Source: Methanococcoides sp. (lineage in GTDB: Archaea; Halobacteriota; Methanosarcinia; Methanosarcinales; Methanosarcinaceae). Taken from it: DNA of 64,000 nt. The stretch covers positions 1 through 64,000 of the forward strand of contig JAIORD010000028.1 in NCBI GenBank assembly GCA_021108275.1. Direction: 5' to 3'. Under the pieces are notes generated by a model. It was given only the letters and a program-made list of their open reading frames with translations. It searched no databases and was not told the origin of the DNA. Below, piece after piece: positions 1-64,000 of this stretch. A program made the translations under genes and the position numbers. How positions within the stretch are numbered: the first letter of the stretch is position 1; every line of letters begins with the position of its first letter.

Positions 1-57
1 TATGACGTCGCCTTGACATGGCGGAGGTCCGGAGTTCGAATCTCCGCGGGCCCACCA
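1..57 (+). tRNA. tRNA-Val (GAC), 5' end cut off by the window
   Basis: The window opens inside this tRNA. Visible are the anticodon arm (stem TCGCC/GGCGG, loop TTGACAT, anticodon GAC), the T arm (CGGAG/CTCCG around TTCGAAT) and the 3' acceptor strand CGGGCCC with discriminator A. CCA is encoded at 55-57. The 5' acceptor and most of the D arm lie upstream. GAC reads valine codons. Confidence 0.9.
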
Positions 58-120
58 CAAATATTTCGTACCATTCGATAGCTTTTAATACTAAAGCGAC
101 TATTATCGGATGCTCTCACA

Positions 121-195
121 GCCCAGGTAGCTCAGTGGGAGAGCGCTGCCCTGAAGAGGCAGTTGTCCCCGGTTCGAATCCGGGTCTGGGCACCA
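121..195 (+). tRNA. tRNA-Phe (GAA)
   Basis: A complete cloverleaf: acceptor GCCCAGG/TCTGGGC, D arm GCTC/GAGC, anticodon stem CTGCC/GGCAG with loop CTGAAGA (anticodon GAA), and T stem CCCGG/CCGGG with loop TTCGAAT. The CCA end is encoded at 193-195. No intron interrupts the anticodon loop. Confidence 0.95.
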
Positions 196-205
196 GAATC
201 AATTC

Positions 206-277
206 ACACCAGTAGTGTAGCGGTTATCACCGGGCGTTGCCAACGCTCGAACTCGGGTTCGATTCCCGACTGGTGTA
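206..277 (+). tRNA. tRNA-Gly (GCC)
   Basis: Acceptor ACACCAG pairs fully with CTGGTGT. The anticodon stem is GGGCG/CGCTC with loop TTGCCAA (anticodon GCC). The T stem is TCGGG/CCCGA with loop TTCGATT. CCA is not encoded here, unlike the two tRNAs upstream, so it must be added after transcription. Position 1 is A (A-U pair) rather than the usual G. The gene is only 10 nt from tRNA-Phe, so the three tRNAs are probably co-transcribed. Confidence 0.88.
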
Positions 278-643
278 TATCTTTTTTATTATCTTAATAT
301 CATTGCTAATGTCCTATTTTTTTGATATATCTTCAATGTGAGCTTGAATGCAATTGCTTTAGTAGCTAGTATCGATTGGATCATTTCTGGATGATGTTCT
401 AATTGTTGAGTGTCAGCAACCCTTTCTGCACAGATGGATCTGTGCTTTTCTTTGTAACTAATATGATCCTAATACCATTGCATGTCTGTCGGGATCACTG
501 ATGAACCTGGATAATTAATTGTAAAAATAGAATTTGCAGAAAGTTTACTGGAAATTATTTCACAGAACTTCTGCGAGATATTCCCAGTGCAACTTTCTTT
601 CCTCTGCTATATGTTCAATGGGATATTGAAAACCTATCCCACA
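278..643. other. Gene-free spacer after the tRNA cluster
   Basis: No open frame with credible start and codon use was found here on either strand. The only structure is the tight inverted repeat at 428-445. The first bases after tRNA-Gly are T-rich (about 281-290) and may end tRNA transcription. Confidence 0.5.
428..445. repeat. 8-bp perfect inverted repeat
   Basis: GCACAGAT and ATCTGTGC are separated by only GG, and the sequence TTTTCTTT follows on the plus strand. It could be a distal terminator of the tRNA transcript or a protein-binding palindrome. The two-base loop is too tight for an ideal RNA hairpin. Confidence 0.35.
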
Positions 644-1040
644 TCATACAGCTGATAATTCATACTTTTCCGAATTTATGCCCAATATGGCAGAATTTAT
701 CTCGGAGTTTACGGGGATCTTTGTTTCTTCATACATGTCAGGTGTATTCTTCAAACCATACAGGCTTTGCCTTGCATCCTTGAAGTAAAACCTTTCTTGT
801 AGGAAATCCTCATCTTTCAACCGACCCAAAGCATATCTGATAGTACGTGGTGGAAGATAACTTTGTTCAGCAATCTCTTTTTGTGTCAGAAGACCGCCGT
901 ATTCCAGTACTTTGAAGACAAGTTTTGCAGAAGGGGGTAGCCCCTCGATCGCCTTCCTCAGATATTTATTGTTTGGCCCTTCGATGTTTCTCTTTACCTG
1001 TACGCTATCCTTGTAGTTTTCAACAAAATCGATCCCTCAT
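644..1040 (-). pseudogene. Winged-helix (MarR/TrmB-like) regulator with a +1 frameshift near its start
   Basis: The conserved frame reads DFVENYKDSVQVKRNIEG, then a helix-turn-helix core with PPSAKLVFKVLEY, LTQKEIAEQ and LPPRTIRYALGRLKDE, and ends at 644. This is a small DNA-binding regulator of about 130 residues of a type common in Methanosarcinaceae. The only start with a ribosome-binding site (GGAG, then ATG at 1040-1038) is out of phase: after Met-Arg-Asp one extra base (position 1031) must be skipped to enter the conserved frame. No ATG, GTG or TTG lies in the correct frame before the conserved part. The gene is therefore either frameshifted in nature, read by frameshifting, or affected by a one-base sequence error. 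Divergent from tusA at 1301, with palindromic sites between them. Family assignment is good; the broken status is as read. Confidence 0.6.
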
Positions 1041-1101
1041 TGTAATTTCTCCTTTGTATAGTAAATTTTATTAATATCTCTGGTTTGAGATGTTGCAACG
1101 G

Positions 1102-1128
1102 TTCACTATCGTGAAGTCACAATTGTGA
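1102..1128. promoter_or_regulatory. Palindromic operator-like cluster
   Basis: Two adjacent palindromes share the half-site GTGAA/TTCAC: TTCAC-TATC-GTGAA at 1102-1115 and TCACAATTGTGA at 1117-1128. They lie about 60-90 bp upstream of the winged-helix gene start and on the tusA side of the divergent region. Autoregulation by the winged-helix protein is an inference. Confidence 0.4.
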
Positions 1129-1300
1129 ATGTGCTTCTCTATTATATAAATATATCGGCAAAATACACCAAATCGCTTTATTCCATTGATCCTGCATGAT
1201 GCATGGATGGAAAATCCGTTTTTATTTGCCTGTATCTTAGCTCTTATATCTTTACAGGTATAGCTATTTTTGTTCAAATAATAATATAAAAGGTAGAAAT

Positions 1301-1534
1301 ATGGCTGAAGAATCAATAGAATTAGATCTCAGGGGGGAGATTTGTCCCTTTACTTTCGTAAAAACCAAATTACAGTTAGAAGAACTGGAGAATGGTGACC
1401 TTCTCACAGTTATCTTTGATTATGCACCTGCAGTATCAAATGTTCCTAAAAGTGTGAAGAACGAAGGGCATACCATTATTGGTATCGACAAAGAAGAAAA
1501 TAACATATGGAAGCTCCATATTAAAAAAGTCTGA
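1301..1534 (+). CDS. TusA/SirA-family sulfur-relay protein, variant CPxT motif
   Basis: A 77-residue protein of the TusA/YedF/SirA fold. In bacteria these carry a persulfide on the Cys of a CPxP motif and hand sulfur to tRNA thiolation or cofactor synthesis. Here the motif near residue 15 is C-P-F-T, so the active Cys is kept and the second Pro is replaced. The start ATG follows AAAGGTAGAAAT. A strong hairpin after the stop separates it from the convergent DUF169 gene. It sits beside SepCysS and the sulfate-assimilation genes, so a role in sulfur transfer is plausible, but the acceptor is unknown. It is one of three TusA-like genes in the window. Confidence 0.85.
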   Translation: MAEESIELDLRGEICPFTFVKTKLQLEELENGDLLTVIFDYAPAVSNVPKSVKNEGHTIIGIDKEENNIWKLHIKKV

Positions 1535-1580
1535 TACATCAAACAGCTTTTCTTTTTCATCATCTTTTTTTAAAATTATC

Positions 1581-1615
1581 AAAAGTAGTTCTCCTCAATA
1601 TGGAGGACTACTTTT
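1581..1615. terminator. Bidirectional hairpin terminator between tusA and the DUF169 gene
   Basis: A 14-bp stem (1581-1594 with 1602-1615, one G-U pair) has the 7-nt loop TCAATAT. On the minus strand it is followed by an A/T-rich tract at 1567-1580. It lies between two convergent stop codons. Confidence 0.7.
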
Positions 1616-1637
1616 ACTTAATATAATTAAAATTGGT

Positions 1638-2645
1638 TCACTGTGTCGTCTTGCGTTTGAATTTGACAACACGGTCCAGCATTACTTCTATTCCGTTGTT
1701 GACAAGTGCATTGAACTTCTCAGTTTTCATGGCTGCACGTCTGATAGGTTCGTGAAGGTCGATCAGTAGTATCACATCAACCCAGTTGTCCCGGAGGCGA
1801 TAGTTCATCGGTTCTTCGAACATGCAGGATGCCACATCCTTTGAACCCTTTGCGTTATCAGCATCTTTGAATTTGACAGGAACATGCAGGGTTATCGATG
1901 AGCTCTTTCCGCTTTCATCCTTTGGGATGTATAGCCTTACTATCTCATCTCCGAAACGTCCAAGGAAATGGTCCGTACCCTTCGTGAATCCGAGTGCCAG
2001 TATAGCCTCCACCAAACGTGCTGGCAGGTCATCCATGAGACAGCCACAAAGCGCTTTTGTGATACTCTCTTCCTTCAGTGATTCTGTGAGTTCAACAAAG
2101 GCTTCCATGGGGAATCCGAATACTATCTCATCGTTCCTGTAATCGCTGAACATGCGTGCTCCGGCACACAAAAGGGAAAGGTTCACCTTGTTCTCCATTA
2201 CAGGAATTGTCGTACATTCCCCACAGACCGCGAATTCCCCTTTGAATCTGGCATTCACCATGTCTCCTTTCACTTTGGACAGTGTTGCTGCCACTCGCAT
2301 GAGTTTGCTGGCGGTTCCGACAACCACTACCACATCGGGTTCAAATTCGCATTTGTCAAGGGGTTCGACGGTCATCTTTTCTGTATTGGCGGGTTTGACC
2401 CTTGGATACACATCCCCGTAAGCAGGTTCGACGAACCCAAGTGCCAATTCTGCGCTTGCACAGGACATATCATCAGCCGAGCAGGTATAAGATGTACCGA
2501 ACGCTGCAGCTTTCCTTACGATCTCACAATAACGCATGGGATGGGGAATGTTCGGCTCATTGTCGCTGTTGAACTTAACAGCAACCGGTGTAAGAGGCAA
2601 CTCGAAGAATTGCCTGAACTGTTTTGTTAGTTCTGTGTATTTCAT
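1638..2645 (-). CDS. DUF169-family protein
   Basis: A 335-residue protein of the DUF169 family (COG2043), whose biochemical role is not established. Visible features are an N-terminal TPVAVKF segment, several Cys (near residues 40, 55 and 61, an AVCGECTT stretch near 140, and a CGC triad near 200), and a hydrophobic VVVVVG strand near 105. The last quarter (SSSITLHVPVKFKD onward) looks like an added domain with a lipid-transfer/SRPBCC-like feel; that is a guess. Its start overlaps the SepCysS stop by 4 bp (ATGA), so the two are translationally coupled. That links DUF169 to Cys-tRNA synthesis here. The Cys-rich stretches would suit metal or sulfur handling. Confidence 0.75.
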   Translation of the reverse strand: MKYTELTKQFRQFFELPLTPVAVKFNSDNEPNIPHPMRYCEIVRKAAAFGTSYTCSADDMSCASAELALGFVEPAYGDVYPRVKPANTEKMTVEPLDKCEFEPDVVVVVGTASKLMRVAATLSKVKGDMVNARFKGEFAVCGECTTIPVMENKVNLSLLCAGARMFSDYRNDEIVFGFPMEAFVELTESLKEESITKALCGCLMDDLPARLVEAILALGFTKGTDHFLGRFGDEIVRLYIPKDESGKSSSITLHVPVKFKDADNAKGSKDVASCMFEEPMNYRLRDNWVDVILLIDLHEPIRRAAMKTEKFNALVNNGIEVMLDRVVKFKRKTTQ

Positions 2646-3811
2646 GCTTCATCCTCCACCGGTATCTCATATTTCCTTGCGATCTCAATGAAAGCGTTGG
2701 CGACATATTCTATCTGCACTCTGCTGAGTCCGAATGTATTTAATTTGAAACTCTTGCTCATGCCCGGCTGTATTCCGATTATCTTTCGTTTCTTCAGTTC
2801 GTGGTACAGGAAGTAACCACGTTTCTTGGTCTTGGCGGCAGCCTCAAAGAGTGGCAGGGATTCGAATGCTACAAGTGTGTGTTCTGTCGGCTTAACACCC
2901 ATCTGGTGAAATCCTTCGATACGCTCGAGCTGTGTGGCAAGGTATCGGGCATTTTCGACCTGCTCATCCCAGTGCTTCACACGTTCCACAACACTCGGGA
3001 ACGATGCCATCAGTGTCATTACCGGAACTCCGAAGACAGGTGAACATCCAAACAGAGCGACTTCTTTTTTAGTGAAACCACGCCCACTCCAGTCACCTCT
3101 GATGGTTGACTTATCGAATACCTGCTGGTTCCACTCAAAAGTGGTTGCGAGTATTCCCATTGGGGAAGATGCTGCCCAGCTCTTATGTCCTGACGCACAC
3201 AGGAAGTCCACACCAAGTTTTTTGCCTTCAATAGGCATTATTCCTGATGAATAAGCCGTGTTCAGCAGGAACGGAACTCCGTACTCCTTACAGATCTTTC
3301 CCACGGCTGCTGCATCTGCCACATTTCCATACCGATAATCCACATGTGTCAGTAGTGCCATTGCCGGAAGGGAACCTGTATTGCGTTCAACTTCCTCGAA
3401 CTTTTCTGCGTATCCTTCTGGATCAATAGTAAATTCCGGATATCCGCTATGTGGTACTTCAACCACTTTCAATTGATTTGCCTCAGCTGCAAGATATGAT
3501 GTATAATGTGCAAGTGAATCCAGTACAAGAGTTTCGCCGGGTTCTGTGACCATGTGCATGGCCGCCCATTTTGCATGTCGGCATCCGGCTGTGAACCTAA
3601 CATCATCCATATTCAGGAACTCTGCAATATCTGCTGTAAGGTTTCTTACAGGCGGGTTCTGGACAAGATCGACTCGGGATTCGAAACAGAAGTCACAAAC
3701 TGAATAACCATCTGCAAATTCAAGCGCTGCTTTTCTGGCTTCAGCAGTAAGCACTCCTCCCCTCTGTATGGGGTTGAGGTTAATGTATGTGCTTTCAATA
3801 CCCCTGTTCAA
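2642..3811 (-). CDS. pscS: O-phosphoseryl-tRNA:Cys-tRNA synthase (SepCysS)
   Basis: A PLP enzyme that converts Sep-tRNA(Cys) to Cys-tRNA(Cys) using a sulfur donor. It is the second step of the methanogen tRNA-dependent cysteine route, after SepRS. The 389-residue length is typical. Conserved cysteines expected for persulfide/Fe-S chemistry are present: C39 and C42 in VCDFCFE and C256 in LFGCSP. The PLP lysine is K210 in ASGHKSW. The start is TTG at 3811, since no ATG exists before the conserved INLNPIQRGG. A TATA-like ATTTATAAAAA lies just upstream, so a leaderless or very short leader is possible. It is followed by the overlapping DUF169 gene and surrounded by sulfate-reduction genes that would supply sulfide. 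Confidence 0.95.
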   Translation of the reverse strand: MNRGIESTYINLNPIQRGGVLTAEARKAALEFADGYSVCDFCFESRVDLVQNPPVRNLTADIAEFLNMDDVRFTAGCRHAKWAAMHMVTEPGETLVLDSLAHYTSYLAAEANQLKVVEVPHSGYPEFTIDPEGYAEKFEEVERNTGSLPAMALLTHVDYRYGNVADAAAVGKICKEYGVPFLLNTAYSSGIMPIEGKKLGVDFLCASGHKSWAASSPMGILATTFEWNQQVFDKSTIRGDWSGRGFTKKEVALFGCSPVFGVPVMTLMASFPSVVERVKHWDEQVENARYLATQLERIEGFHQMGVKPTEHTLVAFESLPLFEAAAKTKKRGYFLYHELKKRKIIGIQPGMSKSFKLNTFGLSRVQIEYVANAFIEIARKYEIPVEDEA

Positions 3812-3882
3812 ATTTTTATAAATATCAAGATTCAGTTAGGAATTCCCCCTGGATTCTGTTGGTCAAATACAATTTTTCTTAT

Positions 3883-4131
3883 TCACAGGAACTCTTCAAG
3901 TTCCGTCCGTATCTCGTCCTTTTCCACTCGCCCGATAAGCACGATCTCTCCATTAATAGCGATAGTAGGTACTTCTTCTATTCCGAGTTGCTTTGCCCTT
4001 TCAGAACCTTCAAGGCTTGTGACGTTAATTTCTTTGAACATAACACCTTCAGGAAGAGCTTCTATTATCTGGTTCCTGACGTAATGGCAGTTCATGCAAA
4101 TATCAGAATAATATAGTTCTATCAATGTCAT
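3883..4131 (-). CDS. Small thioredoxin/glutaredoxin-like protein
   Basis: An 82-residue thioredoxin-fold protein with active site CMNC (residues 12-15) after the first strand LIELYYSD, and the conserved cis-Pro segment EVPTIAING. Such mini-thioredoxins act as cytosolic thiol-disulfide reductants in methanogens. It lies 71 bp upstream of SepCysS on the same strand, so the two may be co-transcribed. It could reduce APS reductase or SepCysS persulfide; that partner assignment is inference. Confidence 0.85.
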   Translation of the reverse strand: MTLIELYYSDICMNCHYVRNQIIEALPEGVMFKEINVTSLEGSERAKQLGIEEVPTIAINGEIVLIGRVEKDEIRTELEEFL

Positions 4132-4229
4132 CTATTGCTTATTGTCTGCCAGATAAATAACAAGTGGCATCATGACAATTATTGCCTCCCCCATTACCTT
4201 ATTAATATCTTGCATATATAAGATATTCT

Positions 4230-4457
4230 ATGGATGCCACAACAATTAACAGGACAAAGTCGGCTATTGATGCTCTTATTGAAGTACAGCAACTATGGAT
4301 AGATAATGTTCCTGAATACGATCTTTCCGATAGGGAACTTTTAATACTGAAAAAACGCCTGACCCGTGCAATAGATAATGTACAGAAGATCTATGACGAT
4401 AATGAAGAACTGATGAACAATGCGGAAGAATCACTTAAAAAAGAAAATCCCAGATGA
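4230..4457 (+). CDS. Small hypothetical helical protein
   Basis: A 75-residue acidic protein, almost entirely predicted helix, with heptad-like Leu/Ile spacing (ELLILKKRLTRAI, then NVQKIYDDNEELMNNAEESL). There are no Cys and no membrane segment. The start ATG sits 12 bp after the TATA-like string TATATAAGATATTC, so the message may be leaderless. I do not recognise a family. It is divergent from the thioredoxin-like gene and convergent with the permease. Confidence 0.55.
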   Translation: MDATTINRTKSAIDALIEVQQLWIDNVPEYDLSDRELLILKKRLTRAIDNVQKIYDDNEELMNNAEESLKKENPR

Positions 4458-4493
4458 ACATCTCACTAATATTATGGGATCTTTATCTGGGAT
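4447..4493. terminator. Inverted and direct repeat between convergent genes
   Basis: ATCCCAGAT (4447-4455, overlapping the stop codon) is the reverse complement of ATCTGGGAT (4485-4493). TGGGATCTTTA also occurs twice (4475-4485 and 4488-4498). T-rich sequence follows to 4524. It probably ends transcription of the small gene and the opposing permease. Confidence 0.5.
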
Positions 4494-4520
4494 CTTTACA
4501 TCCATTCTTCTCTTCTTTTT

Positions 4521-5483
4521 TTATAAATAAACAAGTCTGATGGCCGAATATGCTAGCAGACCTGCTAATAGTGGCGATGTGACCCACATAACGACAATAC
4601 GTCTTACTGTCTTATTGTTCATTGTGGCAAAGCCTTTGTTGGCACATCCAATGCCAATAACTGCTGCTGGCACTAACTGACCCAGCGCAACAGGTATGCC
4701 TGCAATAGAAGCACTGTGCACAATAATTGCTGCGATAGCTTCAATGAAGATCGCACGAATGGTACAGATCTCTGCGATCTCCGTTCCGACTGTCTCGAGA
4801 ATACGACCGCCTATCAATATCGCACCAATGCCAAGGGTAAGCCCTCCGACTATGGCTCCTGTTCCTGGCTCCATGAATCCTGCTCCTACAAGAGGTCCAA
4901 CTGCATTGGCTGCATTATTTGCACCTGCTGAATAGGCAACATAACAGCCGGATACTATCAGGAGCTTCTTAATAGTGCTTCTGATCTGTTCTTCCGATTC
5001 ATGTTCGACAAGCCAGACAACAAGTCTGGGGTGAATATATTTCCCGGAAAGGTATGCAAGTACAAATGCAAGTATCGGGGTAGCTATCCACCATCCAACT
5101 ATCTTTGATAGCAGTTGAACATCGAGTATCCCGAAGAATATGCCAATTCCGACGAGCGCTCCTACAGCTGACTGGCTCGCAGATATAGGAACCTTCAGTA
5201 CGTTCCCTATGAAAAGGCTGATAGCAGCTGCACTGGTTGCAATAATAGCTGCTACAATTGTTATCGTGTTGCCGGGTACTATTCCTTCACCTAACGTCCT
5301 GATAACATCCTCGCCGCTAAGTATTGCACCAAGCAGGGAAAAAACAGCTATTAATATTACTGCCTGTCTTTTAGTACGGGCTCTTGCACCATATGCTGCT
5401 CCCATGGCTGCTGCTGCATTGTTCCCGCCAATGTTGATTCCCATGAAGATCGCAGATGCTATTGCAGCCAGTGCTATGATCAT
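4521..5483 (-). CDS. PiT-family anion permease, probably sulfate
   Basis: A 320-residue integral membrane protein of about ten segments with the two inverted PiT signatures: GINIGGNNAAAAMG near residue 15 and YSAGANNAANAVGP near residue 185. PiT proteins move phosphate, but a branch (the Bacillus CysP type) moves sulfate. No phosphate genes are nearby. The gene is divergent from sulfite reductase and APS reductase across a shared regulatory region, so sulfate (or thiosulfate) uptake is the better guess. The start ATG at 5483 follows AAGGAG. Phosphate remains an alternative. Confidence 0.8.
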   Translation of the reverse strand: MIIALAAIASAIFMGINIGGNNAAAAMGAAYGARARTKRQAVILIAVFSLLGAILSGEDVIRTLGEGIVPGNTITIVAAIIATSAAAISLFIGNVLKVPISASQSAVGALVGIGIFFGILDVQLLSKIVGWWIATPILAFVLAYLSGKYIHPRLVVWLVEHESEEQIRSTIKKLLIVSGCYVAYSAGANNAANAVGPLVGAGFMEPGTGAIVGGLTLGIGAILIGGRILETVGTEIAEICTIRAIFIEAIAAIIVHSASIAGIPVALGQLVPAAVIGIGCANKGFATMNNKTVRRIVVMWVTSPLLAGLLAYSAIRLVYL

Positions 5484-5560
5484 TTATTAGTAGCTCCTTT
5501 CAATATTGTCATTTCAATTCATTTATATATGTTGATTTTCCATCTCACACTCGAAGTAAC

Positions 5561-5621
5561 TATATAGCAAATGAAAGTGAATTTATTATATAGCAGTGGG
5601 TAATGGGGCTAAAATTACCAC
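5561..5621. promoter_or_regulatory. Repeats in the permease/sulfite-reductase divergent promoter region
   Basis: TATATAGCA occurs twice (5561-5569 and 5587-5595, 26 bp apart). Next to it, GTGGGTAAT and ATTACCAC (5597-5621) form an inverted repeat with one bulged base and a 9-bp spacer. The sites lie between two divergent sulfur genes, so they are candidate operators for a sulfur-responsive regulator. Confidence 0.4.
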
Positions 5622-5642
5622 TAATAAGAGTGCAACTTTTGC

Positions 5643-5663
5643 CTTTTTATATACATATATATC
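5643..5663 (+). promoter_or_regulatory. TATA box for the sulfite reductase gene
   Basis: The run CTTTTTATATACATATATAT lies 30-50 bp before the sulfite reductase ATG. This is the expected place for an archaeal TATA box with a short leader containing the ribosome-binding site AGGGTGAT. Confidence 0.55.
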
Positions 5664-5692
5664 TCAATCTGTGGAAGTTAGGGTGATAATAC

Positions 5693-6553
5693 ATGGGTGA
5701 AAAGACGATTAACTATGACAGACTCAAACGAGGCGGTTTTCTTCGCCAGAAGCAAAAAGAAGACCTTTTCTCAATGCGACTTCGTGTTGTGGGGGGTCAG
5801 CTAACTTCTGATCAGCTTCGTGCACTTGCAGATGCTTCTGAGAAGTATGGCAAGGGTGAGGTTCACATAACTTCACGTCAGGGGCTGGAGATCTCATATG
5901 TTCCCTTTGAGGATACCGAGGATCTTCTTGATGAGCTTCAGGAAAGAGATGTCCATCAGGGTACCTGTGGTCCGAGAGTTCGTGGAGTGGTTGCCTGTCA
6001 GGGCAATCTCATCTGTCCACGTGGGCTGATCGATGCACAGGACATTGCAAAGAAGATCGATGAGAAGTACTTTGCCATGGAACTTCCCGGCAAGTTCAAA
6101 TTCGCAGTTACAGGCTGTCCGGCATCATGTATGAAAGCACAGGAGAACGACCTTGGTGTAATGGGAGGGCTTGAGCCAAAATGGGTAGAGGACGATTGTA
6201 CCTATTGTGGTCTCTGTCAAACAGGATGTCCCGTGGATGCGATCAAGGTCGAGGATGATGCTCTGTATTATGACAGGGAAAAATGTATCCTTTGTGGCCA
6301 ATGTCTCTTGATATGTCCTACTGATGCATGGATAAAATCAAGGGAAGGGTACACGATCTACGTTGGTGGCAAGGTTGGAAAACAGCCAAGACTTGCTGTC
6401 AAACTGACCGATCTCGTAGATGAGAATGCCCTGTTCGGGATAATCGAGAGATCAGTGGAGTTCTTCAAAAAGGAAGCAAATTCAGGAGAGCGTTTCGGAG
6501 ATACTATCCTGCGTGTGGGTTTTGAAGATTTCAAGGCCTTTGTGTTGGAATGA
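5693..6553 (+). CDS. Assimilatory-type siroheme sulfite reductase with ferredoxin domain
   Basis: A 286-residue compact sulfite reductase. The ferredoxin-like N-terminus (residues 25-90, including LRALADASEKYG and HITSRQGLE) leads into the siroheme-[4Fe-4S] ligands C102, C108, C142 and C146 (CX5C and CX3C). An inserted 2x[4Fe-4S] ferredoxin follows, with C169/C172/C175/C179 and C198/C201/C204/C208. The protein would reduce sulfite to sulfide with electrons entering through the built-in ferredoxin. It matches the small single-subunit sulfite reductase-like proteins of methanogens rather than F420-dependent Fsr, because no F420-oxidising half is present. The start has RBS AGGGTGAT. It heads the row sir-cysH-cysD-cysN, so sulfite from APS reductase is its likely substrate. 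Confidence 0.9.
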   Translation: MGEKTINYDRLKRGGFLRQKQKEDLFSMRLRVVGGQLTSDQLRALADASEKYGKGEVHITSRQGLEISYVPFEDTEDLLDELQERDVHQGTCGPRVRGVVACQGNLICPRGLIDAQDIAKKIDEKYFAMELPGKFKFAVTGCPASCMKAQENDLGVMGGLEPKWVEDDCTYCGLCQTGCPVDAIKVEDDALYYDREKCILCGQCLLICPTDAWIKSREGYTIYVGGKVGKQPRLAVKLTDLVDENALFGIIERSVEFFKKEANSGERFGDTILRVGFEDFKAFVLE

Positions 6554-6561
6554 ATTGAGTC

Positions 6562-6595
6562 TTCCAGATTAACAGTTTATAGCTGTTATCTGGAA
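6562..6595 (+). terminator. Strong hairpin between sulfite reductase and APS reductase genes
   Basis: TTCCAGATTAACAG pairs with CTGTTATCTGGAA (13 bp with one bulged T, loop TTTATAG). It is followed by a moderately T-rich stretch. It may end or attenuate sir transcription, or mark an mRNA processing point, so cysHDN could also have its own promoter in 6600-6660. Confidence 0.6.
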
Positions 6596-6666
6596 CTTAT
6601 TTCGTTTGAGTTTCGATAATCATAATATTAACAAACATTTGATCAAAATGATCGGGAAATGGAACT

Positions 6667-7416
6667 ATGCCAGAACCAAATCCGGAATTAATAAAAGAAA
6701 TAGAACAGTTGGCTGAAGGCTACAAAGATAGTTCGCCCCAGGAAATTCTTGAATATGGTTTGAAGAGGTTTGACAATGGTATATCTATTGCATTCAGTGG
6801 TGCTGAGGATGTCGTCCTTATTGATATGGCATCCAAGATCAAAGCAGATGTAAGTGTTTTCTGCCTTGATACAGGTCGTCTGCATCCTGAAACTTACAAG
6901 TTCTTCGATGTGGTCCGGGACAAATACAACATCCCACTGGAGATCTTCTTTGCAAACAGGGAAAAGACCGAAGAATTGGTTCTCAATAAAGGTATGTTCT
7001 CGTTCTATGAGGATGGGCACAAAGAATGTTGTGGGGCCAGGAAAGTTGATCCATTAAGGCGCTCCCTTAGCAAGAGAACGGCATGGATCACAGGTCAGCG
7101 TAAAGACCAGAGCCCTAACACACGTGCATCTATCCCTGTGATAGAAGTTGATTCAGCGTTCGGTGATGGTACACTTGTGAAGTTCAATCCTCTGGCAAAC
7201 TGGACCTCTAAGCAGGTATGGGATCACATAAGGGAAAACGATGTCCCGTACAATGAACTCCATGAGAAGGGATATGTCAGTATTGGCTGTGAACCATGTA
7301 CCAGGCCTGTTCTGCCGGGTCAGCATGAACGTGAAGGACGCTGGTGGTGGGAAGAAGCAACCAAGAAAGAATGTGGACTTCATTCAGGAAATAAATTAGT
7401 GGAGGATCAAGTATGA
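6667..7416 (+). CDS. cysH: Adenylylsulfate (APS) reductase, [4Fe-4S] type
   Basis: Reduces APS (or PAPS) to sulfite with thioredoxin-type electrons. The 249-residue protein has a PP-loop core with SGAEDVV (44-50), [12 protein letters not shown] (66-77) and [11 protein letters not shown]. Cys pairs C121-C122 and C208/C211 bind a [4Fe-4S] cluster, which marks the APS-using class. The catalytic nucleophile is C236 in KECGLH. There is no APS kinase nearby, which fits direct use of APS. The stop overlaps the cysD start by 4 bp. Confidence 0.93.
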
Positions 7417-8321
7417 CCAATACGGAAGAATCTTATCGGCTTTCAAATTTAAAGGCACTTGAAGCGGAAAGCATAGGTATTATCAGAGAAGTCGCTGCAG
7501 AATTTGAAAATCCAGTGATGTTGTATTCGGTAGGCAAGGACTCGTCTGTGATGGCCCATCTTGCGATCAAGGCCTTTTACCCGAAAAAAGTACCTTTCCC
7601 TTTATTGCATGTTGACACCGGATACAAGTTTCCTGAAATGTACGAATTCAGGGATTACTATACAAAGAAACACAATCTTGACCTGAAGGTTCACAGAAAC
7701 GAGGAAGCCATTAAGAAGGGGATAAATCCCCTTTCGGTGGGGACGGTCAAATGTTGTGCCGAGCTTAAGACGAAAGCACTCCTTGACGCATTAAAGGAAG
7801 GCGGCTATGATGCAGCGTTTGGAGGCGCCCGGAGGGATGAAGAGAAATCAAGGGCAAAGGAAAGAATTTATTCATTCCGCGACAAGCATGGCCAGTGGAA
7901 TCCGAAGGACCAGAAGCCTGAGCTGTGGAACCTCTTTAATTCAAAGATAGATCCCGGGGAATCCATTAGGGTGTTTCCGCTCTCAAACTGGACCGAACTT
8001 GATATCTGGACATATATTTATCATGAAAAAATTGAGATCGTTCCTCTTTACTTCGCAAAGAAAAGACCGGTTGTTGAGAAGCATGGTCAGCTAATTCCGG
8101 TTTATACGGATGAGCACGAGGAAGAGGTCAAGGAAGTAATGTGCCGCTTCAGGACACTGGGGTGCCATTACTGTACGGGTGCAGTACGATCGGAGGCAGA
8201 TACTTTACCGAAGATCATTGAGGAGATGATGATTTCCCGCCATTCCGAGCGTATTACAAGGATAATCGATCAGGATCAGGATAGCTCCATGGAGCAAAAG
8301 AAGAAGGAGGGATATTTTTGA
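7413..8321 (+). CDS. cysD: Sulfate adenylyltransferase small subunit
   Basis: The catalytic subunit of GTP-driven ATP sulfurylase, which makes APS from ATP and sulfate. At 302 residues it matches the family length. The PP-loop motif [12 protein letters not shown] lies at 38-49, followed by [39 protein letters not shown] and [14 protein letters not shown]. It starts within the cysH stop (ATGA) and ends overlapping the cysN TTG start, so cysH, cysD and cysN are one coupled unit. CysDN is mainly bacterial, so lateral origin is likely. Confidence 0.95.
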
Positions 8322-9862
8322 AAGGTTCTGACTCTTTAGTTGAACGAAATCAGAATATTGATCTATTGAGGTTTGCCACTGCAGGAAGTGTGGATGATGG
8401 TAAATCAACCCTTATTGGGAGATTATTACACGATTCAAAATCAATATTCGAGGATCAACTGGATCTAATTAAGACATTCTCGAAAACCCATAGGAACCAG
8501 GATATTGATTATTCCCTGGTAACTGATGGCCTTAAATCAGAAAGGGAACAGGGAATTACAATTGATGTCGCATACAGGTTTTTTTCGACTCCAAAAAGAC
8601 GCTTTATTATTACCGATACCCCCGGGCATGAGCAATATACAAGAAATATGGCTACAGGTGCATCAAATGCATCCCTTGCCCTGATCCTTATTGATGCGCG
8701 GAACGGAGTTGTAACACAGACAAAACGGCACTCGTTTATCTCGTCTCTTCTTGGTATAAGGAACTTTGTAGTTGCAGTCAATAAAATGGACCTTGTTGAT
8801 TATTCAGAAGAAGTGTATGAAAATATTGTAAGCGAGTTCAATGACTTTGCTGATAAGTTATCAGATGAATCAATTTACTACATACCCATAAGTGCCCTCA
8901 AAGGTGACAATGTCATTGAACGAAGTGCCAATATGCCCTGGTTCCAGGGGTCTACACTGCTTGATTATCTAGAGAACGTAAGTGTATCCGGTGGTCGCAA
9001 CCTGACCGATTTCCGGTTCCCAGTCCAGTATGTTAACTGGGGAGGTGATGATTTCAGGGGTTATTGTGGCACAATAGCTTCAGGTGTTATACACAAAGGG
9101 GACAAGGTAAGAGTTCTTCCTTCGGGAAAAACGAGTGAAATTTCAAGGATCGTCACGTATGACGGGGACCTTGATTATGCCTTTGCTCCTATGGCAGTAA
9201 CCCTTTGCCTTGAGGATGACATTGACATAAGCCGCGGTGATATGATTGCGAAGGTCGATGACATTCCTGTAATTGCCGGAAGCCTGGAGGCAAATGTAGT
9301 ATGGATGGATAGCGCTCCCATGGAGATTGGGAAGGACTATTTGATCAAGCATACTACCAGCACGGTGAAAGGGAATTTCTCAGAAGTACTTCATGAGTTT
9401 GATCCTGAAGACATCAGCATGAAACCTTCGGAGTTCTTGAGCTTAAATGAGATCGGAAAAGTCAAGGTTGAATTAAAGACCCCAATATTTGCCGACATTT
9501 ATTCCGAGAACAAGATCACGGGCTCATTTATTGTAATTGATCCCCACACCAATCAGACAGCTGCTGCCGGCATGATCTCAAAATACAATCAGGTATCTCC
9601 CGACAAAGCATGCAAGGCTGTAAAGGCGAAGGTTATAAGGTATCCGGGAGGCAAAAGGGAAGAAGCACAGGCCAATTATGATCGCCTTTCCATGCAGGGT
9701 ACGCATTGTATCTACGTGGATGATGATCTGCTGCTTGAAACCCTTTGCAAGCGAATCCCGGTTGACAGTGAGCAATATTCCGACACAATTGATGATCTGT
9801 GCAAGATCGTTACAAGATCAGGTGTGTCTGTGGTTTTGTGCTCTGATCATTTGAGCAGTTAA
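8318..9862 (+). CDS. cysN: Sulfate adenylyltransferase large (GTPase) subunit
   Basis: An elongation-factor-like GTPase that powers CysD. G1 is [18 protein letters not shown] (near 22-39), G3 is [12 protein letters not shown], and G4 is VNKMD, followed by EF-Tu-like beta domains. At 514 residues it has no fused APS kinase domain at the C-terminus. The start is TTG at 8318, overlapping the cysD stop (TTGA), with GGAGGG in the cysD tail as ribosome-binding site. With cysD and cysH it completes the sulfate-to-sulfite branch. Confidence 0.94.
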
Positions 9863-9937
9863 ATTTATTGAGATGGGATAACTCTGCATCTGATAGATGG
9901 GTGCGTAGTTATTCCCTCTCTACTATGGTCATATTTC

Positions 9938-9985
9938 CCTGCCTTCTGTTAAAGTTGGCAGGTCTTTCACCTTTTTTTTAAAAAA
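9938..9985 (+). terminator. Terminator after cysN
   Basis: CCTGCC (9938-9943) pairs with GGCAGG (9957-9962), followed by TCTTTCACC and a run of eight T. A second near-perfect inverted repeat (GGGATAACT at about 9876, AGTTATTCCC at about 9907) precedes it. The convergent gene ends at 9998. Confidence 0.65.
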
Positions 9986-9997
9986 ATAAAAAAGAAC

Positions 9998-10906
9998 TCA
10001 AAGTTGCAGTTCTTTAACAAAACGAAGGTCAAAGATATCCTTTTGCTCGAGCTTCTTTGAGATATATCCGAGTTCGTTCAACACATCTACAAATCTCATG
10101 GTCGATCCAATATAATCTTCTGATATGCCTGCAGAGTATTTTGGCGATACTTGGTACATATCATTTACAAAATTCGCATCAATGATTTCTATGGTCTCAG
10201 CAACCAACTTTGAGGCCTCTTCAGCATCCTTGCGAATGAATACACTGGCCTTCTCGTGCAACTCTATGAACTTTAAAAGGGTCTCCGGAGAATTTTCGAT
10301 CATGTCACAGGTCGCAACTATCCCGTAACTTGGATTATCAGGCCACAGTCTTTCAGGCGGGATCACTATGTTTGCATCGCAGTATCTTTTTGCCACGATG
10401 GCCAATGATGGAGTTCCTACTGCAACTTTTATTTCCCCGTCTGCTATGGCCTCGGGAATCATGTCAGCCCACTCGTAGTTGAGGACATCGATATCATTTT
10501 CAAGACCCGCTTCCTTGGCATAGTTCCTTATGATTACATCGTGGATGGAACCAGCCGGAGGGCAGGCTATTGTAGTCCCTTTAAATTGATTCAAAAAAAG
10601 TGTCCGGTCATTTCTGCATTCTTCGAGTGTCAGAAATTCGGGTGTGGCGATCATCACTGTTCCTTCAACATGTCCACCAGCGATGCATTTGATATGTAAG
10701 CCGTGATCGATCCCTATCATTGCAGGGGGAAGTCCAATGTATCCGATATCCAGCTCGTGGTCCTCGAATGCACGGACAATTGCAGGCCCTCCTCCGAATA
10801 GTTTCCATTCAGGTTCTATACCTGCTTTTTCAAGCCAGTCCATACCCATCAGTATGAATGAGGTATGATACATGGTTGAAAGGTGTCCTATTCTAAGTTT
10901 CTTCAT
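9998..10906 (-). CDS. NMT1/SsuA-like substrate-binding protein without signal peptide
   Basis: A type-2 periplasmic-binding-fold protein. MKKLRIGHLSTMYHTS begins the first strand, followed by FGGGPAIVRAFEDHELDIGYIGLPPA (ligand loop) and GTTIACPPAGSIHDVIIRNYA. The start at 10906 has RBS GGTGG. An upstream ATG at 10990, overlapping the MoaD-like stop, would add 28 residues and cannot be excluded. No secretion signal, permease or ATPase is visible, so it may bind its ligand in the cytosol rather than serve an ABC importer. Last gene of a co-directional set with the MoaD-like carrier and threonine-synthase remnant; its ligand could be a sulfur compound or an amino-acid precursor. That is inference. 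Confidence 0.7.
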   Translation of the reverse strand: MKKLRIGHLSTMYHTSFILMGMDWLEKAGIEPEWKLFGGGPAIVRAFEDHELDIGYIGLPPAMIGIDHGLHIKCIAGGHVEGTVMIATPEFLTLEECRNDRTLFLNQFKGTTIACPPAGSIHDVIIRNYAKEAGLENDIDVLNYEWADMIPEAIADGEIKVAVGTPSLAIVAKRYCDANIVIPPERLWPDNPSYGIVATCDMIENSPETLLKFIELHEKASVFIRKDAEEASKLVAETIEIIDANFVNDMYQVSPKYSAGISEDYIGSTMRFVDVLNELGYISKKLEQKDIFDLRFVKELQL

Positions 10907-10986
10907 ATAGCCACCAATTTTAAGGAATCGCAAGTTACCGAATGTATCCTCTTTCCAAAACCTGCTCTTCCCTGTTCTTTTTAAAA

Positions 10987-11262
10987 TCATCCTCCGCTTA
11001 CTGCCGGTAATATTGAAATTTCGTCTGCATCGGTTATTTCGGTGTCAAGGCCTGAAAGATGCCTTATATCTTCCCCGTTGACATAGACATTGACGAACCT
11101 TCGTACCTGTCCGTCCTGAAGCAGGCGCTTTTCAAACTCTTCGCCGTACTCACTTGTGAGTCTACCAAAAAGGGTCCTTATTGTAGTATCACCCAGTTCG
11201 ATCTCTGTTGACCTTGTTCTTGTTAGGTTGTTCAATGCTGATGAAAATCTTATAGATACCAT
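10987..11262 (-). CDS. MoaD/ThiS-like sulfur-carrier protein
   Basis: A 91-residue beta-grasp protein ending in Gly-Gly (PAVSGG), the tail that is adenylated and converted to a thiocarboxylate. The segments VNVYVNGEDIRHLSGLDTEI and DADEISILPAVSGG match MoaD/ThiS. It lies one base downstream of the threonine-synthase remnant. A ThiF/MoeB-like activator is divergent 700 bp away. Being in a sulfur cluster without molybdopterin or thiamine genes points to amino-acid sulfur transfer (as HcyS does in Wolinella), but tRNA thiolation or Moco are alternatives. Confidence 0.85.
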   Translation of the reverse strand: MVSIRFSSALNNLTRTRSTEIELGDTTIRTLFGRLTSEYGEEFEKRLLQDGQVRRFVNVYVNGEDIRHLSGLDTEITDADEISILPAVSGG

Positions 11263-11263
11263 T

Positions 11264-11707
11264 TTAGTTCACCTCTTGACATGTTGGTGCTTGTTCTTTC
11301 GTTATGTTTCTGAACGTATTCGTGAATTCGGAATATGTGGGCTTTATCGATCCAGGGCTATCGAGTACTCCTGCGATAGTTTCCTTTGCTTTTAGACCAT
11401 TACCTGTTACATATACAACTGTTCTTTCTTCGGGGTCAATATGGCCGCTTTCGACCAGGCTCTTAAGACCTGCAACCGTTGTCCCGCCAGCTGGTTCTGT
11501 GAATATCCCTTCAGTTCTTGCAAGCAGAAGTATGGCATCAAGTATCTCCTCGTTCGTTACAGATGCAGCATAACCATTTGAATTCTGGATCTCATCCCAA
11601 TCGTAATGTACCTCGAGCGGTCCGAAACATTTGTAGCAGGTGTTCTGTATCCCACTGGGATATTCGGTACCACATTCTCTGCATTTTAAACCAATAACTT
11701 TGCTCAT
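11264..11707 (-). pseudogene. Threonine synthase remnant with in-frame deletion of the PLP core
   Basis: The 147-residue frame fuses two ends of an archaeal threonine synthase. The N-terminal zinc ribbon (VIGLKCRECGTEYPSG, CYKCFGPLEVHYDWDEI) runs straight into the C-terminal piece (ASVTNEEILDAILLLARTEG, IFTEPAGGTTVAGLKSL, VYVTGNGLKAKETI). About 250 residues are missing at residue 43, including the PLP lysine segment and the phosphate-binding loop. The join keeps the frame, so the protein could still be made, but it cannot be a PLP enzyme. It heads the operon with the MoaD-like carrier. It is either a decayed gene, a repurposed Zn-ribbon/ACT-like adaptor, or an assembly join. Confidence 0.75.
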
Positions 11708-11784
11708 TTTATTTGTCTCCTAATAACGTACTATTATTATCTATTCAACATAAAAAGGAGTTATATTATTACCATTAGTTATTC

Positions 11785-11797
11785 GGCAATATTTGCC
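11785..11797. promoter_or_regulatory. Inverted repeat GGCAA-TAT-TTGCC upstream of the thrC-like operon
   Basis: A perfect palindrome 78 bp before the remnant's start, in the divergent region with the ThiF-like gene. Ten bases of it (GGCAATATTT) recur at 13076-13085 before the second tusA, in the same orientation to the gene. Candidate shared operator. Confidence 0.4.
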
Positions 11798-11948
11798 TTT
11801 ATTTCAATATGATGTCTTATGAGCTGGTTTTTGAGATGTCCGGGGTATAATTGTGTAAATTGCCGCTTTCTATACCTATTTATGAGGACATTACATTTTT
11901 TTGAAAATACTGACACGAATTTCAATCATTATTTTCAGGGAGGTAAAA

Positions 11949-12767
11949 ATGTTAGGCGAATTTACTGAAGAACAGATAAGGCGGTATTCAAGACATATTA
12001 TACTGCAGGAAGTTGGCGGGAAGGGACAGCATAAATTACTTTCCTCCAAAGTGCTCTGTATAGGTGCAGGAGGCCTTGGTTCTCCCATTATACAGTATCT
12101 GGCTGCTGCCGGGGTCGGGACCATTGGAATTGTTGATGATGATGTTGTGGACCTTAGTAACCTTCAAAGGCAGGTCATACATGGTGGCAACATTGATGTC
12201 CCAAAAGTTGAATCCGCGAGAAAATTCGTTGAGAATTTAAATCCTGACGTGAACGTTATCACTTATCAGAAAAGGATTAGTCCTGATAATATCCTTGATA
12301 TCATAAATGATTACGATATCGTGGTGGACGGTTCCGACAATTTTGCGACCCGCTATCTCGTAAACGATGCCTGTGTGCTTGCAAAAAAGCCTCTTTCACA
12401 CGGTAGTATTTTCCGCTTCGAAGGGCAGGTAACGACAATTCTTCCAGATGAAGGACCCTGTTACAGGTGTCTTTTTGAGCATGCGCCACCGGCCGGAATG
12501 GTCCCAAGCTGTCAGGAAGCCGGAGTTATCGGAGTACTTCCAGGCATCATCGGGGTAATTCAGGCAACCGAGGTCATCAAATATTTGCTGGGCTCAGGTG
12601 AGCTGCTGGTAGGTCGGTTGATATTCTATGATGCTTTTAACATGTCATTCGATGAGATCAAGATCCGTAAGAATCCATCATGTCCTGTATGTGGACAAAG
12701 TCCATCGATAACATCAATTGAGGATGAGAATTATCAGGATGGGGGCGGGGTCTGTAGTATTGGATAA
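11949..12767 (+). CDS. ThiF/MoeB/HesA-family sulfur-carrier adenylyltransferase
   Basis: A 272-residue E1-like enzyme that adenylates the Gly-Gly end of MoaD/ThiS-type carriers. It shows YSRHIILQEVGGKGQ, the nucleotide motif CIGAGGLGSPIIQYLAAAGVG, DDDVVDLSNLQRQ, GSDNFATRYLVND and the zinc Cys pairs CYRC (near residue 175) and CPVC (near 250). The start at 11949 is chosen for RBS GGGAGGTAAAA; an upstream start at 11901 lacks one. There is no rhodanese domain, so sulfur must come from another protein, for which the nearby TusA is a candidate. It pairs functionally with the MoaD-like protein at 10987. Confidence 0.9.
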   Translation: MLGEFTEEQIRRYSRHIILQEVGGKGQHKLLSSKVLCIGAGGLGSPIIQYLAAAGVGTIGIVDDDVVDLSNLQRQVIHGGNIDVPKVESARKFVENLNPDVNVITYQKRISPDNILDIINDYDIVVDGSDNFATRYLVNDACVLAKKPLSHGSIFRFEGQVTTILPDEGPCYRCLFEHAPPAGMVPSCQEAGVIGVLPGIIGVIQATEVIKYLLGSGELLVGRLIFYDAFNMSFDEIKIRKNPSCPVCGQSPSITSIEDENYQDGGGVCSIG

Positions 12768-12789
12768 AACGATATAGGGAATGGTTGTA

Positions 12790-13026
12790 TCACGCTTTAC
12801 GGACGTATATGTTGAATATGCCTTCCTTTTCTTCAACAGCAAGCAGCACATTCCCTGTCTTTTTTGTCCACGTTGCGATGTTTTGAGGGGTTATGGCATC
12901 ATTTGCTATGACCTGCAGTACCTCATTTGATTCCAGATCATCCATTGTCTGTTTTGTTCGTATAAGTGGGTACGGACAGCACTGTCCCCTTACATCAATT
13001 TCAAAGTCTGCTATTATTTTATCCAT
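12790..13026 (-). CDS. TusA-family sulfur-relay protein with CPYP motif
   Basis: A small (78-residue) TusA-fold protein with active-site CCPYP following the first strand FEIDVRGQ, and IRTKQTMDDL as helix 1. The doubled Cys (CC) just before the Pro is unusual among the three TusA copies here. The start at 13026 is preferred (GGTTGAT upstream); a TTG at 13035 would add three residues. Convergent with the ThiF-like gene and close enough to act as sulfur donor for carrier thiocarboxylation (inference). Confidence 0.87.
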   Translation of the reverse strand: MDKIIADFEIDVRGQCCPYPLIRTKQTMDDLESNEVLQVIANDAITPQNIATWTKKTGNVLLAVEEKEGIFNIYVRKA

Positions 13027-13075
13027 TTGAATCAACCATAATTATGATCTGCTTAATATTGTAGATATTTAATGA

Positions 13076-13087
13076 GGCAATATTTAC
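13076..13087. promoter_or_regulatory. Second copy of the GGCAATATTT element
   Basis: GGCAATATTTAC lies about 50 bp upstream of the second tusA start. It matches ten bases of the palindrome at 11785-11797 but lacks the other arm. A TATA-like TTAAATATC lies between it and the gene on the minus strand. Confidence 0.35.
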
Positions 13088-13255
13088 GTTATTCCTATAC
13101 TTTCCTACATTCAGCAATTTATCCTTTTTTCTTCATGGCACTTCTTACCGCAAACAGTGCCGTTATGTATATGCGAAGAATCTACTAACATACTTTCAGA
13201 ATTGTATGAAGTTTCAGAAAAGTCTTGCCATGATGCTAACGGAGGATAAGGGTCC

Positions 13256-13666
13256 ATGAAAATGCTAATGTTCGATACGGAATATTTTTGGTTCGAGACC
13301 TTCAGCAAAACCCTTGATCATGTGGAGGATGTTCACATGGATGAGAGGATAGAAGATACAGCAGTCGCTTTTATCCACGTTGAAGCGGAAGATGAGGAAA
13401 GAAAAGCTAAAGTGATAAAAAAAGCTGTGTCGAATCTGAAATGGTATCTTAACAAGGTTAACAAGGAAAGAATGGTCCTGCATTCATTTGCTCATCTTTC
13501 ATCAAGCAAATCCTCTCCTGAACTGGCAATTGAAGTGATATCAGCTGTCAGGGATAAGATGGAAGATAAAGGATTTGAAGTTCATACAACTGCTTTTGGG
13601 TATTTTTCAGAATTTTCGATCCACGTTCGTGGTGAATCACTGGCAAAAGTGTTCAAGGAGATCTGA
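13256..13666 (+). CDS. Stand-alone archaeal ThrRS editing-domain protein
   Basis: A 136-residue protein resembling the N-terminal editing domain of archaeal threonyl-tRNA synthetase, a D-aminoacyl-tRNA deacylase-like fold that removes Ser from tRNA(Thr). Marker segments are MKMLMFDTEYFWFE at the start, VLHSFAHLSSSKSSPELA (near 78-95) and the C-terminal AFGYFSEFSIHVRGESL. No synthetase catalytic domain follows. RBS GGAGGATAAGGG precedes ATG 13256. It may act in trans with a synthetase lacking editing, or have drifted to another hydrolase role. Flanked by sulfur genes and a broken membrane gene, without an obvious operon. Confidence 0.75.
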   Translation: MKMLMFDTEYFWFETFSKTLDHVEDVHMDERIEDTAVAFIHVEAEDEERKAKVIKKAVSNLKWYLNKVNKERMVLHSFAHLSSSKSSPELAIEVISAVRDKMEDKGFEVHTTAFGYFSEFSIHVRGESLAKVFKEI

Positions 13667-13884
13667 ATGTAGATAGGCTCTGTATCTCTTTGCTTCCAAT
13701 TTTTCTTTTTTCTATCTACCTGAAAATCTCATGGTGATCGTTGATATTCAAAATCCTATCTGATGATTTCTGATTATTGTGGAATATGTTCATCTCCTTT
13801 TCATTGAAAAGTATGGTCTATTTCTATGCAAAGTTGAGCTAGAACATATACTATAATTAACAAAAACAACATTCTTGAACATGT

Positions 13885-14528
13885 ATGGGCAATGAGGGTG
13901 AACTTCCTGAAAGTGAAGGATTTGAAGAGCTGATAAGATATACCCTCCCTGGCTATATCCTAGGTCTTATTGCAGGTATTTTTCTTGATATGCAGGGTTA
14001 TCAAAGAAGTCCTATTGGACAATGGCTGGTCAGGACCTTGTCAGGACCTTGTCAGGTGAAGGTGAAAGCATACTGGAAGGTATCTATTCAATTCGCCAAC
14101 GCTTTCTTGGTGGTGCGAGTACAATGGCGGAAGCCTATGGATGGGGCAAGCTATTTGGGTTGGCAGTCCCATGGATAATTGATCTCGCCAGCCGTCTTGC
14201 AGGTGTGAATGTATATGGGGTCGAGGGTTTCTATATTCCTTACTTCTATGCACTTAGTGACCAGATGGGGGCAAATATTTCCGGGATGCTTTTTTTGAGG
14301 AGAAAAGAAGGTACCTGGCTTGGAGCGTTCAATAAATATATGCATCATCCGGTGATGGTCGCAAGTCTGGCAATAATAGTCATCGTGCCTTTTGGTCTTT
14401 TATTATTGCGCATATATGGTTTCAGCCCAACTACCCAAACATTTACTGCCCTTGAGACCATTGTGGCAAATCTATGCTGGATCCCGCCAGTTGTGGGTTG
14501 GTATGTGCAGAGAAAAAGAGGGATATGA
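13885..14528 (+). pseudogene. Membrane protein gene disrupted by an 11-bp tandem duplication
   Basis: The first part runs from ATG 13885 through a membrane segment ([20 protein letters not shown]) to [10 protein letters not shown], then leaves frame. The rest of the protein ([20 protein letters not shown] through two or more membrane helices to VQRKRGI) continues in another frame to 14528. Removing one copy of the 11-bp duplication at 14030-14051 restores a single frame of about 210 residues, reading [21 protein letters not shown] do not recognise the family; it looks like a small archaeal integral membrane protein. Two separate genes are unlikely, because the second piece has no ribosome-binding site and begins inside the repeat. 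It is 9 bp upstream of the TPR gene. Confidence 0.75.
14030..14051. repeat. 11-bp tandem duplication
   Basis: TCAGGACCTTG occurs twice back to back (14030-14040 and 14041-14051) and is followed by a partial third TCAGG. Because 11 is not a multiple of 3, it shifts the reading frame by exactly the offset seen between the two halves of the flanking gene. This is the signature of replication slippage. Confidence 0.9.
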
Positions 14529-14537
14529 GGATATTTC

Positions 14538-15236
14538 ATGGCAAAAGATGATGTAAATAGTGCTGTCGAGAGGTACATTTCCTCCGGCAGATCTGAAAAG
14601 GATGTTGAACGGAAAGAACATTATTTCAAGATGGCTCTGCAAATACAGCCTAAGAATATCCGCGCATTGAACAACATGGGTCTGTTGTTGCAACAGAAAG
14701 GTGAGTTTCGGGAAGCTATCAGATACTATGAGATCATACTTGATCTCGGGGTAGTGACAAAACCTTCTCCTATATACTACAATATTGCAGTATGCCTTAA
14801 GCGACTTGGTAATCTGGAAGGTGCAAAGACGTACATTAACAGGGCACTGGCAAAAAAACCAGATGAAGAAATTTTCATGGAATTAAAGGAAGAAATACTC
14901 GACCTTCTAAAAGGCACTCCTTTGGCGGTCCTGCCGCATACTACTACTAAAGCTTCGGATATAGGTGCTCCTTATGGTGAATGGGACCCTCCGGCAATAG
15001 CGACCTTGGCAAGCCATTTATATTATTCCGGGTGGAACGACTACAAATATCATCGTGGTCTGGGTGAGACCGATCTTAATGAAAAGATCGTTCGTGACAA
15101 GCTTGTAAACCGTATATATTGTTGTCAAACCTGTAAGTTCAATTCCGGGGGAACATGTCGCAAAAAAGGTAAAGTTGGCAAAAAGGTCCTTCTTGATTCG
15201 ATCTGTAAACAGTTTTCCCCGCGAAAGACAGATTGA
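14538..15236 (+). CDS. TPR-repeat protein with C-terminal Cys cluster
   Basis: A 232-residue protein. TPR-type helical repeats at about 24-125 (ALQIQPKNIRALNNMGLLLQ, then EAIRYYEIILDLG, IYYNIAVCLKRLGNLEGAK) suggest a protein-protein scaffold. After residue 140 a different region follows, with YGEWDPPAIATLASHLYYSG and four or more Cys near the end (YCCQTCK, GTCRKKG, SICKQF) that could bind Zn or an Fe-S cluster. Soluble, with no signal peptide. The start follows GAGGATATTTC. It lies 9 bp after the broken membrane gene and was probably co-transcribed with it. No specific function is recognised. Confidence 0.8.
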   Translation: MAKDDVNSAVERYISSGRSEKDVERKEHYFKMALQIQPKNIRALNNMGLLLQQKGEFREAIRYYEIILDLGVVTKPSPIYYNIAVCLKRLGNLEGAKTYINRALAKKPDEEIFMELKEEILDLLKGTPLAVLPHTTTKASDIGAPYGEWDPPAIATLASHLYYSGWNDYKYHRGLGETDLNEKIVRDKLVNRIYCCQTCKFNSGGTCRKKGKVGKKVLLDSICKQFSPRKTD

Positions 15237-15551
15237 ATTGTTGTGAGTTTATGTTCTGTTCATCAGGTATGTAGGTACCTCTATATGCATATATATTTCA
15301 AAAAACTCGACTATTAATAGGAAAGTTTATGTATTATATCAGCCTCTATGATTTGTTGTTAGGAGAGATATTTGACCTCCCCCTTCTTGAACCACAAACA
15401 AACACAAAATTTGTACCACCAACCAACATACTCCCCTTCGAACTCAAATATCTCTCTTATTCTTCTATCCCAAAAACTAAATATGGTATACGGTATAATT
15501 TTTCTTATATTCAAAAAATTGGTATTTCTTCCTTTATAGGTGGTGTTCGAA
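15237..15551. other. Gene-free spacer before the cohesin-domain gene
   Basis: AT-rich sequence with TATA-like runs (TATATGCATATATATTTC near 15281-15300). One open frame exists at 15329-15559, but its composition (Pro/Tyr/Ile-rich, no ribosome-binding site) does not look coding and it runs into the next gene's leader. I see only promoter-like sequence. Confidence 0.45.
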
Positions 15552-16744
15552 ATGTATGATGCTTTTAAGTTTAGACCATTGGGTTATTTTTTCATATTGG
15601 TCCTGTTTGTACTCTTTGCCAGTATTTTAATTACTCCGGCCTCAGCGGAAACCGTTGTAAGTATCTCTCCTTCTGAACAGTCTATAGCTATTGGTTCTGA
15701 TGTAACCGTGGTAGTGTATATTGAACCGGATACACCTATATCAGGTGCTCAATTTGACCTTTCATTTGACAGTGAATCCCTTTCTGTGGTCTCTATCTCC
15801 GAAGGTGACGTTTTCACAAATAGTGCTTCTACATTGTTCAATGAAGGCACTATAGATAATTCGGAAGGGACCATTATGAACGTATGGAATGTTCTTATTG
15901 GTGAGAATGTAACGGAATCTGGAACACTTGCTACGATAGTCTTTGATACAAAAGGAGTATTTTCTTCTTCTTCCTCTTTACAATTGAACAATGTGTTGGT
16001 CAGCAATTCCAGTCAGTTGTTAATGGTATGGTCTCAATAATGGGTGAGTCTGCTCCTTTTGATAGTGAAATATCCAATTCTGGATCTGGAGGAGGTGGAA
16101 GCAGTGGCGGCAGCGGTGCAACAGGGGAGGATTTTGGGAACATCGAGTTTAAAGATGTTGCTGAAAATAATGTTATGTCGGGTCAGGCTATCTCATATGA
16201 TTTCGATTCTCCTGGAAACCCCATTGTAACTGTTAATTTTACCGCTCGAAAAAATTCAGGTGCTATCTCGACAACCATTGAAGTTCTGAAAAACATTTCT
16301 GCTCTGGTGAAAGATGCTCCAAATGGGCTTGTTTATAAGAATGTGAATATTTGGGTTGGTAATGCTGGTTTTGCGACACCGGATAACATTGATTCTCCTA
16401 CAATCGGATTTAGGGTAAATTCCTCCTGGATGGAGATGAATGGTGTTGATAGTTCGGATATAAGATTGAATCGATACTCTGATAATAGTTGGTCCACTCT
16501 TGAAACAAACGTGACAGAAGAGGGTGAGGAATATGTTTCTTTCGAGTCGTTAACTCCAGGGTTTTCACCGTTTGTAATTACTGCTCAGCCTTTGGATGAT
16601 ATTTCTGAAGGTGACATATATCCAAATGGATCTTCAAGTACCCAGGATGATTTGCCCGATGAGAAGGCACTTGCTCAGAATACATTGGCAATAAGTATCC
16701 TTTCTATATTTATTCTGGCAATAAGGCGTAGCAGGATCAATTAA
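15552..16744 (+). pseudogene. Secreted cohesin / PGF-pre-PGF surface protein, frameshifted
   Basis: The first frame gives a signal peptide (YFFILVLFVLFASILITPAS, then AETVVS) and a cohesin-type beta domain (VVSISPSEQSIAIGSDVTV, GAQFDLSFDSESLSVV, LATIVFDTKG), stopping at 16040. The second frame continues exactly where cohesin domains end (NGMVSIMGESAPFDSE), then a Gly/Ser linker (16077-16125), a PGF-pre-PGF domain (NIEFKDVAENNVMSGQ, ISYDFDSP, LTPGFSPFVITA) and a C-terminal membrane helix (LAISILSIFILAIRRSRIN). A one-base loss near 16013-16022 explains the break. Intact, it would be a cell-surface anchored protein of about 395 residues. ATG 15552 has RBS AGGTGGTG. Cohesin domains suggest surface assembly. 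Confidence 0.75.
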
Positions 16745-16769
16745 AGTTAATGGTCCTGCTTTATATCCT

Positions 16770-17750
16770 TTAAATTTTTCCCGGAAGGAATATTCCTATC
16801 AGACAGAAAATTCCTGTAAGCATGTACATGGCATAGGTTGCCTGTTTTTCTGTAAGGTTGTAATAATATGGAAGCACCCATTTCAATGTATATGGATTTG
16901 GTACTTCAAGTATCCCATCACCACGGTCATGACCGAATTTTGCGACTGGGAACTTTCGAACTCTCCAATAAACGTAGAGCAGGAAGTTCACTGTATGTGG
17001 GATAAGCATTATGAAACCACTTATGATGAATCCCTGTATCACTATCAATGCACCTATGGTTGCTCCTATTGTAAGTGAACCAACATTGCCCCAGAAGATC
17101 TGTGATGGGAACCTGTCATAAAGGAAATACCCAAGCAGTGCTCCTGTAATGGCAACTATTGTGAAGATATTCTCCACATCACCTAGAATTATGGATTTTA
17201 TGATGAGGGATAAAAGAACTATTGCAGAAAGTCCAGATGCAAGCCCATTGTATCCAGAGTGCATATTCACAAGATTCGAGGCTACAAGTACGTATGTTGG
17301 AACAATGAACTGCAAATAAAGTATCCCAAGCTCTATGTGTACGACACTTGGAAGCACAAGTGCTGTACTTGTGGCGTATTGGATTAGTGGGTAAGAGCAA
17401 TAATACATCAAAAACAGCTTTGATACCCTTCCGATATCGATCATATCATCGAGTATTCCAAATATTCCAAAGAGACAAATAACGATGAGGACTACGTAAT
17501 TTGTGGTTGAGTATTTGAAGAACAGTGATGTGAAAGAGATTGAAAGAAGGGTGATGAGCAAAATAACGATACCACCACTTTCAGGAATTTTTACTACTCC
17601 TTTTTTGTAGTAGTCTCTTCCAAGAACCCCACTTTCAGTAAATTTCTTAATAAAATATGGCATTGAAATTGTAACTAATATAATTGGCAATAATAAATTA
17701 CTTATGATCGCCAGATATTGTATCGTTGAAAGAGATATGAAATTGAACAT
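16770..17750 (-). CDS. GT4-family phosphoglycosyltransferase (MraY/WecA/AglH-like)
   Basis: An integral membrane enzyme of about ten helices that transfers a sugar-1-phosphate from a UDP-sugar to dolichyl (or polyprenyl) phosphate, the first step of N-glycan or surface-glycan assembly. The catalytic Asp pair is in FGILDDMIDIG. The sugar-binding loop is NLVNMHSGYNGLASG. The Mg motif usually read GDxGSL is WGNVGSL here, with Asn for Asp. The start at 17750 is preferred (AGGT upstream); a TTG at 17765 would add five residues. It is next to a dehydrogenase/aminotransferase/acetyltransferase trio, so it probably belongs to the same glycan route. Loss of the Mg aspartate would matter if the family needs it. 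Confidence 0.85.
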   Translation of the reverse strand: MFNFISLSTIQYLAIISNLLLPIILVTISMPYFIKKFTESGVLGRDYYKKGVVKIPESGGIVILLITLLSISFTSLFFKYSTTNYVVLIVICLFGIFGILDDMIDIGRVSKLFLMYYCSYPLIQYATSTALVLPSVVHIELGILYLQFIVPTYVLVASNLVNMHSGYNGLASGLSAIVLLSLIIKSIILGDVENIFTIVAITGALLGYFLYDRFPSQIFWGNVGSLTIGATIGALIVIQGFIISGFIMLIPHTVNFLLYVYWRVRKFPVAKFGHDRGDGILEVPNPYTLKWVLPYYYNLTEKQATYAMYMLTGIFCLIGIFLPGKI

Positions 17751-17937
17751 TTTTGGACCTGTCAATTTTTATTATCCGAGTTGTTGCCTCAAATTTATAC
17801 TGCATTTTAGTTAGTATTTGTATTATCTTTATAATGGTGCCTCTCAATTTATATATTTTTGTGAGTGTGTAGTTTGTAAGGGTAAAAGATCATTTGTTAA
17901 TAGTAATCTTTATTATTTTATTCGAAAGGTGTTGAAA

Positions 17938-18420
17938 ATGACCGATAGGCAGAAATTAATATTTCATATTTTTGTTGCACTTTCCTTATTCTATGCAGCT
18001 ATTATATTCTATCTTTCAGCACAGTCCAGTATTGATTTACCTTCATCTTCACCAATTCCTTTTTATGATCAACTTATTGATTTTGTGATAAACAGTAATA
18101 ATCCCTATTTGTTGGATATTGCATATTTTGTTGCTCATAATTTTGATAAATTTGCACACATGATCCTATATTTTGGATTCGGAATCCTCCTTCACATTAC
18201 ATTCCGTCATTCCGATAATCTTACGCTTCGAAAATATGCTCCTGTCTTTGCTATCTTTATAGGGATAGCTTACGGAATTACGGATGAGCTCCATCAAATG
18301 TATGTTCCGGGTAGAACTTCAAGCTTTGATGATATTGTAGCAGATGGTATGGGTATAGCTCTAGCTCAGATAATACTCTGGGTAGTTGTCTTCAGAAGTA
18401 TTTTTTTAAGGAAAAAATGA
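17938..18420 (+). CDS. VanZ-family membrane protein
   Basis: A 160-residue protein with four membrane helices (FHIFVALSLFYAAIIFYLSA, HMILYFGFGILLHITF, APVFAIFIGIAYGITDELHQ, ALAQIILWVVVF) and the VanZ signature DKFAHMILYFGFG plus ITDELHQMYVPGRTSSFDDI. VanZ-like proteins are linked to envelope biology but have no firm activity in archaea. The start at 17938 has AAAGGTGTTGAAA upstream; a frame opening at 17818 lacks a signal. It lies in the glycan cassette, convergent with the dehydrogenase gene. Confidence 0.85.
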   Translation: MTDRQKLIFHIFVALSLFYAAIIFYLSAQSSIDLPSSSPIPFYDQLIDFVINSNNPYLLDIAYFVAHNFDKFAHMILYFGFGILLHITFRHSDNLTLRKYAPVFAIFIGIAYGITDELHQMYVPGRTSSFDDIVADGMGIALAQIILWVVVFRSIFLRKK

Positions 18421-18448
18421 AAAGGATGCAATAAGATTGTCAATTCCT

Positions 18449-19384
18449 TCATTCGATCTTGACGATCTTGCTCGTATTATATGATTCTATGGCCGCCAAA
18501 GCGACATTCAATGCATGTTTTCCTTCAACACCTGATTCGATAGGTCTTTTGCCTGTTCGGATGCAGTCTGTGAAATGTTCAAGCTCCTTTGCTAGAGGTT
18601 CACCTTTTTCGACCTTTGCATTCCTTATCCATTTTGCATCGTGTATCGTTACTGTCTGGTCTATGTAATCCAGATATCCGACACCATGCACGCCAATTAC
18701 TTCCATATTCCTTACTTTATGTGGAGTCAGCCAGTTAGTGCTGGCAAGTCCTGCTCTGTCATCCCCAAAACGAAGCATTATGGATGCATGGTCTTCTTGC
18801 GAATGTATGTCCTTTCCTGCAATGGCATAGACTTCCGACACATTGCTTGAGTACATGTAGGAGATCGCATCAATGTCATGTACACCAAGATCGAGAATTA
18901 TGCCGACATCCCTTATCCTTGGGTTATATGGCCCTACCCTTCGTGTAGATATGGACACTATCTTCCCAAGAAGCCCGCTCTCGATGATCTCTTTCATTTT
19001 TGAAATGGCGGGATTGAATCTCTCTATATGTCCTACCATCAGGGTAAGGCCTGCTTTCTCCGCTGCTTCTATCATTATGTCAGCATTTTCAAGCGTGTCC
19101 GCAATCGGCTTTTCCACAAGTACGTTGGTATTTGAATTTATGGCATCGAGAGTAACTTTTTTATGAAGGGTTGTAGGTACGACGATGCTTACTGCATCCA
19201 GGCCTTCTTCCAGTAGTTTGTTATAATTCGTAAATGCCTTGACTTCATATTGGTCTGCCAGTTCCTCAACTCTTTTCTGGTCGACATCTGAAATACCTAC
19301 AAGTTTAATGCCTTCCATTTCATTGTATATTCTGACATGGTGTTGCCCCATAGCACCTACGCCAATGACACCTACGCGAAGCAT
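18449..19384 (-). CDS. Gfo/Idh/MocA dehydrogenase, probably UDP-GlcNAc(A) 3-dehydrogenase
   Basis: A 311-residue NAD-dependent oxidoreductase. The N-terminal Rossmann motif is GVIGVGAMGQHHVRIY, the Gfo/Idh lysine is in VLVEKPIADT, and the sugar-binding domain has GHIERFNPAI and LDLGVHDIDAISY. It is most like the enzymes that oxidise C3 of UDP-GlcNAc or its uronic acid (WbpB type). It overlaps the aminotransferase gene by one base (19384), and the acetyltransferase lies next upstream. The order oxidise C3, transaminate, acetylate gives a 2,3-diacetamido sugar. Substrate assignment comes from context. Confidence 0.88.
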   Translation of the reverse strand: MLRVGVIGVGAMGQHHVRIYNEMEGIKLVGISDVDQKRVEELADQYEVKAFTNYNKLLEEGLDAVSIVVPTTLHKKVTLDAINSNTNVLVEKPIADTLENADIMIEAAEKAGLTLMVGHIERFNPAISKMKEIIESGLLGKIVSISTRRVGPYNPRIRDVGIILDLGVHDIDAISYMYSSNVSEVYAIAGKDIHSQEDHASIMLRFGDDRAGLASTNWLTPHKVRNMEVIGVHGVGYLDYIDQTVTIHDAKWIRNAKVEKGEPLAKELEHFTDCIRTGKRPIESGVEGKHALNVALAAIESYNTSKIVKIE

Positions 19385-20463
19385 TATAATTCCACTCCTT
19401 TTATGACAGCATCGATTATCTGCTGAATTTCCTCTTCTGAAACACTTGGATTAACTGGTAGGGAGAGCACTTCCTTTGATGCTTTCTCGCATTCTGGAAG
19501 TTTGTCTGTATAACCTGCATCTTTGTAGATGGGTTGCATGTGTATGGGTATCGGATAATATACTCCAGTGCCTATTCCTGCTTGTCCCAGTTTTGTTAAT
19601 AGTTCGTCCCTATTGTTCACCCGGATGGTGTATTGATGGAACATGTGCTCGCATCCCTCTTTCACAATGGGTACTGTAATTCCTTCTGTATTTTCCAGTC
19701 CCTTTGAGAGCAAGGCTGCATTTCTCTGCCTTAGGGAATTGTACGAGGGCAATTTCTTAAGTTGTGTTAGCCCTATGGCAGCTCCAATATCTGTCATTCT
19801 CAGGTTATATCCGATCATTTCGTGGAGGTAGCGCTGCTGTGATCCGTGGGCACGGATCATTTTTGCTTTTCTGGCGACCTCTCCATCGTTGGTCGTCATC
19901 ATTCCACCCTCACTGGTCGTCATGTTCTTGGTCGGGTAGAAACTGAATGCTCCTGTTCCAAAAGAACCGGCCTTCTTTCCGTGATGGGCTGCTCCATGTG
20001 CCTGGCATGCGTCTTCTATGAGTATCAGGTCATGATCTTCGGCAATGTCGGAAATGGCCTTCATATCTGCAGGATGTCCATAGAGATGGACTGGCATAAT
20101 TGCTTTTGTATTATCAGTTATCTTTTCTTCGATTAGTGTGGGGTCGATATTGAACGTATCAGGTTCGATATCCGCAAATACAGGTTTTGCACCTGTGTAC
20201 ATTATCGAATTTGCGGTGGCAATAAAGCTGAAAGAGGTTGTTATTACTTCATCCCCATTTCCTATTCCGTGTGCAAGGAGGGCAGCATGAAGGGCAGCTG
20301 TGCCGGAATTGACAGCAACGGCATACTCTGTTCCTATGTAGCTTGCAAATTCTTCTTCGAATTCTGCAACACGTTTTCCTTCTGCGATCATTCCTGAGCG
20401 AAGCACTTTACATACGGCTTCTATTTCTTCTTCGCCGATATCTGGTTTTGCTATTGGGATCAT
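19384..20463 (-). CDS. DegT/DnrJ/EryC1-family sugar aminotransferase
   Basis: A PLP aminotransferase (about 359 residues) acting on keto-sugar nucleotides. It shows PDIGEEEIEAVCKVLRSGM, the substrate loop AVNSGTAALHAALLAHGIG, DACQAHGA for PLP-ring stacking, and the Schiff-base lysine in SFYPTKNMTTSEGGMM. The start at 20463 has RBS GAGGTTAAG. Together with the dehydrogenase and acetyltransferase it resembles the WbpB-WbpE-WbpD set. Donor is probably glutamate. Confidence 0.92.
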   Translation of the reverse strand: MIPIAKPDIGEEEIEAVCKVLRSGMIAEGKRVAEFEEEFASYIGTEYAVAVNSGTAALHAALLAHGIGNGDEVITTSFSFIATANSIMYTGAKPVFADIEPDTFNIDPTLIEEKITDNTKAIMPVHLYGHPADMKAISDIAEDHDLILIEDACQAHGAAHHGKKAGSFGTGAFSFYPTKNMTTSEGGMMTTNDGEVARKAKMIRAHGSQQRYLHEMIGYNLRMTDIGAAIGLTQLKKLPSYNSLRQRNAALLSKGLENTEGITVPIVKEGCEHMFHQYTIRVNNRDELLTKLGQAGIGTGVYYPIPIHMQPIYKDAGYTDKLPECEKASKEVLSLPVNPSVSEEEIQQIIDAVIKGVEL

Positions 20464-20483
20464 TCTTAACCTCATTGATGTAA

Positions 20484-21149
20484 TTAGATTTTGTTCAACG
20501 TTTGCAATTCTTCGTTCAGTTCTTTTATTTCAGCAGGGCAACCGATGGCCAGTTTCCATGCAGGTACATTCTTTGTTACCAATGCTCCACCTGCGACCAT
20601 TGCTCCTTCTCCTATCTCCACCCCGGGTAGGATGGTGGCATTTGCACCTATGGATGCACCTTTTCTTATTATTGGACCTTCGGGATGATATTCATTTCTG
20701 ATGGGGTATTTGTCATTGGCCAGAACGGCGCAGGGTCCGATGAATACATTGTCTTCTATTTTCACATGCGTGGGTATGTAGACATTACCCTGTATACTGA
20801 CGTTGTCCCCTATTGTTACATTCCCGTCGATTATGACATTGGTTCCGATAAGTACGTTATCTCCAATGGTTGTGTTCTCACGTATCATACAGTTGTGGCC
20901 TGTCCTGAAATTGTCACCTGTTCTCACGTTGCTGAATATGGTTGTGTTTGGTCTGATGAACGAGTTCGAGCCAATTGTACAACCTGTATATTCTGCTTCT
21001 TCAGCTGTCATTCCTTTTTCCAGCAGTCCCGTGAGGATGGAATGTTCGGGATAGCCAAGGGCCACGTTCTCAAGGACCACTGAATTGTCACCTATGGAAC
21101 TGGTCCCAAGTATCTTTGCAGATGAATGAATGTTTGTATATTTTTCCAA
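20484..21149 (-). CDS. Hexapeptide-repeat N-acetyltransferase (WbpD-like)
   Basis: A left-handed beta-helix acyltransferase of about 221 residues. Repeats such as IGDNVLIGTNVIIDGNVTIG and VSIQGNVYIPTHVKIEDNV fill the middle. The catalytic-region ending is GASIGANATILPGVEIGEGA, AMVAGGALVTKNVPAW. It would acetylate the amino group installed by the adjacent aminotransferase. Start uncertain: TTG 21149 is best spaced from AGGTGG; GTG 21158 is the alternative. First gene of the three-gene operon. No wbpA-like or epimerase gene is in the window. Confidence 0.88.
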   Translation of the reverse strand: MEKYTNIHSSAKILGTSSIGDNSVVLENVALGYPEHSILTGLLEKGMTAEEAEYTGCTIGSNSFIRPNTTIFSNVRTGDNFRTGHNCMIRENTTIGDNVLIGTNVIIDGNVTIGDNVSIQGNVYIPTHVKIEDNVFIGPCAVLANDKYPIRNEYHPEGPIIRKGASIGANATILPGVEIGEGAMVAGGALVTKNVPAWKLAIGCPAEIKELNEELQTLNKI

Positions 21150-21286
21150 TGTTACCACCTAATACGAGATCCCCTTTAGTTTATTGTGTATGGTCTATGC
21201 TAATATAGCATTTTTGTCGGAAATTAAATTTATCTGCAGATTATCAATCAAAACCTTATTAAAGCTAAACTGCAATTGCACCCACT

Positions 21287-22558
21287 ATGTTTACGATTCT
21301 GACAGGGTCACAGTTCGGTGATGAAGGAAAAGGAAAGATCGTTGATCTGCTATCAAAAGACTACGATCTTGTTGTCAGGTTCCAGGGCGGGGATAATGCA
21401 GGCCACACGGTGGTTGTTGGGGATGATGTCTATAAGCTCCATCTTATACCCTCTGGTTTCCTGCTTGATTCAAGGGTTCTGATAGGCCCGGGCACTGTCC
21501 TTAATCCAGAGGTTTTGGCAGAAGAGATCGATATGCTTGGAAATACAGGTGTTGAAGTGTCTTCTGATAAATTGGGTATAGATGCTAAGACGAGTATCAT
21601 TATGCCTTATCATGTTGAACTGGACGGCCTTCGTGAATCATCACGTAAAGAGAAGATCGGTACCACTAAAAAGGGTATTGGCTTTGCTTACGTTGATAAG
21701 ATCGCAAGGGATGAGATCAGAATGTCGGACCTTGTGGATTCTGAAAGGCTCATGGACAGGCTTACTGAGATGGCTGCATCCAAGGAGGCTGCTATCAGGG
21801 AACTTGGCGGCGATCCTTCAATAGTTACTGATACTGAATTGATGGACAAGTATGTGAAGCTTGGTCAGAGACTTGCTCCGTATGTCACTGATGTTTCCTA
21901 TGAGATAAATGAAGCTATCTCTGAAGGTAAGAATGTACTGGCAGAGGGTGCGCAGGGCACTTTCCTTGATGTTATTCACGGTACTCAGAAGTTCGTTACC
22001 TCTTCCAGCACTATTGCAGGTTCTGCATGTGCAAATCTTGGTGTTGGTCCGACAAAGGTCGATGAGGTTCTGGGAATTGTGAAAGCTTATATCACAAGGG
22101 TAGGCGAAGGGCCGTTACCTACTGAACTTTATGATGAGGCCGGAGCGCATCTTCATGATGTGGGGCACGAGTTCGGTACTACTACAGGCAGGTCACGCAG
22201 ATGCGGATGGTTCGACCTTCCGTTGCTCAAGAAAGCGATAAACCTGAACGGGTATACCAGTGTTGCATTGACTAAATTGGATGTGCTTTCAGATCTTGAT
22301 GTCGTTAAGGTTTGTGTGGCATATGATCTCAATGGTGAAAGGCTGGATTATCCACCGGAAGATACTTCCCTTTTGAGCATGTGTAAACCTATCTATGAGG
22401 ACCTTGAAGGCTGGTCCGATGATCTTACGGGTGTGAAGAGCTATGAGGATGTTCCTCGGGCTGCCCGTGATTATGTGGAGAAGCTGGAAGGTATGATGGG
22501 AGTCCCTATCAAATATGTGTCCGTAGGACCTGGAAGGGCACAGACTTTCGAAAAATGA
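21287..22558 (+). CDS. purA: Adenylosuccinate synthetase
   Basis: Joins IMP and aspartate with GTP to make adenylosuccinate, the first committed step to AMP. The 423-residue length is standard. Signatures are LTGSQFGDEGKGKIVDLL (P-loop and catalytic Asp), GGDNAGHTVVV, GPGTVLNPEVL, GTTKKGIGFAY, GTTTGRSRRCGWFDL, and TKLDVLSDLDVVKVCVAY. Divergent from the glycan cassette, with no obvious partner genes downstream. Confidence 0.97.
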   Translation: MFTILTGSQFGDEGKGKIVDLLSKDYDLVVRFQGGDNAGHTVVVGDDVYKLHLIPSGFLLDSRVLIGPGTVLNPEVLAEEIDMLGNTGVEVSSDKLGIDAKTSIIMPYHVELDGLRESSRKEKIGTTKKGIGFAYVDKIARDEIRMSDLVDSERLMDRLTEMAASKEAAIRELGGDPSIVTDTELMDKYVKLGQRLAPYVTDVSYEINEAISEGKNVLAEGAQGTFLDVIHGTQKFVTSSSTIAGSACANLGVGPTKVDEVLGIVKAYITRVGEGPLPTELYDEAGAHLHDVGHEFGTTTGRSRRCGWFDLPLLKKAINLNGYTSVALTKLDVLSDLDVVKVCVAYDLNGERLDYPPEDTSLLSMCKPIYEDLEGWSDDLTGVKSYEDVPRAARDYVEKLEGMMGVPIKYVSVGPGRAQTFEK

Positions 22559-22616
22559 GGGTAGTTTCCCTTAATTTCTTTATCGTATGAGATGAGGATA
22601 TGGGACACTGCCGAAA

Positions 22617-22632
22617 CACGTATATACTAATC
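22617..22632 (+). promoter_or_regulatory. TATA box for the ribosomal-protein string
   Basis: ACACGTATATACTAAT, followed about 125 bp later by the S19e start. This implies a leader of about 100 nt ending in AAGGAGGATATA. Assigned by motif and position only. Confidence 0.4.
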
Positions 22633-22754
22633 AATAAATTACACCCTATTTCCATGCACATATTGTAATAGAGTATTACTTGCTTTCAACAAGTTTACTA
22701 AAGATCAAAATATGCAGAAATTCAATCGATACATTTCATTCCAAGGAGGATATA

Positions 22755-23204
22755 ATGACTACAGCATACGACGTTCCTGCTTCAGATATTATTGCAAAGC
22801 TGGCAGAGAACCTAAAAGAGAATGATCAGATGAAGCCACCCGAATGGGCAGCTTATGTTAAGACCGGTGTTCACAAGGAGCACTCCCCAGTTGACAACGA
22901 CTGGTGGTACACCCGCTGTGCAGCTATCATGAGGACAATCTATATGCAGGGTCCTGTTGGTGTTGAGAGGCTCAGGTCTGTTTATGGTGGTAAGAAAGGT
23001 AGGGGTGCAAACCCATCCAAGAAAGCAAAGGGCAGTGGCTCTGTTGTAAGGGCAGCATTCCAGCAGCTTGAGTCCGCAGGATTTGTGCGCAAGCTGAAAA
23101 GCGGTAGGGTTATCGCTCCTGCAGGCCAGTCTTTACTTGACAATCTCTCTACTGAAGTTAAGAACGAGCTTGTTGAGACCATTCCGGAACTTTCAAAATA
23201 CTGA
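22755..23204 (+). CDS. rps19e: Ribosomal protein S19e
   Basis: A 149-residue archaeal/eukaryotic-type small-subunit protein. It shows [76 protein letters not shown] and [11 protein letters not shown]. The start at 22755 is fixed by AAGGAGGATATA; the upstream extension to 22680 has no signal. It is the first gene of a conserved archaeal translation cluster. Confidence 0.97.
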
Positions 23205-23304
23205 TGTGGTTATTGGGAGTTTGCTCCCATCCATGTCACTCCTAAGTTGCCTGTCAATGACCCAGCGGTCATATTTGATACATAATAAATGGATGTGATC
23301 TACA

Positions 23305-23658
23305 GTGGATGATCTTGAAGCTATCAGACAAAAAAGGCTCGCAGAGCTCCAGCAACAGCAGCAACAGCAATCATCTCCACAGAATGATGCTCAGGCTGCA
23401 TATCAGCAGGAGCAGGCACAAGCTGAAAGGGACGCGCAGGTCCAGGCAGTTCTTCGCCAGGTTATGACACCTGAGGCGCGTGAGAGATTGACTCGATTGA
23501 GGCTATCTCGCAAGGAACTGGCTGAACAGCTTGAATCCCAGCTTGTGATGCTTGCACAAAATGGTCGTCTTCAGACAAAGATAGATGATGAGAAGCTTAA
23601 AGTTCTTCTTACACAGATGCAGCCACAGAAACGCCTGACTTCCATAACTCGTATGTGA
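23305..23658 (+). CDS. PDCD5-like DNA-binding protein
   Basis: A 117-residue homologue of archaeal/eukaryotic PDCD5. It has an N-terminal helix (LEAIRQKRLAELQQ), a Gln-rich linker, and the triple-helix core VLRQVMTPEARERLTRLRLS followed by ELAEQLESQLVMLAQNG. Its role in archaea is undefined; some bind DNA. The start is GTG 23305. Always found after S19e in methanogens, as here. The Gln run (about residues 16-24) is simple sequence. Confidence 0.9.
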   Translation: MDDLEAIRQKRLAELQQQQQQQSSPQNDAQAAYQQEQAQAERDAQVQAVLRQVMTPEARERLTRLRLSRKELAEQLESQLVMLAQNGRLQTKIDDEKLKVLLTQMQPQKRLTSITRM

Positions 23659-23660
23659 AT

Positions 23661-24254
23661 ATGAAAGCTCATGTACTTTTCAGTGGAGGTAAGGACAGTT
23701 CATTGTCGGCTATCATGCTTGACCCCTTTTTCGATATCGAACTTGTGACATGCACATTTTCGATACTTCCGGTGGGGGATATTGCAAAAGTAACGGCTGA
23801 TGAATTGGGCTTCTCCCACAGAGTACTGGAGCTTGATCGTACTATTCTGGAAACTGCATTGAATATCATTATTGAAGATGGCTATCCGAAGAACGCGATC
23901 AACTTCATACACAAGAATGTGATCGAGGCACTCGCAAAGGATGATGCGGTGTCAGTGATCGCTGATGGTGTGAGGCGTGATGATCGTGTGCCAAGGCTTA
24001 CGGATGGAGAAATTCGAAGCATTGAGGATCGGTTTGGTGTGAAATACATCTGCCCTCTTCAGGGATATGGCAGAAGTGCGGTCAACATGCTTGTGGAAAA
24101 GCGTCTGGTGATCGATGAAGGTCAAAGTGACAGTATTGTCAAGGCAGATTATGAGACAGAGTTGCGTGAACTGATAAGGCAACAATATGGAAATGAAAAA
24201 GTTATCGATATATTTCCGCAACATTTGCAATCAAGAGTTTTAAAGCGTATCTGA
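23661..24254 (+). CDS. PP-loop (N-type ATP pyrophosphatase) protein
   Basis: A 197-residue protein with the PP-loop motif LFSGGKDSSLSAI at its start, followed by VIADGVRRDDRVPRLTDGEI and YICPLQGYGRSAVNML. PP-loop enzymes adenylate a substrate, often in tRNA modification, but this family (archaeal, encoded beside S19e) has no proven substrate. GTG 23655 overlaps the PDCD5-like stop, and ATG 23661 is two codons later; I favour the latter because conservation begins MKAHVLFSGG. Translation-coupled to its neighbour. Confidence 0.85.
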   Translation: MKAHVLFSGGKDSSLSAIMLDPFFDIELVTCTFSILPVGDIAKVTADELGFSHRVLELDRTILETALNIIIEDGYPKNAINFIHKNVIEALAKDDAVSVIADGVRRDDRVPRLTDGEIRSIEDRFGVKYICPLQGYGRSAVNMLVEKRLVIDEGQSDSIVKADYETELRELIRQQYGNEKVIDIFPQHLQSRVLKRI

Positions 24255-24395
24255 TATACTGTTCTTTTTGAACATAAAGATGATATCAGATAGGGAATCT
24301 TATTGCTCATAGATTAATGATTTATAGGATAATCGATTTATAGACGCAAATCTTTATGATTGGCGTTACAATTAATCAAATCACAGGTGAGATAA

Positions 24396-24551
24396 GTGAG
24401 CCACAATACAAAAGGACAGAAGATAAGGCTGGCAAAGGCGCATAATCAGAATCAGCGCGTACCAACCTGGGTGATCATCAAGACTAACAGAAAGGTTGTT
24501 AGCCACCCAAAGAGAAGGCACTGGAGAAGGAACAGTTTAGACGTGAAATAA
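24396..24551 (+). CDS. rpl39e: Ribosomal protein L39e
   Basis: A 51-residue, highly basic large-subunit protein lining the exit tunnel. From GTG 24396 it reads [20 protein letters not shown], then [14 protein letters not shown] and [14 protein letters not shown]. The RBS is AGGTGAGATAA. It is 10 bp from L31e. The short length hides it from simple gene finding. Confidence 0.96.
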
Positions 24552-24561
24552 GGTGATGACA

Positions 24562-24828
24562 ATGGCAGAAGACGCGGTAAAGGAACAGATCTACACTATT
24601 CCACTTCGTGAAGCAAAGCTTGCTCCAAGGTGGAAGCGTACCAGCAGAGCTATGTCTCTTATAAGAAAATATCTTGTAAGGCACATGAAAGCAGATCCTT
24701 CACAGATCAAGATAGATGCTACTATCAACCACAAGATCTGGGAACGAGGTTCTCAGAAACCACCATCCTCCATTCGTATTCGAGCTGCAAAGTTCGAAGA
24801 TGGAGAGATCCAGGCAGAACTTGCTTGA
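24562..24828 (+). CDS. rpl31e: Ribosomal protein L31e
   Basis: An 88-residue large-subunit protein. It shows [55 protein letters not shown] and [13 protein letters not shown]. The start at 24562 is chosen for AGGTGATG spacing over the in-frame GTG/ATG six to nine bases earlier. Middle of the L39e-L31e-aIF6-L18Ae string. Confidence 0.97.
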
Positions 24829-24867
24829 TCTTAAGATGGATATTATATCGTATAGCATAGGACAATA

Positions 24868-25521
24868 ATGATCAAAACAGTGAACATCTATGATAACCCC
24901 GTATTAGGGGTATTTGCCACATGTACGGAAGATGTGGCTATCGTTCCTATCGGTACTGCTGGAAAGGCTATCGACTTGCTTGCAGAACAGCTTGATGTAA
25001 AGGTAGTCTCTACCTTGATAAATGGCAGTATTGTGGTAGGTTCTCTTTCCAAAGGCAATTCAAATGGTTTCCTGATATCAAGGAATGCTAATGTCAGTGA
25101 TCTCAAAGATGTTGAGGTTCCAGTTGAAGTGCTTCCAGATATGCTAACAGCCGTTGGGAATGTGATATTGGCAAATGATACGGCAGCACTTGTGCATCCG
25201 GAAATGACCGATAGTTCGATAGAAGTGATATCAAGGGTTCTTGGAGTAGATGTTCACAGAGGCACTATAGCAGGTCTGGGAACTGTTGGAATGGCAGGCG
25301 TTGCAACGAACAGAGGTTTACTGGTCCACCCAATGGTGACTCCGGATGAACTTTCCGTTCTTGAAGATGTGTTCGCCCTTCCTATCGAAGTGGGTACCAC
25401 TAATTACGGTTCACAGGCAGTAGGCTCAGGTTTGCTCGCCAATTCAAAAGGATATGTGGCAGGTTCCAATACTACGGGTCACGAACTCGGAAGAGTTGAG
25501 GACGCACTGTTCTTTGCTTGA
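24868..25521 (+). CDS. eif6: Translation initiation factor aIF6
   Basis: A 217-residue pentameric-fold protein that binds the large subunit and stops premature joining. It shows repeated pseudo-symmetric motifs [39 protein letters not shown], and [18 protein letters not shown]. Full length, placed as in most archaea between L31e and L18Ae. Confidence 0.96.
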
Positions 25522-25561
25522 TCATTGGTCTTTAAATTAATAATATAACAGGTGATTTCAT

Positions 25562-25738
25562 ATGCAGAATTATGTTGTCAAAGGCACATTCAAAGCAGGA
25601 CATTCTTGGGAGAAGTTCACCAAGAACGTCGAGAGCCAAAATGAAAAGAATGCTCGTGATAAGACATTGTCCACTTTTGGTAGTAAACATAGGATCGTTA
25701 GGGCATTAATTAAGATCGAGAGTGTCACAGAGGCATGA
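25562..25738 (+). CDS. rplX: Ribosomal protein L18Ae (LX)
   Basis: A 58-residue archaeal LX protein. From ATG 25562 it reads [20 protein letters not shown], then [20 protein letters not shown] and [28 protein letters not shown]. The stop overlaps the prefoldin ATG by 4 bp. Confidence 0.95.
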
Positions 25739-26160
25739 GATCTATGTCAGAAATGAGTGAACAGGACGCACGAAATCTCGCAGCTCAACATCGCGAGTTG
25801 CAGCAGAATGCTGAATCAGTCAATCAGCAGCTCGGTATGGTGCAGATGTCCATTGAGGATTGCACACGTGCCATCTTAACTCTGGAGGAGCTTAAATCCG
25901 CTTCCGGTGCTATTAATACGATGATCCCTCTGGGAGCAGGGGCATTGATACATGCAAATATTGCAGATGTCGATAAGATCGTTGTAAGTGTCGGAGCAGG
26001 TATCAGTGTGGAGAAAACTCCGGCTGAAGCCATTGAAATACTCACTCAGCGCAAGGAAGAGCTCGGCAAGGTTGTTGAACGCTTGAATGGAACCCTTACT
26101 CAGATAGGGGAGCGTCTGGCTTCAATTGAATCAACAGTTGGAAACAGACCTCCGCAGTGA
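25735..26160 (+). CDS. pfdA: Prefoldin alpha subunit
   Basis: A subunit of the hexameric jellyfish-shaped chaperone that hands unfolded proteins to the thermosome. The 141-residue protein has two long coiled-coil arms (about 10-50 and 95-138) flanking the beta-hairpin core [33 protein letters not shown]. The first ATG overlaps the L18Ae stop; Met codons three and six positions in are alternatives. Probably coupled to L18Ae. Confidence 0.95.
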
Positions 26161-26219
26161 TCTTGTTCATTATGTTCTGATTCCTTTTTTATTTTTATCA
26201 TTTTTAAGGATGAGTTTTA

Positions 26220-27320
26220 GTGTTTAATAAGCTCAAGGAAAAACTTGGTAGTTTCAAACAATCGATCGGTAAGACGATCGATGAGAAGGCTGTTGAGTTG
26301 AAAGAGCCTGTCGAAGAGATCGTTGAGGTCGAACCGGCAGAAGGACCAGTATCAACTCCAGAGGTTTCGGGAAACGTTTCTTCTTCTGAAGAAAAGCTTG
26401 ACAAAGCAGAAGCTCCCGCTCCGTTAAAACAAAAGATCGGTTTTGCTCAAAAGGCCAAAGCCCTTGTTTTCGAAAGGGAGGTCATACTCGATGGAAGTGA
26501 TATCGAAGATTCACTCTGGGAGCTTGAAATGGCTTTGCTTGAGAGCGATATTGCCATTAATGTCGCAGAGGCCATAGTCGAGTCCGTGAAAGGAGAACTT
26601 GTGGGAAGTCGCAAGAAGCTCGGAAGCAATACTGGCGAACTTGTGGAGAATGCATTGAGAAGTGCTATCTATAAAGTCATGTCTGCAAACGTTTTTGATC
26701 TTGATGATTATATCAGGGATGCGAAAAAACCGGTTCATATCGTTTTCATAGGTATTAACGGGACTGGAAAGACCACGACCATCTCAAAAATGGCAAAACG
26801 CCTGAAAGACATGAAATATTCCGTTGTTATTGCAGCCGGTGATACTTTCAGGGCAGGAGCTATTGATCAAATTGCTATTCACGCAGAGAGGATTGGCGTA
26901 AAACTGATCAAGCATCAGGAAGGCGGTGACCCTGCAGCAGTTGTCTATGATGCTGTACAGCATGCAAAGGCACATAATGTAGATGTCATACTTTCCGATA
27001 CGGCCGGTAGGATGCACACCAATGTGAATCTTATGGCACAGCTTGAGAAGGTCTGCCGTGTAAGCTCTCCCGATCTCATAATCTTTGTGGACGAGGCAGT
27101 TGCAGGCAATGACGCTGTAGAACGTGCTCAGCAATTCAATGCTGCTGTCCCAATTCATGGCTCAATTCTAACGAAAACAGATGCTGATTCCAAAGGTGGT
27201 GCAGCAATATCCATTGCCTACATAACAGGTAAGCCAATTCTGTTCCTCGGAATGGGCCAGGGGTATGACGACCTTATAAAGTTCGATCCTAAATGGTTCG
27301 TGGACCAGTTGTTCGAATAA
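26220..27320 (+). CDS. ftsY: Signal recognition particle receptor FtsY
   Basis: The SRP GTPase receptor at the membrane. The 366-residue protein has an acidic, charged N-terminal region (1-75), an N domain (75-165) and the G domain: GINGTGKTTTISKMAKRL, AGDTFRAGAIDQI, DTAGRMHTNVNLM, TKTDADSKGGAAIS, FLGMGQGYDDLIKF. The start is GTG 26220 with AAGGATGA upstream. Last gene of the translation/secretion string. Confidence 0.96.
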   Translation: MFNKLKEKLGSFKQSIGKTIDEKAVELKEPVEEIVEVEPAEGPVSTPEVSGNVSSSEEKLDKAEAPAPLKQKIGFAQKAKALVFEREVILDGSDIEDSLWELEMALLESDIAINVAEAIVESVKGELVGSRKKLGSNTGELVENALRSAIYKVMSANVFDLDDYIRDAKKPVHIVFIGINGTGKTTTISKMAKRLKDMKYSVVIAAGDTFRAGAIDQIAIHAERIGVKLIKHQEGGDPAAVVYDAVQHAKAHNVDVILSDTAGRMHTNVNLMAQLEKVCRVSSPDLIIFVDEAVAGNDAVERAQQFNAAVPIHGSILTKTDADSKGGAAISIAYITGKPILFLGMGQGYDDLIKFDPKWFVDQLFE

Positions 27321-27325
27321 TTGCA

Positions 27326-27343
27326 GAGGGAGCAAACTCCCTC
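27326..27343. terminator. Hairpin between convergent ftsY and trpA
   Basis: GAGGGAG and CTCCCTC form a 7-bp stem with loop CAAA six bases after the ftsY stop. TTAGTTTAATTTATG follows. It could serve both converging transcripts. Confidence 0.6.
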
Positions 27344-27362
27344 TTAGTTTAATTTATGTTCT

Positions 27363-28142
27363 TCAGTCCCTTCTGCAGACTGCTTTTATTTCAGTTGTAA
27401 GGTCTTCCAGTCTTTTTTCGACATTATCTCCTGATGCGATAATATCTACAAAAGCAGAACCCACTATAACTCCGTCAGCACCTGCATCTATGATCTTTGC
27501 AGCTTGTTCTGCATTGGAAATTCCGAAACCAACAGCTTTCGGGATGTCTGTCCTGACCCTTGAAATTATGTCTGAGGTCGCAGCTGTGACGTCGGATCTT
27601 GTTCCTGTGACGCCTAATCTTGAGACAATATACACAAAGCCGGACGTCTTAGACAATATCATCTCTATTCTCTCATCCGTAGTAACCGGAGCTACTAAGA
27701 ATATAAGGTCCACTCCTTCCTGTGTGCAGCAGTTTGCAAGGTCATTGCTTTCCTCTGCCGGCAGATCCGGGATGATCAATCCGCTGATACCTGAACTGAC
27801 ACAATCCTTTACAAATTTTTCAATTCCTCGTTTGTATATCAGATTATAATATGTCATGCACACAAGTGGGACCTGCACATCAAGGTTTGCCACAAGTTCA
27901 AAATACCTGTCGGGGTTCATTCCTGCTGAAAGTGCTCTTTCGGATGCTGCCTGTATGGTGGGTCCGTCTGCCACCGGGTCGGAGAACGGCAATCCCAGTT
28001 CTATAATATCTGCACCGCCCCTTATGAGCGACTCAACAATTCGTGGGGTCGAATCAATATCTGGATCTCCTGCACAGACATAAGCAAGAAGTGCTGTCTC
28101 ATTCCTGTTCTTCAGTTCATTGAATTTTTCAGCTAATTTCAT
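27363..28142 (-). CDS. trpA: Tryptophan synthase alpha chain
   Basis: Cleaves indole-3-glycerol phosphate to indole and glyceraldehyde-3-phosphate. The 259-residue TIM barrel has catalytic E (IIELGLPFSDPVADGPTIQ) and D (LIIPDLPAEE), with phosphate-binding GFGISNAEQA and GVIVGSAFV. It follows trpB with one base between stop and start. Last gene of the trpCBA operon. Confidence 0.97.
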   Translation of the reverse strand: MKLAEKFNELKNRNETALLAYVCAGDPDIDSTPRIVESLIRGGADIIELGLPFSDPVADGPTIQAASERALSAGMNPDRYFELVANLDVQVPLVCMTYYNLIYKRGIEKFVKDCVSSGISGLIIPDLPAEESNDLANCCTQEGVDLIFLVAPVTTDERIEMILSKTSGFVYIVSRLGVTGTRSDVTAATSDIISRVRTDIPKAVGFGISNAEQAAKIIDAGADGVIVGSAFVDIIASGDNVEKRLEDLTTEIKAVCRRD

Positions 28143-28143
28143 A

Positions 28144-29325
28144 TCAATTCCTCCTTTCGAGTCCGATCACGGTTTCAAGGTCTTTATCCCCTCTTCCGGA
28201 GAGATTGATTACCACAAGCTCGCCAAGTTCACCTGATTCTGCTGCTTCCATAACATGTGCCACTGCGTGAGATGATTCCAGTGCAGGGATAATGCCTTCT
28301 ACACGACTTAGCTCGTGGAATGCTTCCAATGCCATATCATCATTGACAACACGGGGCAGAAGTCTTCCAATATCTGCAAGATGGGCAAGTTCAGGACCTA
28401 CTCCTGAATAATCCAATCCTGCTGAAATGGAACTTGATTCAAGGATCTGGCCGTACTCATCCTGAAGGATACGTGTGCGAGCACCCTGGAGAACGCCATC
28501 CTCTCCAACGGACAATGATGCCGAATGAAGGGCAGCATCCTTGGTATATTTCATACCCTTTCCACCTGCTTCTACTGCTATAAGTTTCACATCCTCTTCA
28601 ATGAACGGGTAGAATATCCCTATGGCATTACTACCGCCGCCTGCACAGGCGACTATGGAATCCGGATAACGTCCCTCTTTTTCCATTATCTGTTGCTTGA
28701 CCTCATTTCCGATCACGCTCTGGAAATCTCTTACCATCATCGGATATGGATGTGGTCCAACTACTGAACCTATCAGATAATGTGTATTCTCTACATTTGA
28801 GACCCAATCGCGCAGTGCTTCGTTGATAGCATCTTTAAGTGTCCTTGAGCCGGACTCGACCGGATGTACCTCTGTTCCCATGATCTCCATTCGATAAACG
28901 TTCATGCGCTGCCTTTCAGTGTCCTTGGCACCCATATACACATGTGTTTCGAATCCCAGATTAGTCCCTGCCATGGCAGTGGCAGTGCCATGCTGGCCTG
29001 CTCCGGTCTCTGCCACAAGTCTTGTCTTTCCCATATACTTTGCAAGCAATGCCTGGCCGATCGTGTTGTTCAGCTTGTGAGCGCCACCATGTACCAGATC
29101 TTCCCTTTTCAGATAGATCTTTGTGCCGTATTTCTTGCTGAGGTTCCTGGCGTGATATAGAGGTGTTTCCCGACCTGCAAAATCTTTCAGATAATAATTA
29201 AGCTCCTCCAGGAATTGTGGGTCGTTCCTGTACTTCTCATATCCCTGTTCAAGCTCTTCAAGAGCAGGCATCAATATTTCAGGGACGAACTGTCCGCCGT
29301 ACTTACCATATTTTGTATCGCTCAT
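28144..29325 (-). CDS. trpB: Tryptophan synthase beta chain
   Basis: A PLP enzyme joining indole and serine. Signatures are [20 protein letters not shown], the PLP lysine in [48 protein letters not shown] and [12 protein letters not shown]. The start at 29325 is chosen because GGGAGG lies six bases before it; the upstream ATG 29346 would put the ribosome-binding site inside the gene. Canonical trpB1 type (about 393 residues), with trpA as partner. Confidence 0.97.
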
Positions 29326-29342
29326 ATCATACCTCCCTATTA

Positions 29343-30158
29343 TCATTCAATAGTGTCATCAAGTGCATCGACCAGTTCTTTGGTCTTTCTATAAATATCT
29401 CCATCTTTGACAATGGAAGTTCCTATAAGTATCGCATCAGCGCCGGCTCTCATCATCCTTCTTGCGTCTTCAGGTGTGTGTACGCCACTCTCACTAATCA
29501 CAAGGTGCTCTTCACCTGTTCTCCTGTCGTACTTCTTTATTATCGGTATAAGTTCCTCTGTGGTGGCAATATCCACCTCAAGGGTTGTAAGGTCGCGATT
29601 ATTGATGCCTACTATCTTTGCTGAACTATTCTCAAGAACATATGTAAGTTCTTCCACATCATGTACTTCCACAAGGGGTTCAAATCCCTTTGATTGTGCA
29701 TATTCAATGAGCTCCTCCAGTTTCTCGTCGAGAAGACCTGCGATCAATAATATAAGATCACTTCTCACCTCATCGAACTGCACCTTATCAATAATGAAAT
29801 CTTTTCTCAGGACAGGTAATGAAATAGCTTCTCTGACAGCTTTAAGATTATCAATAGAACCTTCAAAGAACTCCGGTTCTGTCAGAACAGATATGGCAAT
29901 AGCTCCTGCATCTTCCATATCTATGGCTATTTTTCCCGCTTCTTCCGGTGAAATGTCCATTATTTTCATAGATGGGGATGCAGGTTTGACCTCTGCGATT
30001 ATCGGAACCTTTCCACTGTTCTTTTTCGAGTGGATCGCTTCGATGATCTTCTCTATCCCCTGTGTATTTCCAGTCAAAGTAGGACGATCTTCCGCTTCAT
30101 AAAGCGTTTTGATCCGCTTTTCCGTAGAATTGATAATTTCATGTATTGCAGAGTGCAT
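29343..30158 (-). CDS. trpC: Indole-3-glycerol phosphate synthase
   Basis: Ring-closes CdRP to indole-3-glycerol phosphate. About 271 residues. The catalytic stretch is [17 protein letters not shown], followed by [66 protein letters not shown] and [10 protein letters not shown]. The [13 protein letters not shown] strand lacks the usual Ala-Gly context but keeps the barrel pattern. ATG 30158 is preferred (GTGGTTATT upstream); GTG 30167 is the alternative. Heads trpCBA; trpE, G, D and F are not in the window. Confidence 0.95.
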
Positions 30159-30170
30159 AATAACCACTTG

Positions 30171-30196
30171 TGTACATTATAGTATAAAGATGTACA
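30171..30196 (-). promoter_or_regulatory. Two TGTACA (TRP-box-like) sites around the trpC TATA box
   Basis: TGTACA occurs at 30171-30176 and 30191-30196, two helical turns apart. The TATA-like CTTTATACTA lies between them on the minus strand. TGTACA is the known core bound by TrpY, the tryptophan repressor of Methanothermobacter. A further palindrome TAGAATTTATTCTA lies at 30197-30210. Tryptophan-dependent repression of trpCBA is the inference. Confidence 0.6.
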
Positions 30197-30226
30197 TAGA
30201 ATTTATTCTATATACACCTTTCGCTA

Positions 30227-30589
30227 TTATGGAAGCCGATCAAGCATTGCCTGCATGCTCTTTGTCTTTTTGTAGAATGCAGATGTATACTTCAAAAAAT
30301 TAGCGGCTATTAATCCCCTTTCTGTTATCACATAACCGCCGCGTTGTACTTTCTCTGCAAGTCCCTCTAATTGGAAGACGCTCTTCATCTTACTTCCAAT
30401 ACTTCCTCTATCTGCAAATTGGTCTGTGTATGCCCTTATCTCTGCAAATTCCGTTATTTTACCTTCATTTTTCTTCAGAACTAATAAGATAATGCGGTAT
30501 TGAATATCTCCTGGTCCTTGATTTATCCCCAATGACTGGTAGAATTCTGCTACCTTCTTCTCATGTTCAACATCTATTCCCTCAGACAT
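30227..30589 (-). CDS. Winged-helix-like protein
   Basis: A protein of about 120 residues, probably a DNA-binding winged helix: IILLVLKKNEGKITEFAEI (helix 1 and turn), SIGSKMKSVFQLEGLAEKV (recognition helix) and RGGYVITERGLIAANFL (wing). The start at 30589 overlaps the end of the upstream membrane-protein gene, with AGGAT before it, so the two are coupled. It ends 69 bp upstream of trpC, but I cannot tell whether it controls trp. No exact family recognised. Confidence 0.65.
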   Translation of the reverse strand: MSEGIDVEHEKKVAEFYQSLGINQGPGDIQYRIILLVLKKNEGKITEFAEIRAYTDQFADRGSIGSKMKSVFQLEGLAEKVQRGGYVITERGLIAANFLKYTSAFYKKTKSMQAMLDRLP

Positions 30590-31379
30590 AGTCAATATCC
30601 TCGGAATCCATGAATTCATCTTCGTCAAAAGGTTCGTATTTATGCTGCCTGATGCCTAGCTTTTCCTGTAATGTCAGTGGTGGAAAGTATGACAGGTATG
30701 CAAGAACTGTTCCTATGAGGACAAAGGTCCTTGCAACAATCTGCATCCTATCAAATGTCGTGATCATATCAGTTAGCATGAAATCGATGACCAATGAGAT
30801 TGACACAAGCAACAATACTGTATGATATCGCATTCTTTTCGATATCTTCCTAAGGAGGATCAACAGCATTATTCCAAGGATCATGGCTGTGGGGATGATA
30901 AAAAGGCCAAGCAGGTAAATGTTGATCGCAATGTTACTGTTTATGCTGATAATTGATGACCAGGAAGTTACAACTGGCTCTATTACTCCGTTGGTCACAA
31001 GGAGCATCAGGTATGATATTCCAAACATTGCGAATATGACACTTACGTAGCTACTTACTTGCTTGTTCCCTGTTATCACATAGATGATAATGTATGCCAT
31101 TGGAACGGACACAAAAGCAAAAGGCATGGCCGCTATGTAATACATCAATATGTCAACTTGGGCATTGTTCATGTAGGCTGCTATCATCCGAAATGCTGTG
31201 GGGTAGTATGTAAATGCTACAAGTAGCCAGAATGTGATCAATGCATAAAGGGTAGGTTTTGAATTTTGTTTTTCCAGATTCTTATTTTTGGCAAGTACCC
31301 ATGCAAATGTCAGAGAGATAACTGCTATTGCAAAACAAATTGTGATATTTAGTAAGAGCCCAGTACTCATTTTGTTCAT
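30582..31379 (-). CDS. Multi-spanning membrane protein of unknown function
   Basis: About 265 residues with six to seven hydrophobic helices (for example ITICFAIAVISLTFAWVLA, TLYALITFWLLVAFTYYP, LLGLFIIPTAMILGIMLLIL) and a short acidic cytosolic tail (EPFDEDEFMDSEDIDYV). The start is uncertain: the frame is open up to 31550, but a strong TATA run (TATATATA at 31473-31480) lies inside that extension, so I prefer ATG 31379. Divergent from archaellin, coupled downstream to the winged-helix gene. No family recognised. Confidence 0.6.
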   Translation of the reverse strand: MNKMSTGLLLNITICFAIAVISLTFAWVLAKNKNLEKQNSKPTLYALITFWLLVAFTYYPTAFRMIAAYMNNAQVDILMYYIAAMPFAFVSVPMAYIIIYVITGNKQVSSYVSVIFAMFGISYLMLLVTNGVIEPVVTSWSSIISINSNIAINIYLLGLFIIPTAMILGIMLLILLRKISKRMRYHTVLLLVSISLVIDFMLTDMITTFDRMQIVARTFVLIGTVLAYLSYFPPLTLQEKLGIRQHKYEPFDEDEFMDSEDIDYV

Positions 31380-31762
31380 CTCGCTTGTTAGTATTTGAAA
31401 ACTTTCGAATATGAATTTATTTACGTTCTTTTCTACAGTATTGGTTCTTGTTTGGATTTTCCAACCGTGCAATATATATACAAATACCATAATACTAATT
31501 ATGATGAGCATGTGATGAATGCTATATAATATTATTTGTTTGAAATTCAATCAATAGTATTATTGTGCGTCTCATCTATCGCTGCATTGTGGTCAGGGGT
31601 ATCAAAGTTAAAAGCTAACAAATTTGTGTTACTGAAAAATGTTTCCAAACATTAAACAGTTCATAAATATCGCATTAGCTTCAAAATAAATTCGTTCCAT
31701 CTGTCCATAAAAATGGTAATATTCCAATTATCTGATTAACCTAAAAAATAGGAGATTAATGA

Positions 31763-32536
31763 ATGAAAGCAAACAAACATCTGATGATGAACAATGATCG
31801 TGCTCAGGCAGGAATCGGCACCCTCATTATCTTCATTGCAATGGTATTGGTAGCAGCAGTAGCAGCAGCAGTATTGATACAGACTTCCGGTGTACTCCAG
31901 GAAAAGGCACAGTCAACTGGTAAACAGGCAGCTGAGGAAGTATCCTCTAACTTGATGATCAAAGGTATCGAGGGTATACGTTCTAGTGATGGAACTGACT
32001 CATCTTCTACTGTAGACCTTATAAAAGTAAAGGTAGCACTCAATATTGGTAGCTCTCCGATAGATCTTGATCAGGCTGTCATTACCATTACTGATGGTAG
32101 TACTACTAACGATCTTGTCTACGCAAACAATGAGAAAACATATGGTGATGCGATGGAAGATTTCGTTGCAACTAACGATACTGCTTACAACATGGTGAAC
32201 TTGACCTCACTGGCTGTTGCGGATCTAGGTAACAATGGAAAGTACTTCTTCATACTCGAGAAGATCAGGGATGAGGATGGTTCATTCACACAGGAAGCTC
32301 CAATCATGAATCAGGGAGATCTTGTTAACATTTACATCTCCACTGTATCAACCGCAGCAGTAGATAACACAAATCTTGATGGGGAGACACATGCCGTTCT
32401 TAAGGATTCAGGACTCACTGTTTCACCAAGGTCCACCATAAGCCTGGTCATTACACCAGAATCCGGTTCATCAACAACCGCAGGATTCACAACACCTACA
32501 TTTGGTATACCTACATCAATTGCACTCTGGCCATAA
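31763..32536 (+). CDS. flaB: Archaellin (archaellum filament protein)
   Basis: A 257-residue type IV pilin-like filament subunit. The class III signal peptide is MKANKHLMMNNDRAQA, cut before GIGTLIIFIAMVLVAAVAAA by the FlaK/PibD peptidase. The hydrophobic helix is followed by a beta-rich domain with several N-X-S/T sites (NDTAYNM, NLTSLAV) for N-glycosylation. It ends on a strong terminator, so it is a single-gene transcript; no flaC-J genes follow. The ATG follows TAGGAGATTA. Confidence 0.93.
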   Translation: MKANKHLMMNNDRAQAGIGTLIIFIAMVLVAAVAAAVLIQTSGVLQEKAQSTGKQAAEEVSSNLMIKGIEGIRSSDGTDSSSTVDLIKVKVALNIGSSPIDLDQAVITITDGSTTNDLVYANNEKTYGDAMEDFVATNDTAYNMVNLTSLAVADLGNNGKYFFILEKIRDEDGSFTQEAPIMNQGDLVNIYISTVSTAAVDNTNLDGETHAVLKDSGLTVSPRSTISLVITPESGSSTTAGFTTPTFGIPTSIALWP

Positions 32537-32574
32537 GGTGAAGTCATTCACCTTATCCTTTTATTTTTTTTGAT
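32533..32574 (+). terminator. Strong terminator after archaellin
   Basis: A perfect 10-bp stem ATAAGGTGAA/TTCACCTTAT (32533-32542 and 32547-32556) with loop GTCA overlaps the stop codon and is followed by CCTTTTATTTTTTTT. Confidence 0.85.
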
Positions 32575-32646
32575 ATTTATTCTTATCTTCATCTATGCGC
32601 ATTAAAATCTATTATATTATAATTTTAAGGAAGGGGTTATTGTCGT

Positions 32647-33603
32647 ATGATGGCGTTGGTTGAAAAAGTGTTGTCATGTGCATGCATTGTCCTTATTATT
32701 CTGTTCATTACGGCCGCTAGCGGATGTCTCAGCTCAGGCTCGCAAGAAGCAATCAATGAGACTGTCCTGAATTTTCTCACCTCATTCAATGAGGGTGAAT
32801 TTGAGACCGCACTTTCTTATTATGAAGGTACTGATTTTGTTGTACCTGCAACCCTTAATCTAAAATTTAAGAACAGGGGTATTCCTTCAGGTTCTATTCA
32901 GCAGATCACCTTGAATAATATTACAGTCGAGGACAAAGTTGCTTATGTGACTGCTGTTTGTAATGTGAGTATTTTTGAGAGGGACAAGGTTGTAGGTTCT
33001 GATCAAAAACAGGTATACTTCAAAACACAAAAAATTGGTAGTCAATGGCTTGTGACAAAAGTGGATCTTGACACTCCCATATCTCAATCGGATATGGCTC
33101 TTGTGAACGTTACAGTGCCTTCGACACCAATTGATCCATTAGTTGATAATACAACGTTAATTGGTGGTGTTTCAATTGTCATTCTATTAGTTGGTCTTGT
33201 CATAAATAAAAAGAAGCAATCTGGGGTTAGTGCAGTTTCGAGCGTGGATATCTCTAATGCGGTACCTGTTGAAAATAGTGCTCTTGCACAGTTCATTAAG
33301 ATTATGCCACCTGCTCAGTGTGCATCCGGCCAGAGTGTTGAGGTCGATGTGTGGGTGAAGAACTTCTATCAACAACCTTATGAGAATCTTATCATAATTG
33401 CGACATTTCCAGCTAGCGTTAAAGTGAAAAAGGCCACTCTTTCTTTTGGTAATATCGATCCGGGGGAATCTGTGAAGCAGACCTGGAAGCTCACTCCAGA
33501 TGTTCCGGGATGGGCTGCGATAGAAGAGCCAACCGCTGTATTTGAATTTGGTGGGACACGTTACAGTGGGCAGCTTGATCAGGCTTGGTTAAATGTTCAA
33601 TAA
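32647..33603 (+). CDS. Membrane-anchored lipoprotein with NEW3-like C-terminal domain
   Basis: A 318-residue protein. Its signal sequence ends in the lipobox AASGC (Cys at about 27). A cystatin/SnoaL-like region follows (30-155: INETVLNFLTSFNEGEFETA). A single membrane helix lies near 176-190 (IGGVSIVILLVGLVINKKKQ), and the end is a beta-sandwich (QSVEVDVWVKNFYQQPYENL, GNIDPGESVKQTWKLTPDVP) of the NEW3/CARDB kind. The lipid anchor plus internal helix would put the two halves on opposite sides of the membrane. Next to archaellin but terminated separately, so linkage is uncertain. Confidence 0.75.
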   Translation: MMALVEKVLSCACIVLIILFITAASGCLSSGSQEAINETVLNFLTSFNEGEFETALSYYEGTDFVVPATLNLKFKNRGIPSGSIQQITLNNITVEDKVAYVTAVCNVSIFERDKVVGSDQKQVYFKTQKIGSQWLVTKVDLDTPISQSDMALVNVTVPSTPIDPLVDNTTLIGGVSIVILLVGLVINKKKQSGVSAVSSVDISNAVPVENSALAQFIKIMPPAQCASGQSVEVDVWVKNFYQQPYENLIIIATFPASVKVKKATLSFGNIDPGESVKQTWKLTPDVPGWAAIEEPTAVFEFGGTRYSGQLDQAWLNVQ

Positions 33604-33611
33604 GAATGTGG

Positions 33612-33652
33612 CTGCCTGATGATCAGGCAGTTCACCTTTATTTTTTTTGGTA
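33612..33652 (+). terminator. Terminator after the lipoprotein gene
   Basis: CTGCCTGA (33612-33619) pairs with TCAGGCAG (33623-33630) around a TGA loop, followed by TTCACC and a run of T interrupted once by A. Confidence 0.8.
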
Positions 33653-33715
33653 TTGTATTTATTGGATGAGTTTCTTATTATATAGTATCAATAGAAATAT
33701 ATGGGGAGGTATTTG

Positions 33716-33958
33716 ATGACAAAAGTTATACTTGTTCACGCTTCATGGTGTCATGTCTGTCCTGAGGCAAAGAAGCTCTGGCAGAGCTTAAAAGAGGTGC
33801 ATGATTTTGATTATGATGAAATTGACTTTGACACTCCTGAAGGTGAAAAACTTGCAGAGGAGTATTCTATAATGTCAGTTCCTACCACTATTATCGATGG
33901 GAAAGTGGCATTTGTTGGTGTTCCTGACAAGGAAAAAGCTGTTTCCATGCTATCTTGA
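33716..33958 (+). CDS. Small thioredoxin
   Basis: An 80-residue thioredoxin-fold protein with active site CHVC after VILVHASW, and cis-Pro segment SVPTTIIDGK. The start at 33716 has GGGGAGG five bases before it. It lies 13 bp ahead of thioredoxin reductase, so the two form a redox pair. It may serve APS reductase, SepCysS or stress repair. Confidence 0.93.
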   Translation: MTKVILVHASWCHVCPEAKKLWQSLKEVHDFDYDEIDFDTPEGEKLAEEYSIMSVPTTIIDGKVAFVGVPDKEKAVSMLS

Positions 33959-33971
33959 TGAGGTATTTAAA

Positions 33972-34892
33972 GTGGTCTATAATCTTATAATCATTGGCGG
34001 AGGGCCAGGGGGTCTTTCTGCAGGGATCTATGCTGTAAGGTATGGTCTCAATACGCTCGTTCTTGAAAAAGGATTTGTTAGCGGGCAGATATCAACTACT
34101 GGTAATGTGGAGAACTATCCGGGCTTTCCATCCATAGGTGGTATGGAGCTTATGGACAAATTTGCTGAACATGCAAAGGCAGCAGGAGTTGTTGTTGAGG
34201 ATAAGGATGTCCTTAAGGTTCGGTCGGAGGGGGATAAGAAGATCGTCCACACCTCTGAAGGTGACCTTGAAGCGAGCAGTGTTATTATTGCAACAGGTGC
34301 AGAACCTAAGCATCTTGGAATTCCGGGAGAGGAAGAGTTCCGTGGAAAAGGCGTTTCCTATTGTGCTACTTGCGATGGTCCTTTCTTTTCAGGTCGTAAT
34401 ATAATAGTAGTGGGTGGCGGCGAGTCTGCAATTACGGATGCTCTGATCCTTTCTGATGTGGCTGCATCTGTTTGTATTGTTCATCGAAGGGATGAGCTGC
34501 GAGCTTCGAAAATACTTCAGGACCGGGCTTTTGCCAGATCAAATATTGAGGTCTTATGGGACACTACCCTTGAGGAAATTGTCGGGGATTCTGTCGTAAG
34601 GGAAGCAGTTATACGCGATATCAATGCTGATGAGGTTCGTAGAGTTCCTATCGATGGTGTCTTTGTATATGTGGGCGTGGAGCCTAATACTGGATTTGTG
34701 GATGTGGATAAAGACGAATATGGCTTCATCATAACCAATGAAAGGATGGAATGTTCTGAAAAGGGCATTTTTGCAGTAGGGGATTGTCGTGATGCTATCC
34801 TGCGACAGGTTATAACAGCTGCAAGTGATGGTGTAATTGCGGCTTTCGAAGCTTATAATTATGTTTCCGGGCTCAATAGGAATGAGAAATAA
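33972..34892 (+). CDS. trxB: Thioredoxin reductase
   Basis: A 306-residue FAD-dependent pyridine nucleotide-disulfide oxidoreductase. It shows the FAD motif NLIIIGGGPGGLSAGIYA, redox CATC in SYCATCDGPFF, second nucleotide motif IIVVGGGESAITDAL, and the C-terminal GIFAVGDCRDAILRQVITAA. The GTG start at 33972 follows GAGGT; upstream in-frame sequence is thioredoxin read in another frame. Forms an operon with the thioredoxin. The second dinucleotide loop (HRRDELRAS) has the HRRDxxRA pattern typical of NADPH enzymes, though some methanogen homologues use F420H2. Confidence 0.95.
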   Translation: MVYNLIIIGGGPGGLSAGIYAVRYGLNTLVLEKGFVSGQISTTGNVENYPGFPSIGGMELMDKFAEHAKAAGVVVEDKDVLKVRSEGDKKIVHTSEGDLEASSVIIATGAEPKHLGIPGEEEFRGKGVSYCATCDGPFFSGRNIIVVGGGESAITDALILSDVAASVCIVHRRDELRASKILQDRAFARSNIEVLWDTTLEEIVGDSVVREAVIRDINADEVRRVPIDGVFVYVGVEPNTGFVDVDKDEYGFIITNERMECSEKGIFAVGDCRDAILRQVITAASDGVIAAFEAYNYVSGLNRNEK

Positions 34893-34954
34893 CTCTTGTT
34901 ATGTTCATTTTGGAGCATTTTAGATATCTAAATGTCATAAAGGTGGAATAAAAT

Positions 34955-35347
34955 ATGATCTGTTTGAAAATATGTGGCGATTCAACATCAGAAGACCTTA
35001 AACCAATAGCTGAGGCAGTGCATGCTGTGCTTGGGATCCCTGTTACGATCCGGAGTAAGAATTTCAAAGGGCTTCGTATGGAACGGGGAGTTGTTGTGGA
35101 TGATGATTATACTGGTCCTGTTCTTGAAGAGGTCCTCCAGGCCAACAAGATCATAAGAAAAATGCCTACAGAAGGTGTCTACAAAGGAAAGGCAGTGGTC
35201 GTAGCTCCTATCAGAACTTCTGATGGAGAGGTCGCTGGGGCTCTCGGAGTAGTAGACCTTGTCGCTGCACTTGATATTCTGTCTGTATTCCGCGAATATC
35301 CTGATATTGTGGATGAGGTGGAGGAGTCAAGGAAACGTCTTTCTTGA
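34955..35347 (+). CDS. DUF2111 protein
   Basis: A 130-residue DUF2111 protein, restricted largely to methanogens, with no assigned function. It shows PIAEAVHAVLGIPVTIRSKN, MERGVVVDDDYTGPVLEEVL, and the GAF/roadblock-like strand VVVAPIRTSDGEVAGALGVV. Soluble, possibly a small ligand-sensing fold. Lies between trxB and rio2. Confidence 0.8.
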   Translation: MICLKICGDSTSEDLKPIAEAVHAVLGIPVTIRSKNFKGLRMERGVVVDDDYTGPVLEEVLQANKIIRKMPTEGVYKGKAVVVAPIRTSDGEVAGALGVVDLVAALDILSVFREYPDIVDEVEESRKRLS

Positions 35348-35404
35348 TCGTGTTGTTGTTGTACGACCAAAAACTATCTTTAAGATTCGGGAGAATAACA
35401 GTCG

Positions 35405-36292
35405 ATGATAGATGATGTAGTTAAACTATTCAGGCAACTGGACAGTAAAGACCTTCGTATACTGATGGGTATCGAAATAGGAATGAAACACTATGAGTGG
35501 GTTCCTGTTGAGGAGGTCCGGAAATATACTAGATTCTCATATAGTCAGCTTGAATATAAGCTCCTTCAGCTTTTCAGGTCCAATATGGTCGTGGGTACGA
35601 AAACTCCCTACGAGGGCTATCAGATATATTTTGACGGTTATGATGCACTCGCTTTGAATACTTTTGTTAAGAGGGGTTCTGTCAGTGCAATTGGCGATGA
35701 GATCGGTGTGGGTAAAGAGTCTGTCGTGCATGAGGCTATCAGGGAACCCGAACTTGCTATTGGGGATCCTACTACTGTCATTATTAAGTTCCACCGGGAA
35801 GGTCGTACCAGTTTCAAGAGTGTAAAAAGGGGTCGTGAGCACCTTGCTTACCGTGAACATTTCTCCTGGATATATGCTGCAAGGCTTTCCGCAAAGCGAG
35901 AGTTCGATATTATGGAGCAGTTATACTCCGAGATCTCAATTCCAAAGCCTCTTGATTACAACAGACATGCTATTGTGATGGCTCCTGCAAAGGGCAGCCT
36001 TCTTGTTAAAACAAAGCTCACTGAGCCGAATTGGGTACTTGAGGAGATCCTTTCCCAAATGACCAAGGTCCATTCTCTGGGCATCATCCATTCAGACCTT
36101 AGTGAATACAATATCTTTGTCAGTGAGGAAGGCGTTGAGTTCATCGACTGGCCACAGTATGTGACCCTTGATCATCTTAATGCAGAAGATCTGCTAAGGC
36201 GCGATGTTTTCAATGTGCTTACTCATTTTAAGCGGAAGTATAATATTGAAAAGGACCTGGATGAGGTCGTTCGAATTATCAATGGCGAATGA
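35405..36292 (+). CDS. rio2: RIO-type kinase/ATPase Rio2
   Basis: Acts in small-subunit ribosome maturation. About 295 residues: an N-terminal winged helix (1-85) and the RIO kinase lobe with P-loop-like GVGKESVVHEA, the ATP lysine in VIIKFHREGR, catalytic HSDLSEYNIFV and metal-binding IDWPQY. The RIO2 N-terminal domain distinguishes it from Rio1. Precedes the DUF460 gene by 33 bp. Confidence 0.95.
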   Translation: MIDDVVKLFRQLDSKDLRILMGIEIGMKHYEWVPVEEVRKYTRFSYSQLEYKLLQLFRSNMVVGTKTPYEGYQIYFDGYDALALNTFVKRGSVSAIGDEIGVGKESVVHEAIREPELAIGDPTTVIIKFHREGRTSFKSVKRGREHLAYREHFSWIYAARLSAKREFDIMEQLYSEISIPKPLDYNRHAIVMAPAKGSLLVKTKLTEPNWVLEEILSQMTKVHSLGIIHSDLSEYNIFVSEEGVEFIDWPQYVTLDHLNAEDLLRRDVFNVLTHFKRKYNIEKDLDEVVRIINGE

Positions 36293-36325
36293 TGTATATT
36301 CTATGACCTCACAATTTAATTTATA

Positions 36326-38302
36326 ATGGTTGTGGGAACCGGGGTTATATTCGGCATTGATATTGCTAAAGGCTCATCCAGATCAAAAGAACTTCCAAGG
36401 TATGCAGTTGCTGTGCTGAAGGAGGGGGAGGTCACCCACCATACAATGGTGCGCCTTCCGCGTATATTAAAGATGGTTCGAGAGTCTCATCCTCAATATC
36501 TCGCAGTGGACAATATCTTTGAGCTGGCTCCGGGCAAAAAGGAGCTTGTGCGTTTTCTTGAAAAACTTCCTGAAGGCGTTAAGCTTGTACAGGTCACAGG
36601 CGGTCTGCACAAGAAATCCCTTTTGCATCTTGCAAAGGAAAATGGATTGTCCTTCAATCAGTTTAATCCCAATGAGGAGGCAGAGGCATGTGCTCGTCTT
36701 GTGAGTATGGGGGTCGGGTCGGAAGTATCTCTTTTTGAAGATATCACTAAGATAAAGGTAAGTCGTGCCCGGTCCCTTGGACGTGGGGGCTGGAGTCAGA
36801 ACAGATATCGTCGTAAGGTTCACGGGGCTGTGAGGGAGCGGAGTCGTGAGGTCGAGGCGATATTGAAAAAGGCCTCAAAAGAACATGGATATACCTATAT
36901 AAGCAGTATATTCCGCGGGTTCGGAGGTTATGTGCGTGCCGAGTTCACCGTGCATGCAAAAAGGCATCAAGTGCCTGTTGGTTCCGGTTCAACTGCGGAT
37001 GCCCAGATCCGTGTCAGCAGCGTGGTGCGTGATAAGATCCAGTATACTCCTTTATCGAAAGCTAAAAGGCGTCCCACAATTGTGGGTATCGACCCCGGCA
37101 CAACAGTGGGAATAGCTATACTCTCGTTTGATGGTGAGCTTCTGCTTTTGAAAAGTATCCGTGGCATTTCCCATGATGAGGTTGTCAAACTTATTGCTGA
37201 ATATGGGAAACCCGCGGTCATCAGTACGGATGTCACACCAACTCCGGGTTCTGTGGATCGGATCAGGCGCAGTTTCAATGCCGTGATAAGTACACCTTCC
37301 ACGGAAATTTCCTCGGAGGAAAAGATAGCTCTTGGGAGGCCGTATGGTTATTCAAATGACCATGAACGTGACTCTCTTGCTGCAGCTCTTTATGCTTACC
37401 GGAACTACAAGAGCATGTTCTCGCGTGTTGAGAAGAAAGCACCTCCTCATCTGGACCTGGATAAGATAAAACTGTATGTGATCCAGGGTGCTTCCATAGG
37501 TGAAGCTATAGGGAAGGCTTCGGGGGTGCCGGTTCCTGATAAGAAACCTGTGGAATTGTTGACAACTTCTGATGAAGATGCTGATGAAAGAAGCAGGAAA
37601 GTTTTAGAGAAACTAAAGTTAAAAGATACTCAGGTCCGTAATCTTCGGGATTATGTTCAAGAACTTAAGGATGAATTGGTTGCGAAGGACAAGCTCATCT
37701 TAAAGCTTGAAGTCAAGCTTAAGAAAGTAAAAGAGGAAGACCGCCTTAAGGTCCTTAAGGATAAAGAGCTTGAGATGCGTGACCATAAGATATCTGTATT
37801 AAAGAAAGATCTGCGAAGGGCAAAAAGTTCTCTCAAGAAAGCTCATTATAGTATCAAAAAGCTAAAGCAGATACGTAAGCTGGAGTTCAAAGGGGAGGGT
37901 ATTCCTGTTAAGATAATCTCTTCATTCAATCGGGATGCGATCCTGGATGCGGAGGACCATTTTGGTATAAAGAAGGGGGATGTGATCTTTCTGGAGGATG
38001 CCAGTGGCGGGAGCACAGTAACAGCTTCGATGCTTGTTGCCATGGGTTTGAAAGCAGTGATCGTTACCGGGGATGTGACCTATGCAGCAGATGATGTCTT
38101 CTTCAAAGGCGATCTTCCTTTGCTTAAAGATATACCTTTACAGAGGATAGATGATCTTGCGATTGTCGATCCGAATGTCCTTCAGGTCGCGCTTAATGAG
38201 TGGGCTGAACGGGCTGAATTAAGGCGCCAGGAAGAAAAAGAAAAGAAGTTAAAACATCTGGTGGATGAATACAGAAGTGAGAGGCGTAGGGGTCTTTCCT
38301 GA
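36326..38302 (+). CDS. DUF460 RNase H-like / coiled-coil protein
   Basis: A 658-residue protein. Two RNase H-fold regions are suggested by GVIFGIDIAKGSSRSKELPR (start) and PTIVGIDPGTTVGIAILSFD (about 250-270), the latter RuvC-like. From about 415 to 520 there is a long charged coiled coil (LRDYVQELKDELVAKDKLIL). The C-terminal alpha/beta region has LVAMGLKAVIVTGDVTYAAD. Archaea-wide family without proven activity. Probably co-transcribed with rio2. Confidence 0.85.
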   Translation: MVVGTGVIFGIDIAKGSSRSKELPRYAVAVLKEGEVTHHTMVRLPRILKMVRESHPQYLAVDNIFELAPGKKELVRFLEKLPEGVKLVQVTGGLHKKSLLHLAKENGLSFNQFNPNEEAEACARLVSMGVGSEVSLFEDITKIKVSRARSLGRGGWSQNRYRRKVHGAVRERSREVEAILKKASKEHGYTYISSIFRGFGGYVRAEFTVHAKRHQVPVGSGSTADAQIRVSSVVRDKIQYTPLSKAKRRPTIVGIDPGTTVGIAILSFDGELLLLKSIRGISHDEVVKLIAEYGKPAVISTDVTPTPGSVDRIRRSFNAVISTPSTEISSEEKIALGRPYGYSNDHERDSLAAALYAYRNYKSMFSRVEKKAPPHLDLDKIKLYVIQGASIGEAIGKASGVPVPDKKPVELLTTSDEDADERSRKVLEKLKLKDTQVRNLRDYVQELKDELVAKDKLILKLEVKLKKVKEEDRLKVLKDKELEMRDHKISVLKKDLRRAKSSLKKAHYSIKKLKQIRKLEFKGEGIPVKIISSFNRDAILDAEDHFGIKKGDVIFLEDASGGSTVTASMLVAMGLKAVIVTGDVTYAADDVFFKGDLPLLKDIPLQRIDDLAIVDPNVLQVALNEWAERAELRRQEEKEKKLKHLVDEYRSERRRGLS

Positions 38303-38320
38303 CCTCCACCTTATGCAAGT

Positions 38321-38866
38321 TCATTTCCTGTCAAAGAATATGTTCTTTCCTTTTACGCTCAGGGGCATTCCGCATGCAATATCTGCATCGATCAATCCGG
38401 CTGCTAATGCGCCTGCTCCTATGGTGTACATTATACGGTTGTCGATGCAGAGGTCCTTTGCTTTTGCTGCTGCACTTCCCAGTGCGATCCCGAGGTCAAT
38501 GTACTTGAAGGCACATTTCGGGCCGTTAAAATCGGCTTTGACCAGTGTCTGCTCTATCATTTCCTTGCATGTGGGGAAGCCGCATGCTCCACAGTTCAAT
38601 CCTGATGGTTCTGACGTCTTAAGGCCGATGAGTATTACTGCATCCGCATCCCTGACGTTTTGAGCATTAAGGTTGAAGAACCCAAAGCCTTCTCCTTTAC
38701 TTTCCGCCATTGCATCCATGGAGTCTGCAAGTATCTTTATGTCGGATGGTTCCAGAAGCCCGGTAACAATGCTGTCCTTTCCCTTTGCCTTTGGAGCTGT
38801 CCTTGCTGCGGTCAATATCATCTTTGCCATCACTTCGATATTCTCGGATTCTGGATATGTGATCAT
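38321..38866 (-). CDS. DUF2148 ferredoxin-like protein
   Basis: A 181-residue archaeal and bacterial DUF2148 protein. An N-terminal nitroreductase-like helix (MAKMILTAARTAPKAKGKDS) leads to a Cys cluster CGACGFPTCKEM (102-113) with a later C, sufficient for one [4Fe-4S] cluster, and a hydrophobic C-terminal repeat. Probably a small redox protein. Converges with the DUF460 gene; its start lies 83 bp from divergent mobA. Confidence 0.85.
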   Translation of the reverse strand: MITYPESENIEVMAKMILTAARTAPKAKGKDSIVTGLLEPSDIKILADSMDAMAESKGEGFGFFNLNAQNVRDADAVILIGLKTSEPSGLNCGACGFPTCKEMIEQTLVKADFNGPKCAFKYIDLGIALGSAAAKAKDLCIDNRIMYTIGAGALAAGLIDADIACGMPLSVKGKNIFFDRK

Positions 38867-38949
38867 ATATCTACATATGATATTTTTGAACTTAATGTTT
38901 TCTACTTTCGGGCTTACTTATATGTACTAATATTCCAAATTAGCTCCTG

Positions 38950-39558
38950 ATGAGCTTATCAGCACTTATTCTTGCAGGTGGGCGTGGCAAGCGTCTTGGA
39001 AATGTGGAGAAGTCACTTATACGGTGTAGTGGCGGCAGTTCTTTACTTGAGCGGACAATTGGGACACTTGAGGATATCGTTGACGATGTAATAGTTTCTG
39101 TAAGGGATGAGGGGCAGGCACAGGAGCTTGCAGGTGATGCCTGTGGCAAGGAAATGGTCTTCGATACTTATGAAGATGTAGGACCGCTTGCCGGTATGCT
39201 TGAAGGATTTAAAAAGGCGAAAGGCGAATATATCTTTGTAACGGCGTGCGACATGCCATTCATTGATAAAGAGGTAGTGAAGTTCATGTTCAAGTGTGCA
39301 GAAGGGCATGACGCAGCGGTCCCCGTGCACAATGATGGCTCAATGGAACCTTTGTGCAGTGTCTACCGCGTTGAACCTATGTTGCCTCTGATAGAAAGCT
39401 CCATACAGGCGAACAGAAAATTTATACTGTCGCCAGTCTTTGAGCTGGATGATGTTGTAAAGGTCAACATCGAGCTACTAAAGGAATTCGATCCTCAGCT
39501 CAAGAGCCTTATTAATATTAATACTCTTGAAGACCTAGGTCGTTTCGATCTTTGTTGA
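38950..39558 (+). CDS. mobA: Molybdenum cofactor guanylyltransferase
   Basis: Attaches GMP to molybdopterin, as needed for formylmethanofuran dehydrogenase. The 202-residue nucleotidyltransferase has the GTP-binding LILAGGRGKRLGNVEKSLIR (note Glu for the usual Asp/Gly before Lys), EDVGPLAGMLEGF and the metal site FVTACDMPFID. The ATG at 38950 is close to TATA-like sequence, so a short leader is likely. Confidence 0.92.
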   Translation: MSLSALILAGGRGKRLGNVEKSLIRCSGGSSLLERTIGTLEDIVDDVIVSVRDEGQAQELAGDACGKEMVFDTYEDVGPLAGMLEGFKKAKGEYIFVTACDMPFIDKEVVKFMFKCAEGHDAAVPVHNDGSMEPLCSVYRVEPMLPLIESSIQANRKFILSPVFELDDVVKVNIELLKEFDPQLKSLININTLEDLGRFDLC

Positions 39559-39616
39559 GAATTAAATTATATTCTCTATCCCTTTCTCTCTTTTTTCAGG
39601 AAAGTTGACCAAGATA

Positions 39617-39647
39617 TAAAAAAAAGGTGCCACTTTCAAAAGTGGCA
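39617..39647 (-). terminator. Terminator of the beta-CASP nuclease gene
   Basis: On the minus strand, TGCCACTTT/AAAGTGGCA (39628-39647, loop about 2 nt) is followed by CC and a run of nine T (39617-39625). It lies 22 bp after that gene's stop and after mobA on the other strand. Confidence 0.75.
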
Positions 39648-39674
39648 TAATTAATTTAATTTAATTTAATTATA
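39648..39674. repeat. TTTAA-type short tandem repeat
   Basis: TAATTAATTTAATTTAATTTAA is a near-perfect 5-bp repeat next to the terminator and over the stop codon of the nuclease gene. Simple-sequence, slippage-prone. No function proposed. Confidence 0.6.
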
Positions 39675-40905
39675 TGGTGAACTCCTCGCCATTGGCAGGT
39701 GCATGACCTTCAACACCTATCTCATCTGTCACCCATTGTGCGAACTGCTCGGTGTTCTCACCATGCATTGTAAATACTTTTTCTCCGCCATTGTCGCAGA
39801 ACTTCTTGACCATTGCTTTAAGCTCTTTATCCCCGGAATGTGCAGAGAAATCATATTGCTCGATCTTCATACGTAGGTTCTGGAGAATACCATCATTATC
39901 GATATTACCGGTGTCGAGTGCCATTCTTCCGTTGGTACCTTCTACCTGATAACCGGTAAGCATTATCTTGGACTTCGGGTCCTTGTACAGGCGGTTGATA
40001 TAATGAAGGACAGGCCCTCCATTTAGCATCCCGGCAGTCGTAACGATGACTGCTCCGTGAAGTGATATATTTTCTCTCTTACGCCCCTTGACGATCGTAG
40101 CATTATCAAAAGCACGCTTGAGCTTTTCTGGGTCCTTCAGGTATTCCGGATTATTCATGAGAAGCTTGTAGATCCTTACTCCCATGCCGTCCACATAGGC
40201 AGGAATGCCGTTATCGCTCAACATCATCAGGACTTCCTGTGTTCTGCCAATGGCAAAGGCAGGAATAATGGCATTGCCACCAAGGTCGATGGTATCCCTG
40301 AGTGAATCGATGAACTCCCTTTCAGTTTCCTTTCTCGTAGGATGGTCCTCTCCAAAATATGTGCTTTCAGTGATAAGCGCATCTGCTTTTGGCAATTCAT
40401 CTGCTGATGGGACAAGACGTGTCTCCAGCGTACAGATATCGCCAGTATATACGATGCTTTTTCCATCCTTTTCAAGATATATCGCAGATGAGCCTGGGAT
40501 ATGACCTGCATTGTAGAACTGGGCTGTATATCCATGTGTATGGAATTCCACACCCGTATCGAAAGTGGTGGTGTTCAGCACCATCTGCTGGATCTCCCTT
40601 TCATCAAATGCTACGGGTTTGCCTTCCCTCTCTGCAATTTTCAGAGTGTCCTTTGCAAGTACTTGTGCAAGATCAGCTGTCGGTGGTGTCATGAATATCT
40701 GAGGTTCCATGTCCATCAGATTAGCAACGGCACCGCAGTGGTCAAGATGTCCATGTGAAATAAGAACCGCCTTAGGGTTTACATAATCCACCGGATAAAG
40801 TGGCTCTTCTCCCGGTTTGAGCCCATAATCAACAAGTATCTCATCATTAACAAGAAGTGCGGAACGTCCGACTTCCCTACATCCACCTTTGAACCCCAGT
40901 TTCAA
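39670..40905 (-). CDS. Beta-CASP metallo-beta-lactamase ribonuclease (aCPSF2/RNase J-like)
   Basis: A 411-residue RNA-processing enzyme without KH domains (so aCPSF2 or Mbl-type, not aCPSF1). The MBL motif is ISHGHLDHCGA (50-60), followed by HIPGSSAIYLEKDGKSIVYT, the motif 4-type TGDICTLETRL, GGNAIIPAFAIGRTQEVLMM and the beta-CASP end QYDFSAHSGDKELKAMVKKF. It would trim or cut RNA in the cytosol. Located 23 bp downstream of topA on the same strand. Confidence 0.92.
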   Translation of the reverse strand: MKLGFKGGCREVGRSALLVNDEILVDYGLKPGEEPLYPVDYVNPKAVLISHGHLDHCGAVANLMDMEPQIFMTPPTADLAQVLAKDTLKIAEREGKPVAFDEREIQQMVLNTTTFDTGVEFHTHGYTAQFYNAGHIPGSSAIYLEKDGKSIVYTGDICTLETRLVPSADELPKADALITESTYFGEDHPTRKETEREFIDSLRDTIDLGGNAIIPAFAIGRTQEVLMMLSDNGIPAYVDGMGVRIYKLLMNNPEYLKDPEKLKRAFDNATIVKGRKRENISLHGAVIVTTAGMLNGGPVLHYINRLYKDPKSKIMLTGYQVEGTNGRMALDTGNIDNDGILQNLRMKIEQYDFSAHSGDKELKAMVKKFCDNGGEKVFTMHGENTEQFAQWVTDEIGVEGHAPANGEEFTI

Positions 40906-40928
40906 GTTTATCCCCCTCTTTTATAGTT

Positions 40929-43160
40929 TTATGTGACAAGTTCCTGCCATTTCATGATCTTACCTGCAGGCAGGCTTGTGGCCTTTGAAAGCTCAATAGC
41001 ATTCGCTTGTCTTAACTCATCAATAGTATTGATTTCTGCATTCTTAAGTTTTTCTGCAGTGACCTTTCCGATACCGGGAACATCCGTGATCTTATCAGGA
41101 ATTGGGACCTTTGGCTGCTTGGCCTTTTCTTCTTCCTGCGTCTTCTTCCACTCTATGAAATTACACTGTGGACATCCTAGGTCCCATGGACGTTTTCCGG
41201 GATTGATTATCTTCACATGATTAATTCCATGTTCTTCACATACCTTTTCAGTAACGATGATCTGTCCGCTCTTTGGAAGTGGCAGTGAGAAATTACAATC
41301 CGGATATCCATTACAACCGATAAAACGGGACCCTCTCTTCGACCTTCTGACCATGAGCTTCGAACCGCATTCGGAACACTCTCCTATTACTTTATCTTCG
41401 CGGAGGCCTGCTCGTAGGGATTCTGATATATTTTCACTGTTATTGGCAAGCTCTGTAAACACTTCATGAAGCATTGTTCTTGATTCTTTCAGAACATTGT
41501 CTTCCTTAACCTTCCCTTCAGCGATACTATCCATATCCTCTTCAAGCTGACTGGTCATGTCATGCTTGGTGATGGTCGGTGCATACTTTTCAAGGGCCTC
41601 GATCACAGCAAAGGATGTCTTGGTAGGTTGAAGCGGATTTCCGTGGACGTATGCCCTTGAATATAGCTTACTGATGATCTCATGTCGTGTGGCCTTTGTA
41701 CCCAGGCCAAGGTCTTCCATGAGCTTTATCAGACGTCCCTGTCCATACCTTCCAGGTGGCTGAGTTTCCTTGTCCAGCATTTCCTTGCCGGTCACATCAA
41801 GGGTATCTCCTTCAGAAAGTGCCGGAAGAAGCCTGTCCTGCGGAGCATTATATGGGTAGTACCATCTCCATCCCTGGTGCACAAGTCTTGCACCATTTGC
41901 CTTGAATTCCTCGCCGGAGATATCGAACCTTACCTTCATGGTCTCCCATTCGGCCTCATCTGCAAAGGTTGCGAAGAATCTTCTGACCACAAGCTCGTAA
42001 AGCTTCCAATCCTGTTCATTAAGTTCACTCTTCTTTGCAAGGGATGCAGGATAGATAGGAGGGTGGTCCGTGGTCTCTTTTTTGCCACGTGTGGGCACAA
42101 GTTCATCTTTTGCAAGCAACTTTTGGGCATATTCTTTGAAAGGACCTTTGCTGAATATCTCGATCTGTGCCCTCAGGTCGATGGATGCAGGATAAACGGT
42201 ATTGTCCGTCCTTGGATATGAAATGAAACCATTAGTGTAAAGGGATTCTGCTATCCTCATGGCATTGGATGCTGTAAAACCGATGGAACTTGCAGCACCG
42301 ATGAATTCTGTGGTATTGAAAGGAGTTGGTACCTTATCCATCTTCTTCGAGCTATCCACGGATGATACGGATGCCTTATCTCCTATAACTTCCATTACGG
42401 CATCAGCTTCTTCCTTTTCCCAGAACTTGGAGTTCTTGTGCTGTACATTGACCAGTGCATCATCGCTATCTTTAAGGATCGCATTGACCTCCCAGTATGG
42501 CTTCGAGACAAATGCTTGCCTTTCCTTTTCCTTATCCACTATCAACGCAAGGGTTGGTGACTGCACTCTTCCCACTGACAGGAAAAGCTTTCCCAGCCTG
42601 CCTGCTGAAATGGAAAGGTATCTTGTAAGGGAAGCTCCCCATACAAGGTCGATGATCTGTCTGGAATGGCCCGCATCCGCAAGATCGAAATCAATTGAAG
42701 CAGGTTCTGCAAAAGCTCCCTCTATCTCCGTCTTGGTTATGGCACTGTAGAACACACGATCGAACTCAACATCAGGGTTCACTTTCCTGATAATGTTCAG
42801 TGCTTCAACACCAATAAGCTCTCCTTCACGGTCGTAGTCAGTAGCAATGGTGACATGCGTAGCTTCTTTTCCTAGTTTCCTGAGGGCTGCCACTATCTTC
42901 ACATGAGTGGGTGTAGTAATTACCTCAGCATCGATAAGTTCATTTGCATCGACTTTCTGCCAGTTGTTATAGGCTTTTGGGAAATCGAGCTGTACGATAT
43001 GTCCGCTAAGTCCCATTACGACTGTTCTGTCCTCTGCGTCAGGGTTTTTATATTCGAACGTATCCATTCCGCTGACACGTACCTGCTTTGGTTCCTTCGG
43101 GGCCAGGATCTTTGCAATCCTTTTGGCTGCAATGTGTTTTTCCGCTATAATAAGATGCAT
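40929..43160 (-). CDS. topA: DNA topoisomerase I (type IA)
   Basis: Relaxes negative supercoils through a 5'-phosphotyrosine. The 743-residue protein has the TOPRIM start MHLIIAEKHIAAKRIAKILA with ATDYDREGELIGVEAL, active tyrosine in NGFISYPRTDNTVYPAS, and WGASLTRYLSISAGRLGKL. One zinc finger follows (CSECGSKLMVRRSKRGSRF, then IGCNGYPDCNFSLP). The C-terminus has helix-hairpin-helix repeats (DVPGIGKVTAEKLKNAEINT). The start at 43160 is set by CTGGAG and conservation; the open frame to 43328 is not coding-like. Confidence 0.95.
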   Translation of the reverse strand: MHLIIAEKHIAAKRIAKILAPKEPKQVRVSGMDTFEYKNPDAEDRTVVMGLSGHIVQLDFPKAYNNWQKVDANELIDAEVITTPTHVKIVAALRKLGKEATHVTIATDYDREGELIGVEALNIIRKVNPDVEFDRVFYSAITKTEIEGAFAEPASIDFDLADAGHSRQIIDLVWGASLTRYLSISAGRLGKLFLSVGRVQSPTLALIVDKEKERQAFVSKPYWEVNAILKDSDDALVNVQHKNSKFWEKEEADAVMEVIGDKASVSSVDSSKKMDKVPTPFNTTEFIGAASSIGFTASNAMRIAESLYTNGFISYPRTDNTVYPASIDLRAQIEIFSKGPFKEYAQKLLAKDELVPTRGKKETTDHPPIYPASLAKKSELNEQDWKLYELVVRRFFATFADEAEWETMKVRFDISGEEFKANGARLVHQGWRWYYPYNAPQDRLLPALSEGDTLDVTGKEMLDKETQPPGRYGQGRLIKLMEDLGLGTKATRHEIISKLYSRAYVHGNPLQPTKTSFAVIEALEKYAPTITKHDMTSQLEEDMDSIAEGKVKEDNVLKESRTMLHEVFTELANNSENISESLRAGLREDKVIGECSECGSKLMVRRSKRGSRFIGCNGYPDCNFSLPLPKSGQIIVTEKVCEEHGINHVKIINPGKRPWDLGCPQCNFIEWKKTQEEEKAKQPKVPIPDKITDVPGIGKVTAEKLKNAEINTIDELRQANAIELSKATSLPAGKIMKWQELVT

Positions 43161-43362
43161 CGAAAACTCCAGTATGATTATTGTGAATACGTATGTGTAA
43201 CTGCTGCTATAATTATGTTGCAGTATATTATAATGGTATAAAGGAAATAATAGTAGTTGAAAATCTTTATATAATAAAAACGTTTGTGTCAGAAACCTTA
43301 AAGTGGGTATATTAGAGCCCCTGGGCACATTAGATTAAATTTATGCCTATTGCTGTCCTTTA

Positions 43363-43424
43363 TGCCCATTTTTTACAGTTACAAGAGACATACCTTCTTA
43401 TTCCCTAACTTTGCCCATTTTTTA
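43363..43424. repeat. 13-bp direct repeat around the sdhB stop
   Basis: TGCCCATTTTTTA occurs at 43363-43375 and 43412-43424, the second overlapping the sdhB stop. On the minus strand each is A-rich, so they are not classical terminators there. Purpose unknown. Confidence 0.45.
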
Positions 43425-44177
43425 TTTCTTATCCTTGATCCTGTTTCGAAGTTCATTTATTGCAAGGGTGGGTGCGACCTTTTTCGGACAAACAGCAACA
43501 CACTTGTACACGGTATCACAACCCCACACTCCTGATTCCGAATCAACTATGGCAAGGCGTTCCTGCTTAGTTTCCTCGTTCTCCCTTGGGTCAAGATAGA
43601 ACCTCCATGCTTTTGCGAGTGCAGCAGGCCCATAATACTGTTTATCCTTAGCTGCAACGGGACATGAACCATGGCAGAGTGCACATAGGATACAATTGGT
43701 ATATTGCTCGATCTTTACCTGAGTATCCCTGTCCATAAGATTCTCTTTTTCCGGTACATTTTCCTTCATCTCAAGCCAGGGCTTTATATCTTCAACCAGT
43801 GAATAGAAAGGTTCCATATCGACCACAAGGTCTCTTATGACTCTCAGGTTAGGCAATGGTTCTACCAATATGACATTATTGTCTATCTCCGTCCTTTTGT
43901 TAGTGATAAGGACTTCCAGATTCCCTTCATTTGTTGGTTCCTTTCTCATCTCAGAGATCTGCATTTTACAGGCAAGTCTTGGAATACGGTTGATGAGCAT
44001 ACTGCAGCTACCGCATACAGCACCTCTGCATGCATATCGGAATGTCAGGCTCGTATCAAGCTTTTCCTGTGCGTAGAACAATGCCTCAAGAACGGTCATT
44101 CCTGGTCTGTCCTCAACTTCATATTCCTGATACCAGACATTATCCTCTTCCTGTCTCTTGACCTTGAGCGTTATCAT
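43422..44177 (-). CDS. sdhB: Succinate dehydrogenase/fumarate reductase iron-sulfur subunit
   Basis: A 251-residue subunit with an N-terminal [2Fe-2S] plant-type motif (CRGAVCGSCSMLINRIPRLAC, about 50-70) and a C-terminal bacterial-ferredoxin region CILCALCHGSCP (near 160-171) and CDTVYKCVAVCP. It is too short to include the HdrB-like thiol domain of methanogen thiol:fumarate reductase (TfrB is roughly twice as long). It shares one base with the flavoprotein gene. No membrane anchor gene (sdhC/D) is present. Confidence 0.9.
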   Translation of the reverse strand: MITLKVKRQEEDNVWYQEYEVEDRPGMTVLEALFYAQEKLDTSLTFRYACRGAVCGSCSMLINRIPRLACKMQISEMRKEPTNEGNLEVLITNKRTEIDNNVILVEPLPNLRVIRDLVVDMEPFYSLVEDIKPWLEMKENVPEKENLMDRDTQVKIEQYTNCILCALCHGSCPVAAKDKQYYGPAALAKAWRFYLDPRENEETKQERLAIVDSESGVWGCDTVYKCVAVCPKKVAPTLAINELRNRIKDKK

Positions 44178-45853
44178 CAGTACTCCCTCTTTTTTGGTTG
44201 GAACGTTGTAATAGTGACATCCTTATACTCTAACCTTGGTCCGTCCGGTGTAAAATAAGCAAGAGTATGCTTCATCCAGTTAGCATCATCCCTTTCCAGA
44301 TGATCTGTTCTGTAATGTGCTCCCCTGCTTTCCTCACGCACCAATGCACCCAGTGCGATCGTGTGGGCAAGGTCCAGCATTCCCTTAAGTTCGATGGCAT
44401 TGAGAAGTTCAAGATTGAACTGCTTTGAAAGTGTCTTTACTCTCAATGATCTTGCCTGGACCTCAAGTTCCTTTATCTTGACAACCGCTTTTTCAAGTTT
44501 ATCACGCTCTCGGAAAACTCCAACGTTCTCCTGCATGTTCTTCCTGAGGCTATCCTTTATATCTGCATAACTTTCCTCACTGTCTCCCATAATCTCTGAG
44601 ATGTTCTTTTTTTCACTTTCAAGGGCATCTTCAAGTATCTCGTCATTTGGAGCATCAAAAGTATTGATGTAGTTCGCAGCATGCACTCCGGCCCTTCTTC
44701 CGAATACAACTGTATCAAGCAGGGAATTACCTCCGAGACGATTTGCACCATGGACGCTTATGCAGGCACATTCACCTACAGCATAAAGTCCATTCGCAGG
44801 AGTGCACCCATCTTTATCGGAACTCACGCCTCCCATTGAATAATGTTGTCCCGGTTGTACCGGAATAGGCTTTTCAACAGGATCTACTCCGGCAAAATCG
44901 ATGCTTATCTGGCGGATTCCGGGTAAACGTTCCTCTATGAGCTTTTTCCCAATATGTGTAATGTCAAGCTCCACATACCCTTCAGGAAATCCCCTGCCCT
45001 CATCTATCTCCTGCTGTATCGACCTTGCAACGATGTCCCTTGGGGCTAATTCCATGGAATTTTCAGCATATCTTTTCATGAACCTTTCATGGTCCTTATT
45101 GTAAAGGTAGCCACCTTCTCCCCTTGCGCCTTCTGTTATCAATATATTAGTGCCCAGCAGTGTTGTAGGATGGAACTGTACGAATTCCATGTCCTGCAAT
45201 GGAATTCCCGCACGATATGCAAGACTTATACCATGCCCCTTGTTGATCAGCGCATTTGTCGAACGTTTATAGATACGTCCGTAACCACCTGTTGCCAGTA
45301 AAGTTGCCTTTGCCTTGAATATCTCCAGTTCTGAATCGAACAGGTTCATGGCTATGGCTCCGATGCATCTGTTATCATCGATGACCAGTCGCGTTACAAG
45401 CCATTCCTTGTAGACTTTGATGTTCCTTTTTGTTACCTGTTCATGAAGGCTATGTAAAAGGTTATGTCCGGTCCTGTCCCCTGCATAGCATGTTCTGGGA
45501 AATCCAGCACCTCCAAAAGGCCGCTGTGCGATCGTACCGTCTTCTTTCCTTGAGAAATTGGTACCCCAATGTTCCATCTCAAGGACCCTGTCAGGTGCTT
45601 CCTTTGTAAGTATTTCCACAGTATCCTGATCTGCGAGATAATCGCTTCCCTTTATTGTATCGTATGCATGGGATTCCCAGCTATCGTCCATTCCAAGCGA
45701 TGCATTGATACCACCCTGTGCAGCACCCGAATGGCTGCGTATGGGGGGTACTTTTGATATGATCGCAACATCCACTCCCTTGTCGTGAAGTTCGATGGCT
45801 GCCCGAAGTCCTGAAAGTCCTCCTCCGATTACAATTGTGTCGTGTGTTATCAT
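44177..45853 (-). CDS. sdhA: Succinate dehydrogenase/fumarate reductase flavoprotein subunit
   Basis: A 558-residue FAD subunit carrying the succinate/fumarate site. It shows the Rossmann motif DTIVIGGGLSGLRAAIELH, the substrate/FAD motif SHSGAAQGGINASLG (His for covalent FAD), EFVQFHPTTL, GARGEGGYLYNKDHERFM and HYSMGGVSSD. In this operon (fumC-sdhA-sdhB, minus strand) the pair would interconvert fumarate and succinate. Electron partner unknown. Confidence 0.94.
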   Translation of the reverse strand: MITHDTIVIGGGLSGLRAAIELHDKGVDVAIISKVPPIRSHSGAAQGGINASLGMDDSWESHAYDTIKGSDYLADQDTVEILTKEAPDRVLEMEHWGTNFSRKEDGTIAQRPFGGAGFPRTCYAGDRTGHNLLHSLHEQVTKRNIKVYKEWLVTRLVIDDNRCIGAIAMNLFDSELEIFKAKATLLATGGYGRIYKRSTNALINKGHGISLAYRAGIPLQDMEFVQFHPTTLLGTNILITEGARGEGGYLYNKDHERFMKRYAENSMELAPRDIVARSIQQEIDEGRGFPEGYVELDITHIGKKLIEERLPGIRQISIDFAGVDPVEKPIPVQPGQHYSMGGVSSDKDGCTPANGLYAVGECACISVHGANRLGGNSLLDTVVFGRRAGVHAANYINTFDAPNDEILEDALESEKKNISEIMGDSEESYADIKDSLRKNMQENVGVFRERDKLEKAVVKIKELEVQARSLRVKTLSKQFNLELLNAIELKGMLDLAHTIALGALVREESRGAHYRTDHLERDDANWMKHTLAYFTPDGPRLEYKDVTITTFQPKKREY

Positions 45854-47250
45854 TGTTTCACCCCGGTCATCTTCAATGGGTCAAGTAGCTCTTCTGCATC
45901 CTTTTCATCCATTATTCTCATCTCTTTTACAGTTTCGATTATGGTCTTACCCCCAACGTGTGCAATGTGTGCGATATTTGCGGCTTCTTCGTACCCTATC
46001 CTTGTGGCAAGTATGGTGACAAGAGCAAGGCTTTGCTTTGACAGTTTTTCACACCTATCTCTGTTCACAGTGATTCCTCGAAGACAGCGTTCTGTAAAAG
46101 AAGTGGTAGCGCCTGTGAGTATCTCTATGGAATTGAGGAGGTCATATGCCAGCAGGGGTGTGAACACGTTCAGCTCGAACTGTCCTCCCTGAGCTGCCAT
46201 AGTTATGGCGGAATCATTGCCTATTATCTGGAAACACGCCATGTTCAACATCTCTGCCATTACTGGATTGACCTTTCCGGGCATTATGGAGGAACCGGGT
46301 TGCACTGCAGGCAGATTTATCTCCCCTATTCCGGTCCTGGGTCCGCTTGAAAGGAGCCGGAGGTCATTTGCTATCTTTATCAGGCTGACCGCAATGCTGC
46401 GCAGGGCTGCTGACGCTCCAAGAATGGCTTCTGCTGCCTGGGTTGCTTCAAAAGGATTTTCTGCAAGCTCGAAGTCCTGTCCGGTGATCTTTCTTACCTC
46501 TCGAATAGCGATATTGCTGAAATTCTCAGGTATATTCAGCCCGGTACCGACAGCCGTACCACCCATGTTCAACTCCCAAAGGCCTTCGACAGATCTTTCC
46601 AGGCGTTTTATCCCAAGTTCCAGCATACGTGCATAGCCTGAGAATTCTTGGGCCAGTGTCACAGGCACTGCATCCTGAAGGTGTGTTCTGCCGGGTTTGA
46701 CAATATCCATGAACTCGGCAGCTTTTTTCGAAAAGACCGTCAGCATATCAACAAGTGCCGGCATGAGTTCTGCGTTCATCGTCTCAACGGCTGCGATATG
46801 TATTGCAGTATGTGTGGTATCATTGGATGACTGTGACATATTCACATGGTCATTGGGGTGGATAATGTCATATCGCCCCTTCTCATATCCCATTATTTCA
46901 AGGGCCCGATTTGCAATGACCTCGTTCGCGTTCATGTTCTGTGAGGTCCCGGCTCCTGACTGGAAAACATCCACAACGAACTGCTCCTCGAACTTTCCTT
47001 CCCTTACTTCGGAAGCTGCTGAGATTATCGCTTTAGCTATCTTCGGCTCAAGTTTATCGGCTTCAAGATTGGCACGTGCTGAAGCCAGTTTGATGGCTGC
47101 CTGTGCCCTGATAAAAGAGGGTGGAAGCTTCTGTCTGCTTACTTTGAAATTATTAATTGCCCGTACTGTCTGAGGTCCATAATATGCTTCCTCAGGGACC
47201 TCAATTTCCCCCAATGTGTCCTTTTCTGATCGGATATGCCCCCCTCCCAC
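45850..47250 (-). CDS. fumC: Class II fumarase
   Basis: A 466-residue member of the fumarase/aspartase superfamily hydrating fumarate to malate. Signature GSSIMPGKVNPVMAEML (catalytic loop), GRTHLQDAVPVTLAQEFSGY (His as in fumarases) and GGQFELNVFTPLLAYDLLNS favour fumarase; QSGAGTSQNMNANEVIANRA is closer to aspartase, so aspartate ammonia-lyase is the alternative. The start is GTG 47250 with GAGGAG 12 bases before. It overlaps sdhA by 4 bp, so the enzymes act together. Confidence 0.87.
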   Translation of the reverse strand: MGGGHIRSEKDTLGEIEVPEEAYYGPQTVRAINNFKVSRQKLPPSFIRAQAAIKLASARANLEADKLEPKIAKAIISAASEVREGKFEEQFVVDVFQSGAGTSQNMNANEVIANRALEIMGYEKGRYDIIHPNDHVNMSQSSNDTTHTAIHIAAVETMNAELMPALVDMLTVFSKKAAEFMDIVKPGRTHLQDAVPVTLAQEFSGYARMLELGIKRLERSVEGLWELNMGGTAVGTGLNIPENFSNIAIREVRKITGQDFELAENPFEATQAAEAILGASAALRSIAVSLIKIANDLRLLSSGPRTGIGEINLPAVQPGSSIMPGKVNPVMAEMLNMACFQIIGNDSAITMAAQGGQFELNVFTPLLAYDLLNSIEILTGATTSFTERCLRGITVNRDRCEKLSKQSLALVTILATRIGYEEAANIAHIAHVGGKTIIETVKEMRIMDEKDAEELLDPLKMTGVKQ

Positions 47251-47270
47251 AATGGTCTTTTAACTCCTCT

Positions 47271-48761
47271 TTAGACGTGTTCTATCTCGGTATGGTCTGA
47301 TATCTCCGAATTTGTCGTACAAAGGTCTTTTATACTAAGTTTATGAACATCATCATTTCCTGTCAGTCTTGCGAATGCTTCAAGTTCTTTTGTAGAGACT
47401 TTCAGGAAATTTTCCAGTTTTTTCGCAGAAATGTCGATCTTCAACCTTGAACGAAGTTCCGGGTCCTGCGTTGTTACTCCCACCGGACATTTCCCGGTAT
47501 CACACAACCGGTATTGCTGGCATGCACATGCCATAAGTGCGGCTGTACCAATTGCTATAGCATCTGCTCCCAGTGCAAGGGCTTTCGCATAATCAGGTGA
47601 GGTCCTCAAACCGCCGGTTATGATCAATGAGATATCTTTGATCCCTTTCTCATCCAGGAATCTCCTTGCACGGAAGAGTGCGAAAATAGTTGGGATGGAT
47701 GTGGAGTTCTTGACAAATTTCAATGCCGCTGCAGTAGCTCCCGGCCTGCCATCAATGGTGATGAAATCGGGTTTTGCATAAGTAGCAACTTCAAGGTCAG
47801 CTTCAATGTTCCCGGCTGCGATCTTAATTCCTATAGGTTTTCCGCCGGAGGTTTCCCTGAGCCATTCCACTTTCTTCTTTAGATCATCCTTGTTTTTGAT
47901 GTCGTCAAAGTTAGCGGGGCTTACAATGTCAGTACCTTCGGGAAAACCTCTGATCTCTGCCAGCTCGGAAGTTACTTTTTCAGCCGGTAGATGTCCTCCC
48001 ATTCCGGGCTTGGCAGATTGTCCTATCTTTATTTCGATAGCATCTACTTTCTTAAGGTTCTCTTCCGTCACACTGTATCTGTTCGGAACATACTCGAAAA
48101 TATACTTGTATGCAGTTTCCATACTCTCTTTCAGTATTCCGCCTTCCCCTGAGCACATTGCTGTCCTTACAGCTGCGCTTCCCTTTGAAAGTGCCTGTTT
48201 CATCTCTTTTGAGAGGGCACCGAAGGACATGTGTGTGATGAACACAGGGGTTTCAATGACAAGAGGATATTTCGCATTTGGTCCGATTGTTGTGGTGGTG
48301 TTCACTGGCACATCTTCGTTCAGAGGCATTTTGGCAAGTTGTGCACCTTTTATGAGTATATCATTCCAGGAGATCACATCTTGCTTTGTTCTCATGGGTT
48401 CAATTATCGATTCCCCGGTGACCGATATCTTGTGGATGTCCTCCATGAATGTCTCGAACTCATCCTTTGTTCGCTTCCATTCTCCAAGATAGCTTTTAAC
48501 ATCCACATCCTCAAGGGCAGAAACAGTTATTTTACTCTTGGTGCCACATTTAGCACATGTGACGATCTCTTTTGATGTCACATGTTCAACCTCTTTCTTC
48601 TCGGCTGGCATTTGGTGGTTCTTATCAGCACCACAGATCGGACATCTCCAGTCATCAGGAAACTCTTCCGGTTTGGTTCCCGGTTTCACTTCTGTGTTCG
48701 AGTCTCCTCTTGTATCATCGTACTCAAAGACATTACAGACATTGCAGCGGTATTCCGTCAT
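47271..48761 (-). CDS. gltB: Archaeal glutamate synthase (GltB-type FMN domain) with N-terminal rubredoxin
   Basis: About 496 residues. The first 54 residues are a rubredoxin (CNVC and CPIC, Fe-binding), followed by a Zn-ribbon-like CAKCGT linker. The GltB central/FMN domain then has SFGALSKEMKQALSKGSAAV, KIGQSAKPGMGGHLPAEKVT, DGRPGATAAALK, IITGGLRTSPDYAKALALGA and the [3Fe-4S] motif CQQYRLCDTGKC. It converts 2-oxoglutarate and glutamine-derived ammonia to glutamate. The glutaminase and small (NADPH) subunits are absent, so the rubredoxin is likely the electron entry point. Start by RBS AAGGTG. The next gene downstream is fumC, 20 bp away. Confidence 0.9.
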   Translation of the reverse strand: MTEYRCNVCNVFEYDDTRGDSNTEVKPGTKPEEFPDDWRCPICGADKNHQMPAEKKEVEHVTSKEIVTCAKCGTKSKITVSALEDVDVKSYLGEWKRTKDEFETFMEDIHKISVTGESIIEPMRTKQDVISWNDILIKGAQLAKMPLNEDVPVNTTTTIGPNAKYPLVIETPVFITHMSFGALSKEMKQALSKGSAAVRTAMCSGEGGILKESMETAYKYIFEYVPNRYSVTEENLKKVDAIEIKIGQSAKPGMGGHLPAEKVTSELAEIRGFPEGTDIVSPANFDDIKNKDDLKKKVEWLRETSGGKPIGIKIAAGNIEADLEVATYAKPDFITIDGRPGATAAALKFVKNSTSIPTIFALFRARRFLDEKGIKDISLIITGGLRTSPDYAKALALGADAIAIGTAALMACACQQYRLCDTGKCPVGVTTQDPELRSRLKIDISAKKLENFLKVSTKELEAFARLTGNDDVHKLSIKDLCTTNSEISDHTEIEHV

Positions 48762-48796
48762 TTTTACGGCACCTTCTTTCAATTATCTTAATAATA

Positions 48797-48958
48797 TCAG
48801 ACCGGTATTTGGTGGCTCTTGTCTGCACCACATATAGGACATTTCCAGTCATCGGGGAAGTCCTCTGGCTTTGTTCCCTGGGCAATTCCAAGTTCCGCAT
48901 TTCCTTCTGCATCATCGTATTCAAAAACGTTACATACATTACATCGATATTCTGTCAT
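48797..48958 (-). CDS. Rubredoxin
   Basis: A 53-residue one-iron redox protein: MTEYRCNVCNVFEYDDAEGN, then EDFPDDWKCPICGADKSHQI, with the CxxC pairs that bind Fe. It is nearly identical to the N-terminal domain of the next gene (gltB), so the two arose by tandem duplication. Between the DsrE-like gene and gltB, 36 bp from gltB. Likely electron carrier to oxygen- or peroxide-reducing proteins, or an alternative donor to GltB. Confidence 0.95.
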   Translation of the reverse strand: MTEYRCNVCNVFEYDDAEGNAELGIAQGTKPEDFPDDWKCPICGADKSHQIPV

Positions 48959-48984
48959 TTGATTTTTCCACTCCTTAAGTTTAT

Positions 48985-49365
48985 TTAAATGAAAAGTGTT
49001 ATCTGTGCATCTCTTGCTTCGTTTATGTAAGTGCCAACTGCGCCATATTCATCTATCCATTCGCTGCGAAGCTCATCTGCCTTTACTCCCATGATCTCCA
49101 TGGTCATCTCACAGGCCAGGATCTTTCCCCCAAGTTCCTTGTAGTCGTTCATTAGCCTTTCAAGGGATGCAACATTGGCTTGTTTCATCCGTTTCTTGAT
49201 CATCCATTTTCCAAGTCCCAACATATGCATCTTGGACAATGGGCCTTTCTCAAGCCCGCCTTTCTTCAATCTTTGAAGTCCCCAGAAAGTAAAATACATG
49301 GAAACATCCATTCCCATTGCCAGTGCACCATTTCCCACAATTAGGGCACTGTAAAGTTTATCCAT
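48985..49365 (-). CDS. DsrE/DsrF-like protein lacking a recognisable start codon
   Basis: A DsrE-like (COG2210) sulfur-relay family member. MDKLYSALIVGNGALAMGMD and MYFTFWGLQRL match the first helix and strand 2, and CEMTMEIMG is near the end. Just upstream of the first ATG (49365) the same frame reads DKAVIIVHSGD, which is the first beta strand and glycine loop expected of the family, yet no ATG, GTG or TTG precedes it; after the stop of the TusA gene the codons read GGG GGA GTA TAC TCG ACC GAT AAA. The GGGGGAG looks like its ribosome-binding site. Either the start codon is mutated (at TCG or GTA), or translation starts late at 49365. Partner of the adjacent TusA. Confidence 0.8.
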   Translation of the reverse strand: MDKLYSALIVGNGALAMGMDVSMYFTFWGLQRLKKGGLEKGPLSKMHMLGLGKWMIKKRMKQANVASLERLMNDYKELGGKILACEMTMEIMGVKADELRSEWIDEYGAVGTYINEARDAQITLFI

Positions 49366-49417
49366 ATCCCCACTATGGACTATTATGACAGCTTTATCGG
49401 TCGAGTATACTCCCCCT

Positions 49418-49639
49418 TTATTTTCGTATCTTTATCTTCCACTCTTTATCGTCTTCTTTTATATCGATGATCTCCAGCCCAAGTGCCTTACAAGCCATCG
49501 GAATTTCCTTCTTTGAAGCCGGATGTGTTCCAAGAATAGTTACTTCATCACCTGATTCTGCTTTTCTCAATGCCTTTCGGCATTCTACAAGAGGTACGGG
49601 GCAGGTTTCCCCCCGGGTGTCTATCTCAATTTCAGCCAT
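49418..49639 (-). CDS. TusA-family sulfur-relay protein
   Basis: A 73-residue TusA protein with canonical CPVP (in RGETCPVPLVECRKALRKAE) and a second strand DEVTILGTHPASKKEI. It lies upstream of the DsrE-like gene, a common pairing in which TusA gives persulfide sulfur to DsrE-type proteins. The most typical of the three TusA copies in the window. Confidence 0.92.
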   Translation of the reverse strand: MAEIEIDTRGETCPVPLVECRKALRKAESGDEVTILGTHPASKKEIPMACKALGLEIIDIKEDDKEWKIKIRK

Positions 49640-49787
49640 AATACTCTCCCATGATCTCTGTAAGTCACAAAACGATACTACGCCACACTACAATCCCATA
49701 GAAAATATCTTCGCCATACTATTAAAGGATTATTACTCGGTAATAAATGGGTAATTTCTAGTTTGACAGCAATCATTTACTGATCTT

Positions 49788-50309
49788 TCACATGTATTCG
49801 CTTTGTATCTTTATGATCTCATTACTGTCCTTAGCTTTAGAATAATCTTCAAGTGGTTCTTTGTTCATATCAAGGAACACATGACCCCAGTTGAACTTTG
49901 ACAGTATATTTTCAGCCTGTTTCTTGTTGCCCAGAATATAAAGTGCTGCTGCGAAAGCTTCCACTGATGTGAGCTTGAAAGGTCTTCCGAAATTGACTGG
50001 ATTGGTAGCTACAAGGTAGGGAAGAGCACGATGTTGTAACCTTAATCTCATAAGATGTGGGAATACCTCTTCCACTGTCTCCCAGGAGCAATCAAGTACG
50101 GTGATGTTCTGTTCGTTCTTATCCGCAGGGGACAATGCCTGCTTTGCCATGGGATCCAGTAATATGGAGCCACGGGGAATCTTCTGTACTTTATCAAAGA
50201 TACGGGCAAGGTCAAAACGCGCCATTTTTTTCCCGGTACATTTTTTCGGGTCACACTGTTTAGCATGGAAAATGTGAAGGTGATAATCTTTATCTATCTG
50301 TTTCTTCAT
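49788..50309 (-). CDS. tsr3: Tsr3-type 16S rRNA aminocarboxypropyltransferase
   Basis: Adds the 3-amino-3-carboxypropyl group (from SAM) to the hypermodified uridine near the decoding site of small-subunit rRNA. 173 residues: [67 protein letters not shown] and [20 protein letters not shown]. Matches the archaeal DUF367/RLI-like family at typical length. Alone in its transcript. Confidence 0.93.
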
Positions 50310-50894
50310 GGGTCATAGATTGGTTTTTTAAGCTTATATTCTTTGGGCAGCTTCTATGCCGGCTTAGTTCCTTTGGAATTGGTGCAATGTTAATTCAGTT
50401 TGCGTATATGTATCGATTGTATATACAATAGCAAACTTCGGCATGATCTATATTATTTCACATAAAAATGCCTTGTGAAGTGCATTTCAACGCTGATCAC
50501 TGTGTGTGAATATTTTTATAAAATGTATTCCTACACTAAAAATTGAGTTATGTTCAAACCAATGCAATTAGATCCAAAAATGAGGGGGATCCCGACATTG
50601 AGCAGAGCCCAAGGTCGGGTTCAAAGTGGTGGTGGTGGTACATTCGTTTTTTCCTAAAAAGTGTATCCAAATAGGGTTTGGCTATAAGCATAGTACTTCC
50701 TAGTAATTTCGAGCTATGATTTCATTGTATATATATGTTAACGCTGTAAACATTCCAAATTGTACAAAGCGGGCATGTATACAGTTCGGTCTAGTTGTAT
50801 TTTCCTTTTTTTAGAATAGGCTACAATGTAAATATGATGTAAATATAGATAGCTACATTTCCATTTATACTAAATAACAGAACAAGGTGTCTAT
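50310..50894. other. 585-bp spacer with a possible small gene or structured RNA
   Basis: No large gene on either strand. It holds the small open frame at 50550-50657, a TATA-like TTTTTATAAAATG near 50513-50525, a stem-loop near 50590-50620 and CCAAA-TAGGG-TTTGG at 50667-50681. The rest (50658-50894) is AT-rich, leading to the promoter of the DUF5518 gene. Confidence 0.5.
50550..50657 (+). CDS. Possible 35-residue small protein (uncertain)
   Basis: ATG 50550 to TAA 50655-50657, reading MFKPMQLDPKMRGIPTLSRA, then QGRVQSGGGGTFVFS. It is 25 bp after a TATA-like run, so a leaderless message would fit, and a hairpin follows 10 bp after the stop. The GGGG codon run (GGT GGT GGT GGT) is odd. No family recognised; it may instead be part of a structured RNA. 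Confidence 0.3.
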   Translation: MFKPMQLDPKMRGIPTLSRAQGRVQSGGGGTFVFS

Positions 50895-51239
50895 ATGAAC
50901 ATTATTAAAGGAGCTATTATAGGATCGATCTGTACGTTAGTCCTTTACATGGTACCGGTCTTAAATGCACTCGCGCCTTTTTTTGGGGGTGCTATCGGTG
51001 GATATGTGGCAAAAGAAGGTAGCATTGGTGGTGTCAAGGTTGGTCTGCTTATGACATTGTTGTTTGCTGTGCCTGGATTCCTTATCTCAGGAGTCTTTGT
51101 TGCACTAATGTCCGAAATACCATTGATCGGTGCAATTTTGGCAGGCTCAGGTCTCGTTATTACAATTGTAATCATGATCTATACTGCGATCTTCGGTATC
51201 ATTGGCGGTGTTGTTGGTGGTGTCGTGGCTGATGATTGA
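50895..51239 (+). CDS. DUF5518-like small membrane protein
   Basis: A 114-residue membrane protein with three to four Gly-rich helices (IIKGAIIGSICTLVLYMVPV, LLMTLLFAVPGFLISGVFVA, VIMIYTAIFGIIGGVVGGVV). The glycine-rich pattern GAIGGYVAKEGS matches archaeal DUF5518 proteins. No function known. The ATG follows CAAGGTGTCTAT. Confidence 0.75.
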   Translation: MNIIKGAIIGSICTLVLYMVPVLNALAPFFGGAIGGYVAKEGSIGGVKVGLLMTLLFAVPGFLISGVFVALMSEIPLIGAILAGSGLVITIVIMIYTAIFGIIGGVVGGVVADD

Positions 51240-51272
51240 TAACTTTTCTCTTATCATCTAAGGAGTCTTTTC

Positions 51273-52058
51273 ATGGTTCACAATGATCTGGTCATGGAGA
51301 TCCCCTGGGATGTTGAAGCTACACTTCTGTCAAGACCTAACAGGTTTCTTGGCATTGTGGAGCTGGACCTATCCACTTTTCCATCATCCGATCCCAATCT
51401 CAATTCCTCTTCTTTCTCTTCTTCTGATGTAATTCAGGAGAAAGTTCATATTCATGATCCCGGCAGGCTTGAAGACCTCCTTTTTCCCGGGAACAAGCTC
51501 CTTTTAAGAAAAGCTACCAATCCCAAGCGTAAAACAGGATGGGATGTGATCGCTGCAAAGGCTGATGATGGGTGGATATTGATAAATTCGGCCTTCCATC
51601 GCAAAATAGCTGAATGGGCGATAGCAAATTAGGTATGCTCCTGTTTTGAAAATGTGCTTGAGGTCATACCCGAACAGAAATTCGGGGATAGCCGTCTGGA
51701 TTTTCTGCTGAAGAAAAAGGATACTGAGCTATGGGTGGAAGTAAAAGGGTGCACACTTATCTATGGTAGTACTGCCACTTTTCCTGATGCTCCCACTACA
51801 AGGGGGAAAAGGCATGTTGGGGAGTTGAAAAAAGCATTGGAAAGCGGGTCAGAGGCACTTATAATGATCCTCGTTCTCCGAAAAGATGCTTCATGTTTCA
51901 AAGCGAACGAGAGTATTGATCCTGATTTTGCAGAGGCTTTCAAGGATGCTGTCAATGCCGGGGTGCAGGTATGTCCTTTAGTGTTCAGCTATGAAGGTAA
52001 GGATTTATTCTATATGGGAAAGGTTCCTTTATGCACTGAAGAATACAATTCCATTTAA
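51273..52058 (+). CDS. sfsA: SfsA-family protein with an internal in-frame UAG codon
   Basis: SfsA (DUF123-type) proteins bind nucleic acid and have a PD-(D/E)XK-like fold. The frame starts at ATG 51273 (HIHDPGRLEDLLFPGNKLLL, KTGWDVIAAKADDGWILINS). It meets TAG at 51630-51632 (codon 120) after EWAIAN and continues in the same frame with VCSCFENVLEVIPEQKFGDS, RLDFLLKKK, ELWVEVKGCTL, FPDAPTTRGKRHVGEL to TAA 52056-52058. Both halves are needed for the family. In Methanosarcinaceae UAG can encode pyrrolysine, so the protein may be read through to 261 residues. A nonsense mutation is the alternative. All other genes read here end in TAA or TGA. Confidence 0.75.
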
Positions 52059-52117
52059 TGATTGATATGTTTACAGATATAATTCCGGTTAATAATGTTA
52101 CTTTAGGAGTGTTAAAA

Positions 52118-52744
52118 ATGAATGTCAAGGAAACGGTCAGGACACATTCCAGACCAACAGGGGAAGAAGGCAAGGAGATCGGTCTGAAAATGAACGAGCA
52201 TCATTTTAAGCTTTGGGGATGGGGACTTAACCATGTTAGTGTTGAGCCTGACTCCAGCATACTTGATGTTGGATGTGGCGGCGGTCGTGCTGTCAGCATC
52301 CTTGCAGAACTTGCAGAAAATGGCAAGATATATGGCATCGATCATTCACAGGATATGGTGGACCTTGCTACTGAATACAACAGTAAGGAATTAGAACTTG
52401 GACGTGTGACCATCATGGAGTCCTCGGTCTCAGAACTACCGTTCCCTTATGATGAATTCGATCTTGTGACCGCATTTGAGACCTGCTATTTCTGGCCGGA
52501 CCTTGAGGAAGGTCTAAGGGAGATCAAGCGCGTTCTCAAAAAAGGTGGTACGCTTCTGATCGTCAATGAAATGTACGACCATGAACTCTTTACTGAGCGT
52601 AATTCTCCTTATAATACTGCAAAGGGAATGAACATATACTCTGCTGAAGAATACAGGAAAGCCCTCACTAGTGCAGGGTTTTTAGCTATTGAGATCGATG
52701 AGGTCCCTGAGGACAATTGGATAACCGTTGTAGCAAAGAAATAA
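52118..52744 (+). CDS. Class I SAM-dependent methyltransferase
   Basis: A 208-residue Rossmann-fold methyltransferase. It shows motif I ILDVGCGGGRAVSILAELAE, IYGIDHSQDMVDLA, SSVSELPFPYDEFDLVTAFE and EIKRVLKKGGTLLIVNEMYD. The substrate is unknown. The start at 52118 is set by GGAGTG; the frame upstream to 52058 has no ribosome-binding site. Follows sfsA by 59 bp. Confidence 0.88.
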   Translation: MNVKETVRTHSRPTGEEGKEIGLKMNEHHFKLWGWGLNHVSVEPDSSILDVGCGGGRAVSILAELAENGKIYGIDHSQDMVDLATEYNSKELELGRVTIMESSVSELPFPYDEFDLVTAFETCYFWPDLEEGLREIKRVLKKGGTLLIVNEMYDHELFTERNSPYNTAKGMNIYSAEEYRKALTSAGFLAIEIDEVPEDNWITVVAKK

Positions 52745-52751
52745 GATATCC

Positions 52752-53587
52752 ATGCAGATCACAAGGCATGTTCATGCCATAAAGATACCTTTTACCCTAT
52801 GGGTAATTCTGGTGAGCGGATTGAACGGTATGTTCATTCATATCTCATCTATGGTCGTGATATTTGCCTAGTAGATTGCGGGGTTGCCGGGTCGGAGAAG
52901 ATTATCTTCGATCATATTAAGGCGACAGGGAGGGACCCAGATGAGATATCACTTATCGTCCAGACACATTCCCATGCTGACCACACAGGTTCAACTCCTG
53001 CAATAAAAGAGCTTACAGGTTGCAAAGTAGCAGCTCACAGGGATGCCGTTGAGTGGATCGAGCATCCGGACATTCAGGCAAAGATACGTCCTGTTCCGGG
53101 TTTTGAGAATATTTCCGGCGGTCCGGTCAAGGTCGATGACATTCTCGAAGATGGTGATCTCATCGAGCTTGATGATGTTCTCTCCCTGAAGGTCATGCAC
53201 ACTCCGGGACACTCTAGAGGTTCCATCTCTTTGATGCTACTCCCTGACAACGTATTGTTCACGGGAGATGCTCTTCCTCTTGTTGGCGATATTCCGATAT
53301 ATGAGGATGTTGAACAAGTTCTTTCATCTCTCAGAAGGATAAAAGATGTCGACAATATCGAGACCCTTCTATCATCATGGGACGATCCTGTGAAGAGTGA
53401 AGATGCCTACAGTTATATCGATGGCTGCATCGAACATATCCATCGTATCCATGAAGCTGTTGTTGAATTCTCTTCTGTTTCATGGGAGAAGATAATGGAT
53501 GAGATCGGTTTGGAAGGTGTGGCTATAAATCCTCTTGTTTTAAGGTCGCTTGAAGCACATTTGAATACGGATCCCTACCTTTTATGA
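52752..53587 (+). pseudogene. MBL-fold hydrolase with a frameshift near its N-terminus
   Basis: A metallo-beta-lactamase protein: THSHADHTGSTPAIKELTGC (Zn motif), VMHTPGHSRGSISLMLLPDN, LFTGDALPL, and a C-terminal domain. The expected N-terminal strand is encoded from ATG 52752 (MQITRHVHAIKIPFTL), but this runs out of frame near 52793-52798. The remaining frame starts at ATG 52799 (MGNSGERIERYVHSYLIYGR). One base change restores an unbroken protein of about 278 residues. If translation starts at 52799, the first strand is missing and folding would suffer. The 3' end overlaps the convergent MFS gene by 6 bp. Confidence 0.65.
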
Positions 53588-54772
53588 TCTCGTTTCCTTC
53601 CTTTTCCTCAACACCATCCAGACCATTATTCCTGAGAGCACTATCATCAAACTGCTGATCTGGAATGGTGTTTCAAAGCTTACATATCCTCCGAAAATTC
53701 CGCCGATGAGGGGTCCCACTGCAACTCCTGCTGCCTGTGCACTTGTGATGGTGCTTATGCGGCTGCTGATGTTGTGCTCTCCTAAAATATCGACCGCAAG
53801 GGCAAGTAGCGGGGTTTCAACTGCTGCCATGGCTATTCCCTGAAGTAGCCTTAAGAATATGAGTGAATTAATATCCGGAGCGTAACCAAGGGCAAAAACT
53901 ATCAGAGCATTGAAGAATATTCCACAAAGGATCGGTAGTTTTCTTCCAAAGCGGTCTGAGAACATCCCGATAGGCACTTGAAATATTATTCTCGAGATCA
54001 CGTATGCAGACAGGGCAACACCAAGCAAGAGTTCGCTTGCACCCATTCTTATCTGGTATGCAGGAAGGAGTGAGAGGATCAGCATTATTCCCACAAGCAT
54101 CATGAACATTGCAACAGCAAGCACTCTGATGATGAACGGATCATCAACATGTGACACTTCAACAGTGGCTAATTCATGTGATCTTGTCTCTTTCACGAAG
54201 ACAGCGATCATGAATGTACTTATCATCACAAGAGCTGCACTTACATAGAACCCTGCAACAAATCCATAGTATGTCACCACTGCACCGCCTACAAGCGTAC
54301 CAATTCCAAAGGAAGCTCCGCGCAGAGTGGAATATATACCGATGGCCTGACCTCTCACTGTGGATGTTGAAAGATGAGTGATGATTGCAACGATGGCAGG
54401 AATGGTTGCACCTATTGCAATTCCCTGAACTGTCCTTAAGACAAGTATCGATTCAAAAGAGTTTGATACGGAATAAAGATAGCATATGATTGAAAAAACA
54501 GCATATCCGAGGAGCAGAAATACTTTCCTTTTATTGAGTTGTTCGCTCAATCTTCCCATGTATGGTTGGGAAATGGAATTAGCCAGCCCGAAAACAGTTG
54601 TTGCAAGACCTGCTTTGAGTACTATGGGCATGTCCTGAAGGATAAAGGAATCTATGTTTGCAACATACAGTGGAATGATGAATACCATCATTCCGGTTGC
54701 AAGGTCCTTGAATATTTTGGACAATGAAAGAATGTACAGCTGATGGTCAACAAGAGGGCTGGTTTCAGGCAT
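53582..54772 (-). CDS. MFS-family transporter
   Basis: A 396-residue, twelve-helix major-facilitator protein. The conserved loop motif after helix 2 is GRLSEQLNKRKVFLLLGYAV, repeated between halves as GMFSDRFGRKLPILCGIFFN. A central charged loop (KETRSHELATVEVSHVDDP) joins the two bundles. Drug/metabolite efflux is the usual assignment for such sequences; the substrate is unknown. The last 6 bases overlap the MBL gene tail. Confidence 0.87.
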   Translation of the reverse strand: MPETSPLVDHQLYILSLSKIFKDLATGMMVFIIPLYVANIDSFILQDMPIVLKAGLATTVFGLANSISQPYMGRLSEQLNKRKVFLLLGYAVFSIICYLYSVSNSFESILVLRTVQGIAIGATIPAIVAIITHLSTSTVRGQAIGIYSTLRGASFGIGTLVGGAVVTYYGFVAGFYVSAALVMISTFMIAVFVKETRSHELATVEVSHVDDPFIIRVLAVAMFMMLVGIMLILSLLPAYQIRMGASELLLGVALSAYVISRIIFQVPIGMFSDRFGRKLPILCGIFFNALIVFALGYAPDINSLIFLRLLQGIAMAAVETPLLALAVDILGEHNISSRISTITSAQAAGVAVGPLIGGIFGGYVSFETPFQISSLMIVLSGIMVWMVLRKRKETRS

Positions 54773-54812
54773 GTGTTCATTTATTTGTAATGGATGTGAT
54801 ATAAATCATTCA

Positions 54813-57104
54813 TTACTGTCCATTATCCTGTCTTACTATCCCTTCTACCGGAATCGTGAACGTGAATATACTTCCCTTACCCTTTTCACTATCCACCCAT
54901 ATATTCCCTCCGTGCATTTCAACAAAGCTCTTGACAAGGGCAAGTCCAAGGCCTGTGCCCTGATAGTTCCTTGAAGCTGCGGAGTCTATTTGCTGGAATG
55001 GCTGGAAGAGCTTTTCGATGTCTTTCTTGTCTATTCCTATACCGCTATCTTTTATGCGTATCTGTACAAGTTCGTCATCTAAGAGGGCCTTTATAGATAT
55101 CGTGCCTTTCTCATCAGTAAATTTAATGGCGTTACTTAATAGGTTGTACAGTATCTGCTTTATCTTTGTTTTGTCAGCAGTTATCAATGAGAGCCTTTCA
55201 TCGATATCTGTAGTTATTACAATGCTCTTTTCTATTGCAAGTGGTTTTAATAGTGTCACAACATTTGTGATGGTCTCACTTGTCGGGAATGTTTCATAAT
55301 AAAGTTCCATCTTTCCAGACTCTACTTTAGAGATATCGAGAATATCATTGATGAGACTCAGAAGGTGTTTGCCTCCGGTCAGGATGTTATTGGCATACTT
55401 CTCCTGTTTGTCATTGATGTCCCCAATGGTCCTCTCCATAAGGAGTCCTGAAAAACCGATGATCGAGTTCAAAGGAGTTCTTAGTTCATGGCTCATGTTG
55501 GCGAGGAATTCGCTCTTTGTCTTATTTGCAGCCTCAGCAGCCAGTTTAGCTTGAATTACTATATCCTCTGCTTTTTTTCTTTCAGTGATGTCAACAATTA
55601 TTCCATGGAGGTGGTCGATCTCTCCACTTTGATCACTATGGGACAGGGTCTGTTCTTCCACCCAGTGAAAATTCCCTGATCCCGATATTATCCTGTATTG
55701 GCTGATGAAATTTGGAACATTCCTTTTCAGACTTTCTTCGAGTCTGTCTTCTACACGACTTATATCATCAGGATGGATTATGTCTGCATAGTTGATCGTA
55801 TTTGAGATAAAATCATTGGCACTGTAACCAAATTGAGTGACATTTTCAGAAACAAGCTCTACAGGCCACCCCTTCTCATTTTTCCACTTGAAAACGGTTA
55901 CCGGGCTATGGTCAATTATACTGTTCATCTCTTCATTAAGTTCTTGTGAACTCTGAAGGGTACTAAGAAGCTTGTTCAGTCCAATGGGGATCTTTTCGAG
56001 ATCTGTGCCAATATTTGTATTTGCCCGGGCCTTGAGGTCCCCGTTCAAAGCAGAATCTGCAATTTGCTTGAAGTCGTCTACAATATCTTCTATCCTTTTG
56101 CTTATCGTATTAGCTGTTAAGGACGCAACGACTCCCATAAAGATTATTGCGATCGCTGAGAAGGATGCCATTTCATTCCTCAAAGAAACCACTCCTGCAA
56201 GCATTTCTTCTTTAGGGACTACAAGCACGAACGAATAGTTTCCTTCTTTTAATGGTTCATAAAATGCGATGACCTCTTTTCCTGTGGTGGGATCGATCGT
56301 CTCGATCTGCCCCCTTTTCCCTTCTTCGATATCTTGTGACATTTCATAGATATTGCCGGCGAATTCGTCCAGGGATCTGTTACCTATCCAGTCTTTATTG
56401 GTAGGGTGTGACAAGATCATCCCTTTGTTGCTGCTAAGGAATGCATAACCCGACTCAAATATCGTGATGTTGCTGACCACACTGTCAAGATCGTTCAGTG
56501 ATACGTCAACACCGCTGACCCCTATGAACTCGCCATCAGAGAATATGGGCGTTGAATAGCTGATGATAATTTTATCATTGTACCAGTAAGGTTCAGTGAT
56601 GATCTCGGTCTTTGATAATTTAGGTGATGAGTAATAATCCAGATATTTGTAGTTCTTTAAATGATCTAATTCTATGGTGCCGGTCAATTTGTTCCAGTAT
56701 GGGATGAACCTGCCTGTGGGATCATGACCTGGCGCGTTGACATATTGCTTGTCTTTTCCATCGAATGCATCGGGTTCAAAAGCGACATACACTCCAATGA
56801 GTTCAGGGTTCTGGACGAGTATTTCCCGAAGGACCTGATTGGCTTCATCCCTGTCTCGTGTTACATCATTCGCCAATGAGTATGCTATCGTTCTTCCGAT
56901 GGTATGGCTTTTTACCATATCACCGTTGAACTGATTTGCATATTTTCCGGCAGTCTCTTTAGCTTGCTGATAGGCAAGTTCTTCATGCTGGGTCGTTGAA
57001 GTTGATATGATCAGAAAACTTGATGCTATGAGCACAAGAAATGTTCCAATAACGATGTAAATGGTTAGTCTTTTTCTGATCGAAATATTATCAAGAGAAT
57101 TCAA
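54813..57104 (-). CDS. Cache-PAS sensor histidine kinase
   Basis: A 763-residue membrane kinase. An N-terminal helix (about 14-33) and a second (about 318-338) flank an extracellular double-Cache domain ([49 protein letters not shown]). A HAMP-like linker, a PAS domain (410-520, ending [16 protein letters not shown]), HisKA ([20 protein letters not shown], phospho-His) and HATPase ([40 protein letters not shown]) follow. The ligand of the Cache domain is unknown. No receiver gene is adjacent. Confidence 0.93.
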
Positions 57105-57230
57105 ATTAACTCCATGTCTTAAATTTGATCGGGATAGATATTTTGTACCAATAAATGTATATTTTATTTAATTATACTTATTATCATAACTAAATTCATT
57201 TAATACTTGTTCAAGTATTTTAAAGCATGG

Positions 57231-58511
57231 TCAAAGATTTCCACGCAATCTTTCTGCTTCCAGTATTCTTTCAATAGAAAGCTGGAGGGCTGCTCTTCTC
57301 ATACTGCATTTTTCTTCACAATAAATTGGATATACTGTTTCAAAAGCTGTCATCATCTTTTTTCTTAGCTTTTCGAGGATCTTCTCTTCTTCCCAGTAAT
57401 CCTGATTGAGGTTCTGTATCCATTCAAAATAACTAACAACAACACCGCCGGCATTTGCCAGTATATCTGGTATCACCAGTACAGAGCGTCCAAGCAGGAT
57501 CTGACTTGCTTCGCTAGATGTGGGTGCATTTGCAAGTTCAAGGATTATTTGTGCTTTTATATTATTTGCATTTTCAAGATTGATCTGATTTGAAAGCGCT
57601 GCTGGGATAAGCACTGTACAATCCGAGGTGATCAATTCCTTATTGGTTATCTCTTTTGCATCAGGAAAATCCATCAAGTGACCTGTTCTGGATTTGTGTT
57701 CGATAACAGCTGGGATGTCAAGTCCTTTTTCATTTAATATACCGCTAGTTGAATCACTGACCGCACATACCTTGTATCCTTTTTCATGGAGGATACGGGC
57801 TGCGTTCTTACCTACATTTCCAAATCCCTGTACTGCAATCTTGATGTCCGATCCTGTAATGCCCAGTTCGTTAAGGGCTGCTTCGAGGATATAGACGCCC
57901 CCAAGGGCTGTTGAATACTTCCTCACTTTGCTGCCACCGAGGGCTAATGGTTTTCCTGTTACGATGGATGGGACATGTTCTCCCTTTATCCTTTCGAATT
58001 CGTCCATTATCCACACCATTACCTGTTCATCGGTATAGACGTCTGGTGCGGGTATGTCCTTAAATGGACCAATATAGTCGGACATTTCACGGATATAGGC
58101 GCGTGTGACCCGTTCGAGCTCTCCCCTGCTAAGCTCCTTTGTGTTTACGACTATCCCTCCTTTTGCACCTCCGAAAGGGATCTCCACTAAAGCACATTTG
58201 ATCGCCATGAGGAATGCAAGGTTCTGAAGATACTCGACGGTAAGGTCAGGATGATATCTTATCCCTCCTTTGGTGGGACCCCGGGCATCGTTGTACTGAA
58301 CTCGGTGGCCGATGAACATCTTTGTTTTTCCTGAATCCATACGTACCGGGAAATGAACTGAGAATGAGCGTCTGGGGGTGTCCAGAATGTCTATCTCTTC
58401 CATTTTCATATCTAAACGTTCATGGATACTATCCATTTCTATCTGGCATAGTTTGCAAGTTGATGCACTATCCGAATGAATACGTTCTAATTTATTATTT
58501 GGCAAGTTCAT
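57231..58511 (-). CDS. gdhA: Glutamate dehydrogenase
   Basis: A 426-residue Glu/Leu/Phe/Val-family dehydrogenase. It shows ARGPTKGGIRYHPDLTVEYL, catalytic lysine in IPFGGAKGGIVVNTKELS, PAPDVYTDEQVMVWIMDEFE and cofactor motif IAVQGFGNVGKNAARIL. An N-terminal Cys pair (STCKLCQIEMD) is unusual for the family. Ammonia assimilation or glutamate catabolism, complementary to glutamate synthase elsewhere in the window. Upstream palindrome TTGTGAA/TTCACAA at 58614-58634. Confidence 0.95.
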   Translation of the reverse strand: MNLPNNKLERIHSDSASTCKLCQIEMDSIHERLDMKMEEIDILDTPRRSFSVHFPVRMDSGKTKMFIGHRVQYNDARGPTKGGIRYHPDLTVEYLQNLAFLMAIKCALVEIPFGGAKGGIVVNTKELSRGELERVTRAYIREMSDYIGPFKDIPAPDVYTDEQVMVWIMDEFERIKGEHVPSIVTGKPLALGGSKVRKYSTALGGVYILEAALNELGITGSDIKIAVQGFGNVGKNAARILHEKGYKVCAVSDSTSGILNEKGLDIPAVIEHKSRTGHLMDFPDAKEITNKELITSDCTVLIPAALSNQINLENANNIKAQIILELANAPTSSEASQILLGRSVLVIPDILANAGGVVVSYFEWIQNLNQDYWEEEKILEKLRKKMMTAFETVYPIYCEEKCSMRRAALQLSIERILEAERLRGNL

Positions 58512-58613
58512 CCCTCCATTCTGTATTGATAATTTGTATATGATAGTTAATATTCTTTTTCTAAAATTGCTTCTTGTAATATTTGAATGAAAATAAGAGT
58601 CCTTAATGAAACA

Positions 58614-58634
58614 TTGTGAATATAATTTTCACAA
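58614..58634. promoter_or_regulatory. Palindrome upstream of gdhA
   Basis: TTGTGAA-TATAATT-TTCACAA, a perfect 7-bp inverted repeat 103 bp from the gdhA start. The half-site resembles the GTGAA sites at 1102-1128, so a related regulator is possible. Confidence 0.4.
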
Positions 58635-58777
58635 AGTATCTAACTAACTTTATTATTGATTATCAATATATTTGTTGGAGGGGATGGCCAATATTTCAGT
58701 GGCAGGAAATAAATTCCCTGCCGTTTCCTGCTTATTTTTATATCGTTCGGTTGGACCAAAGGGTAACAAAAAATCGT

Positions 58778-58996
58778 TCAATTTTTTCTTAATTTGGGTA
58801 CCAGCTCTCTTGGGATCCTTTTGTATCCCATCAGGTAGATACCAAGTATCATCAGGATGAACGACTGGAAATATGTTATGTTACTGTTCGAGATGTAGGG
58901 TATTCCAATACCAAATAGATTGTTCAAGGCAGAAAGTAAGAATATGAATCCAATTATTTCGCTTATGATGCTTTGATTCTTGTCGATTATCCCCAT
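58778..58996 (-). CDS. Small two-helix membrane protein
   Basis: A 72-residue protein with two hydrophobic helices (EIIGFIFLLSALNNLFGIGI and FQSFILMILGIYLMGYKRI) and a basic tail. No family recognised. Length, charge pattern and ATG position are consistent with a real gene, but there is no operon support. A TATA-poor spacer with the gdhA palindrome separates it from gdhA. Confidence 0.5.
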   Translation of the reverse strand: MGIIDKNQSIISEIIGFIFLLSALNNLFGIGIPYISNSNITYFQSFILMILGIYLMGYKRIPRELVPKLRKN

Positions 58997-59252
58997 AGTT
59001 GATCTCCATTACTGTTGACGGAATTTGCTGTTAAATGTTGGTGTTTTGGGTTAATAAAGGTTCGGCTTTGTATATATCATTAAAATGGCTGCTCAGGGGG
59101 TCAATGTTTACGATATATGCTAACTCTTAAATAAGCAGAGACTCAATATTTCTATTAAGTTATTGTTGTGGACAACACTCGTTTATATTTCAATAATGTT
59201 ATATTAATCATAGAAAACATTGAGCTATTTATGGTCCTTTAGAGGTGTCTAT

Positions 59253-59975
59253 TTGAAAACTATCCCGAACTCGGACAATGATGATCCTGCTGTTGTAAGG
59301 GCGAATGACGTTTGTCGTTCTTATCAGGTAGGTGATATGATGGTCCCGGTTCTTAAAAATGTGAACCTGGTTGTTAAAAAAGGAGAATTTGTAGCTATAA
59401 TGGGTCCTTCGGGTTCAGGTAAAAGTACACTTATGAACCTGATAGGTTGTCTGGATAGACCCACATGTGGCAGTGTTTCATTAATGGGAACTGATGTGAG
59501 CACTATTTCTGATGATGAACTGGCAAGACTTCGGGGGCTGGAAATTGGTTTTGTGTTCCAGAGCTTCAATCTTGTTCCGAGACTGACAGCACTTGAGAAT
59601 GTAGAACTTCCTACCTATGCCAATAGCAGGCCAGGTGTTGATAATAGAAAACGTGCAAAGGAACTTCTGGAATTAGTGGGGTTGGAAGATCGAATTAACT
59701 ACCGTCCAACTGAACTTTCAGGTGGTCAATCTCAGAGGGTAGCTGTTGCACGTTCTCTGATCAATGACCCTTCCCTTATACTGGCTGATGAGCCTACCGG
59801 AAACCTGGATTCAAAAACCGGCAAGGAGATCATGGACCTGTTCACTGAACTCAACAAAAAAGGACGTACTGTTATAATGATCACGCATGATCCAAATCTT
59901 GCAAAAGTATATGCTGACAGGGTGATAAACCTGAAAGACGGATATGTCGAAGAACGTACTGATGTTACTAATTGA
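59253..59975 (+). CDS. MacB/LolD-type ABC ATPase
   Basis: A 240-residue ATPase energising an extracytoplasmic-export or lipoprotein-type MacB complex. Walker A is GPSGSGKSTLMNLIG, followed by QSFNLVPRLTALENVELPTY (Q loop), LSGGQSQRVAVARSLINDP and Walker B LILADEPTGNLDSKTG. The TTG at 59253 has AGAGGTG five bases upstream and is preferred to TTG 59220. First gene of a four-gene operon with a secreted adaptor and two permeases. Confidence 0.93.
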   Translation: MKTIPNSDNDDPAVVRANDVCRSYQVGDMMVPVLKNVNLVVKKGEFVAIMGPSGSGKSTLMNLIGCLDRPTCGSVSLMGTDVSTISDDELARLRGLEIGFVFQSFNLVPRLTALENVELPTYANSRPGVDNRKRAKELLELVGLEDRINYRPTELSGGQSQRVAVARSLINDPSLILADEPTGNLDSKTGKEIMDLFTELNKKGRTVIMITHDPNLAKVYADRVINLKDGYVEERTDVTN

Positions 59976-59994
59976 TAGAAGGGTGGAGTATATT

Positions 59995-61242
59995 GTGAAA
60001 AACTATAAAAGACCAATCGGAATTCTGGTATTGTTAATGGTATTTTTTGTTGCTTTAGCTCCCATACTTGCCGGTGCAGCATCTTCCAGCAGTACATTAA
60101 GGGCGGACCTCTTGAGGTATGACCCGTATCCTGCAGAAATAGGTGCTTACGTGGATGTGTGGATAAAAGTTGAGAATTTTGCATCCGGTACTGCTGAAGA
60201 TGTTACAATTAAGATCGAACCTGATTATCCTTTATCACTGGATTCAGAAAGCAATGCTATCGAGAATTTCGGCATATTACCTCCTGACAGGGCAGCTCTT
60301 CATGAGTATCGTCTTTATGTGGACGATGGTGCAAAGGCAGGTACAGGAAGTTTTGACATACTGTATCGTGCGAGTGATGGATCCTCCTGGCAAAAAAGCA
60401 CTTTTGATATCAAAGTAGGCTCCACAACTTTTGATAGCAAAGGTACTGTGGGGCTCTCAAATATAATCGCTTCTCCCGAGGTATTTATGCCAGGCGATGA
60501 GGGCAGTGTGAGCTTTACCCTGACAAATACTGCTCAGCAGAGTACGATACTGATTGATGATGTGGACTACGATACTTTTGCAAGGGTACAATCCGCAACA
60601 TTCATAGGTACTGATATAATCACCGTCACCAGCCAGCCTTATGAAGGCAAGGGTGTCCTCGGACCGGGAGATTTCGTGCAGGTCACTTATAACATCAAGG
60701 TAAGTGATTCCATAGAAGATGGTACTTATTTCCTCGATCTTGTCATGATAGGTAACTCTCACTCTTTTAACAATAACTGGATGGTGCCTGTCGTCGTGGA
60801 ATCCTCGTCCGTGAGGGTAATTCCTTCCATGCCTCTTGTTCTGGAGAATGGCAAGGCTAACCTGGAGTTCGATGTTGCGAACATCCATCCGAATGCACTA
60901 TCTTCTGTGATCGTAGAACTTGAAGCAGATGGTGTGGACTTCCTTCCACAGGAATATTTCGTTGGCTCCATGGACTCGGACGAACTTTTTACCATTGAGC
61001 TCGAAGCACAGGCAGATGATCCTGATAAGACCGGTCCGGTGAACCTTACTATCAATACGAATTACAGGAATGGTCTGAATGAACACGATGAAGTTGTCGG
61101 GACACGTGTCCTTACATTGAAACATGTGGATGAGGACAATGATCACACTACACTGTTCATCCTGTTGATCGGAGGTGTCATTGTAGTTGCTGCTTATTAC
61201 TTGTACCGCAAGAAAGGTCTAAGGATATCAATGGAAAGCTGA
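59995..61242 (+). CDS. Secreted CARDB-like adaptor protein with C-terminal anchor
   Basis: A 415-residue exported protein. The signal peptide is IGILVLLMVFFVALAPILAG, AA then SSSSTLRADLL. Three repeated beta-sandwich domains of CARDB/NEW3 type follow (AEIGAYVDVWIKVENFASGT, MPGDEGSVSFTLTNTAQQST, LEFDVANIHPNALSSVIVEL). The end is a membrane helix (TTLFILLIGGVIVVAAYYLY). GTG 59995 has GGTGGAG six bases upstream. Lying between the ATPase and permeases, it may replace MacA, presenting or accepting the exported molecule at the surface. Confidence 0.85.
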   Translation: MKNYKRPIGILVLLMVFFVALAPILAGAASSSSTLRADLLRYDPYPAEIGAYVDVWIKVENFASGTAEDVTIKIEPDYPLSLDSESNAIENFGILPPDRAALHEYRLYVDDGAKAGTGSFDILYRASDGSSWQKSTFDIKVGSTTFDSKGTVGLSNIIASPEVFMPGDEGSVSFTLTNTAQQSTILIDDVDYDTFARVQSATFIGTDIITVTSQPYEGKGVLGPGDFVQVTYNIKVSDSIEDGTYFLDLVMIGNSHSFNNNWMVPVVVESSSVRVIPSMPLVLENGKANLEFDVANIHPNALSSVIVELEADGVDFLPQEYFVGSMDSDELFTIELEAQADDPDKTGPVNLTINTNYRNGLNEHDEVVGTRVLTLKHVDEDNDHTTLFILLIGGVIVVAAYYLYRKKGLRISMES

Positions 61243-61246
61243 GATC

Positions 61247-62461
61247 ATGGTAAAGTTCTCACACGCTGTGAAGATCGCACTTGGAAGCATACGTAGTGCT
61301 AAGATACGCTCTGCTTTGACCACGCTTGGTATTATCATAGGTGTGGCTGCTGTCATTGTGAACATTTCATTGGGTGTGGGTTTTAGCCAGAACTTTGAAG
61401 ACAATCTCGGAGCCGTGGGTTCTAATTTCATTGTTATTTTCACGCAAAAGAACAATGTATTCACTGATAACCAGCTTGAAGTTGTAAGGAATACTCAGGG
61501 CGTTGAGGCGGTGTCTCCTGTCAATGGACAAATAGGTACTCTCACGTACCAATCTTCGAGTCGGAGTGCTACAATAAATGGTGTCAGTTCCGAATATGAG
61601 GAAGTTGGGAACATTGTCATGGAGAAGGGTCAGTTCCTGACCGATCAGGACCAGTTCGTTGCTGTGATCGGGTCGGATATAGCATATGATAAATTTGAAA
61701 GGAACCTTTCTGTAAAGAACTCCATCAATATTTCCATCAATAATATCGAGGGTGGCGTAAGCACCCGCAAGTTCACTGTGAAGGGTATCGTTCAGGACCC
61801 TGATGCGACTTTTATTTCCCCCGAGGTAGACCCAAGGGTCAGGGTGTTCATTCCTCTTGGTGTGATGCAGGAGATGCAGGGTGTGAGCGATATTGGTGGT
61901 TTCTTCATAAAGGCTGAAAGTCTTGAAGTACTGGAATCTGTTACCGATGAGGTCGATGAGAACCTTGCAAGATCTGTTGGTGTGCCCAGTCGTGATATCG
62001 ATAATGAGGACACGAAACCCTATGTGATCTTCAGCCAGCAGGACATTCTTGAACAGCTCAATCAGATCTCCACTGCACTCACCTCGATATTGACAGTTAT
62101 TGCACTGATAGCCCTTCTTGTTGGTTCCATTGGTATCACTAATATCATGCTTGTGACGGTCACTGAAAGGACAAAAGAGATAGGTATACTTAAGTCTCTG
62201 GGATTCACTTACAGGGATATTCTAACGCTTTTTGTTGTAGAGGCTGCCATCATTGGTTTTTTAGGTGGCATTTTTGGTGTTATCCTGGGAGTTATAGCTT
62301 CTTACTTTGTAAATCAGTATATAGATGTGCCATTCGTCTTCCCGATATCTCTTGTCTTCTTGGGCTTTGGGATCGCACTTTTTGTTGGGGTGGCAGCAGG
62401 AGTTTATCCTGCCAATAAAGCGGCTAAAATGGATCCGGGGGAATCATTGACCTATGAATGA
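61247..62461 (+). CDS. MacB-like FtsX-domain permease 1
   Basis: A 404-residue permease with helix 1 near 20-40 (KIRSALTTLGIIIGVAAVIV), a large extracellular MacB_PCD domain and three C-terminal helices (TVIALIALLVGSIGITNIML, ending GVAAGVYPANKAAKMDPGES). FtsX-type domains work with the adjacent ATPase in mechanotransmission or export. The start is 4 bp after the adaptor stop. Close paralogue of the next gene. Confidence 0.92.
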   Translation: MVKFSHAVKIALGSIRSAKIRSALTTLGIIIGVAAVIVNISLGVGFSQNFEDNLGAVGSNFIVIFTQKNNVFTDNQLEVVRNTQGVEAVSPVNGQIGTLTYQSSSRSATINGVSSEYEEVGNIVMEKGQFLTDQDQFVAVIGSDIAYDKFERNLSVKNSINISINNIEGGVSTRKFTVKGIVQDPDATFISPEVDPRVRVFIPLGVMQEMQGVSDIGGFFIKAESLEVLESVTDEVDENLARSVGVPSRDIDNEDTKPYVIFSQQDILEQLNQISTALTSILTVIALIALLVGSIGITNIMLVTVTERTKEIGILKSLGFTYRDILTLFVVEAAIIGFLGGIFGVILGVIASYFVNQYIDVPFVFPISLVFLGFGIALFVGVAAGVYPANKAAKMDPGESLTYE

Positions 62462-62476
62462 AAGAGGTGTTCCGGT

Positions 62477-63691
62477 ATGCTGAAGTTCTCACAGGCTCTA
62501 CATCTATCGATCGGTAGTATCAGTAGCTACAAGCTGCGATCTGCACTAACAACTCTTGGTATAATCATAGGGATAGCTGCTGTTGTTGCAAATGTATCTC
62601 TTGGTGCCAGTTTTAATCAGTTCTTTGTTGATGAGCTTGGGTCTCAGGGCTCGAACTTCATTGTCATCTATAGTGAGGACATCAATCTATTCTATGACAA
62701 TCAGCTTGAAGCTATAAGGAATACTCCAAAGGTCGAAGGCGCTTCCCCTATCCGGCAGCAATTGGCGGGTGTTACTTATATTAGTACGATCAGACAGATC
62801 GATATACAAGGGAGCTCGGCCGATTATGAAAAGATCGGCAATATACAGTTGGAGGTTGGGAATTTCTTTTCGGACCAGGATAAGTATACTGCTATATTGG
62901 GTTCAGATGTTGCATATGAAAAGTTCGACCAGAAGATATCTTATCGCAATTCCATTGATATCGAGTTCATACGCAGGGATGGTACACCTGTATCACACAG
63001 TTTCAAAGTAATTGGTATCATTGATAGTCCGGATACTACTTTTATACAGACCGGGGCCGAATCCGATGTAAGGATATTCATTCCCATAGATACGATGAAC
63101 GAGATGCTGGGAATTGAAGATTATGGGGGATTTTCAATAACAGTTGAAGATGCTGAATCGGTACGTCCTGTTTCTGATGAGATCGATAAGAAGATCGCCA
63201 GAAGCTTGGGAGTTTCTGAAAGGGAGCTTGATAATGAGGATGTAAAGCCCTATACCATATTCAATCAGGCTGATATTCTCGATCAGCTTGATGAGCTCTC
63301 AACTGGTCTGACATCTCTTTTTATCTCAGTTGCACTTATCTCATTGATAGTCGGGTCTATTGGGATCATGAACATTATGCTCGTGACCGTTACCGAAAGG
63401 ACAAAAGAGATCGGTCTGTTAAGGTCATTGGGTTTTACGAGGTCCAATATCCTTTCCCTTTTTATCACAGAATCAATAATACTTGGGCTCATTGGGGGGA
63501 TCTTGGGGACGATATTGGGTTTAGTCGGCTCTTATGCTGCAGTGACCATCCTTGGTCTGCCTTATATTTTCCCCATGTACCTTTTTGTTCTGGGCGTTGG
63601 CATAGCAGTTGGTGTAGGTCTGATAGCAGGTGTTTATCCTGCAAATAAAGCTTCAAAGCTTGATCCTGTGGAGTCTTTAAGAAAGGGCTAA
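62477..63691 (+). CDS. MacB-like FtsX-domain permease 2
   Basis: A 404-residue paralogue of the preceding permease (exact same length, co-linear motifs KLRSALTTLGIIIGIAAVVA, VGSIGIMNIMLVTVTERTKE and AGVYPANKASKLDPVESLRK). The extracellular domain diverges most. A tandem duplication may make a heterodimer with permease 1. Starts 15 bp after it, with AAGAGGTGTTCCG upstream. Last gene of the operon. Confidence 0.92.
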   Translation: MLKFSQALHLSIGSISSYKLRSALTTLGIIIGIAAVVANVSLGASFNQFFVDELGSQGSNFIVIYSEDINLFYDNQLEAIRNTPKVEGASPIRQQLAGVTYISTIRQIDIQGSSADYEKIGNIQLEVGNFFSDQDKYTAILGSDVAYEKFDQKISYRNSIDIEFIRRDGTPVSHSFKVIGIIDSPDTTFIQTGAESDVRIFIPIDTMNEMLGIEDYGGFSITVEDAESVRPVSDEIDKKIARSLGVSERELDNEDVKPYTIFNQADILDQLDELSTGLTSLFISVALISLIVGSIGIMNIMLVTVTERTKEIGLLRSLGFTRSNILSLFITESIILGLIGGILGTILGLVGSYAAVTILGLPYIFPMYLFVLGVGIAVGVGLIAGVYPANKASKLDPVESLRKG

Positions 63692-63776
63692 TATAAAGCA
63701 TATCTTATAGATGGATCATTTTATTCGTAGATGGCTTTTTGTAGCTGGATGCCTAAAATAAATGTGAGGTACAAAA

Positions 63777-64000
63777 ATGGCTAAAACATCACTTTCAGTT
63801 GGAGAAACAGCCCCACAACTCAGCCTTCCAGATCCAGAAGGCAATGAGATATCTTTGGAGGAGCTTAAAGGAAAATGGGTAGTCCTTTATTTCTATCCAA
63901 AGGACAACACATCTGGCTGCAGTATAGAGGCCATGGAATTCACAAAGCTAAAAGATGATTTCGAAAAAGAAAATGCTCTTGTGATCGGTGTCAGCAAAGA
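63777..64000 (+). CDS. Peroxiredoxin (Bcp/PrxQ type), cut by the window end
   Basis: The first 74 residues of a thiol peroxidase reducing H2O2 or organic peroxides. MAKTSLSVGETAPQLSLPDP leads to the active-site stretch FYPKDNTSGCSIEAMEF, where Cys is the peroxidatic residue. The usual TxGC motif is TSGC here. RBS GTGAGGTAC. The 3' half lies beyond the window. Confidence 0.93.
   Translation, partial: MAKTSLSVGETAPQLSLPDPEGNEISLEELKGKWVVLYFYPKDNTSGCSIEAMEFTKLKDDFEKENALVIGVSK

Follow-up and report, generated by a model that had tools for sequence, protein, structure and literature searches.

Archaea that carry the pyl genes use UAG as a sense codon and as a stop codon at once, with no required cis element, and in M. 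acetivorans an introduced UAG is read through at 20–30% (PMC2933860, PMC8211752). The occurrence of pyrrolysine (Pyl) outside the methylamine methyltransferases, a UAG that is globally both sense and stop, and neutral drift of codons to UAG have all been published (PMC2933860, PMC8211752, PMC3639795). Pyl is found in Thg1 and in transposases of some Methanosarcinales (PMC8211752), the Thg1 residue being thought dispensable (PMC2933860), and further genes have been predicted to have acquired UAG by neutral drift, in a report whose main text does not contain sfsA (PMC3639795).

The sfsA gene described here lies in a stretch of 64,000 nucleotides of Methanococcoides DNA (hereafter, the window). 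Like the genes for MtmB, MtbB and MttB, it has an in-frame UAG, here predicted to be read as Pyl, in an archaeon of the Methanosarcinaceae with pylTSBCD; however, in those methyltransferases Pyl is an active-site residue with a conserved UAG, whereas the UAG of sfsA is private to one genome and occupies a variable site. As with Thg1 and the transposases, the UAG is within an ordinary gene, albeit a different one, whose decoding is predicted from its sequence. With the drift genes of PMC3639795 it would share a single mutation to UAG, tolerated in that the protein is not obstructed by Pyl; unlike in those genes, the presumed ancestral codon is visible in sister species. Given the earlier reports of Pyl outside the methyltransferases and of drift to UAG, sfsA adds one case to a known form of decoding. 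The original prediction of a UAG read as Pyl outside the methyltransferases is supported by the genomic tests below, although the novelty is less than was thought.

A 2025 paper in Science reportedly describes an archaeal code in which all TAG codons specify Pyl, with Methanococcoides said to be among the organisms studied. The genome analysed here is like such a code in its rare TAG ends and in having TAG within several unrelated genes; it is unlike it in that pylB and cofG still look TAG-terminated.

The sfsA gene and its internal TAG

The sfsA frame starts at ATG 51273 on the forward strand and comprises 119 codons followed by TAG as codon 120. The same frame then continues for 141 further open codons up to a TAA at 52056–52058, and the gene has no frameshift and no further stop besides the TAG. 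The genome has no other sfsA match. Its features in the window are as follows.

51273..52058, +, sfsA with the internal TAG read through (261 aa)
51327..51584, +, SfsA N-terminal OB domain, residues 19–104, 5' of the TAG (Pfam PF17746, SfsA_N)
51594..51995, +, SfsA nuclease (RE) domain, residues 108–241, with the TAG inside it (Pfam PF03749)
51630..51632, +, in-frame TAG, codon 120 of sfsA; its counterpart is AAG or AAA (Lys) in the closest relatives and GAG in six further genomes of the genus
51654..52058, +, 134-codon ORF beginning at a GTG inside sfsA, the sole restart frame past the TAG in the ORF-finder list

The original prediction had described an SfsA frame broken by this TAG with a complete second half in frame, and the family models agree: the read-through protein scores 192.9 bits against NCBIfam TIGR00230 (sfsA; cut-off of 126.45 bits), and the Pfam domains extend across the TAG. 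The protein has the make-up of the SfsA family, with an OB domain and a PD-(D/E)XK-like nuclease domain (both predicted from sequence), and its fold matches have 4dav/4da2 and 4dap as the nearest solved structures. Residues D143, E156 and K158, which by inference are catalytic, are invariant in their alignment columns and all lie in the nuclease domain, 3' of the TAG. Since that domain spans the TAG and the three residues follow it, a 119-residue product would be without the catalytic part. If read through, codon 120 is flanked as IAN-Pyl-VCSCFENVLEVIPEQK. The structure model of SfsA is of low confidence over its N-terminal half (mean pLDDT of 61.8), and it was used solely for a predicted helix (residues 106–118) that would stop just short of residue 120.

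The two halves could alternatively be two proteins, an OB half and a nuclease half, the second initiating at GTG 51654, where the 134-codon ORF does begin. In the alignment, however, this GTG is an ordinary Val/Ile codon, a restart there would lose the beginning of the nuclease domain (residue 108 onwards), and the sequence shows no obvious ribosome-binding site for it. The ORF is therefore unlikely to be a separate gene, and a split sfsA is very improbable.

Pyrrolysine machinery and the use of TAG as a stop

The genome encodes tRNA-Pyl (anticodon CTA), pylS, pylB, pylC, pylD and mtbA as consecutive genes, with all five of the proteins PylS, PylB, PylC, PylD and MtbA scoring above the NCBIfam cut-offs; the pyl genes that the original prediction had proposed to look for are therefore present, as a full pylTSBCD cluster. 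Two mtmB genes have the known in-frame TAG and mtbB has one TAG. The genome thus combines tRNA-Pyl (CUA) and PylS, the PylB, PylC and PylD proteins and methylamine methyltransferase genes with TAG, which together mark a Pyl-decoding organism, and sfsA has the mark of a gene for a Pyl-containing protein, namely homologous coding sequence on both sides of an in-frame UAG. A tandem pair of CobD-like genes is situated next to pylT (L016 1400–5230); the farther of the two consists of two overlapping ORFs and looks frameshifted.

Of the 61 ORF-called genes in the window, 37 have a TGA end, 23 a TAA end and one, sfsA, a TAG end, so that all 60 others lack a TAG end, as first noticed from the window. 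In the sampled DNA, 18.4% of stop triplets are TAG, and with that share none in 60 is not a matter of chance (0.816^60, approximately 5e-6). This avoidance holds beyond the window: among 685 ORF-called genes in 867 kb (stretches covering about a third of the genome), the ends are TGA in 369, TAA in 303 and TAG in 13 (1.9%), and TAG ends account for 10 of 582 (1.7%) in the relative G002, 1.6% in G016 and 1.2% in G028 (the latter two values each rest on a 200 kb sample in which two genes end in TAG).

Frames closed by TAG also tend to remain open past it. The median run-on is 88 codons for the 13 TAG frames, versus 12 after TAA and 10 after TGA, and run-ons of at least 40 codons follow 10 of the 13 TAG frames versus 108 of the 672 others (Fisher p of 3e-6). 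By codon score, eight of the ten long TAG run-ons look coding, and among the TAG-ended frames with a long run-on are those of mtbB, sfsA, four histidine kinases and a GmrSD-like protein. When the genome was aligned to 800 kb of G002, the clean in-frame stops within conserved genes were TAG in four cases, TAA in none and TGA in one, this last being the junction of two genes at 14526 described below. Taken by homology, TAG appears to be read through in several unrelated genes in addition to mtmB and mtbB.

The codon differs from that of the relatives by a single base, as it would if a sequencing or assembly error had altered a real AAG at position 120. Like errors to TAA or TGA number none in approximately 60,600 aligned codons, however, and the assembly (2.67 Mb in 60 contigs) is 99.4% complete with 1.69% contamination, so that an error deserves very little credence.

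UAG may still often terminate, given the apparent TAG ends of pylB and cofG, whose 42-codon run-ons have negative codon scores, and the usual motifs of aRF1, which retains NIKS, YxCxxxF and GGQ. An altered release factor was considered and rejected, in view of these motifs and of the one copy above cut-off in each genome. A PYLIS-like hairpin 3' of the sfsA TAG was likewise rejected, the structure there being no stronger than in shuffled sequences (z of −0.31), in agreement with the published lack of a required cis element. The TGA at 14526 of the window was rejected as a control nonsense mutation, because it is the boundary of two genes. At this place (window 14022–15236) the TGA separates two genes in the same frame; G002 is without the TGA, and its upstream frame is broken.

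Codon 120 among relatives

Among named organisms, the nearest sfsA genes are those of Methanococcoides (isolate SMBSF15, M. seepicolus LLY and M. vulcani). The comparison with relatives suggested in the original prediction revealed a sense codon at position 120 in all nine other genomes of the genus with sfsA: Lys in the three closest (AAG in G007 and G002, AAA in G008) and GAG (Glu) in the remaining six. The TAG is thus private to this genome, and one base change, AAG to TAG, accounts for it. Family-wide, the residue aligned to codon 120 is K, E, N, G, R, Y, Q or D, making this a variable site that is tolerant of many residues, as judged from the alignment. Conservation of UAG among orthologues, the mark of a needed Pyl, is not seen in sfsA, and no needed Pyl is claimed.

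A TAG confined to one genome is also what a recent nonsense mutation would leave, with UAG mostly terminating, SfsA reduced to the OB domain and sfsA a young pseudogene. Such loss has precedent in the family: sfsA is absent in some genomes and, among the 52 family genomes with sfsA matches, is interrupted by TAA or TGA in two (G073 and G035, one each), which indicates that the gene is sometimes truly broken and can be lost. Here, however, the frame beyond the TAG has acquired neither a frameshift nor another stop, and dN/dS between this sfsA and its three nearest relatives is 0.086–0.165 3' of the TAG and 0.119–0.212 5' of it. By this comparison, purifying selection is equal after and before the TAG and decay is not evident, with low power against a very recent mutation; a TAG private to one genome in the genus may have arisen too late to leave a trace of selection. 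The presence of the pyl cluster, the run-on of TAG in many other genes and the lack of any clean TAA nonsense or true TGA nonsense in the compared genes also argue against a pseudogene, which we consider improbable.

In G029, a genome of another genus that has pylS, sfsA (L129) is likewise interrupted by a single in-frame TAG, which occupies another variable site (KKAGG-TAG-KRKTGW). That a TAG arose twice in sfsA of pyl-bearing genera would be expected if Pyl at residue 120 were retained for an added function of SfsA. The two sites differ, however, both are variable and no other member of the genus has the TAG; two unrelated sites are better fitted by tolerated drift than by a role for Pyl in SfsA, and a selected Pyl is hardly credible here.

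With a probability of roughly 0.84, the UAG of sfsA is translated as Pyl often enough to give full-length SfsA, the change being near-neutral. In this reading, a single substitution in this lineage of Methanococcoides would have turned an AAG Lys codon into TAG. Pyl would be made by PylB, PylC and PylD and charged onto tRNA-Pyl (CUA) by PylS, and its insertion at UAG by the ribosome would compete with the release factor, a local signal being unnecessary. The outcome would be a complete SfsA in which residue 120 is Pyl, perhaps accompanied by a share of protein truncated after 119 residues. The gene anatomy, the sense codons of the relatives, the purifying selection past the TAG, the complete pyl genes and the scarcity of TAG stops are observed; that sfsA is decoded in this way, how efficiently, and that its product is active are inferred. 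As codon 120 is variable, the Lys-to-Pyl change is probably drift that the protein tolerates, without a gain of function.

Other genes with an internal TAG

Several other genes of this genome (G000) have an in-frame TAG. An HD-domain gene (G000:C6 8772–9293, −) has a TAG at 9137 in this genome alone, with Gln in G002, and in a gene for a GmrSD-like protein (G000:C1 38027–40279, −) the AlbA domain runs across the TAG. Hydantoinase A and B (G000:C1 146730–150347) share a frame with TAG as the sole separator, which may be either a read-through fusion or an ordinary gene end. A nucleotide-kinase ORF (G000:C5 17244–17570) ends early at a TAG and looks frameshifted. Two other genes of G002 have an in-frame TAG (G002:C1 134240–135532, − and 87532, −), one of which is aligned with Glu in the genome of the window.

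In every one of the 11 Methanococcoides genomes, a family of histidine kinases has a TAG at a fixed position of the HATPase domain (FTPENGCI-TAG-IN).

G000:C1 50946–52883, histidine kinase with HATPase TAG
G000:C2 75288–77543, histidine kinase with HATPase TAG
G000:C7 15622–17985, histidine kinase with HATPase TAG
G000:C25 275–985, histidine kinase with HATPase TAG
L142–L148, L151–L155, L157 and L158, loci of such kinases in the relatives

The best 20 kinase matches have one TAG each and are distributed over all 11 genomes. In the 15 that could be aligned, the TAG falls in the same column of the ATPase domain, with third-position identity between copies down to 0.50, and the closest matches without a TAG are 59–66% identical. 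A second type of histidine kinase (G000:C4 23960–25747; L159, L160) has its TAG two columns earlier in the same strand, at a site (FTPEGG-TAG-VMV) common to three genomes. A cluster of histidine kinases with UAG was reported for three other archaea in a 2013 survey (PMC3639795), perhaps at the position of the HATPase TAG.

The kinase family with the HATPase TAG merits more attention than sfsA. A wider proposal, to be held tentatively and in our estimation unlikely, is that UAG is a working sense codon proteome-wide in the genus, that Pyl is selectively kept in some genes and that these kinases are complete only with Pyl. If true, kinase signalling would be coupled to Pyl or methylamine status, and sfsA would lie at the neutral extreme of this process. 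In these archaea, TAG-bearing genes such as sfsA will be truncated by standard gene callers. As read here, sfsA would offer a clean example from nature of an ordinary gene in which a sense codon has drifted to UAG, and its sister species with the presumed ancestral Lys would make the cost of ambiguous decoding measurable.
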